Source: Aestuariivivens marinum (GTDB taxonomy: Bacteria; Bacteroidota; Bacteroidia; Flavobacteriales; Flavobacteriaceae). From it: 64,000 nucleotides of DNA. The stretch is from assembly GCF_022662175.1 (NCBI RefSeq), contig NZ_JAKMCR010000002.1:310001-374000 (forward strand). The letters are read 5' to 3'. Numbering within the stretch: the first letter of the stretch is position 1; every line of letters starts with the position of its first letter. A program made the translations under genes and the position numbers. This document shows, piece after piece, positions 1-64,000 of this stretch. A model generated the notes under the pieces. That model did not search any database and was not told where the DNA came from. It saw only the letters and a program-made list of their open reading frames with translations.

Positions 1-926
1 CAATATAAAAGCAATGACCAAGTTGATTAATGGTAAGCTTCTTAAAATCGATTTAAACGATTCAAAATAAAAATCAACTCCTTTCCCTTCAGAAGCTATT
101 GTCATTAACTCTTGTTGTGGCGTTGATGAATCGAATAAGTTTATACCCAAAACCAATGACACAACCGTCATTAAAACACCTCCTAAAATAACCCAAATAA
201 CAAATTGTGTAATGCCTGCTAATGACGTTCCTATAATTTTTCCCAACATAAGCTGTACGGGCTTAACCGACGATATAATTACTTCTATTATACGACTGGT
301 TTTTTCTTCAATAACACTGCGCATAATCATATTGCCATAAATAATAATAAACATAAATAGCAAATATCCCGTTGCACCTCCAAAAATCAGCTTGGCTATA
401 CCATCTGTTTTTGATGTCTGAAGACCTTCAAAGTTTTCCTGGATAATATCAATAGTTATTTTTGAATCTTTAATTACGTCAACATCAATTGCTTTCTCTT
501 CAAGGTTTAAATTGGTTAACTTAGATTCTATTTGATTTTCTAATTCTGAAAAAATTGCAAATGATGGTGATTCTTCAGAATAAAAATTGACTTTATTGGA
601 CAAGTCATTAAAACTGTCCCATGTCTTAATATGTAACAATCCATAGCTTTTTGTTTTCTTAGCTAATGCCTTTGCCTCTTCCAACGATAGATTTGAAAGC
701 TTTTCATATTTTATCTTATCCGAACTTTTTAGTCCATCACTAACGAGCCCAGATTCGTCCAATACCGAAATGATATGAATCTTATCGTTATTCAATTGCG
801 ATAAATAAGCCACTAGGGCAATAAGTGCTATAAAAATCATCGGGCTTAAAAAGGTCATCACAATGAAGGATTTGTTTTTAACCTTAGTAAGGTATTCACG
901 TTTTATTATAAGCGGTAAATGGTTCA
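1..926 (-). CDS. ABC-2 family transporter permease, NatB-like (partial)
   Basis: The reverse-strand reading opens with ATG at 926 and stays open to the window edge, so the C-terminus is missing. The protein starts with a basic stretch and a membrane segment (about residues 19-37), followed by a large extracytoplasmic domain. Several further membrane segments are encoded between about 400 and 1. The sequence MRSVIEEKTSRIIEV, just after a membrane segment, is typical of ABC-2 permeases of the NatB/YhaP type. The gene lies 3 bases downstream of the ATPase gene on the same strand, so the two probably form one exporter. The substrate cannot be told; NatAB relatives export sodium or other small molecules. 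The start codon is supported by this close coupling. Confidence 0.85.
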
Positions 927-929
927 TGC

Positions 930-1859
930 TCAGGTATTGTTCTTTATGGTTTGAATAAAAATATCATTGACGCTAGGGATAAGCTCCACAAAATGGGATA
1001 CTTCACCTAACCCTACCAAATATTCTAACAGCATATTGGGTGATTCTCCATTAGGTATCTTAATGTTTAGCTTTAACTCATCCCCTAAGGTTTTAAAATT
1101 AGCCTGGGTAACTTCAAATTTTTCAGCCAAGTGGTTTTGCAGCAAACCTCGATTATTGGTCTTAAGTCCAACTTCGTAGGTATTGCTCTTAAACTGTCGC
1201 TTAACATCCAATAACTTACCTTCCAATATTTTATTCGATTTGTTGATTAATGCAATGTCGTCGCAAAGTTCTTCAACCGACTCCATACGATGGGTAGAGA
1301 ATATTACCGTAGCCCCTTCATCCCGTAACCGTAAAATTTCTTCCTTAATTAAATTAGCATTTATAGGATCGAAACCTGAAAAAGGCTCATCAAAAATTAA
1401 TAATTTGGGTTGGTGCAACACCGTAACCACAAATTGTATTTTTTGGGCCATCCCTTTTGATAATTCCTGTATTTTTTTGTTCCACCAATCTCCAATTTCT
1501 AATCGCTCAAACCAATACCTTAAACGAATTTTGGCTTCTGATTTACTCAATCCCTTAAGCTGTGCCAAATATAAAGCCTGTTCCCCTACTTTCATAGATT
1601 TGTATAAACCCCGCTCCTCAGGCAAATAACCAATATCTGTAATATGCCTGTTCTTTAGTGCTTCACCACCTAAAAACACCTGACCTTCATCGGGCATTGT
1701 TATTTGGTTAATGACTCGAATAAGCGTCGTTTTTCCAGCACCATTTGGCCCTAATAATCCAAAAATACTGCCTTGGGGTACCGTAATGGAAACTCGGTTT
1801 AAGGCTTTATAAGTTCCAAAATGTTTGGATACAGCTTTAACTTCAAGTAAGTTGTTCAT
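930..1859 (-). CDS. ABC transporter ATP-binding protein, NatA-like
   Basis: A 309-residue ABC ATPase. Walker A is GPNGAGKT (residues 37-44), the signature motif is LSKGMAQK (about 133-140), and Walker B with the catalytic Glu is LLIFDEP (about 153-159), followed by the switch His in FSTHRM. The C-terminal 90 residues form the extra domain common in drug- and sodium-exporting ABC ATPases. It precedes the permease gene by 3 bases and is presumably cotranscribed with it, so it should energise that exporter from the cytoplasmic side. The substrate is unknown. Confidence 0.9.
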   Translation of the reverse strand: MNNLLEVKAVSKHFGTYKALNRVSITVPQGSIFGLLGPNGAGKTTLIRVINQITMPDEGQVFLGGEALKNRHITDIGYLPEERGLYKSMKVGEQALYLAQLKGLSKSEAKIRLRYWFERLEIGDWWNKKIQELSKGMAQKIQFVVTVLHQPKLLIFDEPFSGFDPINANLIKEEILRLRDEGATVIFSTHRMESVEELCDDIALINKSNKILEGKLLDVKRQFKSNTYEVGLKTNNRGLLQNHLAEKFEVTQANFKTLGDELKLNIKIPNGESPNMLLEYLVGLGEVSHFVELIPSVNDIFIQTIKNNT

Positions 1860-1973
1860 TGTGTTACTTTAATCGCTTAGCGAATGTAAATATATTAAAT
1901 GTTATTGGAGGGACTAAATGCTTTATGCAGAATTAGCAGCTATTTAAAATCAATTTTCAATATAAAAACAAAA

Positions 1974-1999
1974 CCCACCCTTAACGAGTTAAGGATGGG
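1974..1999 (-). terminator. Hairpin in the gap between dnaJ and the ABC operon
   Basis: CCCACCCTTAAC and GTTAAGGATGGG form a 12-bp stem with one mismatch and a 2-base loop. On the minus strand it is followed by a T-rich tract, which fits a second terminator behind the dnaJ terminator. The rest of the gap (1860-2156) shows no gene. Confidence 0.4.
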
Positions 2000-2106
2000 A
2001 AAAAAATTGCTATGAAAAAGAAAAATTACCACTAAAATAAATTAGTGATAGTTCAAATATAGTTTTTTTTTCGATACTAATAGCAAAACTATTAAATAAG
2101 TTATCG

Positions 2107-2137
2107 CAAAAAATAATCCGCTCAAAGGCGGATTATT
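2107..2137 (-). terminator. Rho-independent terminator of grpE-dnaJ
   Basis: AATAATCCGC and GCGGATTATT form a perfect 10-bp stem with a 6-base loop, about 20 bases past the dnaJ stop. On the minus strand it is followed directly by a run of T residues. Confidence 0.8.
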
Positions 2138-2156
2138 AAGTTTTTGGGTCTTTTTC

Positions 2157-3272
2157 TTATGAAAACATGTCTTTTACTTTTTCAAAAAAAGACTTATCTG
2201 TACTTTCTGGTTTTGGAATAAAATGCTCATCATTTATCATAGTTTCAAAAAACTCACGTTGTTGTTTGTTTAATGTTTTAGGAGTCCACACGTTAACATG
2301 TACCAATAAATCCCCTCTTCCGTAACCATTTATACTTGGAATACCTTTTCCGCGTAAACGCAATATTTTACCAGATTGAACCCCTGGTTCAATTTTAATG
2401 CGCACTTTTCCTGTTACAGTATCAATTTCTTTTGATGCCCCTAAAACGGCCTCGGGATAACTTACATATAAATCGTAATGTAAATTGTCGCCTTCGCGCT
2501 GTAACTTTTCATGTTCTACTTCCTGAATGGCCACCAATAAATCACCAGAGATCCCATTACCAGGTGCTTCATTTCCTTTACCAGACACCTTAAGTTGCAT
2601 ACCATCAACAACACCTGCAGGGATTTTTATGGAAACTGTTTCTTCGGAAATTTTTAGTCCTTGAGCATCAGCATCAGCCGGTTTTTTATCAATAGTCTCT
2701 CCTGCACCACCACACACATTACATGGTGCTGAAGTTTGCATTCTACCTAGAATAGTATTAGTAATTCGTGTTACTTGGCCCGAACCATGACATGTTGAAC
2801 ACGTTTTATAGGTTGTTCCAGGTGCTTGAACCTTTCGTTTTACCTTTATCTTTTTTTCAACACCATTAGCGATTTCTTCTAGGGTTAACTTTACCCTGAT
2901 GCGCAAGTTGCTACCTTTAACACGACGTTGACCACCACCGCCAAATCCTGAGAAACCGCCACCACCAAAAGCACTTCCAAAAATATCACCAAACTGACTA
3001 AATATATCATCCATATTCATGCCACCACCACCAAATCCACCACCATTTTCAAAGGCTTGATGGCCGAACTGATCGTAACGTGCTTTTTTATCAGCATTAC
3101 TCAATACCTCATAGGCTTCAGCAGCTTCCTTAAACTTAGCTTCAGCTTCTTTATCATCTGGATTTTTATCTGGATGGTATTCAATGGCCTTCTTGCGATA
3201 CGCCTTTTTAATATCGGCATCGCTAGCCCCTTTATTTACTCCTAAAACCTCGTAATAATCTCTCTTAGCCAT
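2157..3272 (-). CDS. dnaJ: Chaperone DnaJ (Hsp40) with a reduced zinc-binding region
   Basis: Co-chaperone that stimulates DnaK ATPase activity and delivers unfolded clients. The J domain covers residues 1-70 with HPD at 33-35. A Gly/Phe-rich region follows (about 75-115), then the cysteine-rich region and two C-terminal beta-barrel domains, ending in a typical [10 protein letters not shown] tail. Only two CxxCxGxG motifs are present (CSTCHGSG and CNVCGGAG) instead of the usual four. By position they correspond to motifs 2 and 3, so zinc centre II is kept and centre I is lost. As I recall, this is shared by other flavobacterial DnaJ proteins. At 371 residues the length is normal. The gene starts 9 bases after grpE and forms an operon with it. 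Confidence 0.97.
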
Positions 3273-3281
3273 GCTCTTGGT

Positions 3282-3827
3282 TTATTGTCCTATAACAACT
3301 TTTGGGAACCGAATAACCTTATCACCTAAAGTGTATCCTTTCTCAATAACATCTATAATCTTTCCTTTTAAATTTTCGCTTGGTGCAGGAATTTGTGTAA
3401 TTGCCTCATGGTTATCGGCGTTAAATTCGTCGCCTTGCTTGACCTTCATTTCTGACAATCCCTTTTGTTCCAAGGTTGTTTTTAGCTTATTACTTATAAG
3501 TTCAACTCCCTTTAAAAGTTCTTTTTCTTTGCTTTTAGAAATTTCCAGATAGGCCCTGTCAAAATCATCCAAAATCGGAAGCAAAGCCACCATAACGTCC
3601 TGACTTGCTGTTTTGAATAAATCTATACGTTCTTTGGATGTCCGTTTTTTATAATTTTCAAACTCAGCGAACAAACGTAAAAACTTATCTTTTTCCTGCT
3701 GTAATTCTGCTTGAAGTTTTTCTTCTACTGTTTGTTCTTCCACTATCGGATCTTCAGTCTCAACAGTTTCAGTTTGAGGACCTTCAACCTGTTCTTTTTC
3801 TATCTCTTTACTTTCCTTTTTACTCAT
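3282..3827 (-). CDS. grpE: Nucleotide exchange factor GrpE
   Basis: A 181-residue GrpE, the exchange factor for DnaK. The first 40 residues are acidic and disordered, followed by the long coiled coil (about 40-90, containing LFAEFENYKKRTSKER, a hallmark of GrpE) and the C-terminal beta domain with the conserved GYTLGDKVIRFPKVVIG ending. It is the first gene of the grpE-dnaJ pair. A -7 promoter box lies about 40 bases upstream and overlaps a TGACA repeat region that may govern heat induction. Confidence 0.97.
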   Translation of the reverse strand: MSKKESKEIEKEQVEGPQTETVETEDPIVEEQTVEEKLQAELQQEKDKFLRLFAEFENYKKRTSKERIDLFKTASQDVMVALLPILDDFDRAYLEISKSKEKELLKGVELISNKLKTTLEQKGLSEMKVKQGDEFNADNHEAITQIPAPSENLKGKIIDVIEKGYTLGDKVIRFPKVVIGQ

Positions 3828-3865
3828 GCTAAATTATAATTTATGCAAACACTTAAATTGATTGG

Positions 3866-3904
3866 CAAAAGTACTGCCATTATTGTAAAAATGTCATATT
3901 GTCA
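3866..3904 (-). promoter_or_regulatory. Promoter of grpE-dnaJ with a TGACA direct repeat at -33
   Basis: On the minus strand TACTTTTG (3873 to 3866) matches the Bacteroidota -7 consensus TAnnTTTG exactly. Eighteen bases upstream is TGACAATATGACA (3904-3892), a direct repeat of TGACA that occupies the -33 position. TTGACA also occurs three times upstream of hsp20. Confidence 0.5.
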
Positions 3905-4347
3905 CGAAAAAAATTTAGCTTTTTTTGCTTATCGTGTGAGTCCTTCAAATTAAAACTAATCTTTTTAGGTCTATCACTAGAGATTTTAGAAATATTCCAA
4001 CAAATCCCTGAACATCTTAAAACGTTACAGTAATATAATATTATTTTGTTCGATATAGCGAGTTCAGTTTTATTTGTAAACAGTAATTGAAGCAGCTTAG
4101 CACACCCTTTATTACATTAATATTTAAAAAACCTTCCGGTTAATTTGGATCAAGGTTTAAATATCCTGTTCATTTTCCAATCTTTCCAAGATCGTTCCTT
4201 GAGAATATTTGCAACCTATAGATGGGAACGGGAATATCATTAGAAACCCTGACCCGAATGTTTGGATTCGAGGATTTTTTTCGATTAAATAGTAAAGGCC
4301 GTTAAGCTAATAACTAACTGAACGCTTAGCATGCTCAAAACCATATG
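3905..4347. other. Gene-free stretch, nothing recognised
   Basis: The region between the grpE promoter and the TonB gene contains only short interrupted reading frames on both strands. None has a start, length or motif that would support a gene, and I see no clear terminator or repeat. Confidence 0.6.
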
Positions 4348-5076
4348 CTAACTTTCCTGGAATTTAAATAAAATAGGTAATGCATAAGCAACTTTCACAG
4401 CCTTACCACGCTGTTTTCCTGGAGCCATTTTTGGCAACAAACCTATTATTCGTTCGGCTTCACTTTCCAAAATTCTATCAGGCCCCCTCGAACGAATATC
4501 AGTTACAACACCTTGTGAATCGATTACAAAAATCACCGACACCCTACCTTGAATTCCTAAATCTAGAGCAGCTTGGGGGTATTTAAAATGTTTTCTAACA
4601 TGTTCTTGTATTTTCATTTGAAAACACTCTTTAACTTCAACTTTACTCAATCCTTCACATCCAGGAAAAACAGGAACATCTTCAATCGTAGTAAAAGGAA
4701 CTTCAACTTCTTCTTCAACTTCTTCAACTTGCACATCGCTTACTTCAATAACACGTTCTTCAATGGCTTCCTCTTGATTTGTTTCTGTACTTTCAATAAT
4801 TGTTTCCTCAATTTCTTCAACATCTTCAACAATCTGAATCGACTCCTGAATTGTAACTGGAGGTGGAGGTGGCGGCGAAGTATTAACTTTAATAACAAGT
4901 ACATCTTCTTCCGCTTCTTCAGTAATATTAACTATACCTAAATCTATTTCTGACTTATCATAGGTTTTGTGCTCTAAGGCTCGCCAAGAGAGAAATAGCA
5001 TAACATTTAAGCCAATAGCAAAATATAAGCTGCTATTTCTTCCTATTTCAAATTTGGGGTTCTTCTTAGGTTTCAT
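4348..5076 (-). CDS. TonB family energy transducer
   Basis: A 242-residue TonB-like protein that should carry proton-motive energy from the inner membrane to outer-membrane receptors. One membrane anchor lies near residues 14-33. It is followed by a proline stretch (PPPPPP) and a very acidic Glu/Val/Ile-rich periplasmic linker (about 70-145). The TonB C-terminal domain (about 155-240) has the usual YPQAALDLGIQGRVSV and PILFKF elements. ExbB and ExbD are not in the window. It appears to be a single-gene unit, since the neighbours are separated by 270 to 520 bases. Confidence 0.92.
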   Translation of the reverse strand: MKPKKNPKFEIGRNSSLYFAIGLNVMLFLSWRALEHKTYDKSEIDLGIVNITEEAEEDVLVIKVNTSPPPPPPVTIQESIQIVEDVEEIEETIIESTETNQEEAIEERVIEVSDVQVEEVEEEVEVPFTTIEDVPVFPGCEGLSKVEVKECFQMKIQEHVRKHFKYPQAALDLGIQGRVSVIFVIDSQGVVTDIRSRGPDRILESEAERIIGLLPKMAPGKQRGKAVKVAYALPILFKFQES

Positions 5077-5257
5077 CAGTCAATTTTTTATTTTATATCT
5101 ATCCGATGCAATCCAACTTTAAACAATTTAACTACATTAATGAGTCTTGGTTATGGTCTATTACTTAATTTTAAATTTGATACTTTAAAAATATTTGAAA
5201 CCTTGTTAATTTACTATGATAAATATCATTTAACGGAACCTATAAAATGAATTTGTA

Positions 5258-5290
5258 TAAAAAAAGCCTGTTATATAACAGGCTTTTTTA
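5258..5290 (-). terminator. Terminator of hsp20 (symmetrical)
   Basis: AAGCCTGTTAT and ATAACAGGCTT form a perfect 11-bp stem flanked by A and T runs. It lies just past the hsp20 stop and could work on both strands. Confidence 0.85.
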
Positions 5291-5307
5291 CTAGAAAACT
5301 TAAATTC

Positions 5308-5790
5308 TTATGAAATTTTAATAGTACGTGCGGGTTTTTCTTTGGCTTCTTCTTTTTTAGGAAGTTGTACCGTTAAAATACCTTCGCTATAGCTCGCATT
5401 TATCTTACTTTCATTAACAGTATCTGGCAATGTAAAGGTTCTTTTAAAAGACGAGTAACCAAATTCCCTTCTTGTATAATCCTCATCCTTATTTTCTTTT
5501 TCTTCTTTAAGCTCAGCAGAAATGGACATTAGATTGTTTTCTAAATTGATATTGAAATCTGATTTTTTTAATCCTGGAACCGCCATTTCTACTATAAAGG
5601 CATCTGAAACCTCTTTAATATTTACTTTAGGCATAGAAATACCTGTATTAAAGCTTGATGAAAACATTGAGGGAAATTCACCCAACGAAAAATCATCAAA
5701 CCACGTAGATAAACCTGGGAAATTTGGCAACCTATTTTTGTTTCTATGTGCTAAATTTCCATTTTTTGGTAATGTCACTAGATTGCTCAT
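5308..5790 (-). CDS. Small heat-shock protein, Hsp20/alpha-crystallin family
   Basis: A 160-residue small heat-shock protein that holds unfolding proteins in a refoldable state without ATP. The alpha-crystallin domain (about 48-150) contains IVEMAVPGLKKSDFNI and ends with the A-x-x-x-x-G-x-L motif (ASYSEGILTV). The C-terminal tail carries an I-x-I-like element (TIKIS). It is transcribed alone; a perfect hairpin sits in its leader and three TTGACA copies lie upstream, suggesting stress control. Confidence 0.95.
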   Translation of the reverse strand: MSNLVTLPKNGNLAHRNKNRLPNFPGLSTWFDDFSLGEFPSMFSSSFNTGISMPKVNIKEVSDAFIVEMAVPGLKKSDFNINLENNLMSISAELKEEKENKDEDYTRREFGYSSFKRTFTLPDTVNESKINASYSEGILTVQLPKKEEAKEKPARTIKIS

Positions 5791-5807
5791 GATTAATTTT
5801 TTTATTT

Positions 5808-5824
5808 GCCTGCTTTATGCAGGC
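5808..5824 (-). promoter_or_regulatory. Hairpin in the hsp20 leader
   Basis: GCCTGC-TTTAT-GCAGGC is a perfect 6-bp GC-rich stem with a 5-base loop, 17 bases upstream of the hsp20 ATG and separated from it by an A-rich tract. It could be a leader RNA structure (RNA thermometer or stability element) or an operator. Confidence 0.45.
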
Positions 5825-5852
5825 TAGTTAAACATTTGTTTTCAATCATACA

Positions 5853-5938
5853 TTGACAAATAAAGTACCAAAACCAAATATCTATCTACTTTGACATATT
5901 TATTAAGAATCTCTTAACAAGTTTCTGAAATTTTGACA
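5853..5938. promoter_or_regulatory. Three TTGACA repeats upstream of hsp20
   Basis: TTGACA occurs at 5853, 5891 and 5933 on the plus strand, spaced 38 and 42 bases apart, in the otherwise AT-rich region upstream of hsp20. The same TGACA core is doubled at the grpE promoter. A shared heat-shock regulator is an inference. Confidence 0.35.
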
Positions 5939-5996
5939 TTTTAACTTCATTTTAAAACGACAAAATTTCAGAAATCGATATAAAAGCTGAATTCGA

Positions 5997-7199
5997 TTAA
6001 TGTGTATGCTCAGCTTCACCTTTTTTCATCTCTGCTATAAGGTAATAAGCATTGTTAAAAGCAAACATACTATTTAATGGTTGCTCTTTAGGAAAACTCA
6101 CTTCAATCCATTTACCATCCTTTTTACCAATAATAACTTCTATAGGTTTAAAAGTCCAAGCATTTCCTTTTTTTCCAACAACAAACACATAGAACTTGTC
6201 ATTATCTTTTACAATAGCGCTTTCAGGCAATGCTTTTGTCAAGATACTATCTGTTTGTATTTTTCCTTGAATATACATCCCTGGTATCAAAGTCTCCGAT
6301 TTGTTCTTAATTTCGGCATGTACGTGTACCGCTTTAGGATTGTCCTCAAATGTTTTACTCACCGAATAAATTTCTGCGGTAAGTTCGGCATCTGGTACAG
6401 ACTGCACACTAAAGACTACCTTCTGCCTTTTTTTTACTTTGTGCACATCTTTTTCAAATACCATTAAATCAGCATGTACGTGATGTGTATTAACAATCTC
6501 AAACAGTTCTGTCTGTGGCTCGACATATTGACCAGTCTTTACCTTAACTTTTTGAACATACCCTTCAATTGGGCTTTGTATCCCTATTTGTTGGTCTATT
6601 ATGCCATTCCGCACTGATGTTGCATTAATGTTAAGTATATTTAATTGTGCAGCTAAGCCGTTTACCATTGCGATAGAGGATTTATACTCTGCTTCTGCCT
6701 TTTGAAAATTAGCTCCAGAGCCTACACCAGAATCGTATAATTTTTTCTGGCGTTCAAAATTTTTCTTTAAAAACTCACTATTGCTGAAGGCTTTCAAGTA
6801 ATCGGTTTGTAAGGCTATAATACTCGGGTGTGAAAGGTAGGCAACAATCTGGCCTTTGTTTACTTTATCGCCTTCAATAACCTTAATAGCTGTTACATTT
6901 GCTCCAACTACTGTTGTTATTGCAGCTTCATTCTGCGGTGGCACTTCTAAAGATCCGTTAGCTTCAACATAATCTCCTATGCTGCGCAAAGACAAAGTGT
7001 CTATTCTCATTTTTAATTCTTTGAATTGTTGTGCATTAAGAATTACTTCTTCTTCGTGATGCATTTCACCTTTAACAGATTGTTTATCTTTATCGTGTGA
7101 GTGTACGTCATTTTCTGAATGGTCAGTTTTGTTACCACAAGACACGATTAATAGTACTATAAAAATTAAAGCAATGTATGTATTTCCTTTTTTTATCAT
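5997..7199 (-). CDS. RND efflux periplasmic adaptor lipoprotein, CzcB/CusB type
   Basis: Membrane-fusion subunit that links the inner-membrane pump to the outer-membrane channel of a metal efflux system. I start it at 7199, because the upstream ATG at 7235 lies inside the pump gene and the 7199 start gives a clean lipoprotein signal peptide with the lipobox Cys at residue 21. His-rich segments near the N-terminus (several HxH and HH) and at the extreme C-terminus (EHTH) fit metal binding. A lipoyl/HlyD-like hairpin domain and beta-barrel follow. Its start lies 4 bases behind the pump stop, so translation is probably coupled. Confidence 0.9.
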   Translation of the reverse strand: MIKKGNTYIALIFIVLLIVSCGNKTDHSENDVHSHDKDKQSVKGEMHHEEEVILNAQQFKELKMRIDTLSLRSIGDYVEANGSLEVPPQNEAAITTVVGANVTAIKVIEGDKVNKGQIVAYLSHPSIIALQTDYLKAFSNSEFLKKNFERQKKLYDSGVGSGANFQKAEAEYKSSIAMVNGLAAQLNILNINATSVRNGIIDQQIGIQSPIEGYVQKVKVKTGQYVEPQTELFEIVNTHHVHADLMVFEKDVHKVKKRQKVVFSVQSVPDAELTAEIYSVSKTFEDNPKAVHVHAEIKNKSETLIPGMYIQGKIQTDSILTKALPESAIVKDNDKFYVFVVGKKGNAWTFKPIEVIIGKKDGKWIEVSFPKEQPLNSMFAFNNAYYLIAEMKKGEAEHTH

Positions 7200-7203
7200 G
7201 ATG

Positions 7204-10200
7204 TTATAAATTAAAATATTGTAATTGAAATGCACTTTCCAAATAATTTACCAAAGTGGTTTGTGCCTCTAGCTCAAACTGTACTACTTCTTTTAACAAT
7301 TGTGTAAAGGTGATATAATCTATTTCACCTTCCTGATATGCCAAAAGCGCACCAGACTTTTGGTCATTCGAAACTGGCAATACATGTGATTGATATAGTT
7401 CCCAAGCATTTTTCCATTTTAAATAATTTGCCCTTCTCTGTGCATATTGCGATTGTATTTCTTTCTTTTTAAATTGAACATTATTCTCTGCTATTGCCTT
7501 ATCAACTTTAGCTGATTTGACCCTTACTTTGTTTGAACTTGATAAAAACGGAATGGAAATACCTGCTTGATAACTGTAAAACCCAGTATTGCCATCTACC
7601 TTCTGCAAACTACCTTGAAGATTGAGTTTTGGGAGATTATCGGTTTTTGCCATTCTAAATTCTGCTTCAGCCAAATTGAGTTGATGTTCCGATAATACAA
7701 CAGCAGGGTGCTTATTTAAGTCAGGAATGACTACTTCTATTGAGGATAAGACTTCCAAATCATCAGTGACCGTAAAAGTTTCTTCAGTAAACAACAAAAG
7801 ATTTAATTGTTGAATAGCAATAAGATAATCCCTATAAGCCTGCATTTTTTTATTCCGGATTTGAAACACCTGACTTTTGGCTGCTGAATACTCCAATTTT
7901 GAAATGGCCTCAACTTCAAAGTTTAAGGTTACAGCCTGTTCAAATTTATTGTAGATGGAATCGAGTTCTAGGTACAATAAATAGTTTCTTTTGGATTGAT
8001 AGCACTTTACCCAAGCTTTTTTTACTTTAAGTTCTAATTCCAATTCAGATAATTGTAACACCTGTTTTGATAGCCTAATGTACCCCTCCTGTAACTTTCT
8101 TTTAGAACCAATGCCAAAAACATTGATATTGGATTGTCCTATACCCACTGTGGTATAAACACCATAGTCCTCATTAATTTCTTCTCCACCCGTGAAAATC
8201 TGTGTAGAGCCAAAATCGTAAGCTGTGGATTTTAGGCTTTCCTGCTTGGCTACTTCCAATTGTTTTTGTTTTAATAGTGGGTAATTGTCTTTGGAAAGCT
8301 TTACGGCATCCTGTAACGTTATTTTTGGTAATGACATTTGTAACTGCTGTGCACTGCTCTTATTTGAAAAACCAAACATCAAAACAAATACTGCGGTAAC
8401 TGCAATCATTTTTTTGTTGGGCTGAAATTTAAAGGATTTGCTTTCTACCCAATAGTATAAAATAGGCAGCACAAACAAAGTAAGTAGTGTAGAAGTCAAC
8501 AAACCACCTATAACAACGGTTGCTAAGGGACGTTGCACTTCGGCTCCTGCCGATGCTGAAATTGCCATGGGCAAAAAACCAAGCACATCTGTGAATGCTG
8601 TTAGCAAAATGGGGCGAATACGTCGCTTAGTGCCTTCAAAAACCCTATCCCTTAAACTTGTAATGCTTTCTTCCTTGAGTTCGTTCAACCCACTTACCAT
8701 TACCAAGCCGTTTAAAACCGCAACACCAAACAGTACAATAAAACCAACACCTGCCGAAATACTGAAAGGCATATCTCGCAACCACAATGCTATAACACCG
8801 CCTATAGTAGCCATTGGAATGGCAATATAAATCATTAAGGTTTGAGGCAATGATTTTAAAGCAAAATATATAAGTACAAAAATAAGCAACAGGGCAATGG
8901 GCACTACCATCTTTAAACGGTTACTCGCGCGTTCCAGGTTTTCAAAAGCACCACCATAACGAACAAAATAACCTGAAGGCAACTCCAATTGGTCTTCTAG
9001 TTTTGATTTTATTTCTGTAACCAAAGATTTTACATCACGCCCTCTCACGTTAATACCCACATAGGTTCTTCTGTTTGTGTTGTCTCTGCTTATTTGCATT
9101 GGACCTGACTTATAGGATATATTAGCTACCTCCCGAAGTGGAATTTGTGTCCCTGATGGTAAGTTCACAAATAAATTTTGTATATCTGAGATGTCCTTGC
9201 GATTACTTTGATTTAAACGAACCACCAAATCAAAACGCTTTTCACCTTCAAAAATAACACCTGAATTACCTCCGGCAAAAGCCGATTGCACTAGTTTGTT
9301 AAGTACATTTATTTGTAGGCCATATTGTGCCAATTTGTTCCTATTGTAAGTTATTGTCATTTGTGGCAGTCCTGTTGTAGCCTCAGCTTTCATATCACCA
9401 ATACCTGGGGTGCCTGCAATTATTTTAGTGATTTCTTCTGCTTTTTGAGACAATAGGTTTATATCTTCCCCATATAATTTAATGGCAATATCTTCACGAA
9501 TACCTTCTAGCAGTTCGTTGAAACGCATTTCAATAGGTTGGGTGAATTCGTAGTTTACACCAGGAATAATTTCGACTGCTTCTTTTATTTCATCAATAAG
9601 TTCGTCTTTGGTTTCTACAGTAGTCCATTCCCTTTTGGGCTTAAGAATTACAAATACGTCTGCAATATCCATCGGCATAGGGTCAGTAGGAATTTCAGCC
9701 ACACCAATACGACTCACAATTTTTTCAACTTCTGGAAACTTCACCTTTACAATTTGCTCTATCTTGGTTGTAGTTTCAATAGTTTCGGTAAGCGAGCTAC
9801 CAGGTTTTAAAATGGCATGAAAGGCAATATCACCTTCATCGAGTTGAGGTATAAACTCCCCTCCCATTCTGGTAAACATAAAGACCGCAACGGCAAATAA
9901 AGCCACTGCAATTCCTATGACAAGCTTTCCCTTTTGTAATGCTTTTTCCAAAAATGGCTTGTACTTGATTTCTACCCAGTGAACAAATTTATCACCATAT
10001 GACAATTTATTGTTTTTGGGAGGCCTCAACACCAAAGCCGACATCATGGGCACATAGGTTAAACATAATATCATAGCTCCCAACATAGCAAAAATAAAGG
10101 TGAGTGCCATGGGCCTAAACATCTTACCTTCAATACCTTGTAATGCTAAAATGGGTAAAAAAACGATAAGAATAATAAGCTGACCGAAAAAAGCAGCATT

Positions 10201-11538
10201 CATCATTTTTTTTGACGCTAAAGCAGCAATCTCATTACTTTCTCTTGTGGTTATTTTTTTCTTTTTAAGCACTTTTGAAGCAATAAGAAATACAGTAGAT
10301 TCAACAATAATGACAGCACCATCTACAATTATACCAAAATCGATAGCCCCTAAACTCATCAAATTTGCCCATACGTTGAATATGTTCATTAAAATGAATG
10401 CGAATAACAACGACAAGGGAATAGTTGACGCTACGATTAATCCACCACGCCAATTACCCAATAAAAAGATGAGTATGAAAATAACTATAAGGGCACCTTC
10501 TATAAGATTAGTAGCCACTGTAGAAGTGGTTTCGCCAATTAATTTACTACGATCTAAAAGTGGTTCTATTACGACACCTTCTGGTAATGATTTTTGAATT
10601 TGAGACATTCGCTCTTTGACATTTTCGATAACATCGTTAGAATTTGCGCCTTTTAGCATCATTACCAAACCACCAACCACTTCACCTTCGCCATCCTGCG
10701 TTAAGGCACCGTAACGAATGGCCGAACCAAACTGCACGTTAGCAATATCACCAATAGTTATAGGTACATTATTGATGTTCTTTACGGTGATTTTCTTAAT
10801 ATCGTCCAAGCTCCTTACCAAACCTTCACCTCGTATAAAATTAGCCTGACGATTTTTTTCAATATAAGCCCCGCCAGTATTTTGGTTATTGGCTTCAAGG
10901 GCTTCGAATACATCCGATATGGTCAATCCAATCGATTTTAGTTCGTTTGGATCTACAGCAACTTCGTATTGTTTTACTCTACCTCCTATGGCATTTACCT
11001 CAACCACTCCTGGAACCATGGCCATTTGGCGCTGTACGATCCAATCTTGTATGGTACGTAAATCTGATATGGAATACTTGTCCTTATACTCCGGCTTTAC
11101 CTTTAAGGTGTATTGGTAAATTTCTCCCAATCCTGTTGAAATGGGTCCCATAGTAGGTTCTCCAAATCCTTGAGGGATTTGTTCCTTAACTTCGTTTAGC
11201 TTTTCTGCTACTAATTGTCTGGGAAGAAAAGCTCCCATATCATCTTCGAAAACAATGGTAACGACCGATAGGCCAAACCGTGAAATGGAACGTATTTCCT
11301 CTACATTGGGCAAATTACTCATGGCCACCTCTACAGGGTAGGTTATAATCTGTTCGATGTCCTCTGTGCCTAGATTTGGTGACTGGGTAATAACCTGTAC
11401 TTGATTATTTGTAATGTCTGGAACAGCATCTATGGGAACTTGGGTCATGCTCCAAATACCTGTTCCAATTATGGTAAGCGTAAGCAAACCAATAATAAAT
11501 TTATTATTGATTGAAAAATCAATGATCTTGTTAATCAT
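7204..11538 (-). CDS. CzcA-type heavy-metal RND pump fused to an outer-membrane channel (TolC/CzcC-like)
   Basis: A 1444-residue fusion. Residues 1 to about 1040 form a full heavy-metal RND proton antiporter. Its TM4 motif DFGIIVDGAVIIVE (Asp400, Asp406) matches the CzcA class for divalent cations such as Zn, Co and Cd, rather than the Cu/Ag class. Residues 1064-1444 form an outer-membrane-factor domain with long amphipathic helices, normally a separate protein. Between them (about 1041-1063) is a basic stretch, a hydrophobic run starting at Met1044 and a Ser-Ser-Ala/Gln site, which looks like a complete signal peptide. Signal peptidase may therefore release the channel part. Such fusions are known in Flavobacteriia. 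There is no internal stop or frameshift. It lies in an operon with the adaptor downstream and the small Cys/His protein upstream. Confidence 0.93.
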   Translation of the reverse strand: MINKIIDFSINNKFIIGLLTLTIIGTGIWSMTQVPIDAVPDITNNQVQVITQSPNLGTEDIEQIITYPVEVAMSNLPNVEEIRSISRFGLSVVTIVFEDDMGAFLPRQLVAEKLNEVKEQIPQGFGEPTMGPISTGLGEIYQYTLKVKPEYKDKYSISDLRTIQDWIVQRQMAMVPGVVEVNAIGGRVKQYEVAVDPNELKSIGLTISDVFEALEANNQNTGGAYIEKNRQANFIRGEGLVRSLDDIKKITVKNINNVPITIGDIANVQFGSAIRYGALTQDGEGEVVGGLVMMLKGANSNDVIENVKERMSQIQKSLPEGVVIEPLLDRSKLIGETTSTVATNLIEGALIVIFILIFLLGNWRGGLIVASTIPLSLLFAFILMNIFNVWANLMSLGAIDFGIIVDGAVIIVESTVFLIASKVLKKKKITTRESNEIAALASKKMMNAAFFGQLIILIVFLPILALQGIEGKMFRPMALTFIFAMLGAMILCLTYVPMMSALVLRPPKNNKLSYGDKFVHWVEIKYKPFLEKALQKGKLVIGIAVALFAVAVFMFTRMGGEFIPQLDEGDIAFHAILKPGSSLTETIETTTKIEQIVKVKFPEVEKIVSRIGVAEIPTDPMPMDIADVFVILKPKREWTTVETKDELIDEIKEAVEIIPGVNYEFTQPIEMRFNELLEGIREDIAIKLYGEDINLLSQKAEEITKIIAGTPGIGDMKAEATTGLPQMTITYNRNKLAQYGLQINVLNKLVQSAFAGGNSGVIFEGEKRFDLVVRLNQSNRKDISDIQNLFVNLPSGTQIPLREVANISYKSGPMQISRDNTNRRTYVGINVRGRDVKSLVTEIKSKLEDQLELPSGYFVRYGGAFENLERASNRLKMVVPIALLLIFVLIYFALKSLPQTLMIYIAIPMATIGGVIALWLRDMPFSISAGVGFIVLFGVAVLNGLVMVSGLNELKEESITSLRDRVFEGTKRRIRPILLTAFTDVLGFLPMAISASAGAEVQRPLATVVIGGLLTSTLLTLFVLPILYYWVESKSFKFQPNKKMIAVTAVFVLMFGFSNKSSAQQLQMSLPKITLQDAVKLSKDNYPLLKQKQLEVAKQESLKSTAYDFGSTQIFTGGEEINEDYGVYTTVGIGQSNINVFGIGSKRKLQEGYIRLSKQVLQLSELELELKVKKAWVKCYQSKRNYLLYLELDSIYNKFEQAVTLNFEVEAISKLEYSAAKSQVFQIRNKKMQAYRDYLIAIQQLNLLLFTEETFTVTDDLEVLSSIEVVIPDLNKHPAVVLSEHQLNLAEAEFRMAKTDNLPKLNLQGSLQKVDGNTGFYSYQAGISIPFLSSSNKVRVKSAKVDKAIAENNVQFKKKEIQSQYAQRRANYLKWKNAWELYQSHVLPVSNDQKSGALLAYQEGEIDYITFTQLLKEVVQFELEAQTTLVNYLESAFQLQYFNL

Positions 11539-11621
11539 ATAAAATATATTAATTCAGTTAAACGTTTCGATAAAAATAATTTTCTGTCTATCGGACTTGA
11601 AATGACCGAAAACGATAAAAT

Positions 11622-11638
11622 TAGGATACACTATCCTA
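11622..11638. promoter_or_regulatory. Perfect palindrome between the Cys/His-rich gene and the pump gene
   Basis: TAGGATA-CAC-TATCCTA has 7-bp arms and a 3-base spacer. It lies in the 110-base gap upstream of the pump gene and lacks a T run, so an operator or mRNA-processing hairpin is more likely than a terminator. Confidence 0.4.
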
Positions 11639-11648
11639 TAAAACTGAA

Positions 11649-11960
11649 TTAAAACTGGGGAGGCTGTAAAATGTAAAAATTGAAGTTTTTTTCTAAACCA
11701 CCTTTATAATAAAATACTTCTGTGGAAACAAATGGATTTTGAATAATATAGTCTGCCGCATTAAAACTTAAAATACAAATGTGACAACACTCACAACTAC
11801 AAAATGGTGAACATAAATCGCTGTCTTGATGTTGATGGTCATTACCCTGAACTTGTGAAATTTCTGTTTTAACCTCATCTGTAAATTTCACATTATCTTC
11901 ACAGGGGACTAAATTGAGCCCAAAGATATAGATTGATAATATGAGTGATATAAACTTCAT
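11649..11960 (-). CDS. Small exported Cys/His-rich protein, DUF6660-like
   Basis: A 103-residue protein with a signal peptide (first 19 residues, ending near VPC) and a HQHQDSD segment followed by the dense cysteine motif CSPFCSCECCHIC, then a tail ending in LQPPQF. The composition and the position just upstream of a heavy-metal efflux pump suggest a periplasmic metal-binding accessory. It resembles the family I remember as DUF6660, which often sits beside such pumps in Bacteroidota; that assignment is from memory. The function is not established. Confidence 0.75.
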   Translation of the reverse strand: MKFISLILSIYIFGLNLVPCEDNVKFTDEVKTEISQVQGNDHQHQDSDLCSPFCSCECCHICILSFNAADYIIQNPFVSTEVFYYKGGLEKNFNFYILQPPQF

Positions 11961-12333
11961 CGCGGTAAAATTACAATATAATTAGCTCTATTTTTTAAAA
12001 AAAAGTTAAATAATTGTTATAACTTTTGGATCTCTATATAGCCCCAAAGATTTTGAATTATTAATATAGATTAGCACTTACCGAACCTTTCTGCCTCTTT
12101 TTTGTCCCAAAGTGTAGCAATAATATTCATAAGTCCAATATCGGTTTTATACTGATTTGTTTAATTATTAGTATCTAAACAATATACTAGACAAGACTTA
12201 TCCACATTCGAAAATTATCTCCAGTCGAAAAGGTAATCCCACCAAACAAAAAAGGAAAACCGCTCCTATGGAATGACATATCGCTTGTTGTTGCTAGATA
12301 GGATACAAACACCTATCTACAATCAATACAAAT

Positions 12334-12480
12334 TTATATTTCGTTGGCAATACCTACTCTGACAAATAAGTGATAGTCTAAAGCAACTTCAATATTTTCA
12401 GGTAAAGTAAAAGCATGTAGAGCATCAACAAAGTCGCCCAAAGCACTGAGGTTATAACTACCTCAAGTGGTTTCATAAAC
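12334..12480 (-). pseudogene. Possible decayed coding remnant
   Basis: The minus strand reads as a protein-like stretch (LSALGDFVDALHAF, then LPENIEVALDYHLF) ending at a TAA at 12334, with an in-frame TGA upstream and no start. I do not recognise the family. The surrounding gap, 11961-12618, has no intact gene. A second short open frame on the minus strand, ending near 12070 with LWDKKEAERFGKC, is also unassigned. An overlapping frame (ATG at 12476) gives a 32-residue hydrophobic peptide, so the reading is uncertain. Confidence 0.3.
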
Positions 12481-12594
12481 TAATGGCCTGTCTTACTTGT
12501 TTAATTAAGTTTATAAAATAAAACATCCTGTCCTTATAAAAAGTTATATGAACTGAATTGTGAACTTTTGATTATGAATTGCATATAAATCATT

Positions 12595-12602
12595 TACTTT
12601 TG
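12595..12602 (+). promoter_or_regulatory. -7 promoter box of the YhhN gene
   Basis: TACTTTTG matches the Bacteroidota -7 consensus TAnnTTTG exactly, 16 bases upstream of the ATG at 12619. A TTG lies further upstream at 12568, with slightly long spacing. Confidence 0.45.
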
Positions 12603-12618
12603 AATAAAAAGGTATTAT

Positions 12619-13287
12619 ATGTTAACCAAGTCTGAAAAATCTTTTGTCTTTGTTTATTTCCTTATTGTAATTTTAGAATTGGTTTGTAGCTCCGTAGTAT
12701 CCCTATATGTATTGCACTTCATTACCAAACCTGCCATTGTGATTTCACTTATTTGTTTTTTACATCAATATGCTAATGAACTTGATGGAAAAACTAAAAA
12801 AATTACCATTTGGGCATTGACTTTTTCAGTTTTAGGAGATATTCTATTAATGTTTGTCTATATCAACCAAAACTTTTTTATAGGTGGATTAATTTCTTTT
12901 ATGTTGGCACACCTTATGTACATAAAAGTGTTTTATGGGAAGCATAAGTTTCACAAAAAGATTTTTAATTTTTTAGGTATTTTATTAATTTATGTTTTCT
13001 TCCTTTTTTATATTTTAAAAAACAATTTGGGCAATATGCTTTTACCTGTAATTTTATATATGGCTGTTATTTTACTTATGGTAACAATGGCATTTTTAAG
13101 ACAGGGGCAAGTAAATAAATTAAGTTTTATATTAGTTTTTTTAGGAGCTATTACCTTTATTATTTCAGATAGTTTATTGGCATTAAATAAATTTTACAAA
13201 CCATTACCCTTAGCAAATATTAGCATTATGCTAACTTATGCTTTAGCACAATTATTAATTGTTTTTGGGCTTAAAAAACAATCATAA
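12619..13287 (+). CDS. YhhN family membrane protein (lysoplasmalogenase-like)
   Basis: A 222-residue protein of about eight membrane helices. It shows the conserved family features: ITKPA in the second helix, the SVLGDILLM segment with its Asp, the FMLAHLMYI motif, and the C-terminal FIISDSLLALNKF and TYALAQLLIVFG motifs. Animal TMEM86 members of this family hydrolyse the vinyl-ether bond of lysoplasmalogens. In bacteria the substrate is mostly untested, so the enzymatic role is inferred. It appears to be transcribed alone. The 210 bases after it are extremely AT-rich and hold no gene. Confidence 0.9.
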   Translation: MLTKSEKSFVFVYFLIVILELVCSSVVSLYVLHFITKPAIVISLICFLHQYANELDGKTKKITIWALTFSVLGDILLMFVYINQNFFIGGLISFMLAHLMYIKVFYGKHKFHKKIFNFLGILLIYVFFLFYILKNNLGNMLLPVILYMAVILLMVTMAFLRQGQVNKLSFILVFLGAITFIISDSLLALNKFYKPLPLANISIMLTYALAQLLIVFGLKKQS

Positions 13288-13496
13288 ATAAAATCTATAA
13301 TAATTATTTAATAAACATAATATCAATTATTTAATATATATTAATTAAATTATTAATTTAAATTAAAAAAGTTAAAACAAAAAAACTCAAAACAGTCCTT
13401 TAATAAAAGAATTTTATGTACTAAAACTTAATAAATAATTTTACTTTGTAACATTTTAACCACCTAGGCTACTTACAGAATAGCTAACCTATCACA

Positions 13497-13991
13497 TTGA
13501 ACAAAGAGCTTGAACATAGTTTTGTAGAATTGCTGGAAAAGCATCAGAATATCATTCACAAGGTATGCCGATTGTATACCAACAATTATGATGCACACAA
13601 CGATTTATTTCAAGAGATTACCATCCAATTATGGAAGGCTTACCCTAAATTTCGGGGCGATTCCAAATTTAGTACTTGGATGTATCGTGTGGGATTGAAT
13701 ACTGCAATTACACTTTATAGAAAATCGAAACGAAGCATTTCTACCCAAAATTTTGATGGTGTGGAATTCAAAATAAATGCTGAAGACTATGACGATACGG
13801 AAGAACAACAATTAAAACTACTATACAAAGCAGTACACAATTTAAACGATATTGAAAAAGCGCTTGTGTTTTTGTATTTGGAAGATAAGGATTATAGAGA
13901 AATAAGTGAAACTTTAGGTATAAGTGAAGTGAATGCCCGGGTGAAGATGAATAGAATAAAAACCAAACTTAAAACCGTATTAAATCCGTAA
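13497..13991 (+). CDS. RNA polymerase ECF sigma factor
   Basis: A 164-residue sigma-70 family protein of the extracytoplasmic-function type. Region 2 (about 25-80) contains DLFQEITIQLW and FSTWMYRVGLNTA, and region 4 (about 105-160) contains YREISETLGISEVNARVKMNRIK, a helix-turn-helix for the -35 element. There is no region 3. I accept the TTG start at 13497: an in-frame stop lies 9 bases upstream and the next internal ATG would remove region 2. The downstream gene starts 4 bases after the stop and is probably its membrane regulator. Confidence 0.92.
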   Translation: MNKELEHSFVELLEKHQNIIHKVCRLYTNNYDAHNDLFQEITIQLWKAYPKFRGDSKFSTWMYRVGLNTAITLYRKSKRSISTQNFDGVEFKINAEDYDDTEEQQLKLLYKAVHNLNDIEKALVFLYLEDKDYREISETLGISEVNARVKMNRIKTKLKTVLNP

Positions 13992-13995
13992 GCTT

Positions 13996-14631
13996 ATGGA
14001 AGGATTAGATTTATTAAAAAAGGATTGGAATAGACAACAACCTGAAGACAAAAAACTATCGGTTAAGGATATTTATCCTATGCTTCACAAAAAGTCTTCT
14101 TCTATTGTTAAAACCTTATTCTATATAAGTGTAGGGGAACTTATTTTATGGATAATTATTAATTCTATACCATATTTGTTTTCCGAAAACTATAAAGCTA
14201 AACTTGACCATATTTATAAAAGTGATTACTTATTGACTAGCCTAACCATTTTCAGCTATGCTGTTATTGTTTTATTTATCTATTTGTTATTTAAATCCCA
14301 TAAAGCTATATCTGTTACAGACAATGCAAAAACATTAATGGAGAGGATTTTACATACCCGAAAAATCATAAAATATTACGTATTATACAACCTTATTATG
14401 GCAGGAGTATCATTAGCCTTAGGTTTTTACTATTCATTAACAAAAGACCCCAAATTCACCAATGCAATTGACAATTATAGCAATAATGAATTTATTTTTT
14501 TAATCGCTAAAATAATTGGTGTAGTTATAATTTTTATTCTCGTCATTTGGCTATTTTATAAGCTTATTTACGGACTGCTACTTAAACGTTTAAACAGGAA
14601 TTATAAAGAACTAAAAACACTTGAGCCCTAA
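13996..14631 (+). CDS. Membrane protein paired with the ECF sigma factor (possible anti-sigma)
   Basis: A 211-residue protein with a soluble N-terminal part of about 38 residues and four predicted membrane segments (about 40-62, 78-97, 131-150 and 170-195). It follows the sigma factor gene by 4 bases. That arrangement, and the short cytoplasmic N-terminal domain, fit an anti-sigma or regulatory partner. It has no recognisable zinc anti-sigma (HxxxCxxC) motif, so this is inference from context. Homologues are sometimes labelled as a carotene oxygenase in databases, which nothing in this sequence supports. The end overlaps the convergent pseudouridine synthase gene by 4 bases. Confidence 0.65.
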   Translation: MEGLDLLKKDWNRQQPEDKKLSVKDIYPMLHKKSSSIVKTLFYISVGELILWIIINSIPYLFSENYKAKLDHIYKSDYLLTSLTIFSYAVIVLFIYLLFKSHKAISVTDNAKTLMERILHTRKIIKYYVLYNLIMAGVSLALGFYYSLTKDPKFTNAIDNYSNNEFIFLIAKIIGVVIIFILVIWLFYKLIYGLLLKRLNRNYKELKTLEP

Positions 14632-15203
14632 GGAAGTAATTTGTTAACTTCATCCACCTCCCCAACTTGCATATTGTCAAGCCCAATAGCCCCTACCCTA
14701 ACTCGCACCAATCGAAGTGTGGGGTATCCTACTGCCGAAGTCATTTTTCGCACTTGCCTAAACTTCCCCTCTCTTAAGGTAATGGACAGCCAGGTTGTTG
14801 GCCCATGGCGTGCATCCCTTATTTTTTTGGAACGTTCCGGTAAATTGGGGTCACGATCCAGTTTAAAAACCTTACAAAGTTTGGTTTTATACTTTTTCCC
14901 ATCAAAACCAATCTCCACACCCACCTGCAATTGTTCTATAGCTTCATTTGATACAGTACCATCGACCAAAGCATAATATTCTTTTTCAACTTTTTGACTG
15001 TTAATGTAATCGCTTAACTTACCATCAGTGGTCAACAGCAATAAGCCTTCCGACTTCTCATCCAACCGACCAATAGGCATAATGCCCTCAGGAAAATCAT
15101 AAAGATCGCCCAAAAACCGTTTGTTTCGTTGCTGTTTGGAATTGCTGTAAAACTGACTCAAGCAGCCATAAGGTTTGTAAATGATGAAGTGTTTATGAGC
15201 CAC
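14628..15203 (-). CDS. Pseudouridine synthase, RsuA/RluE type
   Basis: A 191-residue enzyme that isomerises a uridine in rRNA. The catalytic motif GRLDEKSEGLLLLT holds the invariant Asp, and the conserved KFRQVRKM and LVRVRVG segments follow. It lacks the N-terminal S4 RNA-binding domain, as RluE (23S rRNA position 2457 in E. coli) does, so an RluE-like role is likely but not proven. The start lies 2 bases downstream of the topB stop on the same strand, which suggests one transcript. Confidence 0.88.
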   Translation of the reverse strand: MAHKHFIIYKPYGCLSQFYSNSKQQRNKRFLGDLYDFPEGIMPIGRLDEKSEGLLLLTTDGKLSDYINSQKVEKEYYALVDGTVSNEAIEQLQVGVEIGFDGKKYKTKLCKVFKLDRDPNLPERSKKIRDARHGPTTWLSITLREGKFRQVRKMTSAVGYPTLRLVRVRVGAIGLDNMQVGEVDEVNKLLP

Positions 15204-15204
15204 T

Positions 15205-17508
15205 TTAGATGTTGTTCTTTAAAATGTTATATACAAGCTCACGAGTGGGTTTGCTACCATTCAACTTTGCTTTAACCACCTCAAAAGTCACTTTAAAATC
15301 ACATCCCGATTTGTATGCACTGCAACCATATGCTGTCTTACCTTTTATGATGTGACCCATTTTACACTTGGGACATCTATTTTCTCCTTCAGATTTACTA
15401 AGCTTAACAAGTTTATCACTAGTCTTAGGTTTAAAAATAAGATTAAAACTACCATCAAAACACAACAAACCTTCAACTGTACCTGCTTCTGTTTTAAATC
15501 CTTTAAGATTAACAGTAGTCCCCTTTTGCAACAATCTTATATATTGCTTTTCAGAAATTTTTTTGCCATGGACTTTAAAAGGCAAAGAGAAATTACAACC
15601 TTGCTTATATGCACTACAGCCATAGGCGAATTTGCCTTTTAATAGAGTTCCCTTATTGCATTTCGGACAAGTTTTAGACACAATACCAGCCTTTTCCTTT
15701 TGTATTGCCTTAGCCTTACGCTTTTCATCAGCAACAACATGTGATATGTTAGCGCGCTTGGTTTCACTCCTAACCTCATACACCAAGGCATCAACCATGC
15801 GCTTCATGTTTTTTATAAACACCGTCGCACTAAACTCTCCTTTTTCAATATCTTTTAGTTGCTTTTCCCAACGCCCAGTTAATTCGGCCGACTTCAATAA
15901 ATCATTTTGAATAGTATCAATCAACTGAATTCCAGTAACGGTAGGCAACACCTGTTTTTTATTGCGCTTAATATATTTGCGCTTAAAAAGGGTCTCTATA
16001 ATATTGGCTCGGGTTGAAGGGCGTCCAATGCCGTTTTCCTTCATTAAATCCCTTAGTTCATCATCACCCACCTGCTTTCCAGCTGTTTCCATTGCCCGAA
16101 GCAAAGTCGCTTCGGTAAACTGGTTGGGAGGCTTAGTTTCCTTTTCCAAAAAAGACGGTTCATGCGACCCTTTTTCACCTTTAACAAATGTTGGTAACAT
16201 ATCGGGTTCCTTTTCTTTTTTGCCAGACGATTCGAAAACAATACGCCACCCTTTACTTAAAATCTCTTTTCCGGTAGCTTTAAAAGAAACCTCTGCAGCC
16301 ACACCCATTACTGTGGTATTAGCCACCATACAATCATCGTAAAATACAGCTATAAAACGTCTCACAATAATATCATAAACCTTTTGCTGATTGGTCTGTA
16401 ATCCAATTTGTATTCCTGTTGGAATTATGGCATGGTGATCCGTTACTTTTTTATCGTTAAAGACCTTTGAAGTCTTTTTCAGTTTTTTACCCAATAGTGA
16501 TTGGGTTAGGTTAATATAATTGGTCAATTTTTGCAGAATGCCAGGTACTTTTGGATAAACGTCATTAGGTAAAAATGTAGTATCTACTCTGGGGTAGGTC
16601 ACTACCTTACGCTCATAAAGCTCCTGAACAATTTTTAATGTGCCTTCTGCCGAAAACCCAAACTTGTTATTACAATACACCTGAAGCCCTGTTAAATCAA
16701 ATAATTTGGGCGCATATTCCTTACTCTTCTTTTTTTCAACAGAAACAATTTCAAAATCACTTTCCTTAACTTTATTCGCCAATGCCTTACCATCCTCTTT
16801 TTTAAAGAAGCGTCCTTCTTCATAAGCAAATAAAGTATCACGATATACGGTTTGTAATTCCCAATAGGGTTGAGATTTGAAGTTTTCTATCTCTTTAAAC
16901 CGGTTTACCACCATCGCCAAAGTGGGTGTTTGAACACGCCCCACCGACAGCACCTGCTTGTAGCCCCCATGCTTAACCGTGTACAGCCGTGTGGCATTAA
17001 TACCCAACAACCAGTCACCAATCGCTCGTGAAAACCCCGCATAATAGAGGTTATCATAATTTTTTTCGGATTTTAAATTTTCGAAGCCCTCTTTAATGGC
17101 TTCGGTGGTTAAAGATGAAATCCATAACCGTTTTACCTCGCCTTTGTAATTGGCGGCATTCATAACCCATCGCTGTATGAGCTCTCCCTCCTGGCCTGCA
17201 TCGCCGCAATTTATAACTACTTCAGCTTTATCAAACAGGCTTTTAATAATATTGAATTGCTTCTTCACCCCCGAATTGGAAACCACTTTGGTCTCAAACT
17301 TATCGGGTAGCATGGGCAGGTTATTTAAGTCCCAGCTTTTCCAATAGGGTTTATAATCTACCGGTTCTTTAAGTGTACACAGATGCCCGAAAGTATAAGT
17401 TACAATATAACCGTTACCCTCATAGTATCCATCATGCTTGGTATTGGCCCCCAATACAGCAGCAATTTCACGGGCAACACTAGGTTTTTCAGCGATACAG
17501 ACTTTCAA
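15205..17508 (-). CDS. topB: DNA topoisomerase III
   Basis: A 767-residue type IA topoisomerase that decatenates and relaxes DNA by single-strand passage. The N-terminal Toprim domain includes NCGDAGQEGELIQRW. The active-site Tyr is in KVVTYPRVDTTFLP (about 300), and the DHHAIIPTG motif follows. The C-terminus holds two zinc-ribbon repeats, each beginning CPKC and ending near CSAYK-x-GC. The length is normal for TopB with these repeats. It precedes the pseudouridine synthase gene on the same strand. Confidence 0.95.
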   Translation of the reverse strand: MKVCIAEKPSVAREIAAVLGANTKHDGYYEGNGYIVTYTFGHLCTLKEPVDYKPYWKSWDLNNLPMLPDKFETKVVSNSGVKKQFNIIKSLFDKAEVVINCGDAGQEGELIQRWVMNAANYKGEVKRLWISSLTTEAIKEGFENLKSEKNYDNLYYAGFSRAIGDWLLGINATRLYTVKHGGYKQVLSVGRVQTPTLAMVVNRFKEIENFKSQPYWELQTVYRDTLFAYEEGRFFKKEDGKALANKVKESDFEIVSVEKKKSKEYAPKLFDLTGLQVYCNNKFGFSAEGTLKIVQELYERKVVTYPRVDTTFLPNDVYPKVPGILQKLTNYINLTQSLLGKKLKKTSKVFNDKKVTDHHAIIPTGIQIGLQTNQQKVYDIIVRRFIAVFYDDCMVANTTVMGVAAEVSFKATGKEILSKGWRIVFESSGKKEKEPDMLPTFVKGEKGSHEPSFLEKETKPPNQFTEATLLRAMETAGKQVGDDELRDLMKENGIGRPSTRANIIETLFKRKYIKRNKKQVLPTVTGIQLIDTIQNDLLKSAELTGRWEKQLKDIEKGEFSATVFIKNMKRMVDALVYEVRSETKRANISHVVADEKRKAKAIQKEKAGIVSKTCPKCNKGTLLKGKFAYGCSAYKQGCNFSLPFKVHGKKISEKQYIRLLQKGTTVNLKGFKTEAGTVEGLLCFDGSFNLIFKPKTSDKLVKLSKSEGENRCPKCKMGHIIKGKTAYGCSAYKSGCDFKVTFEVVKAKLNGSKPTRELVYNILKNNI

Positions 17509-17593
17509 GGTGTGGGTTAATGGATTTAGTTATTGAGGTTAGGGAATTTTCATCGAGTATTTATATTGTAGCCTAAGTGCTATAAACAAACCC

Positions 17594-18391
17594 CTACCAC
17601 TCTCTTAACTTATTCAGCGCTTCTTGCTCTTCCAGTTCTTTTTGGGAAATCACTTTCAGAAAAGATGGGTGTTGCTCTATAGCGAATTCTATTTTCTTAA
17701 CAATATCTTCGGTGGTTTCATTATCATAGTCAATTTCCAAAGGGGCTTTTATCTCCATGGACTGTAGAATATTTTTCTTTTTAATACGAAGTCCTTTTTT
17801 ATCAAACGAACGTCTAAAACCATCAATAACAATAGGCACTACAACTGGCTTGTAACGCTTAATGATGTGGGCAGTCCCTTTTCGAATAGGCTTAAACGGT
17901 GTGGTTGTACCCTGTGGAAAGGTAATGACCCAACCGTCATCTAACGCCTTTCCAATATTGGAAATGTCACTCATTTTCACCTGTCTGTTCACCTCTTTAC
18001 CCTCAGCACGCCATGTACGCTCTATACTTACCGAACCTACATAAGCTAAAATTTTTGGCAACAAACCAGCCTTCATAGTTTCTTTAGCTGCCACATAGTA
18101 GATGTTGAGTTTAGGGTTCCACAAATAGCCCACATTTTTAATAGAATCTACCCGACCACTTAAACTGGCATTAAAGACATGAAACATGGCCACAACATCG
18201 GCAAAATAGGTTTGGTGATTGGATATAAACAGTACATTTTTATCGGGTAAATCCTTTATAATCTCCGAACCTTCAATCTGCAATTCATTAAATCCGCGAA
18301 AACGTCTGTGGGTCATCACACCCAAAATGCGGATGATCCATTTTTTTACAAGGAGTATATGTCCAAATGGATTTCTTTTAAACAGCCCCAT
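17594..18391 (-). CDS. PlsC-family acyltransferase with an atypical motif III
   Basis: A 265-residue lysophospholipid acyltransferase-like protein. Motif I is NHQTYFAD (the catalytic NHx4D), and a second block, GSVSIERTWR, follows. Motif III reads FPQGTTTPFKP where the family normally has FPEGTRS, so both the acidic and the basic residue of that motif are changed. A short hydrophobic segment near the N-terminus fits membrane association. The substrate may be lysophosphatidate or another acyl acceptor. Its promoter coincides with one end of a dispersed repeat (18423-18548), whose first bases contain a perfect -7 box (TACTTTTG on the minus strand). Confidence 0.82.
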   Translation of the reverse strand: MGLFKRNPFGHILLVKKWIIRILGVMTHRRFRGFNELQIEGSEIIKDLPDKNVLFISNHQTYFADVVAMFHVFNASLSGRVDSIKNVGYLWNPKLNIYYVAAKETMKAGLLPKILAYVGSVSIERTWRAEGKEVNRQVKMSDISNIGKALDDGWVITFPQGTTTPFKPIRKGTAHIIKRYKPVVVPIVIDGFRRSFDKKGLRIKKKNILQSMEIKAPLEIDYDNETTEDIVKKIEFAIEQHPSFLKVISQKELEEQEALNKLREW

Positions 18392-18422
18392 AAATCATGA
18401 TTCTATATTTGGTTAGTTGCCA

Positions 18423-18548
18423 CAAAAGTACATGAATTTTTTTATTTGAAAATTCACGGAAAACCAAATAAAAAAATTTTATGTACTAATAAAATTGTTG
18501 CTAAACTGAAACCAAATTTTTGCAGCTTTTATACAAAATTTAATTTCC
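18423..18548. repeat. Dispersed intergenic repeat, copy A
   Basis: This segment aligns along its whole length with 21412-21538. It begins with CAAAAGTACATGAATTT, contains near-perfect inverted arms at 18428-18448 and 18465-18486, and ends with ATACAAAATTTAATTTC. The plsC-like gene's -7 box (18423-18430) is its first element. No reading frame is present. Confidence 0.7.
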
Positions 18549-18575
18549 CCAAAAGCATAGTACTAAACCAAAAAA

Positions 18576-19217
18576 CTATACTATCTGCCTAATAAGGTCT
18601 TTAATCTCACTTAACATCATGGCTGTGGCACCCCAAACCACGTGTCCATTCAATAAAAATGCTGGCACTTCAACTGCAACACTATAAGATGTTTTTACTT
18701 TTCTGGTGATCAACATATTATTGTCCAAAAAATCTTGCAGGTCAACTTCAATAACTGCCTTTACCTCATCTTCCTGTTTTTTAAAAACTGGGGGGTGATA
18801 TACAATTCCCAAAAATGGAAAAACGTAAAAATTACTTGGAGGTATGTAAACTTGGGATAATTCACGCAAAATTTTAATCTCATGCATAGGCACTCCTATT
18901 TCTTCAAAAGTTTCACGTATAGCAGCATGTTGTAACGATTTATCCTGAGGCTCCAATTTCCCTCCTGGAAACCCTATTTGTGCCGAATGCACCCCATTAT
19001 AGGTGTTTCTGAGTATCAATACAAACTTGGTTTGCTCTTCTTTATTTGGATAAAACAATGCAACTACTCCTGCGTGTTTTGCTTGCTTTATGGCTTCACT
19101 CTGCAATTTGAGAAGTTCGCGCCTAAACGGTGGCACCATTTTAAAATGTGACGACTCGGCTGGTAGCGGTATATTTTTTATTTTTGAAAGCGATTTTAAA
19201 AATTCATCAAATTTCAT
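18576..19217 (-). CDS. NUDIX hydrolase, CoA pyrophosphatase family (NudL-like)
   Basis: A 213-residue NUDIX enzyme. The NUDIX box runs from GGKLEPQ through REtfEEIGV with the expected spacing and both metal-binding glutamates. The length and the preceding LRNTYNGVHSAQIGFPGGK block identify the NudL/YeaB CoA-pyrophosphatase group, which cleaves CoA to phosphopantetheine and adenosine 3',5'-bisphosphate. Only 4 bases separate its start codon from that of the divergent isomerase gene, so its promoter must lie inside that gene. Confidence 0.9.
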   Translation of the reverse strand: MKFDEFLKSLSKIKNIPLPAESSHFKMVPPFRRELLKLQSEAIKQAKHAGVVALFYPNKEEQTKFVLILRNTYNGVHSAQIGFPGGKLEPQDKSLQHAAIRETFEEIGVPMHEIKILRELSQVYIPPSNFYVFPFLGIVYHPPVFKKQEDEVKAVIEVDLQDFLDNNMLITRKVKTSYSVAVEVPAFLLNGHVVWGATAMMLSEIKDLIRQIV

Positions 19218-19221
19218 CTAC

Positions 19222-19935
19222 ATGCGTCTTGCTATATTAATCTGTTCTTGTCTTTTAGTTCTGAATTGTGAAGATAAACAATCTAAAAAAAATACGAAAC
19301 CACAACCCCCTTCTGTAATAACAGAACAAAATAATGAAAAAATAACTACTCCTGAACCCGATAGCAAACTGAAGAGCAGCCTTCCGAAATTAGACACAAA
19401 AAATGCTATGGAATTCTTTTTACATTATGAAAAAGAACATAAAGAAAATAAAGTACGAATGACCACCGATTTTGGTGTCATTGACATTTTATTGTTTGAA
19501 GAGACCAAATTCCACCGAGCAAACTTTATCTTTTTAACCAAGCAAAAGTATTTTAATGGCACACAATTTTACAGAGTTATCGATAATTTTATGGTTCAGG
19601 CTGGTAATAGCGATGATAAAAAGACAGCCAGAAAGCGTAAAAGGATTGGCAGATACTTGCTTCCTAAAGATACTAATAGAGGATTTAAACATGATAGAGG
19701 AGTTATTTCCATGCCTAGCAGTGAAATAGACAACCCTCACAAACTAGCCTCGCCTTACGAGTTTTTTATTGTGCAACAACAGGGTGGCGCCCATTATTTA
19801 GATGGTGATTATACCATTTTTGGCAAGGTAATTAATGGTATGGATGTGGTTGACAAAATAGCCGCGGTTGATACTGACGAAGCCGATTGGCCGCTTAAGA
19901 ATATTTATATTAAAAACGTAGAGATTATTGAGTAG
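19222..19935 (+). CDS. Cyclophilin-type peptidylprolyl isomerase lipoprotein
   Basis: A 237-residue protein starting at ATG 19222, which gives a lipoprotein signal peptide (MRLAILICSCLLVLNC). A longer frame opens at 19090 but lies antisense in the NUDIX gene and would bury the signal peptide. After a low-complexity linker, the cyclophilin domain covers about residues 85-237, including FYRVIDNFMVQAG and FFIVQQQGG. It should catalyse proline isomerisation in the periplasm or on the membrane surface. Its promoter must lie within the divergent NUDIX gene. Confidence 0.9.
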   Translation: MRLAILICSCLLVLNCEDKQSKKNTKPQPPSVITEQNNEKITTPEPDSKLKSSLPKLDTKNAMEFFLHYEKEHKENKVRMTTDFGVIDILLFEETKFHRANFIFLTKQKYFNGTQFYRVIDNFMVQAGNSDDKKTARKRKRIGRYLLPKDTNRGFKHDRGVISMPSSEIDNPHKLASPYEFFIVQQQGGAHYLDGDYTIFGKVINGMDVVDKIAAVDTDEADWPLKNIYIKNVEIIE

Positions 19936-19994
19936 TGTTCAGTATGAGTTGGCAGTCTTCAAAGATACAAAACATAAACTTTGAACTTTAAACC

Positions 19995-20594
19995 TTATTT
20001 ATAAATAGAAGGCAAGGCAATTTTAAATTTTACTGCAAGTAACCTAACTGTAATAACCACAATGCCTGAAATAACAAAAACAAGATTATTACCAATCGGA
20101 AGCTCCCGTAACAAAAAATAAGTGAGCCCTCCCAAAATACAGGCTGTTGCATAAATTTCCTTTCTAAAAATAACGGGTATTTCATTGCATAAAATATCCC
20201 TAATAACACCTCCAAAACTAGCTGTCATAGTTCCCAGAGCAATACATATAATAGGGTGTAAACCTATATTCACCCCCTTTTCTATACCAACTACAGTATA
20301 CAAGCCTATACCAATGGTATCAAACAAAAACAATGAGGTTCGCAAGTAATTAATCTTACTTCTAAACACAATAGCAAATACTGCTGAAACCATAATGACA
20401 TAGGTAAAGGTCATATCTTTCATCCAACTCACAGGCGTTGCACCAATTAGCAAATCGCGTAATGTTCCCCCACCAACAGCCGTAACAAACGCAATAATTA
20501 AAATACCAAACAAGTCCATTTTCTTATTGATAGCTACTAATACCCCTGAAATGGCAAAGGCTATGGTTCCTAAAATATCTATGGTGTAGAACAT
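19995..20594 (-). CDS. Trimeric intracellular cation (TRIC) channel family protein
   Basis: A 199-residue membrane protein of about seven helices with two homologous halves, each carrying a glycine-rich motif (GGGTLRDLLIG and SFGGVIRDIL). This is the UPF0126/YicG family, shown in other bacteria to be potassium-permeable TRIC channels. The ion specificity here is inferred. It is transcribed toward the isomerase gene. The 59-base gap between them contains an AGTTGGCAGT-type short repeat. Confidence 0.9.
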   Translation of the reverse strand: MFYTIDILGTIAFAISGVLVAINKKMDLFGILIIAFVTAVGGGTLRDLLIGATPVSWMKDMTFTYVIMVSAVFAIVFRSKINYLRTSLFLFDTIGIGLYTVVGIEKGVNIGLHPIICIALGTMTASFGGVIRDILCNEIPVIFRKEIYATACILGGLTYFLLRELPIGNNLVFVISGIVVITVRLLAVKFKIALPSIYK

Positions 20595-20674
20595 ATGCTT
20601 TTTTATGAGATTCCAAAATAAACTAAGGGTAAGTAATCAACACTATTTTTTCTACTCAAATAGCGGCTCTCTAC

Positions 20675-21394
20675 TTACATACTTTGCGTGTAATAATTAT
20701 AATCTTTTAAAATAACATCAATAAATTCAATATCGGTTTTTTGTTTTATATCTTTTATATTAACAACCTCTACAAGTTTATTCCTCAATTTTATAAGCGT
20801 TGAATAATCTTTTGCCAGCTTAGCAGCCGTAAAAGTATCCTTGATAATACGTGCATCGTTATCACTTAATCTAATCACATTAGGATAAGTGGGCACATAA
20901 TCTAATTTTAATTCTTCCAAAATGGTATGACTAATGTTTACTTTATCTTTCAAAGCTATAACTGCCGTTCCTGCTGCCATGTCTCCTAAACGTTGTTGTT
21001 TTTTATTGAATAGAATCACAAAAAAACCGATACCAAAGACATAGATATCTACAATTCTAAAAAACCAGCGTATTACATAATCAGCTAAAGACGCCTGGTA
21101 GCCATCTATTTTCACCACACGTATCTTTAAGACCCGTTTGCCAATAGTTTGTCCATCTAAAAGGGATTCCAATGCTAACGTATAGAACATAACCGGAAAG
21201 CTCAAGACCGTATTTATGGCGATTTGTGACCATTCATCCATGTTATCAAAAGCTCCGAATGTCCAATTTAAAACGAGCATATAGCCTATTTTAATGGCGG
21301 TATCGATTACAAAAGCTAACAGTCGTTCTCCTGCTCCTGCCGCAGTGAACATTATTTTTACATTTTGGGTCGTGTTAATTTGTAACTCTGACAT
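20675..21394 (-). CDS. RDD family membrane protein
   Basis: A 239-residue protein. The N-terminal 150 residues form an RDD domain with the signature Arg-Asp-Asp equivalents spread over three membrane helices (LLAFVIDTAIK, DGQTIGKRVLKIRVV, QRLGDMAAGTAV). The C-terminal 80 residues are soluble and helical. The gene diverges from the SpoIIM-DUF4129-DUF4350-MoxR-DUF58 operon, and the association of RDD proteins with that cluster in Bacteroidota supports a shared job. The -7 box TATTTTTG (minus strand, 21419-21412) is the first element of a dispersed repeat. Confidence 0.85.
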   Translation of the reverse strand: MSELQINTTQNVKIMFTAAGAGERLLAFVIDTAIKIGYMLVLNWTFGAFDNMDEWSQIAINTVLSFPVMFYTLALESLLDGQTIGKRVLKIRVVKIDGYQASLADYVIRWFFRIVDIYVFGIGFFVILFNKKQQRLGDMAAGTAVIALKDKVNISHTILEELKLDYVPTYPNVIRLSDNDARIIKDTFTAAKLAKDYSTLIKLRNKLVEVVNIKDIKQKTDIEFIDVILKDYNYYTQSM

Positions 21395-21411
21395 TTTATA
21401 TTTTAATTTAT

Positions 21412-21538
21412 CAAAAATACATGAATTTATTCATTTGAAAATTTAGAAAAAGTAAATGAATAAATTACATGGATTAACGAAAGAGGTTACTGAAGTAGGA
21501 CTAAATTTTGTAATTTTTTGATACAAAATTTAGTTTCT
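21412..21538. repeat. Dispersed intergenic repeat, copy B, with perfect 13-bp inverted arms
   Basis: Aligns end to end with 18423-18548. Besides the inverted AAATGAATAAATT-type arms, it holds ACTAAATTTTGTA (21500-21512) and its perfect complement at 21522-21534, separated by 9 bases. It fills most of the divergent gap between the RDD and SpoIIM genes. Confidence 0.7.
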
Positions 21539-21552
21539 CACAGAAGAAAAAT

Positions 21553-22542
21553 ATGAGGGAAGTTTCATTCATCAAACAAAATAAGGAAAAATGGTTGAGT
21601 TTTGAAAAGGCCATTTTTAATAATGACTTTAAAGATCCCGACGAGCTAGCTTCGCAATACATTCATTTAATAAACGATTTGGCTTATGCCCAGACCTTTT
21701 ACCCAAAAAGTAGGGTTATCGATTATTTGAATCAATTAGCCTCAAAGGCCTTTCAAAAAATATACAAAACCAAACGGGAAAACACCAATCGTTTTGTCGC
21801 TTTTTGGAAAACCGAAGTTCCACTCATTTGTTATCAGTATCGTAAATTTATCTACATTGCATTCATCATATTTTTTGCATTTACATTTATTGGGGCTATT
21901 TCTGCTGCAAACGATGGTGAATTTGTACGTTCTATTTTAGGAGATGACTATGTAAACATGTCCTTGGAGAATATTGAAAAGGGTGACCCTGTGGCAGTTT
22001 ATAAAAGCGGAAGCAATTGGGGAAGCTTTATCGGAATTACCATAAATAACCTTCGTGTTGGTATTATCGCATTTATATTAGGTGCCTTTGGTGGCCTTGG
22101 TACACTGTACATTATGTTCAATAACTGTATTATGCTAGGGTCTTTTCAATATTTCTTTTATGAAAAAGGCGTATTTTGGGAAAGTGTCCGTGGCATTTGG
22201 ATACACGGATCTATGGAAATTTTCGCTATAGTTATAGAATGTGCTGCAGGTTTAATATTAGGAGCCAGCATTTTGTTCCCCGGCACACATTCCAGATATG
22301 TTTCCTTTAAGCAAGGTGCTAAAACAGGTGTGAAAATTCTAATAAGCACGTTTCCTTTTACATTTTCAGCAGGATTTTTAGAAGGTTTTATCACTAGGTA
22401 TTCCAACATTATGCCGCATTGGCTATCGGTTGGTATCATTTTAATTACTTTGGCTATAATTAGTTATTACTATTTGGTCTATCCGTTTAAGGTTCAAAAG
22501 GAAATTACCAAAACGCCCATTTTAAGCCCTAAGATTATTTGA
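21553..22542 (+). CDS. SpoIIM-like (DUF95) membrane protein
   Basis: A 329-residue protein with a soluble helical N-terminal part (about 1-95) and five or six membrane helices. The glycine-rich motifs (FILGAFGGLGT, ASILFPGTHS, SAGFLEGFITRY) are typical of the stage II sporulation protein M family. The organism group does not sporulate, and the homologue belongs to a MoxR cluster, so a role in cell-envelope assembly or protein maturation is inferred. Its stop overlaps the next start (TTGA). Confidence 0.87.
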   Translation: MREVSFIKQNKEKWLSFEKAIFNNDFKDPDELASQYIHLINDLAYAQTFYPKSRVIDYLNQLASKAFQKIYKTKRENTNRFVAFWKTEVPLICYQYRKFIYIAFIIFFAFTFIGAISAANDGEFVRSILGDDYVNMSLENIEKGDPVAVYKSGSNWGSFIGITINNLRVGIIAFILGAFGGLGTLYIMFNNCIMLGSFQYFFYEKGVFWESVRGIWIHGSMEIFAIVIECAAGLILGASILFPGTHSRYVSFKQGAKTGVKILISTFPFTFSAGFLEGFITRYSNIMPHWLSVGIILITLAIISYYYLVYPFKVQKEITKTPILSPKII

Positions 22543-23264
22543 AAACAGCTAGGTTATATCGTTTTGTTTTATTGTTTTTAGTGGCTTTGCTTCACTTTAA
22601 TGTTTTTGGCTCTACTTATTTTCAAGAGCCACAACAGATTAGAAGCTTTGACACTAATTTTAAAGACCGTTATTCCAGTAGAAAATATAATTACGAAGGC
22701 AAAAAAGTAATTAATGAAACACCTTCTGGCTCGGGTAATTATGAAGATTATAAAAATGAAAACCCTAATATTAGGGAAAGGGACAACAGTGATACTTTTT
22801 CAATAAACTTAGGCCCCTTTAGTTGGCTTTTTTACCTAGCCCTAATTCTTGCCTTGGTTTATCTCGTCTATATTTTACTGAATGAAGGTGGAACCGGATT
22901 ATTTTCAAAAGGACAAAACAGAAAACTTAACCATCATGAGAACATAACCGCTAAAAACATTGAAAACACCGATATCGATGCCCTAATAACACATGCAGAA
23001 AACAATAACGATTTTAGATTGGCCATTCGGTATTATTATTTATTGGTATTAAAAACGCTAAGCCTAAAAAACCATATAAAATTTGAAGACGATAAAACCA
23101 ACGGCGATTATTTAAATGAAATTAGCGAGAAACCATTCAGTAATACCTTTGCTTATACCTCCTACCTTTACAGCTATATCTGGTATGGCAAATTTCCTCT
23201 AGACAATGTTGATTACGATAAGGCCAAACACAATTTTGTAACCCTATTAAACCAAGTGAAATAA
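22539..23264 (+). CDS. DUF4129 domain protein of a MoxR cluster
   Basis: A 241-residue protein with an N-terminal signal peptide, a membrane helix near residues 93-113 (FSWLFYLALILALVYLVYILL region) and a C-terminal DUF4129 domain with the LAIRYYYLLVLKTLS segment. The TTG start at 22539 overlaps the upstream stop by 4 bases, and the stop overlaps the next start by 1 base, so translation is tightly coupled. The family is known only by its association with MoxR ATPases and DUF58 proteins. Confidence 0.85.
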   Translation: MKTARLYRFVLLFLVALLHFNVFGSTYFQEPQQIRSFDTNFKDRYSSRKYNYEGKKVINETPSGSGNYEDYKNENPNIRERDNSDTFSINLGPFSWLFYLALILALVYLVYILLNEGGTGLFSKGQNRKLNHHENITAKNIENTDIDALITHAENNNDFRLAIRYYYLLVLKTLSLKNHIKFEDDKTNGDYLNEISEKPFSNTFAYTSYLYSYIWYGKFPLDNVDYDKAKHNFVTLLNQVK

Positions 23265-24469
23265 TGAAAAAAGTACTTCCCATAGGTCTTATCATTATTG
23301 GTTTAATTGTTGTCATTGCCATTACCCTTGGCATTAAATCCACCCGTAGCATTGATTGGGAAGAATCGTTTAACGAAAAAAGCAATAAACCTTATGGGGT
23401 AAGCGTGTTTTACAAAGAATTGCCCAAACTTTTTAAAAATCAAAAAATTAGAACGGTATATCATCAACCTGCTAGTTATTTAACAGCAAATAGGGAAGAT
23501 GGCTATGGTGACCATGTCGCCAAAGGTAGTTTCATAATTATAGGAAACTCTGATTATCTGGAAGATGATTCAGTTGACGAACTTCTTAATTTTGTTGGTG
23601 CTGGTAATACGCTTTTTATTTCAGATTATTATTTCTCACAAAAAATACACAACACACTAGATGTTTCTGTTGAATATATTAAAAACACAAAAGATAGCAT
23701 CTCTTATCATTACTTAAAACATATAGATGTTGATACAGTTAATATAGACAAAAATGAAGGTATTAATTATTTCTCCAGTTTCGACTCCATTAACTACAGT
23801 ATTTTAGGCCATACAAAAATAGATTCCAGTCTTGTAAATTTTATTGAAATCCCTTTTGGTAAAGGAAAAATCTATTTGCATACCGAACCTAAAGCATTTA
23901 CCAATTACAATCTTTTAAAAGAAGACCGTTACAAATATGTTGAAGGGTTAATTTCCTATTTACCAGAAAACAATATTTATTTTGATTCGTATACTAAAAT
24001 ACAAACGGGTTATAATGGTGATGTTGAAAAAGAATCGAATCTTAGTTGGTTTCTAGAACAGCTCTCCTTTAAATGGGCTTGGTACATGGCATTGATTTTT
24101 GGATTACTATTTATAATTTTTAATGCTAAACGTAGACAACGTATTATTAAAACCATTAAACCGCTACAAAATACAACGATAGATTTTGTAAAGACTATAT
24201 CTAATCTATATTACGAAACCCAAGACCACAAAAACCTGATTGATAAAAAAATAACTTATTTTCTAGAACGCCTAAGAGTTGATTTTAATATGGATACAAC
24301 AACTTTAGACAATAATTTTATAAAGAAGTTGGCCCTAAAAACCGGAAAGAAAAAAGACGACATCAAAAAACTTATAAATTACATAAATTGGTTACGTACA
24401 AAAAATGAGTTTTTTGAGACTAACCTCATGCAATTAAACAGGCTTATTGAAGCTTTTTACTTAAAATAA
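23264..24469 (+). CDS. DUF4350 domain protein of a MoxR cluster
   Basis: A 401-residue membrane protein. One N-terminal helix (about 5-25) and one near 268-288 enclose a large extracytoplasmic domain resembling the DUF4350 fold, which includes SFIIIGNSDYLEDDSVDELLNF. The C-terminal 110 residues are cytoplasmic and helical. It shares a base with the previous gene (TAATG) and is followed 2 bases later by moxR. Its function is unknown beyond that context. Confidence 0.82.
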   Translation: MKKVLPIGLIIIGLIVVIAITLGIKSTRSIDWEESFNEKSNKPYGVSVFYKELPKLFKNQKIRTVYHQPASYLTANREDGYGDHVAKGSFIIIGNSDYLEDDSVDELLNFVGAGNTLFISDYYFSQKIHNTLDVSVEYIKNTKDSISYHYLKHIDVDTVNIDKNEGINYFSSFDSINYSILGHTKIDSSLVNFIEIPFGKGKIYLHTEPKAFTNYNLLKEDRYKYVEGLISYLPENNIYFDSYTKIQTGYNGDVEKESNLSWFLEQLSFKWAWYMALIFGLLFIIFNAKRRQRIIKTIKPLQNTTIDFVKTISNLYYETQDHKNLIDKKITYFLERLRVDFNMDTTTLDNNFIKKLALKTGKKKDDIKKLINYINWLRTKNEFFETNLMQLNRLIEAFYLK

Positions 24470-24471
24470 CT

Positions 24472-25542
24472 ATGGACGAAAATAAAGAAGAACAAAACCA
24501 CCAAGACTTTAAACCAAAACCCGAAAGTGCTTTATCGTCAATAGAGAATAGTACACTTCAAGACAATAACGATTTACAGTTTAAAAGTCGGTTGGATTTA
24601 ACCGAACTGCAAACCAGTATTCAAAAAATAAAGCAGGAATTGGGTAAAGTAATCGTGGGACAAAAAGATATGGTCGATATGCTTATTGCCTCACTTTTAG
24701 CTAAAGGACATTCGCTTATAGAAGGCGTACCGGGTGTTGCCAAAACCATTACGGCAAAATTACTGGCCAAGTCCTTGAGTGTTGATTTTAGTAGAATCCA
24801 GTTTACACCAGATTTAATGCCCAGTGATATTTTGGGGACATCGGTTTTTAATTTAAAGGATTCAGATTTTGAGTTTAAAAAAGGCCCTATTTTTTCCAAC
24901 ATGGTTTTAATTGATGAAATAAACCGAGCTCCTGCTAAAACACAAGCCGCTTTATTTGAAGTTATGGAAGAGCATCAAATAACCATTGATGGACAGAAAT
25001 TTAAAATAGACCTTCCTTTTATGGTTTTAGCCACCCAGAACCCCGTAGAGCAGGAAGGCACCTATAGACTTCCCGAAGCCCAATTGGATCGTTTCTTGTT
25101 CAAAATAGATGTAGACTATCCCAATTTAGATGAAGAAATCGAAATTTTAGTTAGGGAGCACCAGCTAAAGGACTTAGAAAAAACAGATACGATTTCTCCA
25201 TTTTTAAAGGCCAAACAAATTTTGGAATACCAAAATCTGGTAGCACAAATTATTATAGAAGAACATTTGCTAAAATACATTGCCGAACTTATTGTGGCTA
25301 CACGTAACAATCCCTTTTTATATTTAGGAGCATCACCAAGGGCTTCCATTGCCATTTTAAAGGCCAGCAAAGCCTTCGCTGCAATGGGTGGACGTGATTT
25401 TGTAACTCCAGAAGATATTAAACGTGCTGCTATTCCTGTATTGCAACACCGTGTTATTGTAACGCCAGAACGTGAAATGGAAGGCGTAACAAGTAAGCAA
25501 ATCATTAAACAAATCATTGAAACGGTGGAGATACCACGTTAA
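24472..25542 (+). CDS. MoxR family AAA+ ATPase
   Basis: A 356-residue AAA+ protein. Walker A is EGVPGVAKT (about residues 84-92), Walker B is VLIDEINRAP (about 146-155), and sensor 1 is LATQNPVEQEGTYRLPEAQLDR. The first 40 residues are a polar extension. MoxR ATPases act as chaperones that insert cofactors or assemble complexes, usually with a von Willebrand or DUF58 partner, and here the DUF58 gene follows 86 bases later. The client is not evident. Confidence 0.93.
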   Translation: MDENKEEQNHQDFKPKPESALSSIENSTLQDNNDLQFKSRLDLTELQTSIQKIKQELGKVIVGQKDMVDMLIASLLAKGHSLIEGVPGVAKTITAKLLAKSLSVDFSRIQFTPDLMPSDILGTSVFNLKDSDFEFKKGPIFSNMVLIDEINRAPAKTQAALFEVMEEHQITIDGQKFKIDLPFMVLATQNPVEQEGTYRLPEAQLDRFLFKIDVDYPNLDEEIEILVREHQLKDLEKTDTISPFLKAKQILEYQNLVAQIIIEEHLLKYIAELIVATRNNPFLYLGASPRASIAILKASKAFAAMGGRDFVTPEDIKRAAIPVLQHRVIVTPEREMEGVTSKQIIKQIIETVEIPR

Positions 25543-25628
25543 CAGTTGGCAGTGTTCAGTAGGCAGTCGGAGTAAAAGCTAAAAAACCTAATACACAAAT
25601 ATTAACAAACAATCATTAACCAATAACA

Positions 25629-26960
25629 TTGAAACTACTTAAACCATTTTACATACAACCCCGTTTTTTCTATATTGGTATTGGTATCGTGGTTTTGTTT
25701 AGCTTAAGTTATTTTGTTCCGATATTGTTCAACATAGCACAAGTTTCTATACTAGTACTTATGGTGCTCTTCTTTCTGGATGTTCTCATTGTATTTTTAG
25801 GAAAACAGAAGATTGAAGCCCAAAGAATACTCCCAGATAAGTTTTCTAATGGCGATAATAATGCTGTGAGTATAACCATCACCAATAATTACCCGTTTAA
25901 AATTTATCTGGAAGTGATTGATGAAATCCCAGAACAGTTTCAAGTAAGGGATTTTAAGCTTAAAAAAGTCATAAGCCCCAGAAAAATAAAAACTATTAAA
26001 TACATTTTAAAACCCACCAAGCGTGGCGAATACCATTTTGGACATTTAAATATCTACGCAGCTTCCATACTAAATTTAGTAACCAAAAGATTTACTTTCG
26101 ACAGAGGTGCCATGGTACCCACCTATCCAAGTTTCAAACAGCTTAGAAAGTTTGAACTATTAAACATTAACAAAAATGCCATGGAACAAGGCATTAAAAA
26201 AATACGTCGGTTGGGACACACTATGGAATTTGAACAGATTAAAGATTATGTTTTGGGTGACGATTTAAGAACCATTAACTGGAAAGCAACCGCCAAGCGT
26301 AATCAGCTTATGGTTAATCAGTTTCAAGATGAGCGGTCGCAGCCTGTTTATTCCATTATCGACAAAGGCCGCGTTATGCAAATGCCCTTTAATGGTTTAA
26401 CATTATTGGATTATGCCATAAATGCTACTCTAGTTATTAGCAATATGGTATTAAAAAAACAAGATAAAGCGGGTATTATTGCCTTTTCAAAAAAAATAGA
26501 AAATCGTATAGTGGCTAAACGAAGGGCATCCCAAATGCAATTGATATTAGATGCACTGTACAACATTAATACTGATTTTTTTGAAAGTGACTTTGGACGC
26601 TTATATGCCGATATAAAACGAAACATACAGCACCGCAGCCTTATTTTACTATACACCAATTTTGAAACTTTAGATGGTTTGAACAGGCAGCTAGCCTACT
26701 TAAAAGGCATTTCAAAAAACCATCTTCTAGTAGTTGTTTTCTTTAAAAACACCGAACTAAGCAGGCTTATAAATGAAAAAGCCGAAACGGTACAAGAGGT
26801 TTATGATAAGGTTATTGCTGAAAAACTTGCCTTTGAAAAGCGTTTAATTGTGAATGAGTTAAAAAAATATGGCATCCATACCATCTTAACGACTCCCGAG
26901 GCTTTGACCATAGATACGATCAACAAATACCTTGAAATTAAGGCCAGAGGTTTATTGTAA
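25629..26960 (+). CDS. DUF58 domain protein, MoxR partner
   Basis: A 443-residue protein with two membrane helices near the N-terminus (about 13-30 and 35-58), a beta-rich periplasmic-type segment and the DUF58 signature GDDLRTINWKATAKRN (about residues 210-225). A C-terminal von Willebrand A-like part follows. The TTG at 25629 is the first start in this frame after a stop, and the encoded MKLLKPFYIQPRFFYIG fits homologues. The gap before it carries a short AGTTGGCAGTGTTCAGT repeat. Confidence 0.85.
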   Translation: MKLLKPFYIQPRFFYIGIGIVVLFSLSYFVPILFNIAQVSILVLMVLFFLDVLIVFLGKQKIEAQRILPDKFSNGDNNAVSITITNNYPFKIYLEVIDEIPEQFQVRDFKLKKVISPRKIKTIKYILKPTKRGEYHFGHLNIYAASILNLVTKRFTFDRGAMVPTYPSFKQLRKFELLNINKNAMEQGIKKIRRLGHTMEFEQIKDYVLGDDLRTINWKATAKRNQLMVNQFQDERSQPVYSIIDKGRVMQMPFNGLTLLDYAINATLVISNMVLKKQDKAGIIAFSKKIENRIVAKRRASQMQLILDALYNINTDFFESDFGRLYADIKRNIQHRSLILLYTNFETLDGLNRQLAYLKGISKNHLLVVVFFKNTELSRLINEKAETVQEVYDKVIAEKLAFEKRLIVNELKKYGIHTILTTPEALTIDTINKYLEIKARGLL

Positions 26961-27063
26961 AAAAATCAATGAACTCTGGCTAATGAACTTTCAAACTAAA
27001 AATTAACAAACTAAATGGTTTAACAGAAACAAACTTTCATAATCAAAAACGTCTTTTTTATTC

Positions 27064-27311
27064 TTAAATAAAATCAATCAACATAGAATTCATGCTTTCA
27101 TTATTGACATCATGAGACTTATTTAAAATATGCCTTTCAATCTTTAAAAGTACATAAGTAAATCCACAATAAGACGCATTGCCTTTTGTCTTGCGATATG
27201 TTTTTTAAAGCAGGCACTTTAGGTTTTACAATATAATCCTCGAACCTATACAATGGTGTTTTGGCTAAAGTCAATTCAATACACGTTAGGAAATCATACC
27301 GCTTAAATATT
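27064..27311 (-). pseudogene. Possible frameshifted coding remnant
   Basis: Two overlapping minus-strand frames look protein-like: LTLAKTPLYRFEDYIVKPKV upstream, and YVLLKIERHILNKSHDVNNE downstream in another frame, ending at a TAA at 27064. A single frameshift near 27200 would join them. There is no credible start. I do not recognise the family. The rest of the 26961-27576 gap shows nothing clear. Confidence 0.33.
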
Positions 27312-27576
27312 GGTCATATATATGAAAACCAAAAAAGCGTTTGCTTTAATATTCCAATAAATACATCGAAAGTTTAGATAGTATATTTGAAAATTAGCCG
27401 AAAAATGATTAAAATCTCTTCGTAAAGTTATTGTTTATTGGTTTCTAAGCCTAAATTATTTAAAAGTATCATTACGATATTTTTAAATATTCAACATATT
27501 TAATTTATAACAAATATCAGTTTTAATAAATTTTATTGATAGTTTTTATATCTTTACAGTCTAACATATAATAAAT

Positions 27577-28518
27577 ATGACTATCACTCAATTATATTAC
27601 GTTTTAGCTGTTGCTGAAAACCAAAATTTCACCAAGGCAGCTGAAAAGTGTTTTGTAACGCAGCCCACGTTAAGCATGCAAATACAAAAACTTGAGGACC
27701 AATTGGACGTTCAAATTTTTGATCGCAGTAAAAAACCAATTGAGCTGACCGAAGTTGGAAAAAAAATTGTGACACAAGCCAGGAATATTGTTAATGAATC
27801 CTATAGAATTCAGGATATTGTAGACCAACAAAAGGGATTTATAGGCGGTGAGTTTAAACTAGGTATCATACCAACAGTTATGCCTACCTTGCTACCTATG
27901 TTCTTAAAAAACTTTATAAAAAAGCATCCTAAAGTCAAGCTTAAAATTGAAGAGCTTACCACCGAGGAAATCATCAATAAAATCAAGGAAGGCCATTTAG
28001 ATGCTGCTATTGCTGCAACACCGTTAGAAGAGGAAGATATTAAGGAACGAGTACTTTACTTTGAACCTTTTGTTAGTTATATTCCAAAAAACCACAGGCT
28101 TCATATAAACAATAAGATTAATATTGAAGATTTAGATATAAATGATATGTTGTTATTAGAAGATGGTCATTGTTTTAGGGATGGCGTTATTAATCTTTGC
28201 AAAATTTTCAAAGACAATCCAGATGATAAATTCCAATTGGAAAGCGGAAGTATAGAAACACTTATTAAACTCTCCAATGAAGGTTTAGGTATGACTTTGC
28301 TTCCCTATTTACACACTTTGGATCTTAATGAAAAAGACACCGAAAACATACATTACTTTAATGAACCACCCCCTGCAAGGGAGGTAAGCCTTATTTATCA
28401 CAAAAGTGAACTAAAAATGCAAATCATTGAAGCCCTACAAGATGTAATATCAGGTATTATAAGAGGAGCTATAGCGTTTCAAAATGTAAAAATCATTAGT
28501 CCTTTATCTAAAAACTAA
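27577..28518 (+). CDS. oxyR: LysR-type regulator OxyR
   Basis: A 313-residue LysR-family activator of the hydrogen-peroxide response. The N-terminal winged helix-turn-helix contains FTKAAEKCFVTQPTLSMQIQKL. The substrate domain carries EDGHCFRDGVINLC, with cysteines at residues 199 and 208, exactly the positions of the peroxide-sensing disulfide pair of E. coli OxyR. It is transcribed alone and ends at a strong hairpin. No catalase or peroxiredoxin gene is adjacent, so its targets lie elsewhere. A TATCTTTA sequence at 27549 could be its -7 box, but this is weak. Confidence 0.93.
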   Translation: MTITQLYYVLAVAENQNFTKAAEKCFVTQPTLSMQIQKLEDQLDVQIFDRSKKPIELTEVGKKIVTQARNIVNESYRIQDIVDQQKGFIGGEFKLGIIPTVMPTLLPMFLKNFIKKHPKVKLKIEELTTEEIINKIKEGHLDAAIAATPLEEEDIKERVLYFEPFVSYIPKNHRLHINNKINIEDLDINDMLLLEDGHCFRDGVINLCKIFKDNPDDKFQLESGSIETLIKLSNEGLGMTLLPYLHTLDLNEKDTENIHYFNEPPPAREVSLIYHKSELKMQIIEALQDVISGIIRGAIAFQNVKIISPLSKN

Positions 28519-28543
28519 AAAAGCGATCTAAAGATCGCTTTTT
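28517..28543. terminator. Bidirectional terminator between oxyR and the convergent small gene
   Basis: AAAAAGCGATCT and AGATCGCTTTTT form a perfect 12-bp stem with a 2-base loop; A and T runs are built into both sides. Confidence 0.85.
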
Positions 28544-28544
28544 A

Positions 28545-28742
28545 TTATGGTTTTAAATAAATTAAACATTGATTTAATTCTGGGTTTTGCTGTACAAGAG
28601 ATTGAATAAAAACTTTAAGTTCTTCAATCTCATAAGGCAACAAACGTGTTAATGCCTTTTGTACCTCTTTGCAAAACAATGTAACATCAAAACTGACCTT
28701 TTTAAGTACAGTTTTGGTATACTCTAGCATTGCTCTTGCCAT
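28545..28742 (-). CDS. Small conserved protein of unknown function
   Basis: A 65-residue protein beginning MARAMLEYTKTVLKKVSFD. It is mostly helical, with no signal peptide or membrane segment and two cysteines. I recall near-identical small proteins in many Flavobacteriaceae, so I treat it as real although no function is known. It is convergent with oxyR and stops right at the shared terminator. Confidence 0.7.
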   Translation of the reverse strand: MARAMLEYTKTVLKKVSFDVTLFCKEVQKALTRLLPYEIEELKVFIQSLVQQNPELNQCLIYLKP

Positions 28743-28868
28743 AATTAATATTAAGGTGTTTGGTTTGAAAAAAGTAAAGGTATATTATAGGCAGCAAGTT
28801 TAATAATTTAACATCTAAATTTAACAAAAAATTGTAAACTAGTATCTAAATTTAAAAAATTTAACAGT

Positions 28869-29669
28869 TTAAAATCGGTTATCTCCATCAAGTAAATTGC
28901 CTAACCCTCCTAAAATACTGCCTTCTCCTTTATCCTTCCCACCACCTCTTGGCGCAGAAGCTAAAACCCGTCCTGCCAGTCTACTAAATGGTAACGATTG
29001 AATATATACCGTTCCAGGGCCTTGCAATTTTGCAAAAAACAGGCCTTCACCTCCAAAAATGGTATTTTTAATACCACCTACAAATTCAATATCATAATCT
29101 ACATCTTGGGTAAAACCAACGATACACCCTGTATCCACACGTAAGGTTTCACCAGCTTGCAATATTTTTTTGGCCATAGTGCCCCCTGCATGTACAAAGG
29201 CCATACCATCACCTTCCAATTTTTGCATGATAAAACCTTCGCCTCCAAAAAGCCCTCGCCCCAATCGCTTCGAAAATTCAATACCTACGCTAACTCCTTT
29301 TGCCGCACATAGAAAAGCATCTTTTTGACAAATAAACTTACCGCTATAGTGAGTAAGATCAATTGGGGTTATTTTACCCGGATAAGGTGAGGCAAAAGAC
29401 ACATTTCGCTTACCACTTAAGGTATTATAAAATGCGGTCATAAACAGGCTCTCACCTGTTAAAATACGCTTTCCCGCTCCCAAAATTTTCCCTAAAAATC
29501 CTGAGTCCTTTTGCGAACCATCCCCAAAAATGGTTTCCATTTTTATCCCATCGTCCATCATCATGAAACTGCCCGCTTCTGCTACAACGCCTTCATTAGG
29601 GTCGAGTTCAATTTCTACATACTGCATTTCCTCGCCGTAAATTCTATAGTCTATTTCGTGTGCTGTCAT
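28869..29669 (-). CDS. TIGR00266/AIM24 family protein
   Basis: A 266-residue beta-rich protein of the DUF124 family related to mitochondrial AIM24. It shows the repeated glycine motifs [36 protein letters not shown] and VYIQSLP. No signal peptide is evident. The C-terminus is rich in glycine. The biochemical role is unknown. It lies upstream of, and on the same strand as, the small gene at 28545, with a 126-base gap between them. Confidence 0.88.
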
Positions 29670-29788
29670 TTTTATGTTTTTTGTTTATTCTTTTATATGT
29701 TGATTTGTTTGCTGTTTTGTTACAGTTTTTTGTTGGCTGTTTAGATGTTCGTTGTTAAGGTGTAACTACACAACTTAACAACATACGA

Positions 29789-30244
29789 TTAACCCTTAAG
29801 TTTAATACTCCATTCAAAATGAAAAGTAGATACTTCTGTTCCTTCTTCATTAACGCCAACCGAAGTCATCCAAAGAGTTTGTCCCTCGCCTATTTCTATG
29901 GCCCTAATTATAGTCTCATCAATCAAATGGCCATCGTTACAAGTAAACGTAATTTTACCTGTTGCCTTTTTTGTAAAGATCGCTTTGTTGGAAACCACTA
30001 ACATGGACATTTGTTTTCCTGAACTTTTAATTTTGCTCATCATTAAGGCACCGGTAGAAAATTCTGCCGCCATGCCTTGCACCGCCCAGAACATGGATCT
30101 AAATGGATTTTGGTTTATCCACCGATGTCTCACCGTCACAACACAGGATTTAGCATCAATAGATTTAGTTCGCACACCGCATAAATAAGCCGATGGCAGT
30201 TTTAACAGCTTAAAAGCATTTAATTTTCTGGGAGTTATACGCAT
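29789..30244 (-). CDS. DUF4442 (hotdog-fold thioesterase-like) protein
   Basis: A 151-residue protein with a hotdog-type layout: the central helix segment SMFWAVQGMAAEFSTGALMM and strands ending in STFHFEWSIK. DUF4442 proteins are related to acyl-CoA thioesterases, but the activity here is untested. It is followed 119 bases later by the AIM24-like gene on the same strand. Confidence 0.83.
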   Translation of the reverse strand: MRITPRKLNAFKLLKLPSAYLCGVRTKSIDAKSCVVTVRHRWINQNPFRSMFWAVQGMAAEFSTGALMMSKIKSSGKQMSMLVVSNKAIFTKKATGKITFTCNDGHLIDETIIRAIEIGEGQTLWMTSVGVNEEGTEVSTFHFEWSIKLKG

Positions 30245-30339
30245 AGAGGTTCTTTTATTTTACCTCTAAATTATGAAATAAATCAATATCGTAAAATGTT
30301 AATATTTTGTTAATTTTAATAAAATAACAGTACTTTGTA

Positions 30340-30371
30340 TTGCATAATACCTTTTTTTAGATATATATTTG
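30340..30371 (+). promoter_or_regulatory. Promoter of the DUF4870 gene at 30401
   Basis: TTG at 30340 and TATATTTG at 30364-30371 match the Bacteroidota -33 and -7 elements with a 21-base spacer. The -7 box lies 29 bases before the ATG. Confidence 0.55.
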
Positions 30372-30400
30372 CATAAGATATTATTATATGCTTTTAAATC

Positions 30401-30847
30401 ATGTTAGATAAACACCAAAAAACCATCGCAACGTTTATACATTTATCAACCTTTAGTAGGTTTATTATTCCTTTTGGAAATTTTATTGGCCCTTTGGTCC
30501 TGTGGATTGCCAACAAGGAAAAATCGGAATTTGTAGACAATCATGGTAAACAAGCCTTAAACTTTCAAATGAGTATTTTGCTGTATGCCATTATTATTGG
30601 AACCATAACCATTCCCTTTTTTATTTTTAAAATTTTAGGCGGACTGGACTTTATAGACTTTAACGGGTTTCACAATTTTCATATTAACCTTGGAAAACCT
30701 TCACCCCTACTTTACATTGGTGGTGGCTTGGGGGCTTTAATGATCATTGCCTTTATTGTGGAGCTGGCTCTAATAGTCAAAGCTAGTTTAAAAGCTAGGG
30801 ATGGCGAACCATACAAGTATCCATTAACCATTAATTTTTTAAAGTAA
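30401..30847 (+). CDS. DUF4870 membrane protein
   Basis: A 148-residue protein with three membrane segments and the DUF4870 pattern: an N-terminal hydrophobic segment, then SEFVDNHGKQALNFQ (the family's conserved N-x-x-x-Q-x-x-N-F-Q type block), and a C-terminal YPLTINFLK. Its role is unknown. A second DUF4870 protein is encoded at 49000-49338. The PadR operon follows 92 bases downstream. Confidence 0.85.
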   Translation: MLDKHQKTIATFIHLSTFSRFIIPFGNFIGPLVLWIANKEKSEFVDNHGKQALNFQMSILLYAIIIGTITIPFFIFKILGGLDFIDFNGFHNFHINLGKPSPLLYIGGGLGALMIIAFIVELALIVKASLKARDGEPYKYPLTINFLK

Positions 30848-30939
30848 TTTACACTAAAAATATCTTACAATAAATTTCATCAACATTAATCATCAATCAA
30901 AAAAATGAACAGTTTCACCATATTTAAACGCTTTAGAAC

Positions 30940-31281
30940 ATGAAGATAGAAAACACAAAAGCACAAATGCGCAAAGGGGTACTTGAATTCTGCATACTAT
31001 CGGTCTTAAAAGACGACGACGCATACGTTGCAGAGATTTTAGACACCTTAAAAGACGCTAAGTTGCTCGTTGTAGAAGGCACCATTTACCCCCTACTAAC
31101 GCGACTTAAAAACGCAGGACTTTTAAACTACAGATGGGAAGAATCCACATCTGGACCTCCAAGAAAATATTATGGGTTAACCGAAACAGGTAAGCTCTTT
31201 TTAAAAGAATTAGATAATACTTGGAACGAATTACAAAACGCAGTAAACATAGTAACAAGCCAAAAAACAACAAAAAAATGA
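30940..31281 (+). CDS. PadR family transcriptional regulator
   Basis: A 113-residue winged helix-turn-helix protein (MRKGVLEFCILSVLKDDDAY, then VVEGTIYPLLTRLKNAGLL and GPPRKYYGLTETG) of the short PadR subfamily. Its stop overlaps the next start (ATGA), so it is translationally coupled to the PspC gene. It probably autoregulates this operon, in line with other PadR-PspC arrangements in Flavobacteriaceae. Confidence 0.93.
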   Translation: MKIENTKAQMRKGVLEFCILSVLKDDDAYVAEILDTLKDAKLLVVEGTIYPLLTRLKNAGLLNYRWEESTSGPPRKYYGLTETGKLFLKELDNTWNELQNAVNIVTSQKTTKK

Positions 31282-33107
31282 ATAAAACAGTCAACATAAA
31301 TTTAGCAGGTATATTTTTTCATATCGATGAAGATGCATACTTAAAATTACAACGCTATCTTGAGGCTATAAAACGTTCATTTACAGATTCTCAAGGACGC
31401 TCTGAAATCATTGCTGATATTGAAGCACGTATTGCCGAACTTTTTAACGAGCGAGTACAACATGACAAGCAAGTTATACGTATAAAAGAAGTAGATGAGA
31501 TTATCGCCATTATGGGGCAGCCTGAAGACTACTTAGTTGATGACGAAATTTTTGAAGACGAACCAAAAACCTCATATAAAAGTTCCTCGTCACCTTCTAA
31601 AAAGTTGTTCAGGGATACCGACAACTCTTATATAAGTGGTGTGTCTTCTGGGTTAGGTCACTATTTGGGTATTGATGCCGTATGGATTAGATTGCTATGG
31701 ATTATTTTAACTATTGGTTCTGGAGGCACCTTTATATTTATATACATCTTATTTTGGGTTTTAGTTCCTGAAGCCAAAACCACTGCCGAAAAATTAATGA
31801 TGACCGGAGAGCCCGTTAACATTAGTAACATTGAAAAAAAAATAAAGGATGGCTTTGACAATGTGTCTGATACTGTAAGTGATGTTGCTAAAAATGTATC
31901 TGAGACCGTTAGCGATGTTGCCAAAAATGTATCAGATGTCGCCAAAAATGTTAATGTAAAAAAACAAGCAAACTCCATTAAGTCGTCATCAAAAACATTT
32001 TTTGATACTATTGGAGACATCATCTTATTTTTCTTTAACATATTTGCCAAATTCGTTGGTATCTTGTTAATGTTTATTGGCGCAGTTACACTAATAGCAT
32101 TAATAATTAGCTTATTTTCTGTGGGAGTAGTCAATATTCTAAATATTCCTGGTATTGAATATGCAAATATTGTTAACGCGGCCAACACACCTATTTGGTT
32201 AATCTCTTTATTAACTTTTTTTGCTGTTGGTATTCCATTTTTCTTTGTGTTCTACCTTGGCCTTAAAATATTGATAAACAATTTAAAATCCATTGGCAAG
32301 ATTGCAAAGTTTACCCTATTGGGAGCATGGTTAATTTCTATCATCATGCTTACTGTTTTTGGGGTAAGGGAAGCTAGCGAACATGCTTTTGACGAACGGG
32401 TTGTGGAAAAGATAGAACTCAACATCACTACAAACGATACGCTTAATTTAAAAATGGTAAATAACGACCTTTATAAAAACACGAGATACCGTAGTAACTC
32501 CTTTAAAGTTGCCCATAATGAAAAAGGAGAGAAAATAATCTATTCTTCTGATGTGGCCATTATTGTTAAATCTACAACCGATTCTTTAGCAACATTAAGC
32601 ATAGAAAAAAGTGCTGATGGTAGAAGTTTTGAAAAAGCCATGGAACGTGCCAGAAATATAAACTATAATTATGTATTTGATGATAAAACCTTGATTTTGG
32701 ATTCTTACTTTACCACCTCACCTGAAAACAAGTATAGTGATCAAGAAATTCATCTAGCACTTTATCTTCCAGAGGGATCTATACTCAAGTGCCATTCCAA
32801 CTCAAATTCGTTTTTTTATAGTAGAAACTACTATGGGTCCATTGTATCTCATAATAATGCTAACCATTATTTAAAAATACTTGACGATAAGGTGGAGTGC
32901 TTAGACTGTCCCGAAGAAGAAAAATTTGAAGTAGATGTAGACATTAAGGATGGCGATTCCAGCGTAAAAATAAACAAAGAAGGTGTTGAAGTAAAAGCCG
33001 ATAGTTCTAGTTTAACCATTAAACGAAAGAGCATAAAAGGCATTACAGAATCCGTTAATGTTAGCTTAGATAGTACTGGACTATCTGTGAAATCGACCAA
33101 TAATTAA
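31278..33107 (+). CDS. PspC domain membrane protein
   Basis: A 609-residue protein starting at ATG 31278, which overlaps the PadR stop; an upstream in-frame ATG at 31221 lies inside padR. It has an N-terminal helical domain (about 1-85), a PspC domain with the paired segment GVSSGLGHYLGIDAVWIRLLW (about 115-180), and a repeat zone (about 190-225) built from three or four copies of a VSDVAKNV unit. Several more membrane helices (about 240-350) and a C-terminal beta-rich domain resembling DUF4097/DUF2807 adhesin-like proteins follow. It is probably a membrane-stress sensor or stabiliser. Confidence 0.88.
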   Translation: MNKTVNINLAGIFFHIDEDAYLKLQRYLEAIKRSFTDSQGRSEIIADIEARIAELFNERVQHDKQVIRIKEVDEIIAIMGQPEDYLVDDEIFEDEPKTSYKSSSSPSKKLFRDTDNSYISGVSSGLGHYLGIDAVWIRLLWIILTIGSGGTFIFIYILFWVLVPEAKTTAEKLMMTGEPVNISNIEKKIKDGFDNVSDTVSDVAKNVSETVSDVAKNVSDVAKNVNVKKQANSIKSSSKTFFDTIGDIILFFFNIFAKFVGILLMFIGAVTLIALIISLFSVGVVNILNIPGIEYANIVNAANTPIWLISLLTFFAVGIPFFFVFYLGLKILINNLKSIGKIAKFTLLGAWLISIIMLTVFGVREASEHAFDERVVEKIELNITTNDTLNLKMVNNDLYKNTRYRSNSFKVAHNEKGEKIIYSSDVAIIVKSTTDSLATLSIEKSADGRSFEKAMERARNINYNYVFDDKTLILDSYFTTSPENKYSDQEIHLALYLPEGSILKCHSNSNSFFYSRNYYGSIVSHNNANHYLKILDDKVECLDCPEEEKFEVDVDIKDGDSSVKINKEGVEVKADSSSLTIKRKSIKGITESVNVSLDSTGLSVKSTNN

Positions 33108-33207
33108 CAGTTTAGCAACTAAAAAAACAAATCTTTAAATTATAATTAGTAACTAAATAAATTCGATCAAATCTTTAATCAAAATAATCATACAAAAACG
33201 AACAGTT

Positions 33208-33936
33208 ATGACAACTTTAATCAAAATCATTGTAACAACCCTTCTCAGCTTATCACTTTTTTCCTGTAATTTTGATGTCAATTTAAATTCTGGAGTTCGT
33301 GGCAATGGTAATGTAGTTACCGAAGAACGTACAACTAGCTCCAACTTTTCAATCATTAAAGCAACCGAAGGCTTGGAAGTGCTTTTAACCCAAAACGATA
33401 ATGAAAGTATTATTGTTGAAGCCGATGAGAATCTTCACAACCTTATCTTAACAGAAATTGAGGATGATGTTCTAAAAATACACACCAAAAAAAACATTGG
33501 AAAATGTAAAGCAAAAAAAGTTTTGGTCAACTTTAAGGATATCTCAAAAATAATTGCCACAAGCGGTAGTAATGTCTATACTACCAAAACCATAGATGTT
33601 GAAATGTTAGATTTAAAAACCACAAGTGGTAGTGATATGACCTTGGCGGTCAATGCCAGAACACTACATTGCGAATCAACTAGTGGAAGTGATTTAAAAC
33701 TGTCTGGAAAAACTGATCTCTTAATAGCAGAAGCTACCAGCGGTAGTGATATTAAAGCTGGTGAGTTAATCGCTCAATCCAGTAAAGTAAAAGCTACAAG
33801 TGGTGCAGATATAACCATAAACACGGCCAAGGAACTTATTGCTAGTGCTACAAGCGGTGGCGATGTAAAGTATTATGGAAACCCTGAAAAAGTGACTAAA
33901 AACAATAGTGTTTCAGGAAGCATTAAAAACAAATAA
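33208..33936 (+). CDS. Head GIN domain (DUF2807) lipoprotein
   Basis: A 242-residue lipoprotein with signal peptide and lipobox LSLFSC. The right-handed beta-helix DUF2807 domain is visible as repeated TSGSD-type units (TTSGSDMTL, STSGSDLKL, ATSGSDIKA, ATSGADITI, ATSGGDVKY). It follows the PspC gene by 100 bases and shares its orientation; PadR-PspC-DUF2807 is a recurrent set in Flavobacteriaceae. It probably sits on the outer membrane or periplasmic face. Its role is unknown. Confidence 0.88.
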   Translation: MTTLIKIIVTTLLSLSLFSCNFDVNLNSGVRGNGNVVTEERTTSSNFSIIKATEGLEVLLTQNDNESIIVEADENLHNLILTEIEDDVLKIHTKKNIGKCKAKKVLVNFKDISKIIATSGSNVYTTKTIDVEMLDLKTTSGSDMTLAVNARTLHCESTSGSDLKLSGKTDLLIAEATSGSDIKAGELIAQSSKVKATSGADITINTAKELIASATSGGDVKYYGNPEKVTKNNSVSGSIKNK

Positions 33937-33960
33937 CCAATCAAAAGAATTGCCCACCAA

Positions 33961-34008
33961 TTAAAACATAAAAGGTCTTCATACAAATGAAGACCTTTTA
34001 TGTTTTAA
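33961..34008. terminator. Bidirectional terminator with a perfect 22-bp stem
   Basis: The arms 33961-33982 and 33987-34008 are perfectly complementary around an ACAA loop. It lies between the convergent DUF2807 and YceI genes. The core is AAGGTCTTCAT and its complement. Confidence 0.85.
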
Positions 34009-34023
34009 AATTATTTATTTAAA

Positions 34024-34623
34024 TCAACTCTCCTTAACCGCCAATTGGAAATAAATTTTTATAATATCATGAACCGTAATAAGTCCAAAAAATTTTTTTG
34101 GTGGTTTTAAATCGTAATCAGACATACTTATAGGCAAAACTCCTGTTATGAGCATACCTCTACCTTTCTTAAACTTTATAGGTACCTTATGATTTTTAGA
34201 GACTCCTGCAATCTCAATGTCTATGGAAGCCAAGACATCATCGGTTTGTTCCTCCAAATCATTAATATCATTTAAAAACAAAGTGATTTGTGGATACATT
34301 TTAGATTTTAATATTTTTCTAAAATCACTATTAATAACTATACCTCCGCAATCAAAGCAATCATTATCCAAAACCAAGGCTGTTTTATCAAAAACCAATC
34401 TAGCGCCCACTTTCTTGTAAAGCACTTGAACTGGATTTTTAAGTTTAAGTACATCAAAGCCACAAGTAAATGTATTTACATTCGTTGTACCTCTAACTAC
34501 TAATGAACTTTCCGAAGTTACAATAACCGATGTACTTTTAAACATAGCATCATTTGTAGTAAATGCCATAACCATTCCTATTACAACAATAAACAATACT
34601 TTATTTAAAATTTTTGATTTCAT
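34024..34623 (-). CDS. YceI-like periplasmic protein (first copy)
   Basis: A 199-residue protein with a signal peptide, starting at ATG 34623 (MKSKILNKVLFIVVIG); an upstream ATG at 34662 would mask it. The lipocalin-like YceI fold is suggested by the SDFRKILKSKMYPQITLFL block and the C-terminal PKKFFGLITVHDIIKIYFQL. It carries a Cys-x-x-Cys (CFDC) and another Cys in TCGFDV, which are absent from the second copy at 36045. YceI proteins bind isoprenoids in the periplasm. The ligand here is unknown. Confidence 0.82.
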   Translation of the reverse strand: MKSKILNKVLFIVVIGMVMAFTTNDAMFKSTSVIVTSESSLVVRGTTNVNTFTCGFDVLKLKNPVQVLYKKVGARLVFDKTALVLDNDCFDCGGIVINSDFRKILKSKMYPQITLFLNDINDLEEQTDDVLASIDIEIAGVSKNHKVPIKFKKGRGMLITGVLPISMSDYDLKPPKKFFGLITVHDIIKIYFQLAVKES

Positions 34624-34734
34624 TATCAATGAGGCAATTTTAATTTTTTTTTCCAAAAACAAGTCTCAAAGTATATGTCAATTTAAATATTTTAATTAAA
34701 CATATTACCAAGAGACTTGCTTACTGTTTACTTT

Positions 34735-36015
34735 TTAGAAGCTAATTGCTGCTTCAAGAACTAGACCATCAAATTTACCTCCATAATGATAATCTGATGT
34801 TGGGTAATCATTATATTTTTGCCTAACATATTCTGCCTTCATTAAAATGTTCTTGGTCATAAACCATCCTCCTACTAACTGGAATCTATTAACTTCTACA
34901 TCATCTCCACTGCGTAATTCACCACCAACTCTATTAATACGAGTACCAAAATAAACATTTTCTTTATCTCCAAATCTATATAGTAATTCTCCTGAAACTT
35001 GAGTCCATTTTCTTCTATCTACCTCTTGTTTGGCTTTTCCTCGTGAAAATTCAATTACACCAAAGAATTCCAATCCTCCATATTTCAAGAATGGGTTTAT
35101 CATCACAGCTGTCATTTCATTTTTTAAATCAGGGTTGATTCTACCTGCTCTAAAACTGTCTCCTATAGCATCTCCATTGGCATCCTTACCATTCATTACA
35201 GTATAATATCTAGAACCTGCACGGTCACCACTGTATAGATAAATACCTCTAGCATTATTATGAGCACTGTGGAATAAGGATCCTGTTAAGCGGAAACGAA
35301 AATCATTATCAATTTGATTATCATATCCAAATTTAGCTAAGAACGATGGGCTTGTTTGATCTTTATCCGTTACATTTTGATTTAATTTTCCATTGGTTAT
35401 ACCAACCATTCCAAACCATGCATTACTGAAATAATACAATTCGGCTCCAACTTCAGTTGTAAATGAATCCATTAAGTAATTACCCACAAAAGGATTGTAA
35501 AGTGCCATAGCGTTATCAGTTCTTCTAAAATGGGTATCACCATAGTTGTTTTCCATATGACCGATTTTCACACGTGCATGCTTCATAAAATCACTTAAAA
35601 AGCCTTCACTTATAAAGTCAAGATTATCGATTTGAATATATCCGCCTTTAACATAAGCTTCAGTATGATGCTGAGATGATAAATAAGTTCTTAAATGCAT
35701 TCTAACACCTTTTGCTAAAGCCACATCTAAATCTAAATTAGCGGTAGCCAAATTAAAATTAGATCCCAAATCTGTGAGTGTAACACTACTGTTATCATTT
35801 TTTTGTGACAATGATTGGAATTGTAGTGTTGAAGCTCCTCCCAATCTCACTTTTACGTTTTCAAAAGTTGACACACTATCTTTAGGAGCTTCGAAAACGT
35901 TTATACCACGCTTATCTGGTTGCCTAAAATTGTCTAAATCCCTGTTCTGAGCATAGAAACTAAAACCTGTGAATATTATTGCTATTAATATTACTTTTTT
36001 CATTATTGATTTCAT
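34735..36015 (-). CDS. Outer-membrane porin-like beta-barrel protein
   Basis: A 426-residue exported protein with a signal peptide ending in YAQ and many amphipathic strands, ending with an aromatic terminal residue (LEAAISF), typical of outer-membrane barrels. The start may be 36015 or the second ATG at 36003 (MKKVILIAIIF). It lies between two YceI genes on the same strand, which suggests a common transcript and perhaps transport of the same hydrophobic substrate. No specific porin family can be named. Confidence 0.75.
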   Translation of the reverse strand: MKSIMKKVILIAIIFTGFSFYAQNRDLDNFRQPDKRGINVFEAPKDSVSTFENVKVRLGGASTLQFQSLSQKNDNSSVTLTDLGSNFNLATANLDLDVALAKGVRMHLRTYLSSQHHTEAYVKGGYIQIDNLDFISEGFLSDFMKHARVKIGHMENNYGDTHFRRTDNAMALYNPFVGNYLMDSFTTEVGAELYYFSNAWFGMVGITNGKLNQNVTDKDQTSPSFLAKFGYDNQIDNDFRFRLTGSLFHSAHNNARGIYLYSGDRAGSRYYTVMNGKDANGDAIGDSFRAGRINPDLKNEMTAVMINPFLKYGGLEFFGVIEFSRGKAKQEVDRRKWTQVSGELLYRFGDKENVYFGTRINRVGGELRSGDDVEVNRFQLVGGWFMTKNILMKAEYVRQKYNDYPTSDYHYGGKFDGLVLEAAISF

Positions 36016-36044
36016 GATTATTTAATTTTTAATGTTAATTATGT

Positions 36045-36620
36045 TTATTTAAATATTGATTCGAATTTTATTGTTATTTCATTCCCTGTTGTTATAGTTC
36101 CAAATAAAGCAGTTGGGGGGTCCACATTAAAATTGGTCATTTTAAAGGCTTTTTCCCCTTTGATTTTAACGGTGTTACCAATTATTTCTACTTCAAACTT
36201 TAATGAAATGTTCTTTTTTGTGCCAGAAATGCTTAGGTCTCCAAGAGTTTCAGCTACATATTTATTTTCTTCTAAAGCTTCAATGTTTTTAACTTGTGTT
36301 AGTACAAATGTAATTTTAGGGTATTTATCAGTCTGTAAGGCCTTATATGTATTTTTATCCATAGATTTCTTTCCGCTTTTTAAGGATTCAGCTAGAATTT
36401 CGATATGAAGATTCTCAAGCTTTACCTCTTCCAAACTCACAAATGACAAAACTCCATTATATGATTCAGAAACTATATGCCAATCATGCAAACTTGAAGT
36501 ACCGTAAACTGTTAATTTAGATTCGCTAGTATCTAATTTGAAGGTTTGAGCAATAGAAAAACTAGTGAACAAAATAGTGCTTACAAGTACTATAATTTTT
36601 ATTTTAATTGAAGGTCTCAT
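36045..36620 (-). CDS. YceI family periplasmic protein (second copy)
   Basis: A 191-residue protein with a signal peptide (ending SIAQ). The YceI domain is clear from SKLTVYGTSSLHDWHI, DKNTYKALQTDKYPKITFVL and LFGTITTGNEITIKF. It is the first gene of the YceI-porin-YceI set, 29 bases before the porin-like gene. It probably binds a polyprenyl or amphipathic ligand in the periplasm. Confidence 0.9.
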   Translation of the reverse strand: MRPSIKIKIIVLVSTILFTSFSIAQTFKLDTSESKLTVYGTSSLHDWHIVSESYNGVLSFVSLEEVKLENLHIEILAESLKSGKKSMDKNTYKALQTDKYPKITFVLTQVKNIEALEENKYVAETLGDLSISGTKKNISLKFEVEIIGNTVKIKGEKAFKMTNFNVDPPTALFGTITTGNEITIKFESIFK

Positions 36621-36760
36621 AACATTGCTTTTTGTATATGCAAAGTTCTGACGGATACTATAGGAAAAAGATGATTTTTATCATCAACTAAAAAATAGTT
36701 TTTACTTAATGAATGGAAATAAACAATAATGACCTAGAATTATTTTATTTAAAAAACATA

Positions 36761-36790
36761 AAAAAACCCGATAAAAAATCGGGTTTTTTT
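36761..36790 (-). terminator. Terminator of the beta-galactosidase gene
   Basis: AACCCGAT and ATCGGGTT form a stem flanked by A and T runs, 31 bases past the GH2 stop. Confidence 0.8.
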
Positions 36791-36820
36791 ATTCAATTTA
36801 TTGGTTTAGCTTGGTCACAA

Positions 36821-39800
36821 TTATTCTTTTAATTGCTTTGATAGGCTTACAAACATATTGTCATTTCCTTTTTCAAAAGGCACCAATACAAATCCATATG
36901 AATGTCTTTGGTTAGCTAATATTTGATATTCCTTTTGGGGTCTAGCCCCCCAACTATCATCACCACCAACACCTCTTTGGCCTAAATCGATATGCAATTC
37001 TACCAAATCCCGTTCTAATATATCAATAGTATGTTTGCTTTGGTTAAACTCTGGAATACCGTCTATTCTGTATTCAATATTTGTAGAGGCAGCATCTCCA
37101 TAATTTAAATCTGAAGACATATCAAAATCTTCAACTGTCATATGCAGGGCACTGATTCCCAAACCTTCTACAATGTTTTTAGCAACAACAAGCAAACCAT
37201 TATTACTATTATTGGATAATGCTACCCAACGCACATCTGTTTTATACCCATTTTCTTGTGGGCGGATGTATGGTACATATTGATCTTTGACCTTAGAATG
37301 GTATAAATCGATAAAAGCTGAAGCTTTTCTGTCTTCATAGTTTTCCCAAGGTCCCCTACCAAAGTAAGATATGTTATCGTATGTTTTAGGTAACTGCATA
37401 CGCATACCCACTCTAGGAATGTCTGAGTTGTAGTCTGTTGTTTCCAAAGTATTCTCAACCTCAACAATGCCTGTCCCGTGCATACGATAGGTGCTAAAAA
37501 ATTGTGTATCCACCCCGGGTAATTGATACGTTACATGCAGCGTAACAACATTATTAGCAACTTGATCAACATTAATCTTTGTTACCTTTGAAAACAAAGA
37601 TGCTTTTTTCCACTCAATGTTGTTTTTATACATTTTATTTCCTGCGTCGTTATCGGTAACGGCTCTCCAAAAATTTGGTTTTGGCCCTTTACCATCTTTC
37701 AACAACTCAACACCATTAAACTTATAAGAAGTCAATCTTCCTTCGACGCTACTGAACTGCAAATCACAAACCTCATTAAAAATACGAATGCCATTGTTGT
37801 TTTCTTCAACTTTTAAAGCTGGTCCAGAATCGGTTTCCATAGATTGGGTCACATAAACTTGGTCCAAACGTATTTGTTCGTGTGCCACTTGATACCCTTT
37901 TGGTAAAAGTCCCCAATCCTGTTTTGTTAGTGCTTTAATCTCTAAAAAATATTCTGTATTTGACTCATAATTTACATCACTTAATGGTACCCTAACAAGC
38001 TTACCTGTATGGGTATTAACATCTATGGTTTCAATAGGAATTGTCTTTAATGTTTTACCATCAGCCTTAATGTAAGCAATAAGGTCAAAGTTATTTAAAT
38101 TGGTAAAATCGTATAGGTTTTCAACCAAAATCCGTAATTCCTTATGCCTATTAATTCCCTTGGGCTTAAAATTAATGAACTCATGGGCCTTTTTAACTTC
38201 ATATAATCCTGGTTGTGGTGTTCTGTCAGGAAATACAATACCGTTATTTAAAAACGTGTTATCCGTTGGCATGTTTTCACCATAATCACCTCCATAGGCA
38301 TAATAACGTTGACCTTTGTCATTGGTCTTCCAGATCGACTGGTCTACCCAGTCCCAAATAAATCCTCCTTGTAAGTTTTCGTATTGCTCAATAACATCCC
38401 AATAATCTTGAAAATTACCTGTACTGTTACCCATGGCATGGGCATATTCGCTAGGTATAAACGGTCTATCCGTTTTGCTTTTCCCTATAACTTCAAATGT
38501 TGCAGGTGATGGATATTGTGGAACAATAATATCGGTATTCCAATCCATATCATATAAGCTACCGTCATAGTCTTTGTATGGGCGTTCATATTGAACGGGT
38601 CGCTTTGATTTATCTGCGGCTTTAATGGCTTTGTAGCCTTCAAAAAAATTAATACCATTACCGGCCTCATTACCCATGGACCATATGATAACCGAAGGAT
38701 GGTTCTTATCACGCTCAACCATACGTACCATTCTATCGACATGTGCTTTTTTCCAATTTTCCTTTTTTGCCAATGAACGGTCTCCATAATACATACCATG
38801 AGATTCAATATTGGCTTCATCTACTACATATATACCATGCTGGTCACACAGTTCGTAAAATCGTCGCCCTCTTGGGTAATGGCTCAAACGGACCGCATTT
38901 ATATTATTTTCCTTCCAAAGAGTAATATCCTTCATAATCATTTCCTCAGACATTATATGTCCGGTTTCAGGATCGGTTTCCTGAGTATTAACCCCCTTTA
39001 ACGTGATACGTTGACCATTTACTAATAGTAATCCGTTTTTAATTTCTACACTCCTAAAACCTATTTGGCTGGATGTTGTTTCAATAAGAAGTCCTTTTTT
39101 ATTCTTTAGCTCAATTATTAATGTGTATAAATTAGGATGCTCGGCATTCCAGTGTCTTATATTTCCTATTATGGCTTCAAATGAAACCTTATCGGTTGTA
39201 TTCTTAGCTATAGCTGCATTTTTACACCCCTGTTGAACCACGTTGTAACCATCTAATATTTTGTATGATATTTCAATTGTTTGATTTTTAGACAAATGGT
39301 TTTCAAATACAACATCCAATTCAAATTTGCCATTCTCATAACTTTTATCTAAACCAGAAACTACCTCAAAATCCTTAATACGTAGTTTTGGTTGGGCATA
39401 AACAAATACACTGCGTTCTATGCCACTTATTCTCCAAAAATCCTGACACTCGAGATAACTGCCATCGGTCCATCTAAAAATTTGAAGCGCTACAGTGTTT
39501 TTTCCAGGTTTTGCAAACTTGGTTATATTAAATTCAGCTGGTAACTTACTACCTTGGGAATAGCCTACATAGTGCCCATTAATCCAAACAAAACCTCCCG
39601 ATTTCATTGCACCAATGTGCAGAAATATTTCATTACCATCCCAATCTTGTGAAATGGTAAAATCCCTTCTATAAGAACCAACAGGATTATATTCTTGAGG
39701 CACCTTCCCTGGATACTTTGGGTAAATTCTGTCTTCAAATTCCATATCACTTGCAACAGGAGCTTTATAATCAGCAAATTCATATTGATGGTTTACATAG

Positions 39801-40141
39801 ATAGGGATACCAAAGCCTTCCACCTCCCAGTTTGAAGGAACTTTTATATCGTCCCAATGACTGACATCTGCTTGTGGTTGCATAAAACTAGAAGGACGGT
39901 CTTTTGGTGAACGCACCCAATTAAATTTCCATATACCATCTAAACTAAGCTTGTATTTTGGTGAATTGTTTTGTCTGTCCACTTCAGAGGTAAAAGAAGT
40001 AAAAGAGGCGTGTGCATCTACTTTGTTTTCTGAAATAACCGTTTCGTTTCCAATATAATAATCAATGTTTTCGGGATTGTTTTGGGAAATACAATAAGTA
40101 TTTATTAATGAGCACAGAAGTAAAGTAATTGAGTTTTTCAT
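36821..40141 (-). CDS. Glycoside hydrolase family 2 beta-galactosidase, exported
   Basis: A 1106-residue LacZ-type enzyme. A signal peptide (about 1-19) is followed by the sugar-binding, immunoglobulin-like and TIM-barrel domains. The acid/base Glu is in IIWSMGNEAGNG and the nucleophile Glu in PFIPSEYAHAMGNS. The C-terminal small-chain domain (about 790-1090) with SYFGRGPWENYEDRK is present, so the length is that of the full LacZ family. It is monocistronic, with no SusC/SusD genes nearby, so it is not in a typical polysaccharide utilisation locus. The substrate is probably a beta-galactoside from algal or plant material. Confidence 0.95.
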   Translation of the reverse strand: MKNSITLLLCSLINTYCISQNNPENIDYYIGNETVISENKVDAHASFTSFTSEVDRQNNSPKYKLSLDGIWKFNWVRSPKDRPSSFMQPQADVSHWDDIKVPSNWEVEGFGIPIYVNHQYEFADYKAPVASDMEFEDRIYPKYPGKVPQEYNPVGSYRRDFTISQDWDGNEIFLHIGAMKSGGFVWINGHYVGYSQGSKLPAEFNITKFAKPGKNTVALQIFRWTDGSYLECQDFWRISGIERSVFVYAQPKLRIKDFEVVSGLDKSYENGKFELDVVFENHLSKNQTIEISYKILDGYNVVQQGCKNAAIAKNTTDKVSFEAIIGNIRHWNAEHPNLYTLIIELKNKKGLLIETTSSQIGFRSVEIKNGLLLVNGQRITLKGVNTQETDPETGHIMSEEMIMKDITLWKENNINAVRLSHYPRGRRFYELCDQHGIYVVDEANIESHGMYYGDRSLAKKENWKKAHVDRMVRMVERDKNHPSVIIWSMGNEAGNGINFFEGYKAIKAADKSKRPVQYERPYKDYDGSLYDMDWNTDIIVPQYPSPATFEVIGKSKTDRPFIPSEYAHAMGNSTGNFQDYWDVIEQYENLQGGFIWDWVDQSIWKTNDKGQRYYAYGGDYGENMPTDNTFLNNGIVFPDRTPQPGLYEVKKAHEFINFKPKGINRHKELRILVENLYDFTNLNNFDLIAYIKADGKTLKTIPIETIDVNTHTGKLVRVPLSDVNYESNTEYFLEIKALTKQDWGLLPKGYQVAHEQIRLDQVYVTQSMETDSGPALKVEENNNGIRIFNEVCDLQFSSVEGRLTSYKFNGVELLKDGKGPKPNFWRAVTDNDAGNKMYKNNIEWKKASLFSKVTKINVDQVANNVVTLHVTYQLPGVDTQFFSTYRMHGTGIVEVENTLETTDYNSDIPRVGMRMQLPKTYDNISYFGRGPWENYEDRKASAFIDLYHSKVKDQYVPYIRPQENGYKTDVRWVALSNNSNNGLLVVAKNIVEGLGISALHMTVEDFDMSSDLNYGDAASTNIEYRIDGIPEFNQSKHTIDILERDLVELHIDLGQRGVGGDDSWGARPQKEYQILANQRHSYGFVLVPFEKGNDNMFVSLSKQLKE

Positions 40142-40185
40142 ATATTAAAAAAAGAGCTTAAAAATTTAAATATTTATCCTGACAC

Positions 40186-40193
40186 CAAATATA
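40186..40193 (-). promoter_or_regulatory. -7 promoter box of the beta-galactosidase gene
   Basis: On the minus strand TATATTTG matches TAnnTTTG exactly, 44 bases upstream of the ATG. No convincing -33 element is visible. The rest of the 323-base gap to 40464 shows no gene. Confidence 0.4.
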
Positions 40194-40416
40194 CAATTCT
40201 TCTACACTAAGCCATCTACTATTAAATCTATTTTCGACATTAAAATGTTTGCTAAGACCATCTTAAAAAAGAATATCATTTTGAATGATTTAGCTTAGAA
40301 TCGTAAAAATTATGTCAACAAAATTTAGTATATTTCGAATATCTAAGTTATTCATGCCTTAACAATAGGCCTATCTAATTCCCCTTTTCTTCTTATTGTA
40401 CTTGCCTTTAAAACGG

Positions 40417-40460
40417 AGTAGCTGAAAACCGATAAGAGTAGGCATAATTTAAAATCACTA
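40417..40460 (+). repeat. Leader repeat, copy 1 (upstream of the EthD gene)
   Basis: A 44-base segment matching 40806-40849 at 38 positions. Shared cores are GAAAACC, AGAGTAGGCAT and ATTTAAAATCACTA. It ends 4 bases before the start codon at 40465. Confidence 0.75.
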
Positions 40461-40464
40461 AACA

Positions 40465-40788
40465 ATGAAAAAAGGAACCATTAAAGTAAGTGTATTATAT
40501 CCTAACGAAACAGGCAAGTCATTTGATATGGATTACTACTGTAATAAACATGTCCCCATGGTTGGAGGGCTTTTAGGCAATGCCTTGATTGGCGCCACTA
40601 TTGAAGAAGGTGTTTCTGGTGGTGAACCAGAGTCGCCCGCACCTTATGTAGCCATGGGAAACATTTATTTTGAGACTATTGAAAGTTTCCAAAATTCCTT
40701 TGGTGCCAATGCCGATAAAATTATGGCAGACATCCCTAACTACACTAATATAGAACCTGTTATTCAAATAAGCGAAGTAAAAATCTAA
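40465..40788 (+). CDS. EthD family protein
   Basis: A 107-residue dimeric alpha-beta barrel protein of the EthD family (IKVSVLYPNETGKSFDMDYY, then KHVPMV). The members' enzymatic roles are mostly unknown; the name comes from an ether-degradation cluster. The next gene shares an almost identical leader, so the two are probably controlled together. Confidence 0.88.
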   Translation: MKKGTIKVSVLYPNETGKSFDMDYYCNKHVPMVGGLLGNALIGATIEEGVSGGEPESPAPYVAMGNIYFETIESFQNSFGANADKIMADIPNYTNIEPVIQISEVKI

Positions 40789-40805
40789 AACAATATTATT
40801 AATGT

Positions 40806-40849
40806 AGCAGCCGAAAACCACTTAGAGTAGGCATCATTTAAAATCACTA
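40806..40849 (+). repeat. Leader repeat, copy 2 (upstream of the SnoaL-like gene)
   Basis: Second copy of the 44-base leader, lying 17 bases after the EthD stop and ending 2 bases before the ATG at 40852. Confidence 0.75.
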
Positions 40850-40851
40850 GA

Positions 40852-41361
40852 ATGAAAACACTAAACAACTTTATAATATTTACAACGCTCCTGTTGTTAT
40901 GTATTACAATAGTGACCGGTTGTAAAAACCAAACCGAAGAAACTAAAGAAGTGACTCCAGAACCTACATTTGACCTGACTATAGCCAAAGCTGAAATTGT
41001 AGCAGCGAATAAAACATTTGCTGACCTTTTTGTTGCAAAAGACTCTGCTGGCATAGCCAATTTATACACCCAAGATGCCAAATTTATGATGAACGGAAGT
41101 CCAGCAATAGTTGGCAGAGAGCATATTCAGTCAGTTATATCTAGCATCATAAACTCAGGTGTTTCATCTGTCGACTTAATAACTCTTGATGTTTGGGGCA
41201 CAGAAGACCTTGTTACAGAAGAGGGTGAATTGGCATTATATGTTGGGGAAAATAAGGTCGACGAAGGTAAATATCTCGTACTATGGAAAAAGGTAGATGG
41301 TAAATGGTACTTATTTAGGGATATTTTCAATTCTAATTTACCTCCAGCCCAATCTGATTAG
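40852..41361 (+). CDS. SnoaL/DUF4440-like lipoprotein
   Basis: A 169-residue lipoprotein: signal peptide with lipobox at VTGC (Cys about 24), then an NTF2-like domain (about 50-165) with LYTQDAKFMMNG and the terminal KVDGKWYLFRDIFNSN pattern of DUF4440 proteins. The domain may be a small-molecule binding or isomerase-type pocket. The ligand is unknown. Confidence 0.87.
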   Translation: MKTLNNFIIFTTLLLLCITIVTGCKNQTEETKEVTPEPTFDLTIAKAEIVAANKTFADLFVAKDSAGIANLYTQDAKFMMNGSPAIVGREHIQSVISSIINSGVSSVDLITLDVWGTEDLVTEEGELALYVGENKVDEGKYLVLWKKVDGKWYLFRDIFNSNLPPAQSD

Positions 41362-41370
41362 TATACATTC

Positions 41371-41410
41371 GTCATCCTATGTTTATATCCTTTTACAAAC
41401 ATAGGATGAC
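41371..41410. terminator. Bidirectional terminator between the SnoaL-like gene and purC
   Basis: GTCATCCTATGTTT (41371-41384) and its perfect complement (41397-41410) form a 14-bp stem with a 12-base loop between two convergent genes. Confidence 0.75.
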
Positions 41411-41412
41411 AA

Positions 41413-42360
41413 TTATTTTAAATAGTTGAGTACATTATCTTCAATTCGCTGTTGTATATTGGAGACATCCGCTTTAACAAAGGTTTCACCAGTGATATTT
41501 TCATAAAGCTCAATATAACGCTCACTAACAGTTTCAATGTATTCATCACTCATATATGGTACTGTTTGCCCTTCTAAACCTTGAAACCCATTACTAATGA
41601 GCCATTGACGCACAAACTCCTTGCTCAACTGTTTTTGGGGCTCTTCTTTTGACTGGCGTTCCTCATAACCGTCTGCATAAAAATATCGTGAGGAGTCTGG
41701 CGTATGGATTTCATCTATAAGTACAATTCGTCCATCTTTTGTTTTGCCAAATTCGTATTTGGTATCCACTAAAATCAATCCACGAGATGCAGCTATCTCA
41801 CTACCTCGCTTAAACAATTTACGTGTATAATCCTCTAAAACATTATAATCGGCTTCGCTAACAATACCTCTTTTTAAAATATCTTCCCGTGAAATGTCCT
41901 CATCATGATCTCCTTTTTCGGCTTTAGTGGCAGGAGTTATAATGGGCTCTAGAAAAGCATCGTTCTCTTTCATGCCTTCAGGCATAGGTACACCACATAA
42001 CAAACGCTTGCCCGCCTTATATTCACGGGCGGCATGCCCCGACATATAACCACGAATTACCATTTCAACCTTAAAGGGTTCACACAATTCCCCTATAGCT
42101 ACGTTAGGATCTGGAGAAGCGGTTAACCAATTAGGCACCAAATCTTCTGTTGCAGCCATCATTTTAGTGGCAATTTGATTTAGTATCTGTCCCTTATAGG
42201 GAATGCCTTTGGGCATAACCACATCGAAAGCCGAAAGCCTATCGGTGGCAATCATCACCAATTGCTCATCATTAATATTATATACTTCGCGCACTTTGCC
42301 TTTATAAACACTTTTCTGCCCTGGAAAGTTAAAATTGGTGTCTGTAATGGTATTACTCAT
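41413..42360 (-). CDS. purC: Phosphoribosylaminoimidazole-succinocarboxamide synthase
   Basis: A 315-residue SAICAR synthase, which ligates aspartate to CAIR in purine synthesis using ATP. Conserved blocks are [34 protein letters not shown] and the Asp-rich [14 protein letters not shown]. It is of the longer type common in Bacteroidota and fungi. It is the only purine gene in the window, lying downstream of phoH on the same strand. Confidence 0.96.
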
Positions 42361-42500
42361 TTTTAGTTTATTCTTTATGAGTTGATTATTTATTCATTTA
42401 ATAAAATCCTAGCCCAAATTAAAGCGGTAAACCCTGAATGGAAACCGAGATTCTCGAAAGTCCTTGAGGAATACAGCAGTAAGCTGGAATAGCAACTAAG

Positions 42501-43457
42501 CTAAGACTCCCTATTTTCAATACTTTTATAGGCTTCTATAACCTTTTTAACTAGTTTATGTCGAATCACATCTTTGTCGTCTAAAAATACCATTCCTACT
42601 CCTTCTACATTTTTTAAAATTAACAAGGCTTCCTTTAATCCAGAAATAGTACGTCGTGGTAAATCTATTTGTCCTGGGTCACCTGTTAATAAAAACTTGG
42701 CATTTTTTCCCATACGGGTTAAAAACATCTTCATTTGTGCATGGGTAGTGTTTTGTCCTTCGTCCAATATCACAAAAGCATTATCTAAAGTACGCCCTCG
42801 CATAAAGGCCAATGGTGCAATTTGAATAGTACCACTCTCTATATAATGCGCCAATTTTTCTGGCGCGATCATATCGCGCAAAGCATCATAAAGCGGCTGC
42901 ATATAAGGATCCAACTTTTCCTTTAAGTCCCCTGGAAGGAACCCAAGGTTTTCACCAGCCTCAACAGCAGGTCGTGTTAAAATAATACGCTTGACTGCTT
43001 TACTTTTTAATGCTTGAACAGCCAATGCTATGCCCGTATAGGTTTTACCCGTCCCTGCTGGGCCAATGGCAAAAACCATATCATTTTTACGCATACTCTC
43101 TACCAATTTGCGTTGGTTGGCAGTTTGTGCTTTTATTATCCTACCACTTACGCCATGAACAATGACTTCACCACTTTCCTGCGATGTATTATAATCATCA
43201 CTACTAGTACTCGTTAGCACGCGCTCAATAACATTTTCATCAAGTTTATTGTATTTAGCAAAATGCTTTAGAAGCATCGTTATTCGATGATCGAATTCCT
43301 CCAGTAATTCTTCATCACCAAAAGCTTTAATCTTATTTCCACGTGCTACGATTTTTAGTTTTGGAAAGTATTTTTTTAATAATTCAATATTGGTGTTGTG
43401 AGCTCCAAAAAACTCCTTTGGAGTAATCTCTTCAAGTTCGATTATAATTTCGTTCAA
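42501..43457 (-). CDS. PhoH family ATPase
   Basis: A 318-residue PhoH-like protein. An N-terminal KH-like segment (about 1-100) is followed by the ATPase domain with Walker A GPAGTGKT (about 133-140) and Walker B VILDEGQNTT. PhoH proteins are thought to act in RNA metabolism. It precedes purC by 140 bases. A possible -7 box, TATTTTTG, lies 99 bases upstream of its start on the minus strand. Confidence 0.93.
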   Translation of the reverse strand: MNEIIIELEEITPKEFFGAHNTNIELLKKYFPKLKIVARGNKIKAFGDEELLEEFDHRITMLLKHFAKYNKLDENVIERVLTSTSSDDYNTSQESGEVIVHGVSGRIIKAQTANQRKLVESMRKNDMVFAIGPAGTGKTYTGIALAVQALKSKAVKRIILTRPAVEAGENLGFLPGDLKEKLDPYMQPLYDALRDMIAPEKLAHYIESGTIQIAPLAFMRGRTLDNAFVILDEGQNTTHAQMKMFLTRMGKNAKFLLTGDPGQIDLPRRTISGLKEALLILKNVEGVGMVFLDDKDVIRHKLVKKVIEAYKSIENRES

Positions 43458-43611
43458 AGGCTAGAATTTTGTTTATAATTTTATCCAACATCAATAAAAA
43501 ACATGATTACTAGACAAAATGATTTATTAGTTTTGCATATATAGGTTGTAAAGCTCAAAAATACATAAATTTGGGTGACCTAATACTAAAAACATATCAA
43601 CAATTTTGCCG

Positions 43612-44502
43612 ATGGCGATAATAACATTAACCACTGATTTTGGTGAAAAAGATCACTTTGCTGGCGCGACAAAAGGCGCTATTTATAGTGAACTCCCCAA
43701 TGTTAAGATTGTTGATATCTCACATTCTGTTTCTCCATTTAATATTCCGGAAGCAGCATATATTATACAAAATGCCTACAGCAGTTTTCCAAAAGGCACC
43801 ATACATATTATTGGAATTGATTCTGAAATTAATCCTGATAACAAACATGTTGCCTTAAAGTTGGACGATCATTTTTTTATTTGTGCCAACAACGGTATTC
43901 TAAGCATGATATGTTCAGAAATTGCTCCAGAAAAAATTGTTGAAATAAACATTCACGATAAAATTCAAACCAGTTTTCCTGTATTGGATGTGTTCGTAAA
44001 AGTGGCTTGCCATATAGCAAGAGGAGGAACTCTGGAGGTTATTGGAAAACCCATTACCGATATTAAACCAATTAAAAACATAGTCCCGTACGTAAATGAC
44101 GATAAAAACCAAATTATAGGCAGTATAATTTACATAGATAATTATGGCAATGTGATCACTAATATTAAACGTACTTTTTTTGAAGGTATACAAAAGGGTC
44201 GTGAATTTGAAATTTCTGCTCGTAACCACAAATTCAAAAAAGTACATAACAAATACAGTGATATTGTAAATTTTGATATTCCAGAAGATAAACGCCATGA
44301 TGAAGGCAGGGGATTGGTAGTCTTTAATTCGGGAAATTTTTTAGAGATTGCCGTATATAAAAGCAACTCTCAAACCGTTGGTAGCGCCTCTACCCTTATG
44401 GGTTTAAAGTTGATGGACACAGTTAGTGTTAATTTTATTAAGAAAAGTGTCGAAATTTTCCCTGAACGTCCACTGAAAACTGAGCTAAATGAAAACATAT
44501 AA
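43612..44502 (+). CDS. SAM hydroxide adenosyltransferase (DUF62)
   Basis: A 296-residue enzyme that hydrolyses S-adenosylmethionine to adenosine and methionine. I start it at ATG 43612 (MAIITLTTDFG) rather than the TTG two codons earlier. The DUF62 hallmarks are LTTDFGEKDHFAG, IVDISHSVSPFNI, GIDSEINPD and the C-terminal STLMGLKLMDTV. It shares ancestry with fluorinases but has the hydrolase signature. It diverges from phoH. Confidence 0.9.
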   Translation: MAIITLTTDFGEKDHFAGATKGAIYSELPNVKIVDISHSVSPFNIPEAAYIIQNAYSSFPKGTIHIIGIDSEINPDNKHVALKLDDHFFICANNGILSMICSEIAPEKIVEINIHDKIQTSFPVLDVFVKVACHIARGGTLEVIGKPITDIKPIKNIVPYVNDDKNQIIGSIIYIDNYGNVITNIKRTFFEGIQKGREFEISARNHKFKKVHNKYSDIVNFDIPEDKRHDEGRGLVVFNSGNFLEIAVYKSNSQTVGSASTLMGLKLMDTVSVNFIKKSVEIFPERPLKTELNENI

Positions 44503-44568
44503 CTCTTATTATTGTTAAAACTAATTTTTTAGCTAAAAAAACATTAACAGCATTAAAATCGTTTTTAA

Positions 44569-44769
44569 TCTAAAAATCAAGATATTAGTACTTTTATAGC
44601 TCAACCTTTTTTTGATTTAGATATAGACCTAAATAACCCCAATATATTTTATATATTGCTTTTAGAATGATTAAACGGTATTGGAACAATTCCACTAATC
44701 GAAATTATTAAAAACGTTGTGAACAAGTTAAAATTATGGAGCGAAGACGAAATTACTACGCTTAATTAG
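44569..44769 (+). pseudogene. Possible decayed gene with an internal stop
   Basis: One plus-strand frame reads as protein across a TGA at 44668 (AQPFFDLDIDLNNPNIFY before it, IEIIKNVVNKLKLWSEDE after it) and ends at TAG 44767. There is no clear start and I do not recognise it. The remainder of the 44503-44853 gap holds a possible -7 box (TATATTCG near 44800) but no intact gene. Confidence 0.38.
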
Positions 44770-44853
44770 AAAACAAAAATCGCTATTAAACAGTAAAATT
44801 TTTATATTCGTGGATTAATATTGTGAGACCGGGATTGCTAATCAAAAAAAATA

Positions 44854-45573
44854 ATGTACGCCATACTTAAAAAAGAAATAAACTCATTTTTTGCATCACC
44901 TATAGGCTATTTGGTTATTGCGGTTTTCCTGTTATTGAATGGTCTATTTTTATGGTTATTTAAAGGAGAATTCAATATTTTGGATTATGGCTTTGCAGAT
45001 CTTTCTTCTTTTTTTATGCTAGCACCCTGGATATTGATTTTCTTAATTCCAGCAGTAACCATGCGGAGCTTTTCCGATGAAAAAAAGCAAGGCACATTAG
45101 AGCTTTTACTAACCAAACCCATTTCCCTCATCAATATTGTTTTAGGTAAATATTTAGGGGCTTTAATTTTAATAGTAATCTCCCTTTTACCAACATTGCT
45201 TTATGTTTATTCAGTTTATGAACTGGGAAATCCGGTTGGAAATCTAGATATTGGAAGTACTATGGGCTCCTATTTTGGATTACTTTTTCTTGTTGCTGCT
45301 TATACGGCTATTGGCGTGTTTAGCTCTACACTGTCAGATAACCAAATAGTGGCTTTTATAACTTCTGTTTTTATTTGCTTGGTATTTTATGTTGGATTTG
45401 AAGGCATCGCCGATTTTACATCAAGTACCTTTACAGATCAATTGGGTATGAGTTATCATTTTAAAAGTATGGGACGTGGTGTGTTAGACACTCGTGACAT
45501 TATCTATTTTTTAAGCCTAAGTATATTTTTTATTGTTTTGACCAAAATCAACCTTAGCAAAATCAAATTATGA
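44854..45573 (+). CDS. gldF: Gliding motility-associated ABC transporter permease GldF
   Basis: A 239-residue ABC-2 type permease with six membrane helices. The characteristic opening is EINSFFASPIGYLVIAVFLLL-like, followed by RSFSDEKKQGTLELLLTKP. GldF works with GldA (ATPase, not in the window) and GldG in an exporter needed for gliding in Flavobacterium johnsoniae. Whether this organism glides is not shown here. The stop overlaps the start of the next gene (ATGA). Confidence 0.94.
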   Translation: MYAILKKEINSFFASPIGYLVIAVFLLLNGLFLWLFKGEFNILDYGFADLSSFFMLAPWILIFLIPAVTMRSFSDEKKQGTLELLLTKPISLINIVLGKYLGALILIVISLLPTLLYVYSVYELGNPVGNLDIGSTMGSYFGLLFLVAAYTAIGVFSSTLSDNQIVAFITSVFICLVFYVGFEGIADFTSSTFTDQLGMSYHFKSMGRGVLDTRDIIYFLSLSIFFIVLTKINLSKIKL

Positions 45574-46055
45574 TTCTAACACCTGCTTTTATTATTTTAA
45601 TAAGCTTAATCTTTATTTTAGTTTGGCTATTTGCCAGAAGCATAGATAAACGCAAATGGGTGGTTTTGTTAATTACAATCGCTGCAACACCCGTGGTTTA
45701 CTTTTATATATTTTATCCATTTATAAATATATTCACTAATTTTCACCATAAAAAGTATTTTAATGCAGATGCTTGGGAGGCCAAACCAGCATTACGCTAC
45801 GAGATGAGTGAAAACATAATACATTCAAATTTACTGGATGGCAAAAGTAAAACAGACGTAGAATACTTATTGGGAAAAAGTAATTGGTACAGCTGGGATG
45901 ATTCCTTAAAAATGAATTCGCCTGATAAGTGGAATTATAATTTGGGTATGAAGCCCGGTGCCTTTAACAGAAATAAGGAATGTTTGGAAATAGAATTTAA
46001 AAACAACCTTGTTAAACGTGTTACGCAATATCAGTTTGAAGAAACCTTTGAATAA
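45570..46055 (+). CDS. Unknown membrane protein inserted between gldF and gldG
   Basis: A 161-residue protein with two N-terminal membrane helices (about 5-25 and 30-53) and a C-terminal extracytoplasmic domain. The domain contains KSKTDVEYLLGKSNW and a strand LEIEFKNNLVKRVTQ, reminiscent of the BamE/SmpA fold. It overlaps gldF by 4 bases and gldG by 8 bases, so it is translated as part of the transporter operon. I do not recognise a named family. Confidence 0.75.
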   Translation: MILTPAFIILISLIFILVWLFARSIDKRKWVVLLITIAATPVVYFYIFYPFINIFTNFHHKKYFNADAWEAKPALRYEMSENIIHSNLLDGKSKTDVEYLLGKSNWYSWDDSLKMNSPDKWNYNLGMKPGAFNRNKECLEIEFKNNLVKRVTQYQFEETFE

Positions 46056-47715
46056 AAACCTAAAACATATTGTCCTATTATTAATCGTTATTATTGCTAT
46101 TAACTATATAAGCAGTACGATTTATAAGCGTTTCGATTTAACTCAGGATTCAAGGTACACCCTTAGCGAGGCCACACTTAACATTATTAGTAATGTTGAA
46201 TCACCCATTGAAATCGATATCTTTTTGGATGGTAACGATTTTCCTTCAGAATTTAGGCGCTTACAAAATGAAACACAACAACTACTCGAAGAGTTTTCAG
46301 CAAAAAACAAAAATATTATTTTTAAGTTTATCGATCCACTTGAAAACGAAACCAACAGAGATCAAAATATCCAAGCCCTTACCCAACGTGGATTGACTCC
46401 TATGCAATTAAGCGTACAGGAAAACGGGAAAGCTTCACAAGCTATTATTTTTCCATGGGCATTGGCCAGTTATAATGGAATAACCGTAAGCATTCCTTTA
46501 ATAAAGAATAAAATTGGAGCTTCACAACAAGAGTTGGTTAGTGGTTCGGTTCAACATTTAGAATATGCCTTCGCCGATGGCTTTAGCAAGCTAACACAGC
46601 CTAAACATCTTAAAATAGCCATTTTAAAGGGCAACGGACAATTAAAAGATCAATATATCGCGGACTTTGCCAAAAAGCTAGGGGAATACTATTACCTCGC
46701 CAAATTTACTTTAGACAGTGTGGCATCGAACCCACAAAAAACACTAAAGGATTTGGAAACGTTCGACCTAATAATCAATGCCAAACCTACTGAAGCGTTT
46801 ACAGAAGAAGAAAAACTGGTTTTGGACCAATATACCATGAACGGAGGCAAAAGCCTTTGGCTTATAGATGCTATAGCTATAGAAAAGGATAGTTTAATGA
46901 ACGATAGCGGAAGCAACTTCGCTGTAGGAAGGGATTTAAACCTTACCGATTTTCTTTTTAAGTACGGCGTACGCATAAACCCTATAATTGTTAGTGACCT
47001 ATACTCGTCCCGAATTATGTTGGCAACGGGAAGTGGTAACGATACACAATTTCTACCTCTACAATGGACCTACTCACCTCTCGCAGCTGCAAATCCCAAC
47101 CATCCAATTACCAATAATTTAAACTTGGTTAAGTTCGATTTTGCTAATCAGATAGACACTTTGAAAAATAATGTAAATAAGACCATTTTATTACAAACTT
47201 CAAAGTTTACACGATTGGAAGGTGTTCCAAAGGAAATTAGTTTAGAAAAAGCTACTCAAAAGCCAGACCCTTCTTTATATAACAAGGGCAATCAAAACCT
47301 TGCCGTACTTTTAGAAGGGAAGTTTACCTCAGTTTATAATAATCGCATCAAGCCCTTTAAAATTAGTGAAGAAAAATCCAATAGTATCGCAACCAAAATG
47401 ATTGTTATTGCCGATGGCGATGTTATAAAAAATGAAATTGACCGAAATGGTCCTTTGGCTTTGGATTTTGACCGTTCCAGTAACCAAACCGTAGGTAACA
47501 AGGAATTTTTATTGAATGCTGTAAATTACTTATTGGATGATGACGGACTTATAAACATTCGAACTAAGGAAATAGCCGTTTCATTCCTGGATCATGAAAA
47601 AATAGCCAAAGAAAAAACCAAGTGGCAACTCTTGAACATCGTATTACCATTGGTCTTATTGGCTATATTTGGTTTTGCTTTTAATTACTTCAGAAAGAAA
47701 AAGTATATGGCTTGA
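46048..47715 (+). CDS. gldG: Gliding motility-associated ABC transporter substrate-binding protein GldG
   Basis: A 555-residue protein with one helix near the N-terminus, a large extracytoplasmic domain (DUF4350-like, with KRFDLTQDSRYTLSEAT, typical of GldG) and a C-terminal helix before a basic tail (FRKKKYMA). I choose TTG at 46048, giving an N-terminus close to known GldG proteins. An earlier TTG at 46009 lies deep inside the upstream gene. It partners GldF. Confidence 0.9.
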   Translation: MNKNLKHIVLLLIVIIAINYISSTIYKRFDLTQDSRYTLSEATLNIISNVESPIEIDIFLDGNDFPSEFRRLQNETQQLLEEFSAKNKNIIFKFIDPLENETNRDQNIQALTQRGLTPMQLSVQENGKASQAIIFPWALASYNGITVSIPLIKNKIGASQQELVSGSVQHLEYAFADGFSKLTQPKHLKIAILKGNGQLKDQYIADFAKKLGEYYYLAKFTLDSVASNPQKTLKDLETFDLIINAKPTEAFTEEEKLVLDQYTMNGGKSLWLIDAIAIEKDSLMNDSGSNFAVGRDLNLTDFLFKYGVRINPIIVSDLYSSRIMLATGSGNDTQFLPLQWTYSPLAAANPNHPITNNLNLVKFDFANQIDTLKNNVNKTILLQTSKFTRLEGVPKEISLEKATQKPDPSLYNKGNQNLAVLLEGKFTSVYNNRIKPFKISEEKSNSIATKMIVIADGDVIKNEIDRNGPLALDFDRSSNQTVGNKEFLLNAVNYLLDDDGLINIRTKEIAVSFLDHEKIAKEKTKWQLLNIVLPLVLLAIFGFAFNYFRKKKYMA

Positions 47716-47798
47716 ATGTTGATAAGTTTGTTTCCAATATTAGACGGTATCGAATATATTTGTAGATAGCTTTTAAAATTAAAATATCTTATATATAA

Positions 47799-48917
47799 AT
47801 GAAATTTATTGTATCTAGCACCTATTTGTTAAAGCAATTACAAACCTTAGGTGGTGTAATCAACAACTCAAATACCTTACCTATTTTAGACAACTTCCTG
47901 TTTGAATTGGAACAATCCAAACTTACGGTTTCGGCTAGTGATTTAGAAACAACAATGTCCTCTACCCTAGATGTGGAAAGTGATAGCAAAGGTAGTATAG
48001 CCATTCCAGCACGTTTGCTTTTAGATACCTTAAAAACCTTTCCAGAACAGCCTTTAACCTTTATTGTAGAGGACAATAATACTATTGAAATTAGTTCCAG
48101 TCATGGCAAGTATGCATTGGCCTATGCAGATGGCAATGAGTTTCCAAAAGCCATTTCATTAGAAGACGCCAGTAAGACTTTGGTATTGGGTGATGTATTG
48201 GCTACGGCAATAAGTAAAACCATTTTTGCTGCTGGAAATGACGATTTACGGCCAGTAATGAGTGGTGTCTTTTTCCAATTTTCAACCCAAGGGCTGACCT
48301 TTGTGGCTACAGATGCCCATAAGTTGGTAAAATATACTCGTGAAGATATTAGGGCTAATCAGGTAGCTGAGTTTATTATGCCTAAAAAACCCCTAAATCT
48401 TTTAAAAGGTATTTTGGCAGGTAGTGAAGAAGAAGTAACCATTGAATATAACGATTCGAATGCTAAATTCACTTTCGAAAACTCAGAATTAATATGTCGT
48501 TTAATTGATGGTAAATATCCTAATTATGAAGCTGTTATTCCAAGAGAAAACCCAAATAAATTAACCATTGCACGCAACCAATTTTTAAATTCTGTGCGTA
48601 GAGTTAGTATTTTCTCTAACAAGACCACACACCAAATCCGATTAAAAATTGCTGGTGCAGAACTTAATATTTCTGCAGAAGATATTGATTACAGCAATAA
48701 AGCAGAGGAACGCCTTACTTGCGATTACCAAGGAGACGATATGCAAATTGGATTTAATTCCAGATTTTTGACGGAAATGTTAAACAATTTAAATTCCAAC
48801 GATGTACAGTTGGAAATGAGCTTACCCAACAGGGCTGGTATTTTAACACCAATTGATGGACTGGATGAAGGTGAACTAATAACCATGTTGGTAATGCCCG
48901 TAATGCTGAATTCATAG
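47799..48917 (+). CDS. dnaN: DNA polymerase III beta subunit (sliding clamp)
   Basis: A 372-residue clamp with three repeated domains. It begins MKFIVSSTYLLKQLQTLGGV and ends LVMPVMLN, as expected for DnaN. It encircles DNA as a dimer and tethers the polymerase. It is not next to dnaA or the origin here; 83 bases separate it from gldG. A strong terminator follows. Confidence 0.97.
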   Translation: MKFIVSSTYLLKQLQTLGGVINNSNTLPILDNFLFELEQSKLTVSASDLETTMSSTLDVESDSKGSIAIPARLLLDTLKTFPEQPLTFIVEDNNTIEISSSHGKYALAYADGNEFPKAISLEDASKTLVLGDVLATAISKTIFAAGNDDLRPVMSGVFFQFSTQGLTFVATDAHKLVKYTREDIRANQVAEFIMPKKPLNLLKGILAGSEEEVTIEYNDSNAKFTFENSELICRLIDGKYPNYEAVIPRENPNKLTIARNQFLNSVRRVSIFSNKTTHQIRLKIAGAELNISAEDIDYSNKAEERLTCDYQGDDMQIGFNSRFLTEMLNNLNSNDVQLEMSLPNRAGILTPIDGLDEGELITMLVMPVMLNS

Positions 48918-48949
48918 AAAAGTTTATCCTAATCTATTAATGTTAATAA

Positions 48950-48978
48950 AAAACGCTCACCTTTAGTGAGCGTTTTTG
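48950..48978 (+). terminator. Terminator of dnaN
   Basis: AAAAACGCTCAC and GTGAGCGTTTTT form a perfect 12-bp stem with a 5-base loop, ending in a T run. Being symmetrical it can also serve the convergent DUF4870 gene. Confidence 0.87.
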
Positions 48979-48999
48979 CTTATCTCATACTAACTAAAA

Positions 49000-49338
49000 C
49001 TAACTAATAAAATTAAGAGACAAGGGGTATGTTGGTGTTTCTCCTTTACTTGCTTTTAAGGCATTGACTATTGGAAACACAACAGATATTATTCCTAAAA
49101 CTATAAGTCCTACAATACCCAAACCTAAAAATAAAATTAACGGGATGCATAATAAGCAGTACACTATTAAACTTAATTGAAAGTTTATTATGTTTTTACC
49201 GTGCGTATCCATTTGATATATCTTTTCCTTTTGTGTTAGCCACAAAATTAAAGGCAATAACAGGCTACCAAAACCTATGACTAATGTAATTAATTGGCTT
49301 AAATGGGTTATAACTATAAGTTGATTATCTTCTCTCAT
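49000..49338 (-). CDS. DUF4870 membrane protein (second copy)
   Basis: A 112-residue protein with three membrane helices and the DUF4870 core (MDTHGKNIINFQLSLIVY). It is shorter than the paralogue at 30401. It is convergent with dnaN. Its function is unknown. Confidence 0.87.
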   Translation of the reverse strand: MREDNQLIVITHLSQLITLVIGFGSLLLPLILWLTQKEKIYQMDTHGKNIINFQLSLIVYCLLCIPLILFLGLGIVGLIVLGIISVVFPIVNALKASKGETPTYPLSLNFIS

Positions 49339-49486
49339 GATACTTTATTTTGATTGACACTTATATGACGCAACCCTTGATAGATTGTTACAAAAAAATA
49401 AATATTTCTGAAGATTATAATCCAATTTGGAAACAGATATTAGATTTTGATTGTTGAATTGAATTCAGCATGAAGAACCACCAAAC

Positions 49487-51520
49487 TTAAGGTGTCTTAC
49501 TCAACAAGGCTTGAAACCTTGGTTCATCTTTTAAAGAGTGAAATTTAATATCCTGCGCTAATCCCCAAAAGAAAAGTCCTTGACCACCAACTTCATAATC
49601 TTTTTCCAACCAGTTTAAGGCGTTATCAACATCGCCTAAACCCATATAAATCGTTGCAATCATATATGGAGGCACATACGTTAATTCATTCTTATTCAAT
49701 TGGTATTCCAATATTTTTTGAGCCTTTTCGGTTTCTCCTATCATACCATAGCAATAACCCAGCATCCAATTGGTATGGGATGCCACACTACGTGAGGTGT
49801 AAAGTTGTATCGCCTCATCATATTTACCCAAAGCAGAAAGGTTTGAGGCTTTCATCCAAATTAACATATTGTCGTTTGGAAATCGCTTTAGGGATTCGTC
49901 CATTAAGTTGACAGCCTTTTGGTATTCTCCTAAATAATAATAAGTCTGCGCCATATCTCCTATATACTTCGTCGATAAGGGATCCAATTTTAGCACCTTA
50001 TTAAAGTTTTCTTCCATTAACTCCAAATTACCTTCGAAAGTGTATATCCAAGCTAATTTGTTATAGGCTCCCACATAACTAGGGTTTATTTCAATAGCTT
50101 TTTTTAAGTAAAGTAGAGCGGTTTCTTTTTCATATTTGTAATAGCTAATAGCTCCTAAAGCTCCAAAAGTACCACCGTCGTTAGAGTTAATGGCCAATGC
50201 TTTTAAAGCTGGTGTTGAGGCCAATTCCACCATTTTTTTTGGTGATTCCCTTCCCCAAAAAATATATTCCAAATAGGTTTCTGCTACACCAACATAGGCC
50301 CTACAGAACTGTGGATCTATATCTATTGCCTTTTTAAATAAGTCTTCCGCTTTTTTCAATTCCTCAACTTTACCGCCCCCTCTATGTAAAAATTTTTGAG
50401 CCTCCTTAAAAACGGCATATGCTTCAGGATTATTTGTTGGTTCGTTATTTAAACGCAACTGCTCTGTATCACTCAATGTTATTTTTAACGCATTGGCTAT
50501 ATCTCTGGAAACGTCACTCTGAATTTTAAATATCTGAACCAAGGTATTATCATAATTTTCAGCCCATAAGTTTTTGTTACTGGAAGCATCGACCAAATTA
50601 GCATTAATACGTACCTGGTTTCGATCTACCCTTACACTGCCTTCCAATATATAATTAACCCCTAATTCCTTGGCTATATCCTTAAGCGGTTTATCTGTAT
50701 CCTTATAATGCATTGCCGAAGCCCTTGAAATTACTTGAATGTGCTGAATTTTAGATAAATGTGTTATTAAATCCTCTGTTATACCATCGGCAAAGCTATC
50801 CGATTCATTATCATTATTCATATCATTAAAAGGAAGCACTGCCAATGTTGGTTCCTTTAACTCGTATACCGCACCCCTATTCATAATAAAATAGGTAAGC
50901 ACCAAAATGGTTAACGATAAAACACCAAGGGCATAAAGGCTTTTTTTTCGGTAGTTTTTATAAATTTCATCATCTTTGGGTTTCGTTTTTCCTTCAAGTT
51001 TATTTTTATCTGGAACAACCAGATTGTTATTGGTCACTGCGAAAATAGGAATAACCTTATTGACATTCTTAAAATCGACAGCATCAATAAATTGAGTAGA
51101 AATGTCTTTTTGATTTCTAATTTGGTCATTTACCCTGTCTGAAATCAAAATACTTCCAGGAACAGCTAAAGACTCTATTCTTGAGGCAATATTAACCGCA
51201 TCTCCAATTATGTCCGACTCCGTTCTAATGATATCTCCAACGTGAACCCCAATCCTAACAGGTATAGCGGGTGCTTCCTGAAAGGCTTTCTGCATTTCAA
51301 TACCACATTTAATGGCTTCAACAGAGCTTCTAAAGGTACTTAAAGCACCATCACCATAATATTGAATGAGCTCTCCATTATAGCGTGCGGTAACATTATT
51401 GAATATCTCTCGGTGCTTCTTTCTTATAAGTATGGCCTCTTCCTCATCGTTTTGCATTAAGGACGTATAACCTTCTATATCAGTAAACATAATTGCAACG
51501 AGTTGTCTGTGCTGTGACAT
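49487..51520 (-). CDS. Membrane class III nucleotide cyclase with TolB-like and TPR domains
   Basis: A 677-residue protein. The N-terminal cyclase domain (1 to about 165) holds metal ligands Asp14 (FTDIEGYTS) and Asp57 (YYGDGALSTF), and the transition-state Asn110 and Arg114 (GDAVNIASRIE), so catalysis is plausible. The adenine-selecting Lys is replaced by Gln53, while Asp107 is kept. A membrane helix (about 195-213) is followed by a TolB/FlgO-like domain (about 222-350, TLAVLPFNDM) and TPRs to the end. The product could be cAMP or cGMP. It diverges, with a 121-base gap, from a regulator with a cyclic-nucleotide-binding domain, a likely target. Confidence 0.9.
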   Translation of the reverse strand: MSQHRQLVAIMFTDIEGYTSLMQNDEEEAILIRKKHREIFNNVTARYNGELIQYYGDGALSTFRSSVEAIKCGIEMQKAFQEAPAIPVRIGVHVGDIIRTESDIIGDAVNIASRIESLAVPGSILISDRVNDQIRNQKDISTQFIDAVDFKNVNKVIPIFAVTNNNLVVPDKNKLEGKTKPKDDEIYKNYRKKSLYALGVLSLTILVLTYFIMNRGAVYELKEPTLAVLPFNDMNNDNESDSFADGITEDLITHLSKIQHIQVISRASAMHYKDTDKPLKDIAKELGVNYILEGSVRVDRNQVRINANLVDASSNKNLWAENYDNTLVQIFKIQSDVSRDIANALKITLSDTEQLRLNNEPTNNPEAYAVFKEAQKFLHRGGGKVEELKKAEDLFKKAIDIDPQFCRAYVGVAETYLEYIFWGRESPKKMVELASTPALKALAINSNDGGTFGALGAISYYKYEKETALLYLKKAIEINPSYVGAYNKLAWIYTFEGNLELMEENFNKVLKLDPLSTKYIGDMAQTYYYLGEYQKAVNLMDESLKRFPNDNMLIWMKASNLSALGKYDEAIQLYTSRSVASHTNWMLGYCYGMIGETEKAQKILEYQLNKNELTYVPPYMIATIYMGLGDVDNALNWLEKDYEVGGQGLFFWGLAQDIKFHSLKDEPRFQALLSKTP

Positions 51521-51641
51521 AAATACAATTGAGTTTAAGAACTAAATTAGTCATTTATCTTTAAAAAGCATGCATTTAAAGATCTCAAAGTATTAAATAC
51601 ATATAATAATTTTTATCTTTAACCTAGTCATTAATAGCATT

Positions 51642-53486
51642 ATGTCCAATACAGTAACTAAAGAGCTTATAGAATTTCTTTCTTCAATTCCATTTTTTTC
51701 TGAAGTATCCGAAACGGCTTTACAAAAGCTTAGTGAAAACATTTCTGAAGAAACCTATATTAAAAACGAAAGTATTTTTAAAAAAGGCGATGAAGGGCAT
51801 GCTATGTATGCTATTCGTTCTGGTGCCGTTAAAGTCCATGATAAAGGCCATATATACGACACCTTTACATCGGGTCATTGCTTTGGTGAATATGCCTTGA
51901 TAGATAATGATCCCCGTTCGGCATCTATAACTGCTATTGAAAAAACTAAGGTCTTAAAAATTGAACGGGAACATTTTTTGGATTTAATGAAAAGTGATAG
52001 TGGTTTTTCACAAGGTATTTTGGCGGTTATGATTAAACGGCATAGGGAATTGGACACCATTCAAGAACGCTTGGCAACCTCTAAACTGGCTATAGAACTA
52101 GCCAACAGTAAAATGAACGGACTAATAAACGGAGCCATGGATGCCATCATTATGTTCGACAGTGACTTTAAGATTGTTCTTACCAATGCATCAGCTAACA
52201 AACTCCTTGAGAATAACGATGCACTGCACCGTAACATTCTGTTTTTTTTAGCTGATGAAAGCGCCGGTTTAATTGAAGGTATTGTAAAATCTGAAGCCTC
52301 TAAGGGACTAACCAACAAATACCTGCCCAGCTATATAAAAGTAATTGGTTCTAGTGAAACGGAAACTTTAAATGAAGGTACCATAAGTAAATATGGTAAT
52401 GAAGACAACACCTACTTTACCCTTATTTTAAGAAACATTGAAGACCGTTTAATTGCTGAAGAGACCATATCCTTACTAACCAATAAAACACAATATTTAG
52501 AGGAAGAGATTCAGGAATTGACCAATAGTTATGGTATCATTGCTGAAGACCAAAGTATGAAGTCTGTTTTAAACCTCATACATCAAGTAGCAAAAACAGA
52601 TGCCACGGTTTTAATACAAGGTGAAACGGGTACCGGAAAGGAATTAGTGGCAAGAGCAATCCATAAAGAAAGCAATAGAAATGATAAACCTCTTATACGG
52701 ATTAACTGTGGCGCCATACCAACCAATCTTATTGAAAGTGAATTGTTTGGCCATGAAAAAGGAGCTTTTACTGGGGCTACAGCAAGCCGAAAGGGACGAT
52801 TTTTATTAGCCGACAAAGGCACGATTTTTTTGGATGAGATTGGTGAGTTGCCTTTGGAACTGCAACCTAAGTTACTTAGGGTCATTCAAGAAGGTGAATT
52901 CGACCCCATAGGAAGTTCGGAAACCATCAAAGTAGATGTTAGGATTATTACAGCCACCCATAGGGACTTGTTGGAATTTTCAAAATCTGGAAAATTTAGA
53001 GAAGATCTTTACTACCGTTTAAATGTATTCCCAATTGAAGTCCCCGCCCTAAACAAAAGAGGCAACGATATTGTGCTTATTGCACAAGAAATGATTGATC
53101 GGTTTTCAAAAAAATTAAATAAACCAACTATTCATTTAAATGATACAGATGCTTCATACTTAAAGTCATACCATTGGCCAGGTAATGTACGGGAACTTCA
53201 AAATCTCATTGAACGTGCTGTTATTATATCTAATAATGGTTCTATTAATTGGCAATCAATAATTCCCAATCAGCAACCTAATGTGCAAGTAATAAACGAA
53301 GTGAAGCAAAACCGAATTCTCACCTCAAAGGAGCTGACTGCTTTAGAAAAGGAAAATATTCTAAAGGCTTTAAAACAAACCCGATGGAAAATATCGGGCA
53401 AATTTGGTGCTGCGGAGCTATTACAAATTCCTCCTACAACCCTTGCCTCAAAGATGAAAGTTTTAGGCATTGAAAGACCCATATAA
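51642..53486 (+). CDS. Sigma-54 activator with a cyclic-nucleotide-binding domain and PAS domain
   Basis: A 614-residue enhancer-binding protein. Residues 1 to about 130 form a CRP-like cyclic-nucleotide domain whose phosphate-binding cassette is intact (FGEYALIDNDPRSAS, with Glu83, Arg92 and Ser93). A PAS-like segment follows (about 165-275). The AAA+ domain has Walker A GETGTGKE (327-334), the sigma-54 contact loop GAFTGA (374-379) and WPGNVREL. A Fis-type helix-turn-helix ends the protein. It should turn on RNA polymerase-sigma-54 promoters when a cyclic nucleotide binds. This combination is uncommon. It diverges from a class III cyclase gene. Confidence 0.93.
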   Translation: MSNTVTKELIEFLSSIPFFSEVSETALQKLSENISEETYIKNESIFKKGDEGHAMYAIRSGAVKVHDKGHIYDTFTSGHCFGEYALIDNDPRSASITAIEKTKVLKIEREHFLDLMKSDSGFSQGILAVMIKRHRELDTIQERLATSKLAIELANSKMNGLINGAMDAIIMFDSDFKIVLTNASANKLLENNDALHRNILFFLADESAGLIEGIVKSEASKGLTNKYLPSYIKVIGSSETETLNEGTISKYGNEDNTYFTLILRNIEDRLIAEETISLLTNKTQYLEEEIQELTNSYGIIAEDQSMKSVLNLIHQVAKTDATVLIQGETGTGKELVARAIHKESNRNDKPLIRINCGAIPTNLIESELFGHEKGAFTGATASRKGRFLLADKGTIFLDEIGELPLELQPKLLRVIQEGEFDPIGSSETIKVDVRIITATHRDLLEFSKSGKFREDLYYRLNVFPIEVPALNKRGNDIVLIAQEMIDRFSKKLNKPTIHLNDTDASYLKSYHWPGNVRELQNLIERAVIISNNGSINWQSIIPNQQPNVQVINEVKQNRILTSKELTALEKENILKALKQTRWKISGKFGAAELLQIPPTTLASKMKVLGIERPI

Positions 53487-53534
53487 AATCAGTTTTTTTG
53501 TATTTTGGTAATATAAACAACTAATTTCCAATCC

Positions 53535-54599
53535 ATGAGACACTTCTTCTTCATTTTCGCAATTTTAGCTCTTATGAGTTGTAATAATTTATCTAATACA
53601 AAAACACAACCCAGTGAAAATTTGGATTTATCAACATCGATTAAAGAATACCACAGCTATACTAATCATGATGACCAATATACTGGAGGCATTAAAATGA
53701 TACCTATACAAACGCCTAAGGGTGAATTTAAGGTATGGACCAAACGTATCGGGAACAACCCCACAATAAAAGTACTATTACTGCATGGTGGTCCTGGCAT
53801 GACACATGAACTATACGAATGCTTCGATGGTTACTTTCCGCAGGAAGGCATTGAGTATTATTACTACGACCAACTCGGTTCCTTTTATAGTGACCAACCC
53901 AATGACCTATCATTGTGGGATTTACCCCGATTTGTTGAAGAAGTAGAACAGGTTAGACAAGCCCTAAACCTTAACAAGGATAACTTTTACCTATTGGGCC
54001 AGTCCTGGGGAGGTATTTTAGCTATGGAATATGCCTTAAAATACCAGCAACATTTAAAAGGCTTGATTATTTCCAATATGGTAGCTTCCATCCCAGAATA
54101 CCAAAAATATTCAGATAACGTTCTAGCACCCCAATTACCGCCAGAGGTACTGGAAGAAATTATGATTTATGAAAATAACGAAGATTATGGTAACGAACGC
54201 TATTTAAACCTGGTTATGGAGCATTATTACACCGCACATATCTTAAGAAAACCACTTGACCAATGGCCAAACTCCATTAATAGAGCCATTCACCATGTAA
54301 ACCCTAATGTATATGTTACCATGCAAGGCCCCAGTGAATTTGGGATAAAAGGCGATGCGACATTAAAGGATTGGGACATTAAAGACCAATTGCACAAGAT
54401 AACGGTTCCTACCTTAAGCATAGGTGCAAAATATGACACTATGGATCCAGAGCACATGAAATGGATTTCACAGGAAGTAAAAAACGGACGTTACCTGTAT
54501 TGTGCCAACGGCAGCCATTTATCGCAATACGATGACCAAAAGACGTATTTTGAGGGCCTTATCCGGTTTTTAAAGGATGTAGACACTAATACCTTATAG
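53535..54599 (+). CDS. Proline iminopeptidase-like alpha/beta hydrolase lipoprotein
   Basis: A 354-residue lipoprotein of peptidase family S33. The signal peptide ends at LMSC. The oxyanion motif is LLHGGPGM, the nucleophile Ser is in GQSWGG, and the Asp and His candidates are in KYDTMDPE and NGSHLSQYDD. It should remove N-terminal proline from peptides at the outer or inner membrane surface. It follows the sigma-54 activator by 48 bases on the same strand and may be cotranscribed with it. Confidence 0.9.
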   Translation: MRHFFFIFAILALMSCNNLSNTKTQPSENLDLSTSIKEYHSYTNHDDQYTGGIKMIPIQTPKGEFKVWTKRIGNNPTIKVLLLHGGPGMTHELYECFDGYFPQEGIEYYYYDQLGSFYSDQPNDLSLWDLPRFVEEVEQVRQALNLNKDNFYLLGQSWGGILAMEYALKYQQHLKGLIISNMVASIPEYQKYSDNVLAPQLPPEVLEEIMIYENNEDYGNERYLNLVMEHYYTAHILRKPLDQWPNSINRAIHHVNPNVYVTMQGPSEFGIKGDATLKDWDIKDQLHKITVPTLSIGAKYDTMDPEHMKWISQEVKNGRYLYCANGSHLSQYDDQKTYFEGLIRFLKDVDTNTL

Positions 54600-54645
54600 C
54601 CTAAGTTCTATTCTAATTATATTCCCAAAACAATATTCAGCTCTC

Positions 54646-54696
54646 ACGATATTTCGTTAATATCTTACGATTTATCGTTAATTTATGATTCTTCGT
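54646..54696. promoter_or_regulatory. Three tandem ACGA-N4-TCGT palindromes upstream of the OsmC gene
   Basis: ACGATATTTCGT (54646-54657), ACGATTTATCGT (54667-54678) and ATGATTCTTCGT (54685-54696) are spaced 21 and 18 bases apart, close to two helical turns. They end 128 bases before the OsmC start. Confidence 0.55.
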
Positions 54697-54748
54697 AAAT
54701 ACATTTTGCTTTAAATTAAATTTTAATATTCTGATTTTCAATACTTTA

Positions 54749-54790
54749 AAATGTTTGGCATAGCGTATGCGTTTTCATTGTCAAACATTT
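54749..54790 (+). promoter_or_regulatory. Nested inverted repeats in the OsmC leader
   Basis: AAATGTTTG (54749-54757) pairs with CAAACATTT (54782-54790), enclosing a smaller palindrome, GCATA-GCG-TATGC (54758-54770). It lies about 35 bases before the start codon and could fold in the mRNA or bind a regulator. Confidence 0.4.
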
Positions 54791-54824
54791 AAAAAATCAA
54801 TTAACAAATTAAAATTTAGAAAAC

Positions 54825-55379
54825 ATGATTACAACAGCAAATGTAAAAAACGGAGTAAACGTAGATCAATTAGTAGAAACTATTGGAGCCGTCCAACAAA
54901 ACCCAGAATTAGCCAAATTTGAATTCAGAGCCAAAAACAACTGGATAGATGGAGGTCATTGCGTATCAAGCATTAAAAGTTTTTATGGTGTAGGTCAGGA
55001 AGACACGTCCCGTGAAGAAGCTTTCACTATGGAATGTAGTCACCCCAACGTATTATTAGGGCAAAACGAAGCCGCTACTCCTCCTGAAGTTGTATTACAC
55101 GCTTTAGCTTCTTGTTTAACTGGAGCCATGGTTTATCACGCCGCTGCACATGGTATTAACATTGAAGGTGCCGAATCAAGCATTGACGGTGGTATAGATT
55201 TACAAGGCTTTTTAGGATTAAAAGCAGAAGTTCGAAAAGGTTTTGATGGCATAAAGTTTAAATTAAAAGTTAAATCTGATGCCACAGCAGAGCAACTTGA
55301 AAATTTAGCCAAATTCTCTCCGGTATTCGACATGATTACCAACCCTACCCCTGTTTCAATTGAAATTGAAAAAGCTTAA
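54825..55379 (+). CDS. OsmC family protein
   Basis: A 184-residue member of the OsmC/Ohr family, thiol-dependent proteins that reduce organic peroxides or bind small molecules. The central helix with the reactive Cys is LHALASCLTGAMVYHAA. Other cysteines are in GGHCVSS and TMECSHP. The domain is preceded by an N-terminal extension of about 30 residues. It is probably a cytoplasmic peroxidase. Three tandem palindromes and a structured leader precede it, and a terminator separates it from the PFOR-like gene. Confidence 0.9.
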   Translation: MITTANVKNGVNVDQLVETIGAVQQNPELAKFEFRAKNNWIDGGHCVSSIKSFYGVGQEDTSREEAFTMECSHPNVLLGQNEAATPPEVVLHALASCLTGAMVYHAAAHGINIEGAESSIDGGIDLQGFLGLKAEVRKGFDGIKFKLKVKSDATAEQLENLAKFSPVFDMITNPTPVSIEIEKA

Positions 55380-55386
55380 TTCCTTT

Positions 55387-55420
55387 AAGAAGGCTATTCG
55401 TAATTGGGTAGCCTTCTTCT
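55387..55420 (+). terminator. Terminator of the OsmC gene
   Basis: AAGAAGGCTA and TAGCCTTCTT form a perfect 10-bp stem with a 12-base loop, followed by a T-rich tract. Confidence 0.75.
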
Positions 55421-55475
55421 TCTTATTATTATTGTCCTTATCCTTTTTCACTTTTAAATACCAAAACACTAACAC

Positions 55476-58400
55476 ATGAAAGCTTCTTTCCATAGTATTT
55501 TAAACGCCAATCAAGCAGTAGCACGAATAGCTTACCAAACTAATGAGGTATTTCCTATCTATCCTATCACTCCTGCCTCTGAAATAAGTGAATTGGTTGA
55601 AGCATGGTCTGCCCAAAAACTCACCAATTGTTTTGGTAATGTTCCATCGGTGTTTCAAATGCAAAGCGAAGCAGGTGTCGCTGGAGCCATGCATGGCGCT
55701 TTACAAACCGGATCGTTGTCATCAACATTTACAGCGTCTCAAGGACTCCTTTTAATGTTACCCAACATGTACAAAATAGCAGGTGAATTAACCCCTAACG
55801 TAATTCATGTGGCCACAAGAAGTGTTGCCACGCATGCCTTGTCCGTTTTTGGTGATCACAGCGACATTATGGCTGTTCGACAATCAGGTTATGCTATGCT
55901 AGGAAGTGCTTCGGTACAGGAAGCCCAAGATTTTGCGTTGATAGCCAAAACGGCATCATTGGAATCAAGAATACCATTTGTACATTTTTTTGATGGCTTT
56001 AGAACCTCACATGAAATTGCCAAAATAGAAACCATCTCTAATGATGTTATTAAATCTATGATGAGTTCAAAAGCAATCGAATCGCATAAGGCCAGAGCAT
56101 TAAATCCTAATAACCCTGTTATTAGGGGCACGGCCCAAGGTCCTGATGTATTTTTTCAAAGTAGGGAGAGCATAAATTCTTTTTATAATGCCTGCCCGAA
56201 TATTGTTCAAAAACACATGGATGCTTTTGCCTTAAAAACTAACCGACACTACAAGTTATTTGAATACGTAGGAGATCCCAAAGCAGAGCAAATCATTGTT
56301 GCCATGGCTTCATCAACTGAAACCATTGAAACTACCATAAAACACCTTAATCAGCAGGGTAACAAATTCGGGTTAATAAAGGTTCGTTTATTTAGGCCGT
56401 TTAGTATGGAGCATCTGCTGCAAGCCCTTCCTAAAACCACTAAATCCATTGCCGTTTTAGACCGTACTAAAGAACCGGGAAGTACTGGGGAGCCCTTGTA
56501 CCTCGATGTGTTAAAATCCATTACCGAGGCATATCAAAATGACTTAATACACTCGTTTCCAAAAATTTTTGGCGGACGCTATGGCTTATCTTCAAAAGAA
56601 TTTAACCCTGTAATGGTTCAAGCTGTTTTTGATAACTTAAAAAAAGATAAACCTAAAAACAATTTTACTGTTGGCATTCATGATGATGTTACAAAACTAA
56701 GCCTGGAATACAATAATACACCTCTTTTTAATGACAACACATACCAAGCCATTTTTTATCAAGAAAAAAATGATTCTAACAACAAAAGCTTTGCAAATAC
56801 TATAAAACTATTAGGTAAAAACAGCTATATACAAGGCTATACCCAAATAAGTTACAAGAAATCCAACGCTTATGATATTGCTCATTTGCGACTCAGTAAA
56901 ACCAAAATAAAAGCACCTTATCTTATTGATGAGGCTGATTTTTTAGCATGCCACAATATTAACCTTAGAGAAAATGGTTCCATCATAAAAAATATAAAAG
57001 CCAAAGGAATACTTTTAGTTAATACCTCTTTGCAAACAGATATGTTTTGGCAATCACTTTCTTGTAAAACACAACAGTACATTATAAACAAACAAATTGA
57101 TTTACGCATTGTAGATCTTACTAAACTTAACAATATCATTCCTTTAAAGAATATTAATATTAACGCATTACACGCTTGCTTTTTATCCATTAAAAATGAA
57201 AACGTTGATAATGATGAAAAAAACACTTTATTCTTAGACGACTTTATTAATAAGGTCAACATTTCAACTCCTTTCAAGGAAGAAAAAACAGTTCCATTTA
57301 GCGATGATTTCTACAATACCTTACTTGGAAAGATGCTATCAAACAAAGGTGATGAAATTTCCGTAAGCTCATTACCAGTTGATGGCACCTATCCTACCAA
57401 TACATCAGTCTTCAATACGCCTCAAAACAGTTCATTTTTCCCAAAATGGAATACCGATTTATGCACCCAATGTGGGGCATGCAGCATGGCTTGTCCGCAA
57501 GCGGCATTACGCATTAAAGTATATGATGATTCGTACTTAGAAAGTTCGCCAAGAGCCATGAAGTATATGGCATCCAATGATTTCGACTTAAAGAACTATA
57601 CCATACAAATCAATCCAGACCAATGTAATGGTTGTAATAATTGTATTGATGCTTGTCCAGCAAAAGCTTTAAAAGCGACTCACAAAGAGCCCAATCTTAC
57701 TAAAGAGCAGATAAATTGGAATTATTTTGAAAGCATCCCTGAGTTCGATAGAAATAAAATAGATGTAACAAAAATAAGTCAGCAACAATTACAAGAACCT
57801 TTATTTAAATATGCCACAGGTATTAAAGGTTGCGGCGAAGCACCATATCTAAAATTAATGTCCCAGCTTTTTGGCAACAGATTGCTTATAGCAAATGCTA
57901 CTGGCGCCAGTTCTATATTTGGAGGTGCATTGCCAACAACGCCTTGGTCTAAAAATAGCAAAGGACAAGGGCCGGCTTGGTCCAACTCATTATTTGAGGA
58001 TAATGCCGAATTTGGTTTAGGATTTAGAATGTCTATCAACCAGCAAGAACAACAAGCCAAAACATTATTAAAGGATTTGGCAACAGAACTTCCTTTTAAT
58101 TTGGTCTATGACATTTTAAATGCAGAACAAACTGATGAAATTGGTATCAATGAACAACGCCAAAGGATAACATCCTTAAAAACCATATTGAAAAACATTG
58201 ACTCTGAAGATTCAGAAAAGCTTTTAAAGCTAGCAGATAGTTTCATTAAAAAAAGTGTATGGATTGTTGGTGGTGATGGCTGGGCTTATGATATAGGATA
58301 TGGCGGATTAGATCATGTATTGGCTTCTGGTGAAAATGTGAATATTTTAGTTCTAGACAATGAAGTTTACGATAACACAGGTGGCCAAGCTTCCAAAGCT

Positions 58401-58961
58401 ACTCCTTTTGGTGCCCAAGCAAAATTTGACTTCAATGGTAAAACCAAACAGAAAAAGGATCTTGGACTTTTGGCAATGAATTACAATGATGTTTATGTCG
58501 CTTCTGTAGCCATAGGTGCCGACCAAGAGCAAACCTTAAAAGCATTTAACGAGGCCGAGAACTTTAATGGGCCATCGATAATAATAGCTTATTGCCATAG
58601 CGATTCACATGGCATAGATATGACAAAACCTTATCAATACCACAAAGCAGCTGTAAATTCTGGACAATGGTTGTTATACAGACATGATCCTAGAAAAACA
58701 AAAGCCTTACAGCTAGATTCGAATGAACCTTCAATTAAAATCGAAGATTATTTGAAATTAGAAGGTCGCTTTAAAAAACTGTTCAAGAAAAACAAGGAAG
58801 CTTTAATACCTTGGCTAAGACAGTATCAAAAGGTAATTGATAAAAGATTTGATAATTATTTGATGCGTTCATCTTCAACTTTTATAAACCGATCTAAGAT
58901 TATTTCTAACAATAGAATTTTTAAAAGCTTAAAACCAGTAACACGTCATCATATTAATTAA
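55476..58961 (+). CDS. Pyruvate:ferredoxin oxidoreductase homologue lacking the proximal Fe-S cluster ligands
   Basis: A 1161-residue single-chain enzyme homologous to NifJ/PFOR. The N-terminal domain keeps the 2-oxoacid site (FPIYPITPASEISEL, ATRSVATHALSVFGDHSDIM). The two-cluster ferredoxin domain is intact (CTQCGACSMACP and CNGCNNCIDACP). The thiamine-binding block GGDGWAYDIGYGGLDHVLA is intact. However, three of the four ligands of the proximal 4Fe-4S cluster are gone: CxxC has become Ile783/Cys786, the Cys of NATGCSS is Ala811, and the Cys of the C-terminal HC motif is Ser1042, with a new Cys1040. The gamma domain also lacks the usual GTVGANK motif. Electron transfer from thiamine must therefore differ, or the enzyme may have a new role. 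It is not a pseudogene. Confidence 0.9.
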   Translation: MKASFHSILNANQAVARIAYQTNEVFPIYPITPASEISELVEAWSAQKLTNCFGNVPSVFQMQSEAGVAGAMHGALQTGSLSSTFTASQGLLLMLPNMYKIAGELTPNVIHVATRSVATHALSVFGDHSDIMAVRQSGYAMLGSASVQEAQDFALIAKTASLESRIPFVHFFDGFRTSHEIAKIETISNDVIKSMMSSKAIESHKARALNPNNPVIRGTAQGPDVFFQSRESINSFYNACPNIVQKHMDAFALKTNRHYKLFEYVGDPKAEQIIVAMASSTETIETTIKHLNQQGNKFGLIKVRLFRPFSMEHLLQALPKTTKSIAVLDRTKEPGSTGEPLYLDVLKSITEAYQNDLIHSFPKIFGGRYGLSSKEFNPVMVQAVFDNLKKDKPKNNFTVGIHDDVTKLSLEYNNTPLFNDNTYQAIFYQEKNDSNNKSFANTIKLLGKNSYIQGYTQISYKKSNAYDIAHLRLSKTKIKAPYLIDEADFLACHNINLRENGSIIKNIKAKGILLVNTSLQTDMFWQSLSCKTQQYIINKQIDLRIVDLTKLNNIIPLKNININALHACFLSIKNENVDNDEKNTLFLDDFINKVNISTPFKEEKTVPFSDDFYNTLLGKMLSNKGDEISVSSLPVDGTYPTNTSVFNTPQNSSFFPKWNTDLCTQCGACSMACPQAALRIKVYDDSYLESSPRAMKYMASNDFDLKNYTIQINPDQCNGCNNCIDACPAKALKATHKEPNLTKEQINWNYFESIPEFDRNKIDVTKISQQQLQEPLFKYATGIKGCGEAPYLKLMSQLFGNRLLIANATGASSIFGGALPTTPWSKNSKGQGPAWSNSLFEDNAEFGLGFRMSINQQEQQAKTLLKDLATELPFNLVYDILNAEQTDEIGINEQRQRITSLKTILKNIDSEDSEKLLKLADSFIKKSVWIVGGDGWAYDIGYGGLDHVLASGENVNILVLDNEVYDNTGGQASKATPFGAQAKFDFNGKTKQKKDLGLLAMNYNDVYVASVAIGADQEQTLKAFNEAENFNGPSIIIAYCHSDSHGIDMTKPYQYHKAAVNSGQWLLYRHDPRKTKALQLDSNEPSIKIEDYLKLEGRFKKLFKKNKEALIPWLRQYQKVIDKRFDNYLMRSSSTFINRSKIISNNRIFKSLKPVTRHHIN

Positions 58962-59039
58962 TAATCTAAAAAACTTAATCCTTTACATGCTAAACACAAG
59001 ACATGAATTATCAAAAAATAAAACCTATAAATATACAAT

Positions 59040-59104
59040 GCATGCTATTTTTTTGTAATTTAACCCTATACTTTTCTCCTATGATTTGGCTATATATAGC
59101 ATGC
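59040..59104. promoter_or_regulatory. Widely spaced inverted repeat upstream of tsdA
   Basis: GCATGCTAT (59040-59048) and ATAGCATGC (59096-59104) are exact complements separated by 47 bases, 105 bases upstream of the cytochrome gene. A looped operator is possible. The rest of the 58962-59208 gap shows no gene. Confidence 0.3.
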
Positions 59105-59208
59105 CCCTAGTCTATCCACCACAAAATCATGCCTCAGATTTATTGATAAACATAGCCACTAAAAAAGTTTAATGCTTTTATGTTCTAACATAAATTTTAA
59201 AGAAATAA

Positions 59209-60240
59209 ATGGAAATACTTAAGCCTTATAAGAGAATAGTAAAACGCATATTGATGTATTTTGTTGCGCTATTGAGCTTAGCTTTCATTTTTATGCTCTA
59301 TTGTTTTGATGCTTTACCCAAAAATTTATTCAAATCTAAATTTGCCCCTTCAAAATTATATTATATGAATTATGACATATCCCAATTAAACAACTCAAAA
59401 GACAACGAGTTGCTAAAATATGGATACGAACTGTTCTTAAATACCCCAAAATACATTGGCCCTGATAATGGTGATCCAAAAATGATATATCAAGGTAACC
59501 GATTGGCATGTAAAAACTGTCATTTAGACTTAGGCACCAAGCCTTACTCTGCTCCCTTAATAGGAATCATACAACGATTTCCACAATACAGGGGTAGGGA
59601 AAATAAAATAGGTACCATCGAAGAACGTATTAACGGTTGCATGGAACGTAGTATGAATGGAAAAATGTTACCAGAAGAAAGCAAAGAAATGCAAGCAATA
59701 GTGACTTATCTTGATTGGTTAAGTCGATATGCACCAAAAGATGGCAAAATTAAGGGCACTGGGTTTTTAAAAATTGAAATCCCAAACAGGGCTGTAGATT
59801 TAAACCATGGTGAAACTGTTTTTATTAAGCACTGTGTTGTCTGCCATGGTGAAGATGGCCAAGGCATTATGTCCTCTAATGGTTACACTTATGAGTATCC
59901 TCCTTTATGGGGAGCTAACTCCTTTAATCACGGAGCCGGTATGACCCGAGTTATTACGGCAGCCCAATTTATTAAAGGGAACATGCCATTTGGAACGACT
60001 TACGACACTCCTGTGTTAACCGATGAAGAAGCTTATGATGTAGCAGGTTATATAAATTCACAGGACCGCCCAAAGAAATCAAATCCAGAGAAAGATTTTC
60101 CCGACCTTAAGAAAAAACCTGTATCTACACCTTACCCGCCTTATGCAGATAACTTTTCGGTTGAACAACATCAAAAAGGACCTTTTCAACCTATTATAAA
60201 ATATTATAAGGAAAAATTTAACATCACTAAAACCAAGTAA
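59209..60240 (+). CDS. tsdA: Dihaem cytochrome c, thiosulfate dehydrogenase TsdA type
   Basis: A 343-residue periplasmic protein held by an N-terminal helix (about 12-32). It has two haem sites, CKNCH (101-105) and CVVCH (209-213). Between them, EERINGCMERSMNG contains Cys144, at the position of the Cys that ligates haem 1 in TsdA of Allochromatium. NMPFG (Met259) and Lys256 are candidate distal ligands of haem 2. The surrounding sequence (LACKNCHLDLGTKPYSAPL, FPQYRGRE) matches TsdA closely. TsdA oxidises two thiosulfates to tetrathionate or does the reverse. It precedes two exported DsrE-like genes by 2 and 695 bases. Confidence 0.88.
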   Translation: MEILKPYKRIVKRILMYFVALLSLAFIFMLYCFDALPKNLFKSKFAPSKLYYMNYDISQLNNSKDNELLKYGYELFLNTPKYIGPDNGDPKMIYQGNRLACKNCHLDLGTKPYSAPLIGIIQRFPQYRGRENKIGTIEERINGCMERSMNGKMLPEESKEMQAIVTYLDWLSRYAPKDGKIKGTGFLKIEIPNRAVDLNHGETVFIKHCVVCHGEDGQGIMSSNGYTYEYPPLWGANSFNHGAGMTRVITAAQFIKGNMPFGTTYDTPVLTDEEAYDVAGYINSQDRPKKSNPEKDFPDLKKKPVSTPYPPYADNFSVEQHQKGPFQPIIKYYKEKFNITKTK

Positions 60241-60242
60241 TT

Positions 60243-60920
60243 ATGAAAACAATGAACGACAATTCAAGAAGACGGTTTCTAGGTGCTTTGGCACTTGGGG
60301 CAACTGCAAGTACCATCTCTGTACTTTCAAACCCAATGTATGCCAACACGTCTATTTTTACCGACAAAAAAATGAATGAAACAGAAGATTGGTTCGATAA
60401 GATTAAAGGGACCCACCGTATTGTTTATGATGGTTCTACACCTCACATGGGGCTTCCTGTGTTGTGGAACTGGGCATTTTACCTGTCCAACAACTCAACG
60501 GGCTCACCTGATAGCGATATTACCGCTATGACCGTCATACGTCATACCGGATTATGCCTAGCATTTAAGGATGAACTATGGGCAAAATATAAGATGGGTG
60601 AATTCTTTGGTGTAAAAGATCATACTGGAGACTTCGCAGTGCGTAATCCATTTTACGAACCACAAGATGGCGATTACCCTATAAACGGACCTGGAGGCAT
60701 AAAAAGTCTTAACGAGAGGGGCGCCATGTTCTGCGCATGCGATTTAGCCACTAAAGTATATAGCAATAAAGTCGCTGAGAAAATGGGAATGAATCCAGAA
60801 GAAGTTTACGAAGAATGGGTAAATGGTATGCTGGATGAAGTGAAATTGGTGCCATCGGGTGTATGGGCACTAGCTAGAGCACAGGCTCGAGGCTGTGGCT
60901 ATGTTTTTGCTGGCGAATAA
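60243..60920 (+). CDS. Tat-exported protein of probable DsrE-like fold
   Basis: A 225-residue protein with a twin-arginine signal (NSRRRFLGALALGA). The mature part resembles DsrE-type proteins: a HRIVYDGSTPHMGLPVLWNW opening, AMTVIRHTGLCLAF with Cys105, the MFCACDLATKV block (Cys164, Cys166) and the VPSGVWALARAQARGCGY ending. It follows tsdA by 2 bases and precedes a second exported DsrE gene by 15 bases. It may carry sulfur in the periplasm. Export through Tat suggests it folds, or binds a cofactor, before export. The family assignment is an inference from pattern. Confidence 0.72.
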   Translation: MKTMNDNSRRRFLGALALGATASTISVLSNPMYANTSIFTDKKMNETEDWFDKIKGTHRIVYDGSTPHMGLPVLWNWAFYLSNNSTGSPDSDITAMTVIRHTGLCLAFKDELWAKYKMGEFFGVKDHTGDFAVRNPFYEPQDGDYPINGPGGIKSLNERGAMFCACDLATKVYSNKVAEKMGMNPEEVYEEWVNGMLDEVKLVPSGVWALARAQARGCGYVFAGE

Positions 60921-60935
60921 TATAAATACAAGATT

Positions 60936-61349
60936 ATGAAACGTCTATTAAATACTGTGTTTGTATTACTATTTTCCACAATAGTCTTTGCACAGGAAAA
61001 ACCCGTAAAAATTGTATTCGATGTAACTAGCAGCAATACCAAAGTCCATGAATCGACTATTAGACATGTAAAGGCCATGTCTAACGCTTATCCAGATTCC
61101 AAGTTTGAAGTCGTTATGTATAGTGGCGCTATGGATATGGTTTTAAAGAATAAATCTGTAGTAGCAGACGATTTGGAAATGCTAGCCAAAAAAGACAATA
61201 TCGATTTTGTTATCTGTGAAGGCACCATGAAACGCCATAATGTTGATTCAACGCAATTAATAACTGGCGTTAGAAGCGTTCCTGATGGCATTTTAGAAAT
61301 AATTGAAAAGCAAAAAGAAGGTTGGGGCTATATTAAAGAAAGTCAATAG
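60936..61349 (+). CDS. Exported DsrE family protein
   Basis: A 137-residue protein with a Sec signal peptide (ending VFAQ). The DsrE-like domain has the conserved Cys94 in FVICEGTMKRH and the family ending VPDGILEIIEKQKEGWGYIKE. DsrE-type proteins relay sulfane sulfur; this exported branch is common in Bacteroidota and Proteobacteria. It is last of the tsdA set and is followed by a strong terminator. Confidence 0.87.
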   Translation: MKRLLNTVFVLLFSTIVFAQEKPVKIVFDVTSSNTKVHESTIRHVKAMSNAYPDSKFEVVMYSGAMDMVLKNKSVVADDLEMLAKKDNIDFVICEGTMKRHNVDSTQLITGVRSVPDGILEIIEKQKEGWGYIKESQ

Positions 61350-61372
61350 TCAACACCAATCCAAATCATTTA

Positions 61373-61411
61373 GGCTGAATTGTTTAACACTATCCAATTC
61401 AGCCTTTTTTA
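61373..61411 (+). terminator. Terminator of the tsdA cluster
   Basis: GGCTGAATTG (61373-61382) and CAATTCAGCC (61395-61404) form a perfect 10-bp stem followed by TTTTTT. Confidence 0.87.
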
Positions 61412-61453
61412 TATCTTAAAACTAAATTATTCGTTACAAAACGTAAATTTTAG

Positions 61454-61484
61454 TTGTATAACTACTAAAATAGTTATATGTTTG
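61454..61484 (+). promoter_or_regulatory. Promoter and BlaI-type operator of blaI-blaR1
   Basis: TTG (61454-61456) and TATGTTTG (61477-61484) match the -33 and -7 boxes with a 20-base spacer. The spacer holds the palindrome TATAACTA-N6-TAGTTATA (61457-61478), a likely BlaI/MecI binding site; a further TAGTT-N4-AACTA overlaps its left arm. Repressor bound there would block the promoter. Confidence 0.65.
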
Positions 61485-61501
61485 TAGCAAATATTTTTAT
61501 T

Positions 61502-61861
61502 ATGCAAAAACTAACGAATAAAGAAGAAGAGGTCATGCATATTTTATGGAAGCTAGAAAAAGCCTTTGTAAAAGACGTACTTGCCGAAATAAAAGAAGAC
61601 AAACCACACTACAACACCCTATCGACTATTATCCGTCATTTAGAAGATAAGGGCTATGTAAGTTACAATGCTTATGGTAAGACACACCAATACTACCCTA
61701 TTGTTAGTAAAGAAGCCTATAGAAAAAAATTCATGAACACTGCAATAGAGCATTACTTCAACAACTCCTATAAAAACGTGGTATCGTTTTTTGCCAAAGA
61801 AGAAAAAATTAGTGTCGAGGATCTAAGGGAAATTATAAACCTAATTGAAAGCAAAAAGTAA
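61502..61861 (+). CDS. BlaI/MecI family transcriptional repressor
   Basis: A 119-residue winged-helix protein starting at ATG 61502 (MQKLTNKEEEVMHILWKLEK). An upstream ATG at 61478 falls inside the promoter's -7 box and cannot be used. The recognition region is HYNTLSTIIRHLEDKGYVSY and a dimerisation tail follows. The gene partner 5 bases downstream is a BlaR1-like membrane peptidase that probably cleaves it, as in beta-lactam sensing systems. The inducer here is unknown. Confidence 0.9.
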   Translation: MQKLTNKEEEVMHILWKLEKAFVKDVLAEIKEDKPHYNTLSTIIRHLEDKGYVSYNAYGKTHQYYPIVSKEAYRKKFMNTAIEHYFNNSYKNVVSFFAKEEKISVEDLREIINLIESKK

Positions 61862-61866
61862 TTGCT

Positions 61867-64000
61867 ATGGAATATTTACTTAAAGCAAGCTTAGTCCTCA
61901 TTATTTTTTACGGCTGCTATAAACTGTTTCTACAACGCGATACCTTTTTTCAGTCCAATCGTTGGTTTTTGTTAATAGGATTACTAACGACATTTACCTT
62001 ACCTTTTGTTATCATTCCTATTTATATTGAATACACGCCTACCCCTATAGAACATCTGGTTTTTAATGAACCTATAACAACTGAAGAAACTATTGAAACC
62101 CCAGTTTCTTTATGGTATTATTTAGGCATTATCTATTTAATTGGCTTTAGTTTTTTTGCCTTACGGTTTTGCATTCAATTGGTATCCTTACTTTGGTTGA
62201 TTGTTAATAACAAGAAACACAAACAACACGGATATACCTTAATTGAAACCACCAATAACACGCCTCCATTTTCATTTTTTAGGTGGATGGTCTATAACCC
62301 CAAGCAATTTAACAGTAAAGAACTAAAGCATATTATTTCGCACGAACGTGTACACGTCAAGCAATATCATACGTTAGACATTATTATATCACAATTGGCA
62401 TCCATTACCTTTTGGTTTAATCCCATAAGCTGGTTTTACAAAAAGGATTTACAGCAGAACCTTGAGTTTATTGCAGATTATAAAGCGTTGAATAACACGT
62501 TTTGCACAAAAAGCTATCAGGAATTACTACTAAAAACCAGTGTTCCCGATTTTAAAATGGCACTGACCAATAATTTTTATTCATCATTAATCAAAAAACG
62601 AATCGTTATGTTACACAAATCAAAATCAAAAAAACAAAATCTGTTTAAGTATGCCTTCGTACTTCCCTTTTTAGCCCTGTTTTTAATGAGCTTTAATATT
62701 GAAGAGGTTTATGTTGCTCAGGCTTTGGGAAAAGACACAAATATTAAGAAGGAAAAACTGTTGAATAACATAGACCTAAAAGAAATTAACCCTGCAAACA
62801 CTTATAATACTTCCCAAATACCAACATCAAAAGATATTACAATTATTTTCAACAAAGACTTAACTGACAGCGACCTTCAAATCATTAAAAAAGATCTGTA
62901 TAATGAAGATATCATATTTACCTATACAAATGTTAAGCGTAATAGCAAAGGAGAAATTTTAAGTATTTTAACCAAATTTGAAACTAAAGGAGGAGGGTAC
63001 GTTTCAAATAATCCTAGAATTATTAAAAATGCCATTGAACCCTTTGTTTTTTATAAAAATGAATCCTCTTTTGGTGTACGTCCCTTAAACCCAAAAGTTA
63101 AAGAAATACAAGATAAAATTAACCTAACGCCATTTAGCGTTACAATTACTAAGGATTTTACAAACCAAGACTTAGAAGATGCCATTGCAAAAGCTAAAGC
63201 ACATGGTACAATGCTTAATTTTAGTGAAATTAAACGAAACACCAAAAATGAAATTATAGCTATCCATGCAAAATTCAAGAATGATAATGGTGCTGGTTCG
63301 ATAACCCTTAACGCATTAAATCCAATAAACCCCTTTGCTTATAATCAAGATAACTCTGGATTCGGATTTGGAAAACCAAGAGATTCTAGCACTAAAACAA
63401 AAACCTATTCGTATACTATCAAAGCTGACACTTTGAACTTTACACGAGGAAGTAATATGAAATCATCAGATTCTCTTAACTTTTACACATACAATATCTC
63501 TAACGATACGATAATTATAAAAGGGTTAAGTACAATCCAAGGAAAAGAACCGCTTTATATTATAGATAGTGTTGAGGTTGGCCCTGAACGCATAAAAAGT
63601 ATACTTCCAAATAGAATACAGTCTGTTACCGTTTTAAAAGATGCTGCATCAGTCTCTATTTATGGTGAAAAAGCTAAAAATGGCGTAGTCATAATTACAA
63701 CAAAAAAAGATTGGGAAACCAAGTTTATTGTTGGCAAACCTTTTAATTCTGAAAATAATCAAGAAGAGTTTGTTATTACTGGTACTGTTATCAATACAAA
63801 AGGCTTGGGTTTACCTGGCACCGAGATTGAAATTAAAGGAAGGGATGAAGGAGCAGTGTCTGATTTTGATGGCAACTATTCAATAAAAGTCACTAAAGGA
63901 GATGTCCTTATTTTTAGTTATAAAGGAATGGCTACAAAAGCGGTCACAATTAATAATGACAATAAAGTAAATGTTATATTAGAAAAAAATAACACAACAA
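61867..64000 (+). CDS. BlaR1-like M56 metallopeptidase fused to TonB-plug and CarbDL domains (partial)
   Basis: Open from ATG 61867 to the window edge (711 residues visible). The first part is a multi-pass membrane M56 peptidase with the zinc motif HERVH (159-163) and LEFIADYKAL. After a membrane helix (about 260), two related domains of about 75 residues follow (about 324-400 and 424-500), each with KDLT/KDFT, KRN and KF blocks. Then comes a TonB-receptor plug-like segment (about 555-620, KDAASVSIYG and GVVIITTK). Finally a carboxypeptidase-regulatory-like domain begins (about 633, ITGTVINTKGLGLPGTEI). Such fusions occur in Bacteroidota. It probably senses envelope signals and frees the BlaI operon. 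Confidence 0.88.
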   Translation, partial: MEYLLKASLVLIIFYGCYKLFLQRDTFFQSNRWFLLIGLLTTFTLPFVIIPIYIEYTPTPIEHLVFNEPITTEETIETPVSLWYYLGIIYLIGFSFFALRFCIQLVSLLWLIVNNKKHKQHGYTLIETTNNTPPFSFFRWMVYNPKQFNSKELKHIISHERVHVKQYHTLDIIISQLASITFWFNPISWFYKKDLQQNLEFIADYKALNNTFCTKSYQELLLKTSVPDFKMALTNNFYSSLIKKRIVMLHKSKSKKQNLFKYAFVLPFLALFLMSFNIEEVYVAQALGKDTNIKKEKLLNNIDLKEINPANTYNTSQIPTSKDITIIFNKDLTDSDLQIIKKDLYNEDIIFTYTNVKRNSKGEILSILTKFETKGGGYVSNNPRIIKNAIEPFVFYKNESSFGVRPLNPKVKEIQDKINLTPFSVTITKDFTNQDLEDAIAKAKAHGTMLNFSEIKRNTKNEIIAIHAKFKNDNGAGSITLNALNPINPFAYNQDNSGFGFGKPRDSSTKTKTYSYTIKADTLNFTRGSNMKSSDSLNFYTYNISNDTIIIKGLSTIQGKEPLYIIDSVEVGPERIKSILPNRIQSVTVLKDAASVSIYGEKAKNGVVIITTKKDWETKFIVGKPFNSENNQEEFVITGTVINTKGLGLPGTEIEIKGRDEGAVSDFDGNYSIKVTKGDVLIFSYKGMATKAVTINNDNKVNVILEKNNTT

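Follow-up and report, generated by a model that had tools for sequence, protein, structure and literature searches.

A PFOR-like protein of Flavobacteriaceae without three proximal-cluster ligands and the CoA motif, encoded beside an OsmC-like partner

Organisation of the locus

The locus lies in a 64-kb stretch of the Aestuariivivens marinum genome, hereafter the window, and includes a gene for a PFOR-like protein. The genes and control elements are as follows.

49487..51520, minus strand: nucleotide cyclase of class III carrying TPRs, oriented divergently to the activator gene
51642..53486, plus strand: sigma-54 activator with cNMP-binding, AAA+ sigma-54 interaction and Fis-type HTH domains
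54647..54677, plus strand: two CGA-N4-TCG palindromes, presumed activator sites
54755..54770, plus strand: sigma-54 type -24/-12 promoter, TTGGCATAGCGTATGC
54825..55379, plus strand: OsmC-like partner, 184 aa, with invariant C46 and C97
55476..58961, plus strand: PFOR-like protein (1161 aa), the CoA motif and three of the four proximal-cluster ligands missing
59209..60240, plus strand: TsdA/SoxA-type cytochrome c, optional neighbour (8/40 loci)
60243..60920, plus strand: protein weakly similar to TetH (29.1 bits against a cut-off of 300) and, by eye, with a Tat-type start, optional neighbour
60936..61349, plus strand: DsrE-like protein, optional neighbour (8/40 loci)

The conserved unit runs from the sigma-54 activator through the palindromes and the -24/-12 promoter to the OsmC gene and the PFOR-like gene. 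The PFOR-like frame is full length with zero internal stops, in agreement with an earlier note on this DNA, which had reported no frameshift. Its product is a single chain with the domain order of the PFORs of D. africanus (1b0p) and M. thermoacetica (6cin), and scores 1365.7 bits against the PFOR model TIGR02176, passing the cut-off of 911.35. A second PFOR, with all four proximal cysteines, is encoded elsewhere in the genome. The structure predicted from a 39-row alignment had a mean pLDDT of 74.6, with values below 50 in loops 115-131, 808-822 and 965-992, which include parts of the active site. PFOR was the best Foldseek match (whole-chain TM 0.48-0.50, rmsd about 31), a fit too poor for conclusions about the pocket or distances.

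Proximal-cluster ligands and active-site residues

Cysteine positions were assigned by aligning the proteins with the PFOR chain of D. africanus, in which Cys812, Cys815, Cys840 and Cys1071 correspond to I783, C786, A811 and S1042 of the window protein. Removal of duplicates reduced the main alignment from 142 to 128 rows. Proteins with Cys at the position of Cys840 were termed canonical (78 proteins), and the others variants (50 distinct proteins). Loci L067, L071 and L096 were dropped, their genomes being identical to those of L045, L040 and L043, as was L046, which has no long PFOR frame. In alignment A1, from which L076 and seven canonical rows are excluded, each of the 39 proteins, 18 of them variants, matches TIGR02176 at some score. 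The positions considered below are these.

57462..57656, plus strand: ferredoxin domain, cluster cysteines 663, 666, 669, 673, 717, 720, 723 and 727
57822..57824, plus strand: I783 codon (Cys812 in D. africanus); V38/D4/E4/I3/S1 in the 50 variants, Cys in 78/78 canonical proteins
57831..57833, plus strand: C786 codon (Cys815), the sole proximal cysteine retained; Cys in 50/50 variants and 78/78 canonical proteins
57906..57908, plus strand: A811 codon (Cys840), the set-defining column; A41/S9 in the 50 variants
58359..58361, plus strand: N962 codon, Mg-ligand position (Thr991 in D. africanus); Asn in 49/50 variants (one gap), Thr in 78/78 canonical proteins
58599..58601, plus strand: S1042 codon (Cys1071); Ser in 48/50 variants, with gaps in two that both end early

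None of the 50 variants keeps any of the equivalents of Cys812, Cys840 and Cys1071, while the canonical set, defined by Cys840, also has Cys812, Cys815 and Cys1071 in 78/78 members. The replacement of three ligands by I783, A811 and S1042, with one survivor, had been noticed in the window sequence alone; it is borne out by the D. africanus alignment and recurs as loss of the same three cysteines in all the variants. Canonical PFORs, including the paralogue from the same genome, do not share the Ile/Ala/Ser pattern. Neighbouring cysteines do not supply the cluster either, since C786 is the only cysteine of domain VI common to 50/50 variants and no substitute ligand cysteine was found in that domain. 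The new Cys1040 proposed in the earlier note is indeed Cys in 38 variants, but it is Ser in nine, Thr in two and a gap in one, and so lacks the conservation expected of a ligand. At the level of sequence, the loss of three proximal ligands throughout one Flavobacteriaceae clade is confirmed as a conserved trait and not a chance event.

The equivalents of T31, E64, R114, D963 and N996, which we take to be the TPP/Mg and pyruvate residues of PFOR, are conserved in all variants reaching each column, and the eight medial and distal cluster cysteines are present in 50/50 variants. The thiamine, pyruvate and ferredoxin residues are thus kept, in line with the note, to which these parts looked intact, with the qualification that Asn replaces Thr at the position of Thr991, presumably a Mg ligand in the D. 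africanus enzyme.

Erosion of the CoA domain

Domain III, the CoA domain in canonical PFOR, is eroded in the variants.

56691..57290 (approximate limits), plus strand: domain III

Its glycine motif, which had not been visible in the window protein, was matched by a strict regex in 0/50 variants and 64/78 canonical proteins. Only 6 of 45 canonical-invariant positions of this domain are retained in the variants, compared with 72/80 in domain I, 35/38 in domain II and 87/104 in the thiamine domain VI, and its mean pairwise identity is 0.377 among variants and 0.612 among canonical proteins. The alignments show that the CoA domain has been released from constraint in the variants. Conservation is lower in linker domain IV, too (identity 0.456 versus 0.589; 6/11 invariant positions retained), so the relaxation extends beyond the CoA domain. 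It is very probable, then, that the variants have an altered anatomy, with TPP/pyruvate and ferredoxin residues kept and both three of the four proximal ligands and the CoA site lost.

Distribution and selection

The variants lie on one side of a tree branch as a single clade within Flavobacteriaceae and occur in 39 of 397 sampled genomes of the family. Flavivirga algicola, Algibacter marinivivus and Hyunsoonleella aestuarii are among the species with the variant. Four of the 39 genomes also show an ordinary PFOR, 34 show none, and one (G174) has an unlisted second match. In the search for variants outside Flavobacteriaceae, each non-flavobacterial locus within the top 80 of a longer list of matches was of the four-cysteine type. 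Two variant pairs gave dN/dS ratios of 0.12 and 0.11, which show purifying selection in the clade; the pairs do not include the window gene, whose synonymous sites are saturated relative to L041. Compared with a same-genus genome, the window's variant protein is 67.6% identical, OsmC 95.1% and the activator 84.4%. Two same-genus genomes contain the OsmC and sulfur genes and lack the PFOR-like gene, and one variant (L167) is 1033 aa long, part of its C-terminus being absent.

OsmC partner and sigma-54 control

The OsmC-like partner passes the cut-off of PF02566 (OsmC/Ohr; 47.4 bits, cut-off 27.5). OsmC/Ohr proteins usually have two active-site cysteines. In the partner C97 is present in 50/50 cases, the usual position of the second cysteine is by eye a Ser (SPV motif), and C46 is invariant and absent from paralogues. 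An OsmC of this type was found in 41/397 Flavobacteriaceae genomes, 39 of which have the variant (Fisher p 5e-52), and none of the 397 has a variant without it. Matches in a search across loci L001-L137 were confined to variant loci, and of 395 genomes sampled across the phylum, only the window's own genome and G180 gave an OsmC more than 60% identical.

The strict -24/-12 pattern was found in 32/40 loci against 0.04 expected and occurs once in the window, both strands considered. CGA-N4-TCG palindromes number 74 in 40 upstream regions, with 1.28 expected, and the two listed above are the only ones in the window. Expected counts were obtained by first-order Markov resampling, and promoter and locus counts omit L171, which is the same as L069. 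The activator gene lies upstream of OsmC in 38/40 loci, the genome contains rpoN, and the cyclase is a possible source of the cNMP.

A redox or sulfur context had been proposed from the neighbouring genes. The constant neighbour is OsmC, whereas TsdA and the DsrE-like gene accompany only 8/40 loci (L072, which ends inside the PFOR-like gene, could not be judged). The sulfur context thus applies to a minority of loci, and the TsdA/TetH/DsrE genes are ruled out as a general key to function.

Comparison with known systems

The variant resembles PFOR of D. africanus and M. thermoacetica in thiamine and pyruvate residues, the eight ferredoxin cysteines and domain order, but has one of four proximal ligands, no CoA glycine motif and Asn for Thr at the Mg-ligand position. 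Its TPP domain is homologous to those of IorA-like proteins of the phylum and of KorB from the same genome. These show the opposite loss: the proximal cysteines are kept and the ferredoxin domain is absent from the chain. IorA proper has a ferredoxin domain, and the IorA-like proteins examined fall below the TIGR03336 cut-off (best 525.4 versus 650.9 bits). The proximal set, recognised by motif (CxGC, IGC and a late Cys), is present in 11/12 IorA-like loci, the twelfth being misread, and by eye in KorB. Proximal loss as an already ordinary feature of indolepyruvate-type oxidoreductases is therefore ruled out for the IorA-like proteins examined. Where these relatives have lost clusters, they have retained the one adjacent to thiamine. 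A natural clade losing the ligands of that very cluster and the CoA site, with the outer two clusters kept, would allow the influence of electron transfer and of CoA on the fate of hydroxyethyl-thiamine to be tested.

A further parallel is OFOR1 of Sulfolobus tokodaii after mutational removal of its only cluster, which according to PMC5020499 (citing Yan 2014) can still decarboxylate pyruvate without cluster and CoA. Like the variant, to judge by the latter's sequence, it has no proximal-type cluster; unlike it, it is laboratory-made, has two subunits and no ferredoxin domain, whereas the variant is natural, clade-wide and keeps that domain. Oxalate oxidoreductase (5c4i) is described in the same paper as a CoA-independent OFOR, a property that is predicted for the variant.

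Proposed function

Since the cluster and CoA site are lost and the gene is nevertheless preserved beside its partner gene and switch, the variant probably performs chemistry other than that of its automatic annotation. A different chemistry or non-CoA products, as proposed in the earlier note, is the best-supported direction. Our leading but tentative reading is that the gene encodes a functional PFOR descendant which has kept the thiamine-diphosphate and 2-oxoacid half and may no longer make acetyl-CoA. Pyruvate or a close 2-oxoacid would be decarboxylated to hydroxyethyl-TPP. With the first electron relay and CoA both missing, this intermediate may most often be discharged non-oxidatively, by acetaldehyde release or carboligation, a step that we favour with similar caution and that has its parallel in the cluster-less Sulfolobus enzyme; the ferredoxin clusters would then have a structural or regulatory role or support a slow side path. 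Several observations run against this reading. The eight ferredoxin cysteines in all variants are hard to explain if electrons never pass, the decarboxylase side activity of Pyrococcus PFOR requires CoA according to PMC4030962, two same-genus genomes do without the gene, as noted above, and relaxation reaches linker domain IV as well as the CoA domain. An acetaldehyde- or acetolactate-using gene was not seen as a constant neighbour in the partly annotated gene clusters of the loci.

The main rival of non-oxidative discharge is oxidation to a non-CoA product, less likely but a serious contender. Hydroxyethyl-TPP would be oxidised and hydrolysed to acetate, or else transferred to a thiol. Electrons would reach the medial cluster straight from TPP, or once a domain has moved, and leave via the ferredoxin domain. 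The retained ferredoxin cysteines favour such a path, loss of the CoA domain could expose the site to water, and oxalate oxidoreductase is a precedent for CoA independence. The relay between TPP and the medial cluster is gone, however, so that electrons would plausibly face a larger gap, and the KorB and IorA-like proteins examined retain proximal-type cysteines.

It is improbable that the OsmC partner stands in for both CoA and the proximal cluster. In that case its C46 and C97 would take the acetyl group, two electrons or both from hydroxyethyl-TPP, a role similar to that of the lipoyl domain of pyruvate dehydrogenase; if true, the two proteins would form a sigma-54-controlled 2-oxoacid dehydrogenase system of a new kind. 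Another cofactor or metal in the emptied pocket, also suggested in the note and held by C786, S1042 and residue 1040, is comparably doubtful: C786 (50/50) and S1042 (48/48 reaching the column) are invariant, but position 783 is V, D, E, I or S, 811 is A or S, 1040 is C, S or T, and domain VI has no new cysteine conserved in all variants. A decaying or non-catalytic paralogue, for example a scaffold, would fit the lower conservation of the protein relative to OsmC and the activator, its absence from two same-genus genomes and the shortened L167 protein, but the long open frames, invariant catalytic residues and dN/dS of about 0.12 in two variant pairs make it quite unlikely. An ordinary PFOR with its cluster rebuilt by other residues, despite the high TIGR02176 score, is very improbable, as there are no candidate replacement cysteines and the CoA motif is lost too.

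No description of a PFOR without the proximal cluster, or of its pairing with OsmC, was recognised in the part of the open-licence PMC literature covered. The locus also raises an annotation issue, in that the window protein exceeds the PFOR equivalog cut-off despite its lost ligands and CoA site.

Residues of the proximal cluster in the PFOR-like protein

The open reading frame at 55476-58961 (+) is free of stops and encodes a protein of 1161 aa, which scores 1365.7 bits against TIGR02176, the equivalog family of pyruvate:ferredoxin oxidoreductase (PFOR; cut-off 911.35), and whose best solved relatives by sequence are the PFORs of M. thermoacetica and D. africanus. When it is aligned with the latter, I783, C786, A811 and S1042 stand at the proximal-cluster cysteines 812, 815, 840 and 1071 of D. 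africanus, which bears out the earlier note, according to which Ile, Ala and Ser replace three cysteines and one is left. The host genome (3.2 Mb, 13 contigs) encodes a second PFOR of 1176 aa, in which all four proximal cysteines are present.

Relatives were gathered from 60 related genomes, from species-level genome contigs (best 80 matches) and from 397 family genomes, and larger stretches were then extracted. The resulting 128 distinct proteins were aligned and split by the cysteine at the 840 position into 50 without it (variants) and 78 with it (canonical). All variants are labelled as Flavobacteriaceae, the species-level contig set consisting of the best 80 matches. None of the three lost cysteines is retained in any variant: position 783 is occupied by Val (38), Asp (4), Glu (4), Ile (3) or Ser (1), position 811 by Ala (41) or Ser (9), and position 1042 by Ser in 48/50, with gaps in the other two. 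C786 and all eight ferredoxin-domain cysteines are Cys in 50/50, which agrees with the suggestion that the ligands of both ferredoxin clusters are intact. The proposed new Cys1040 holds for 38 variants, the remainder having Ser (9), Thr (2) or a gap (1). On the FastTree tree a branch with local SH-like support of 100 separates the variants from all other sequences; the most divergent rows, L205 and L167, lie on long branches and their placement is unsure. Two variant rows are incomplete: L072 is truncated by the contig boundary, and some of the C-terminus is missing from L167. Judged from the aligned residues, loss of the proximal ligands is a trait of the clade.

Conservation of the other domains

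Retention was counted over positions invariant in the canonical set (at least 77/78) and kept in at least 45/50 variants, with approximate domain limits.

Canonical-invariant positions kept in variants, by domain
Domain I: 72/80
Domain II: 35/38
Domain III (CoA domain): 6/45
Linker domain IV: 6/11
Ferredoxin domain: 11/19
Domain VI: 87/104

In domains I, II, V and VI the variants are, by mean pairwise identity, at least as similar to one another as canonical PFORs are. They are less so in domain IV (0.456 vs 0.589) and far less so in domain III (0.377 vs 0.612). The glycine motif of the CoA domain, reported earlier as not visible, is indeed matched by one strict regular expression, applied to both sets, in 0/50 variants vs 64/78 canonical proteins. 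Equivalents of the thiamine/Mg and pyruvate residues T31, E64, R114, D963 and N996 are retained in variants. At the Mg-ligand position 991, 49 variants have Asn (one gap) and 78/78 canonical proteins Thr; the Sulfolobus enzyme also has Asn at this site, according to PMC5020499. With the thiamine-site residues kept, the CoA domain eroded and the proximal cysteines gone, loss of the CoA site has thus accompanied loss of the proximal cluster, and the thiamine site has been preserved. The dN/dS values of two variant pairs, 0.12 and 0.11, show purifying selection. Compared with a same-genus genome, the window gene shows 67.6% identity, OsmC 95.1% and the activator 84.4%, so the PFOR-like gene is less conserved.

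Possible chemistry and comparison with known enzymes

In ordinary PFOR the first electron passes to the proximal cluster, and CoA speeds transfer of the second and accepts the acetyl group. To judge by the retained residues, the variant would still bind pyruvate or a near relative and decarboxylate it on thiamine, and would be without both the proximal cluster, the first electron acceptor, and the CoA site. Since exactly these two are missing, we infer in the first place that the thiamine intermediate would be discharged non-oxidatively. The rival reading is CoA-free oxidation with long-range electron transfer to the medial cluster, for which the eight retained ferredoxin cysteines are the strongest argument; beside them, against non-oxidative discharge, may be set the report that the decarboxylase activity of Pyrococcus PFOR itself requires CoA (PMC4030962).

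The 78 canonical PFORs keep the proximal-type cysteines, unlike the variant clade. They are also kept in KorB of the window's genome (by eye) and in 11/12 IorA-like loci of the phylum (the twelfth was read in a wrong frame, and all score below the TIGR03336 cut-off), in chains without a ferredoxin domain; the variant clade is the reverse, with the ferredoxin domain kept and these cysteines lost. The variant should not be classed as a PFOR by function, because two defining features were tested and neither was found, and it may still share the first half-reaction of PFOR. No description of such a variant was recognised in the open-licence PMC literature among the matches listed.

The OsmC partner and sigma-54 control

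Wide stretches covered 40 distinct loci (41 rows, L171 repeating L069). The window contains the following elements near the PFOR-like gene:

49487-51520: TPR-containing class III nucleotide cyclase, adjoining the activator, which bears a cNMP-binding domain
54647-54677: CGA-N4-TCG palindrome, two copies, presumed sites of the activator
54755-54770: -24/-12 promoter pattern of the sigma-54 type
54825-55379: partner OsmC

The neighbouring genes had been read as a redox or sulfur context. For OsmC the association stood, this gene lying upstream of the variant in the same direction in 38/40 loci, usually 60-124 bases away (178-283 in L042, L065, L076 and L178; 888 in L072, with another ORF in between). 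In two same-genus genomes (L203, 7200-10165; L204, 9135-12193) the activator and OsmC are accompanied by TsdA, TetH-like and DsrE-like genes following OsmC and the PFOR-like gene is absent; these genes can thus do without it. Of the 397 family genomes, 41 carry the OsmC ortholog (at least 67% identity) and 39 carry the variant, whose residues were inspected in each; every one of these 39 also has the ortholog. The Fisher p of 5e-52 on these counts overstates independence because the genomes are related. An ordinary PFOR accompanies the variant in 4/39 genomes (G000, G243, G220 and G180). The canonical loci of the set L001-L137 yielded no OsmC of this kind. Two cysteines, C97 and C46, are invariant in 50 distinct orthologs; ten paralogues keep C97, and nine of them have Asn at 46. 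The partner OsmC has Ser, not Cys, at what we take to be the second position of the usual OsmC/Ohr cysteine pair.

OsmC is preceded by a cNMP-binding/AAA+/Fis activator in 38/40 loci, mostly at a distance of about 2 kb; L064 has none, and L044 starts too near OsmC to judge. The strict -24/-12 pattern occurs upstream of OsmC in 32/40 loci vs 0.04 expected, and the palindrome in 74 copies over the 40 loci vs 1.28 expected. Over its full length the window has a single copy of the promoter pattern and two of the palindrome, all upstream of OsmC. Of the eight loci that lack a strict promoter match, seven show near matches by eye; the remaining one, L064 (Arenibacter algicola), lacks the promoter and the palindromes along with the activator. 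The window's genome contains rpoN.

TPR/cyclase proteins in the BLAST cluster of the window's cyclase (two scanned) are found near the unit in 20/23 loci. At L206 (8854-11494) the second OsmC paralogue of the genome is accompanied by a -24/-12-like site and by a divergently oriented sigma-54 activator of its own, so that sigma-54 control of OsmC may be a wider theme.

Stray PFOR and OsmC loci

Locus L046 (G008:C3, ~181090-181724) is a decayed PFOR-type gene: its PFOR fragments are short, contain stops and share 37-55% identity with the window protein. At L212 (7082-10142) a paralogous OsmC gene adjoins genes for a Cys/Met-metabolism PLP enzyme and a nitronate-monooxygenase-like protein, and L213 resembles this locus by eye.
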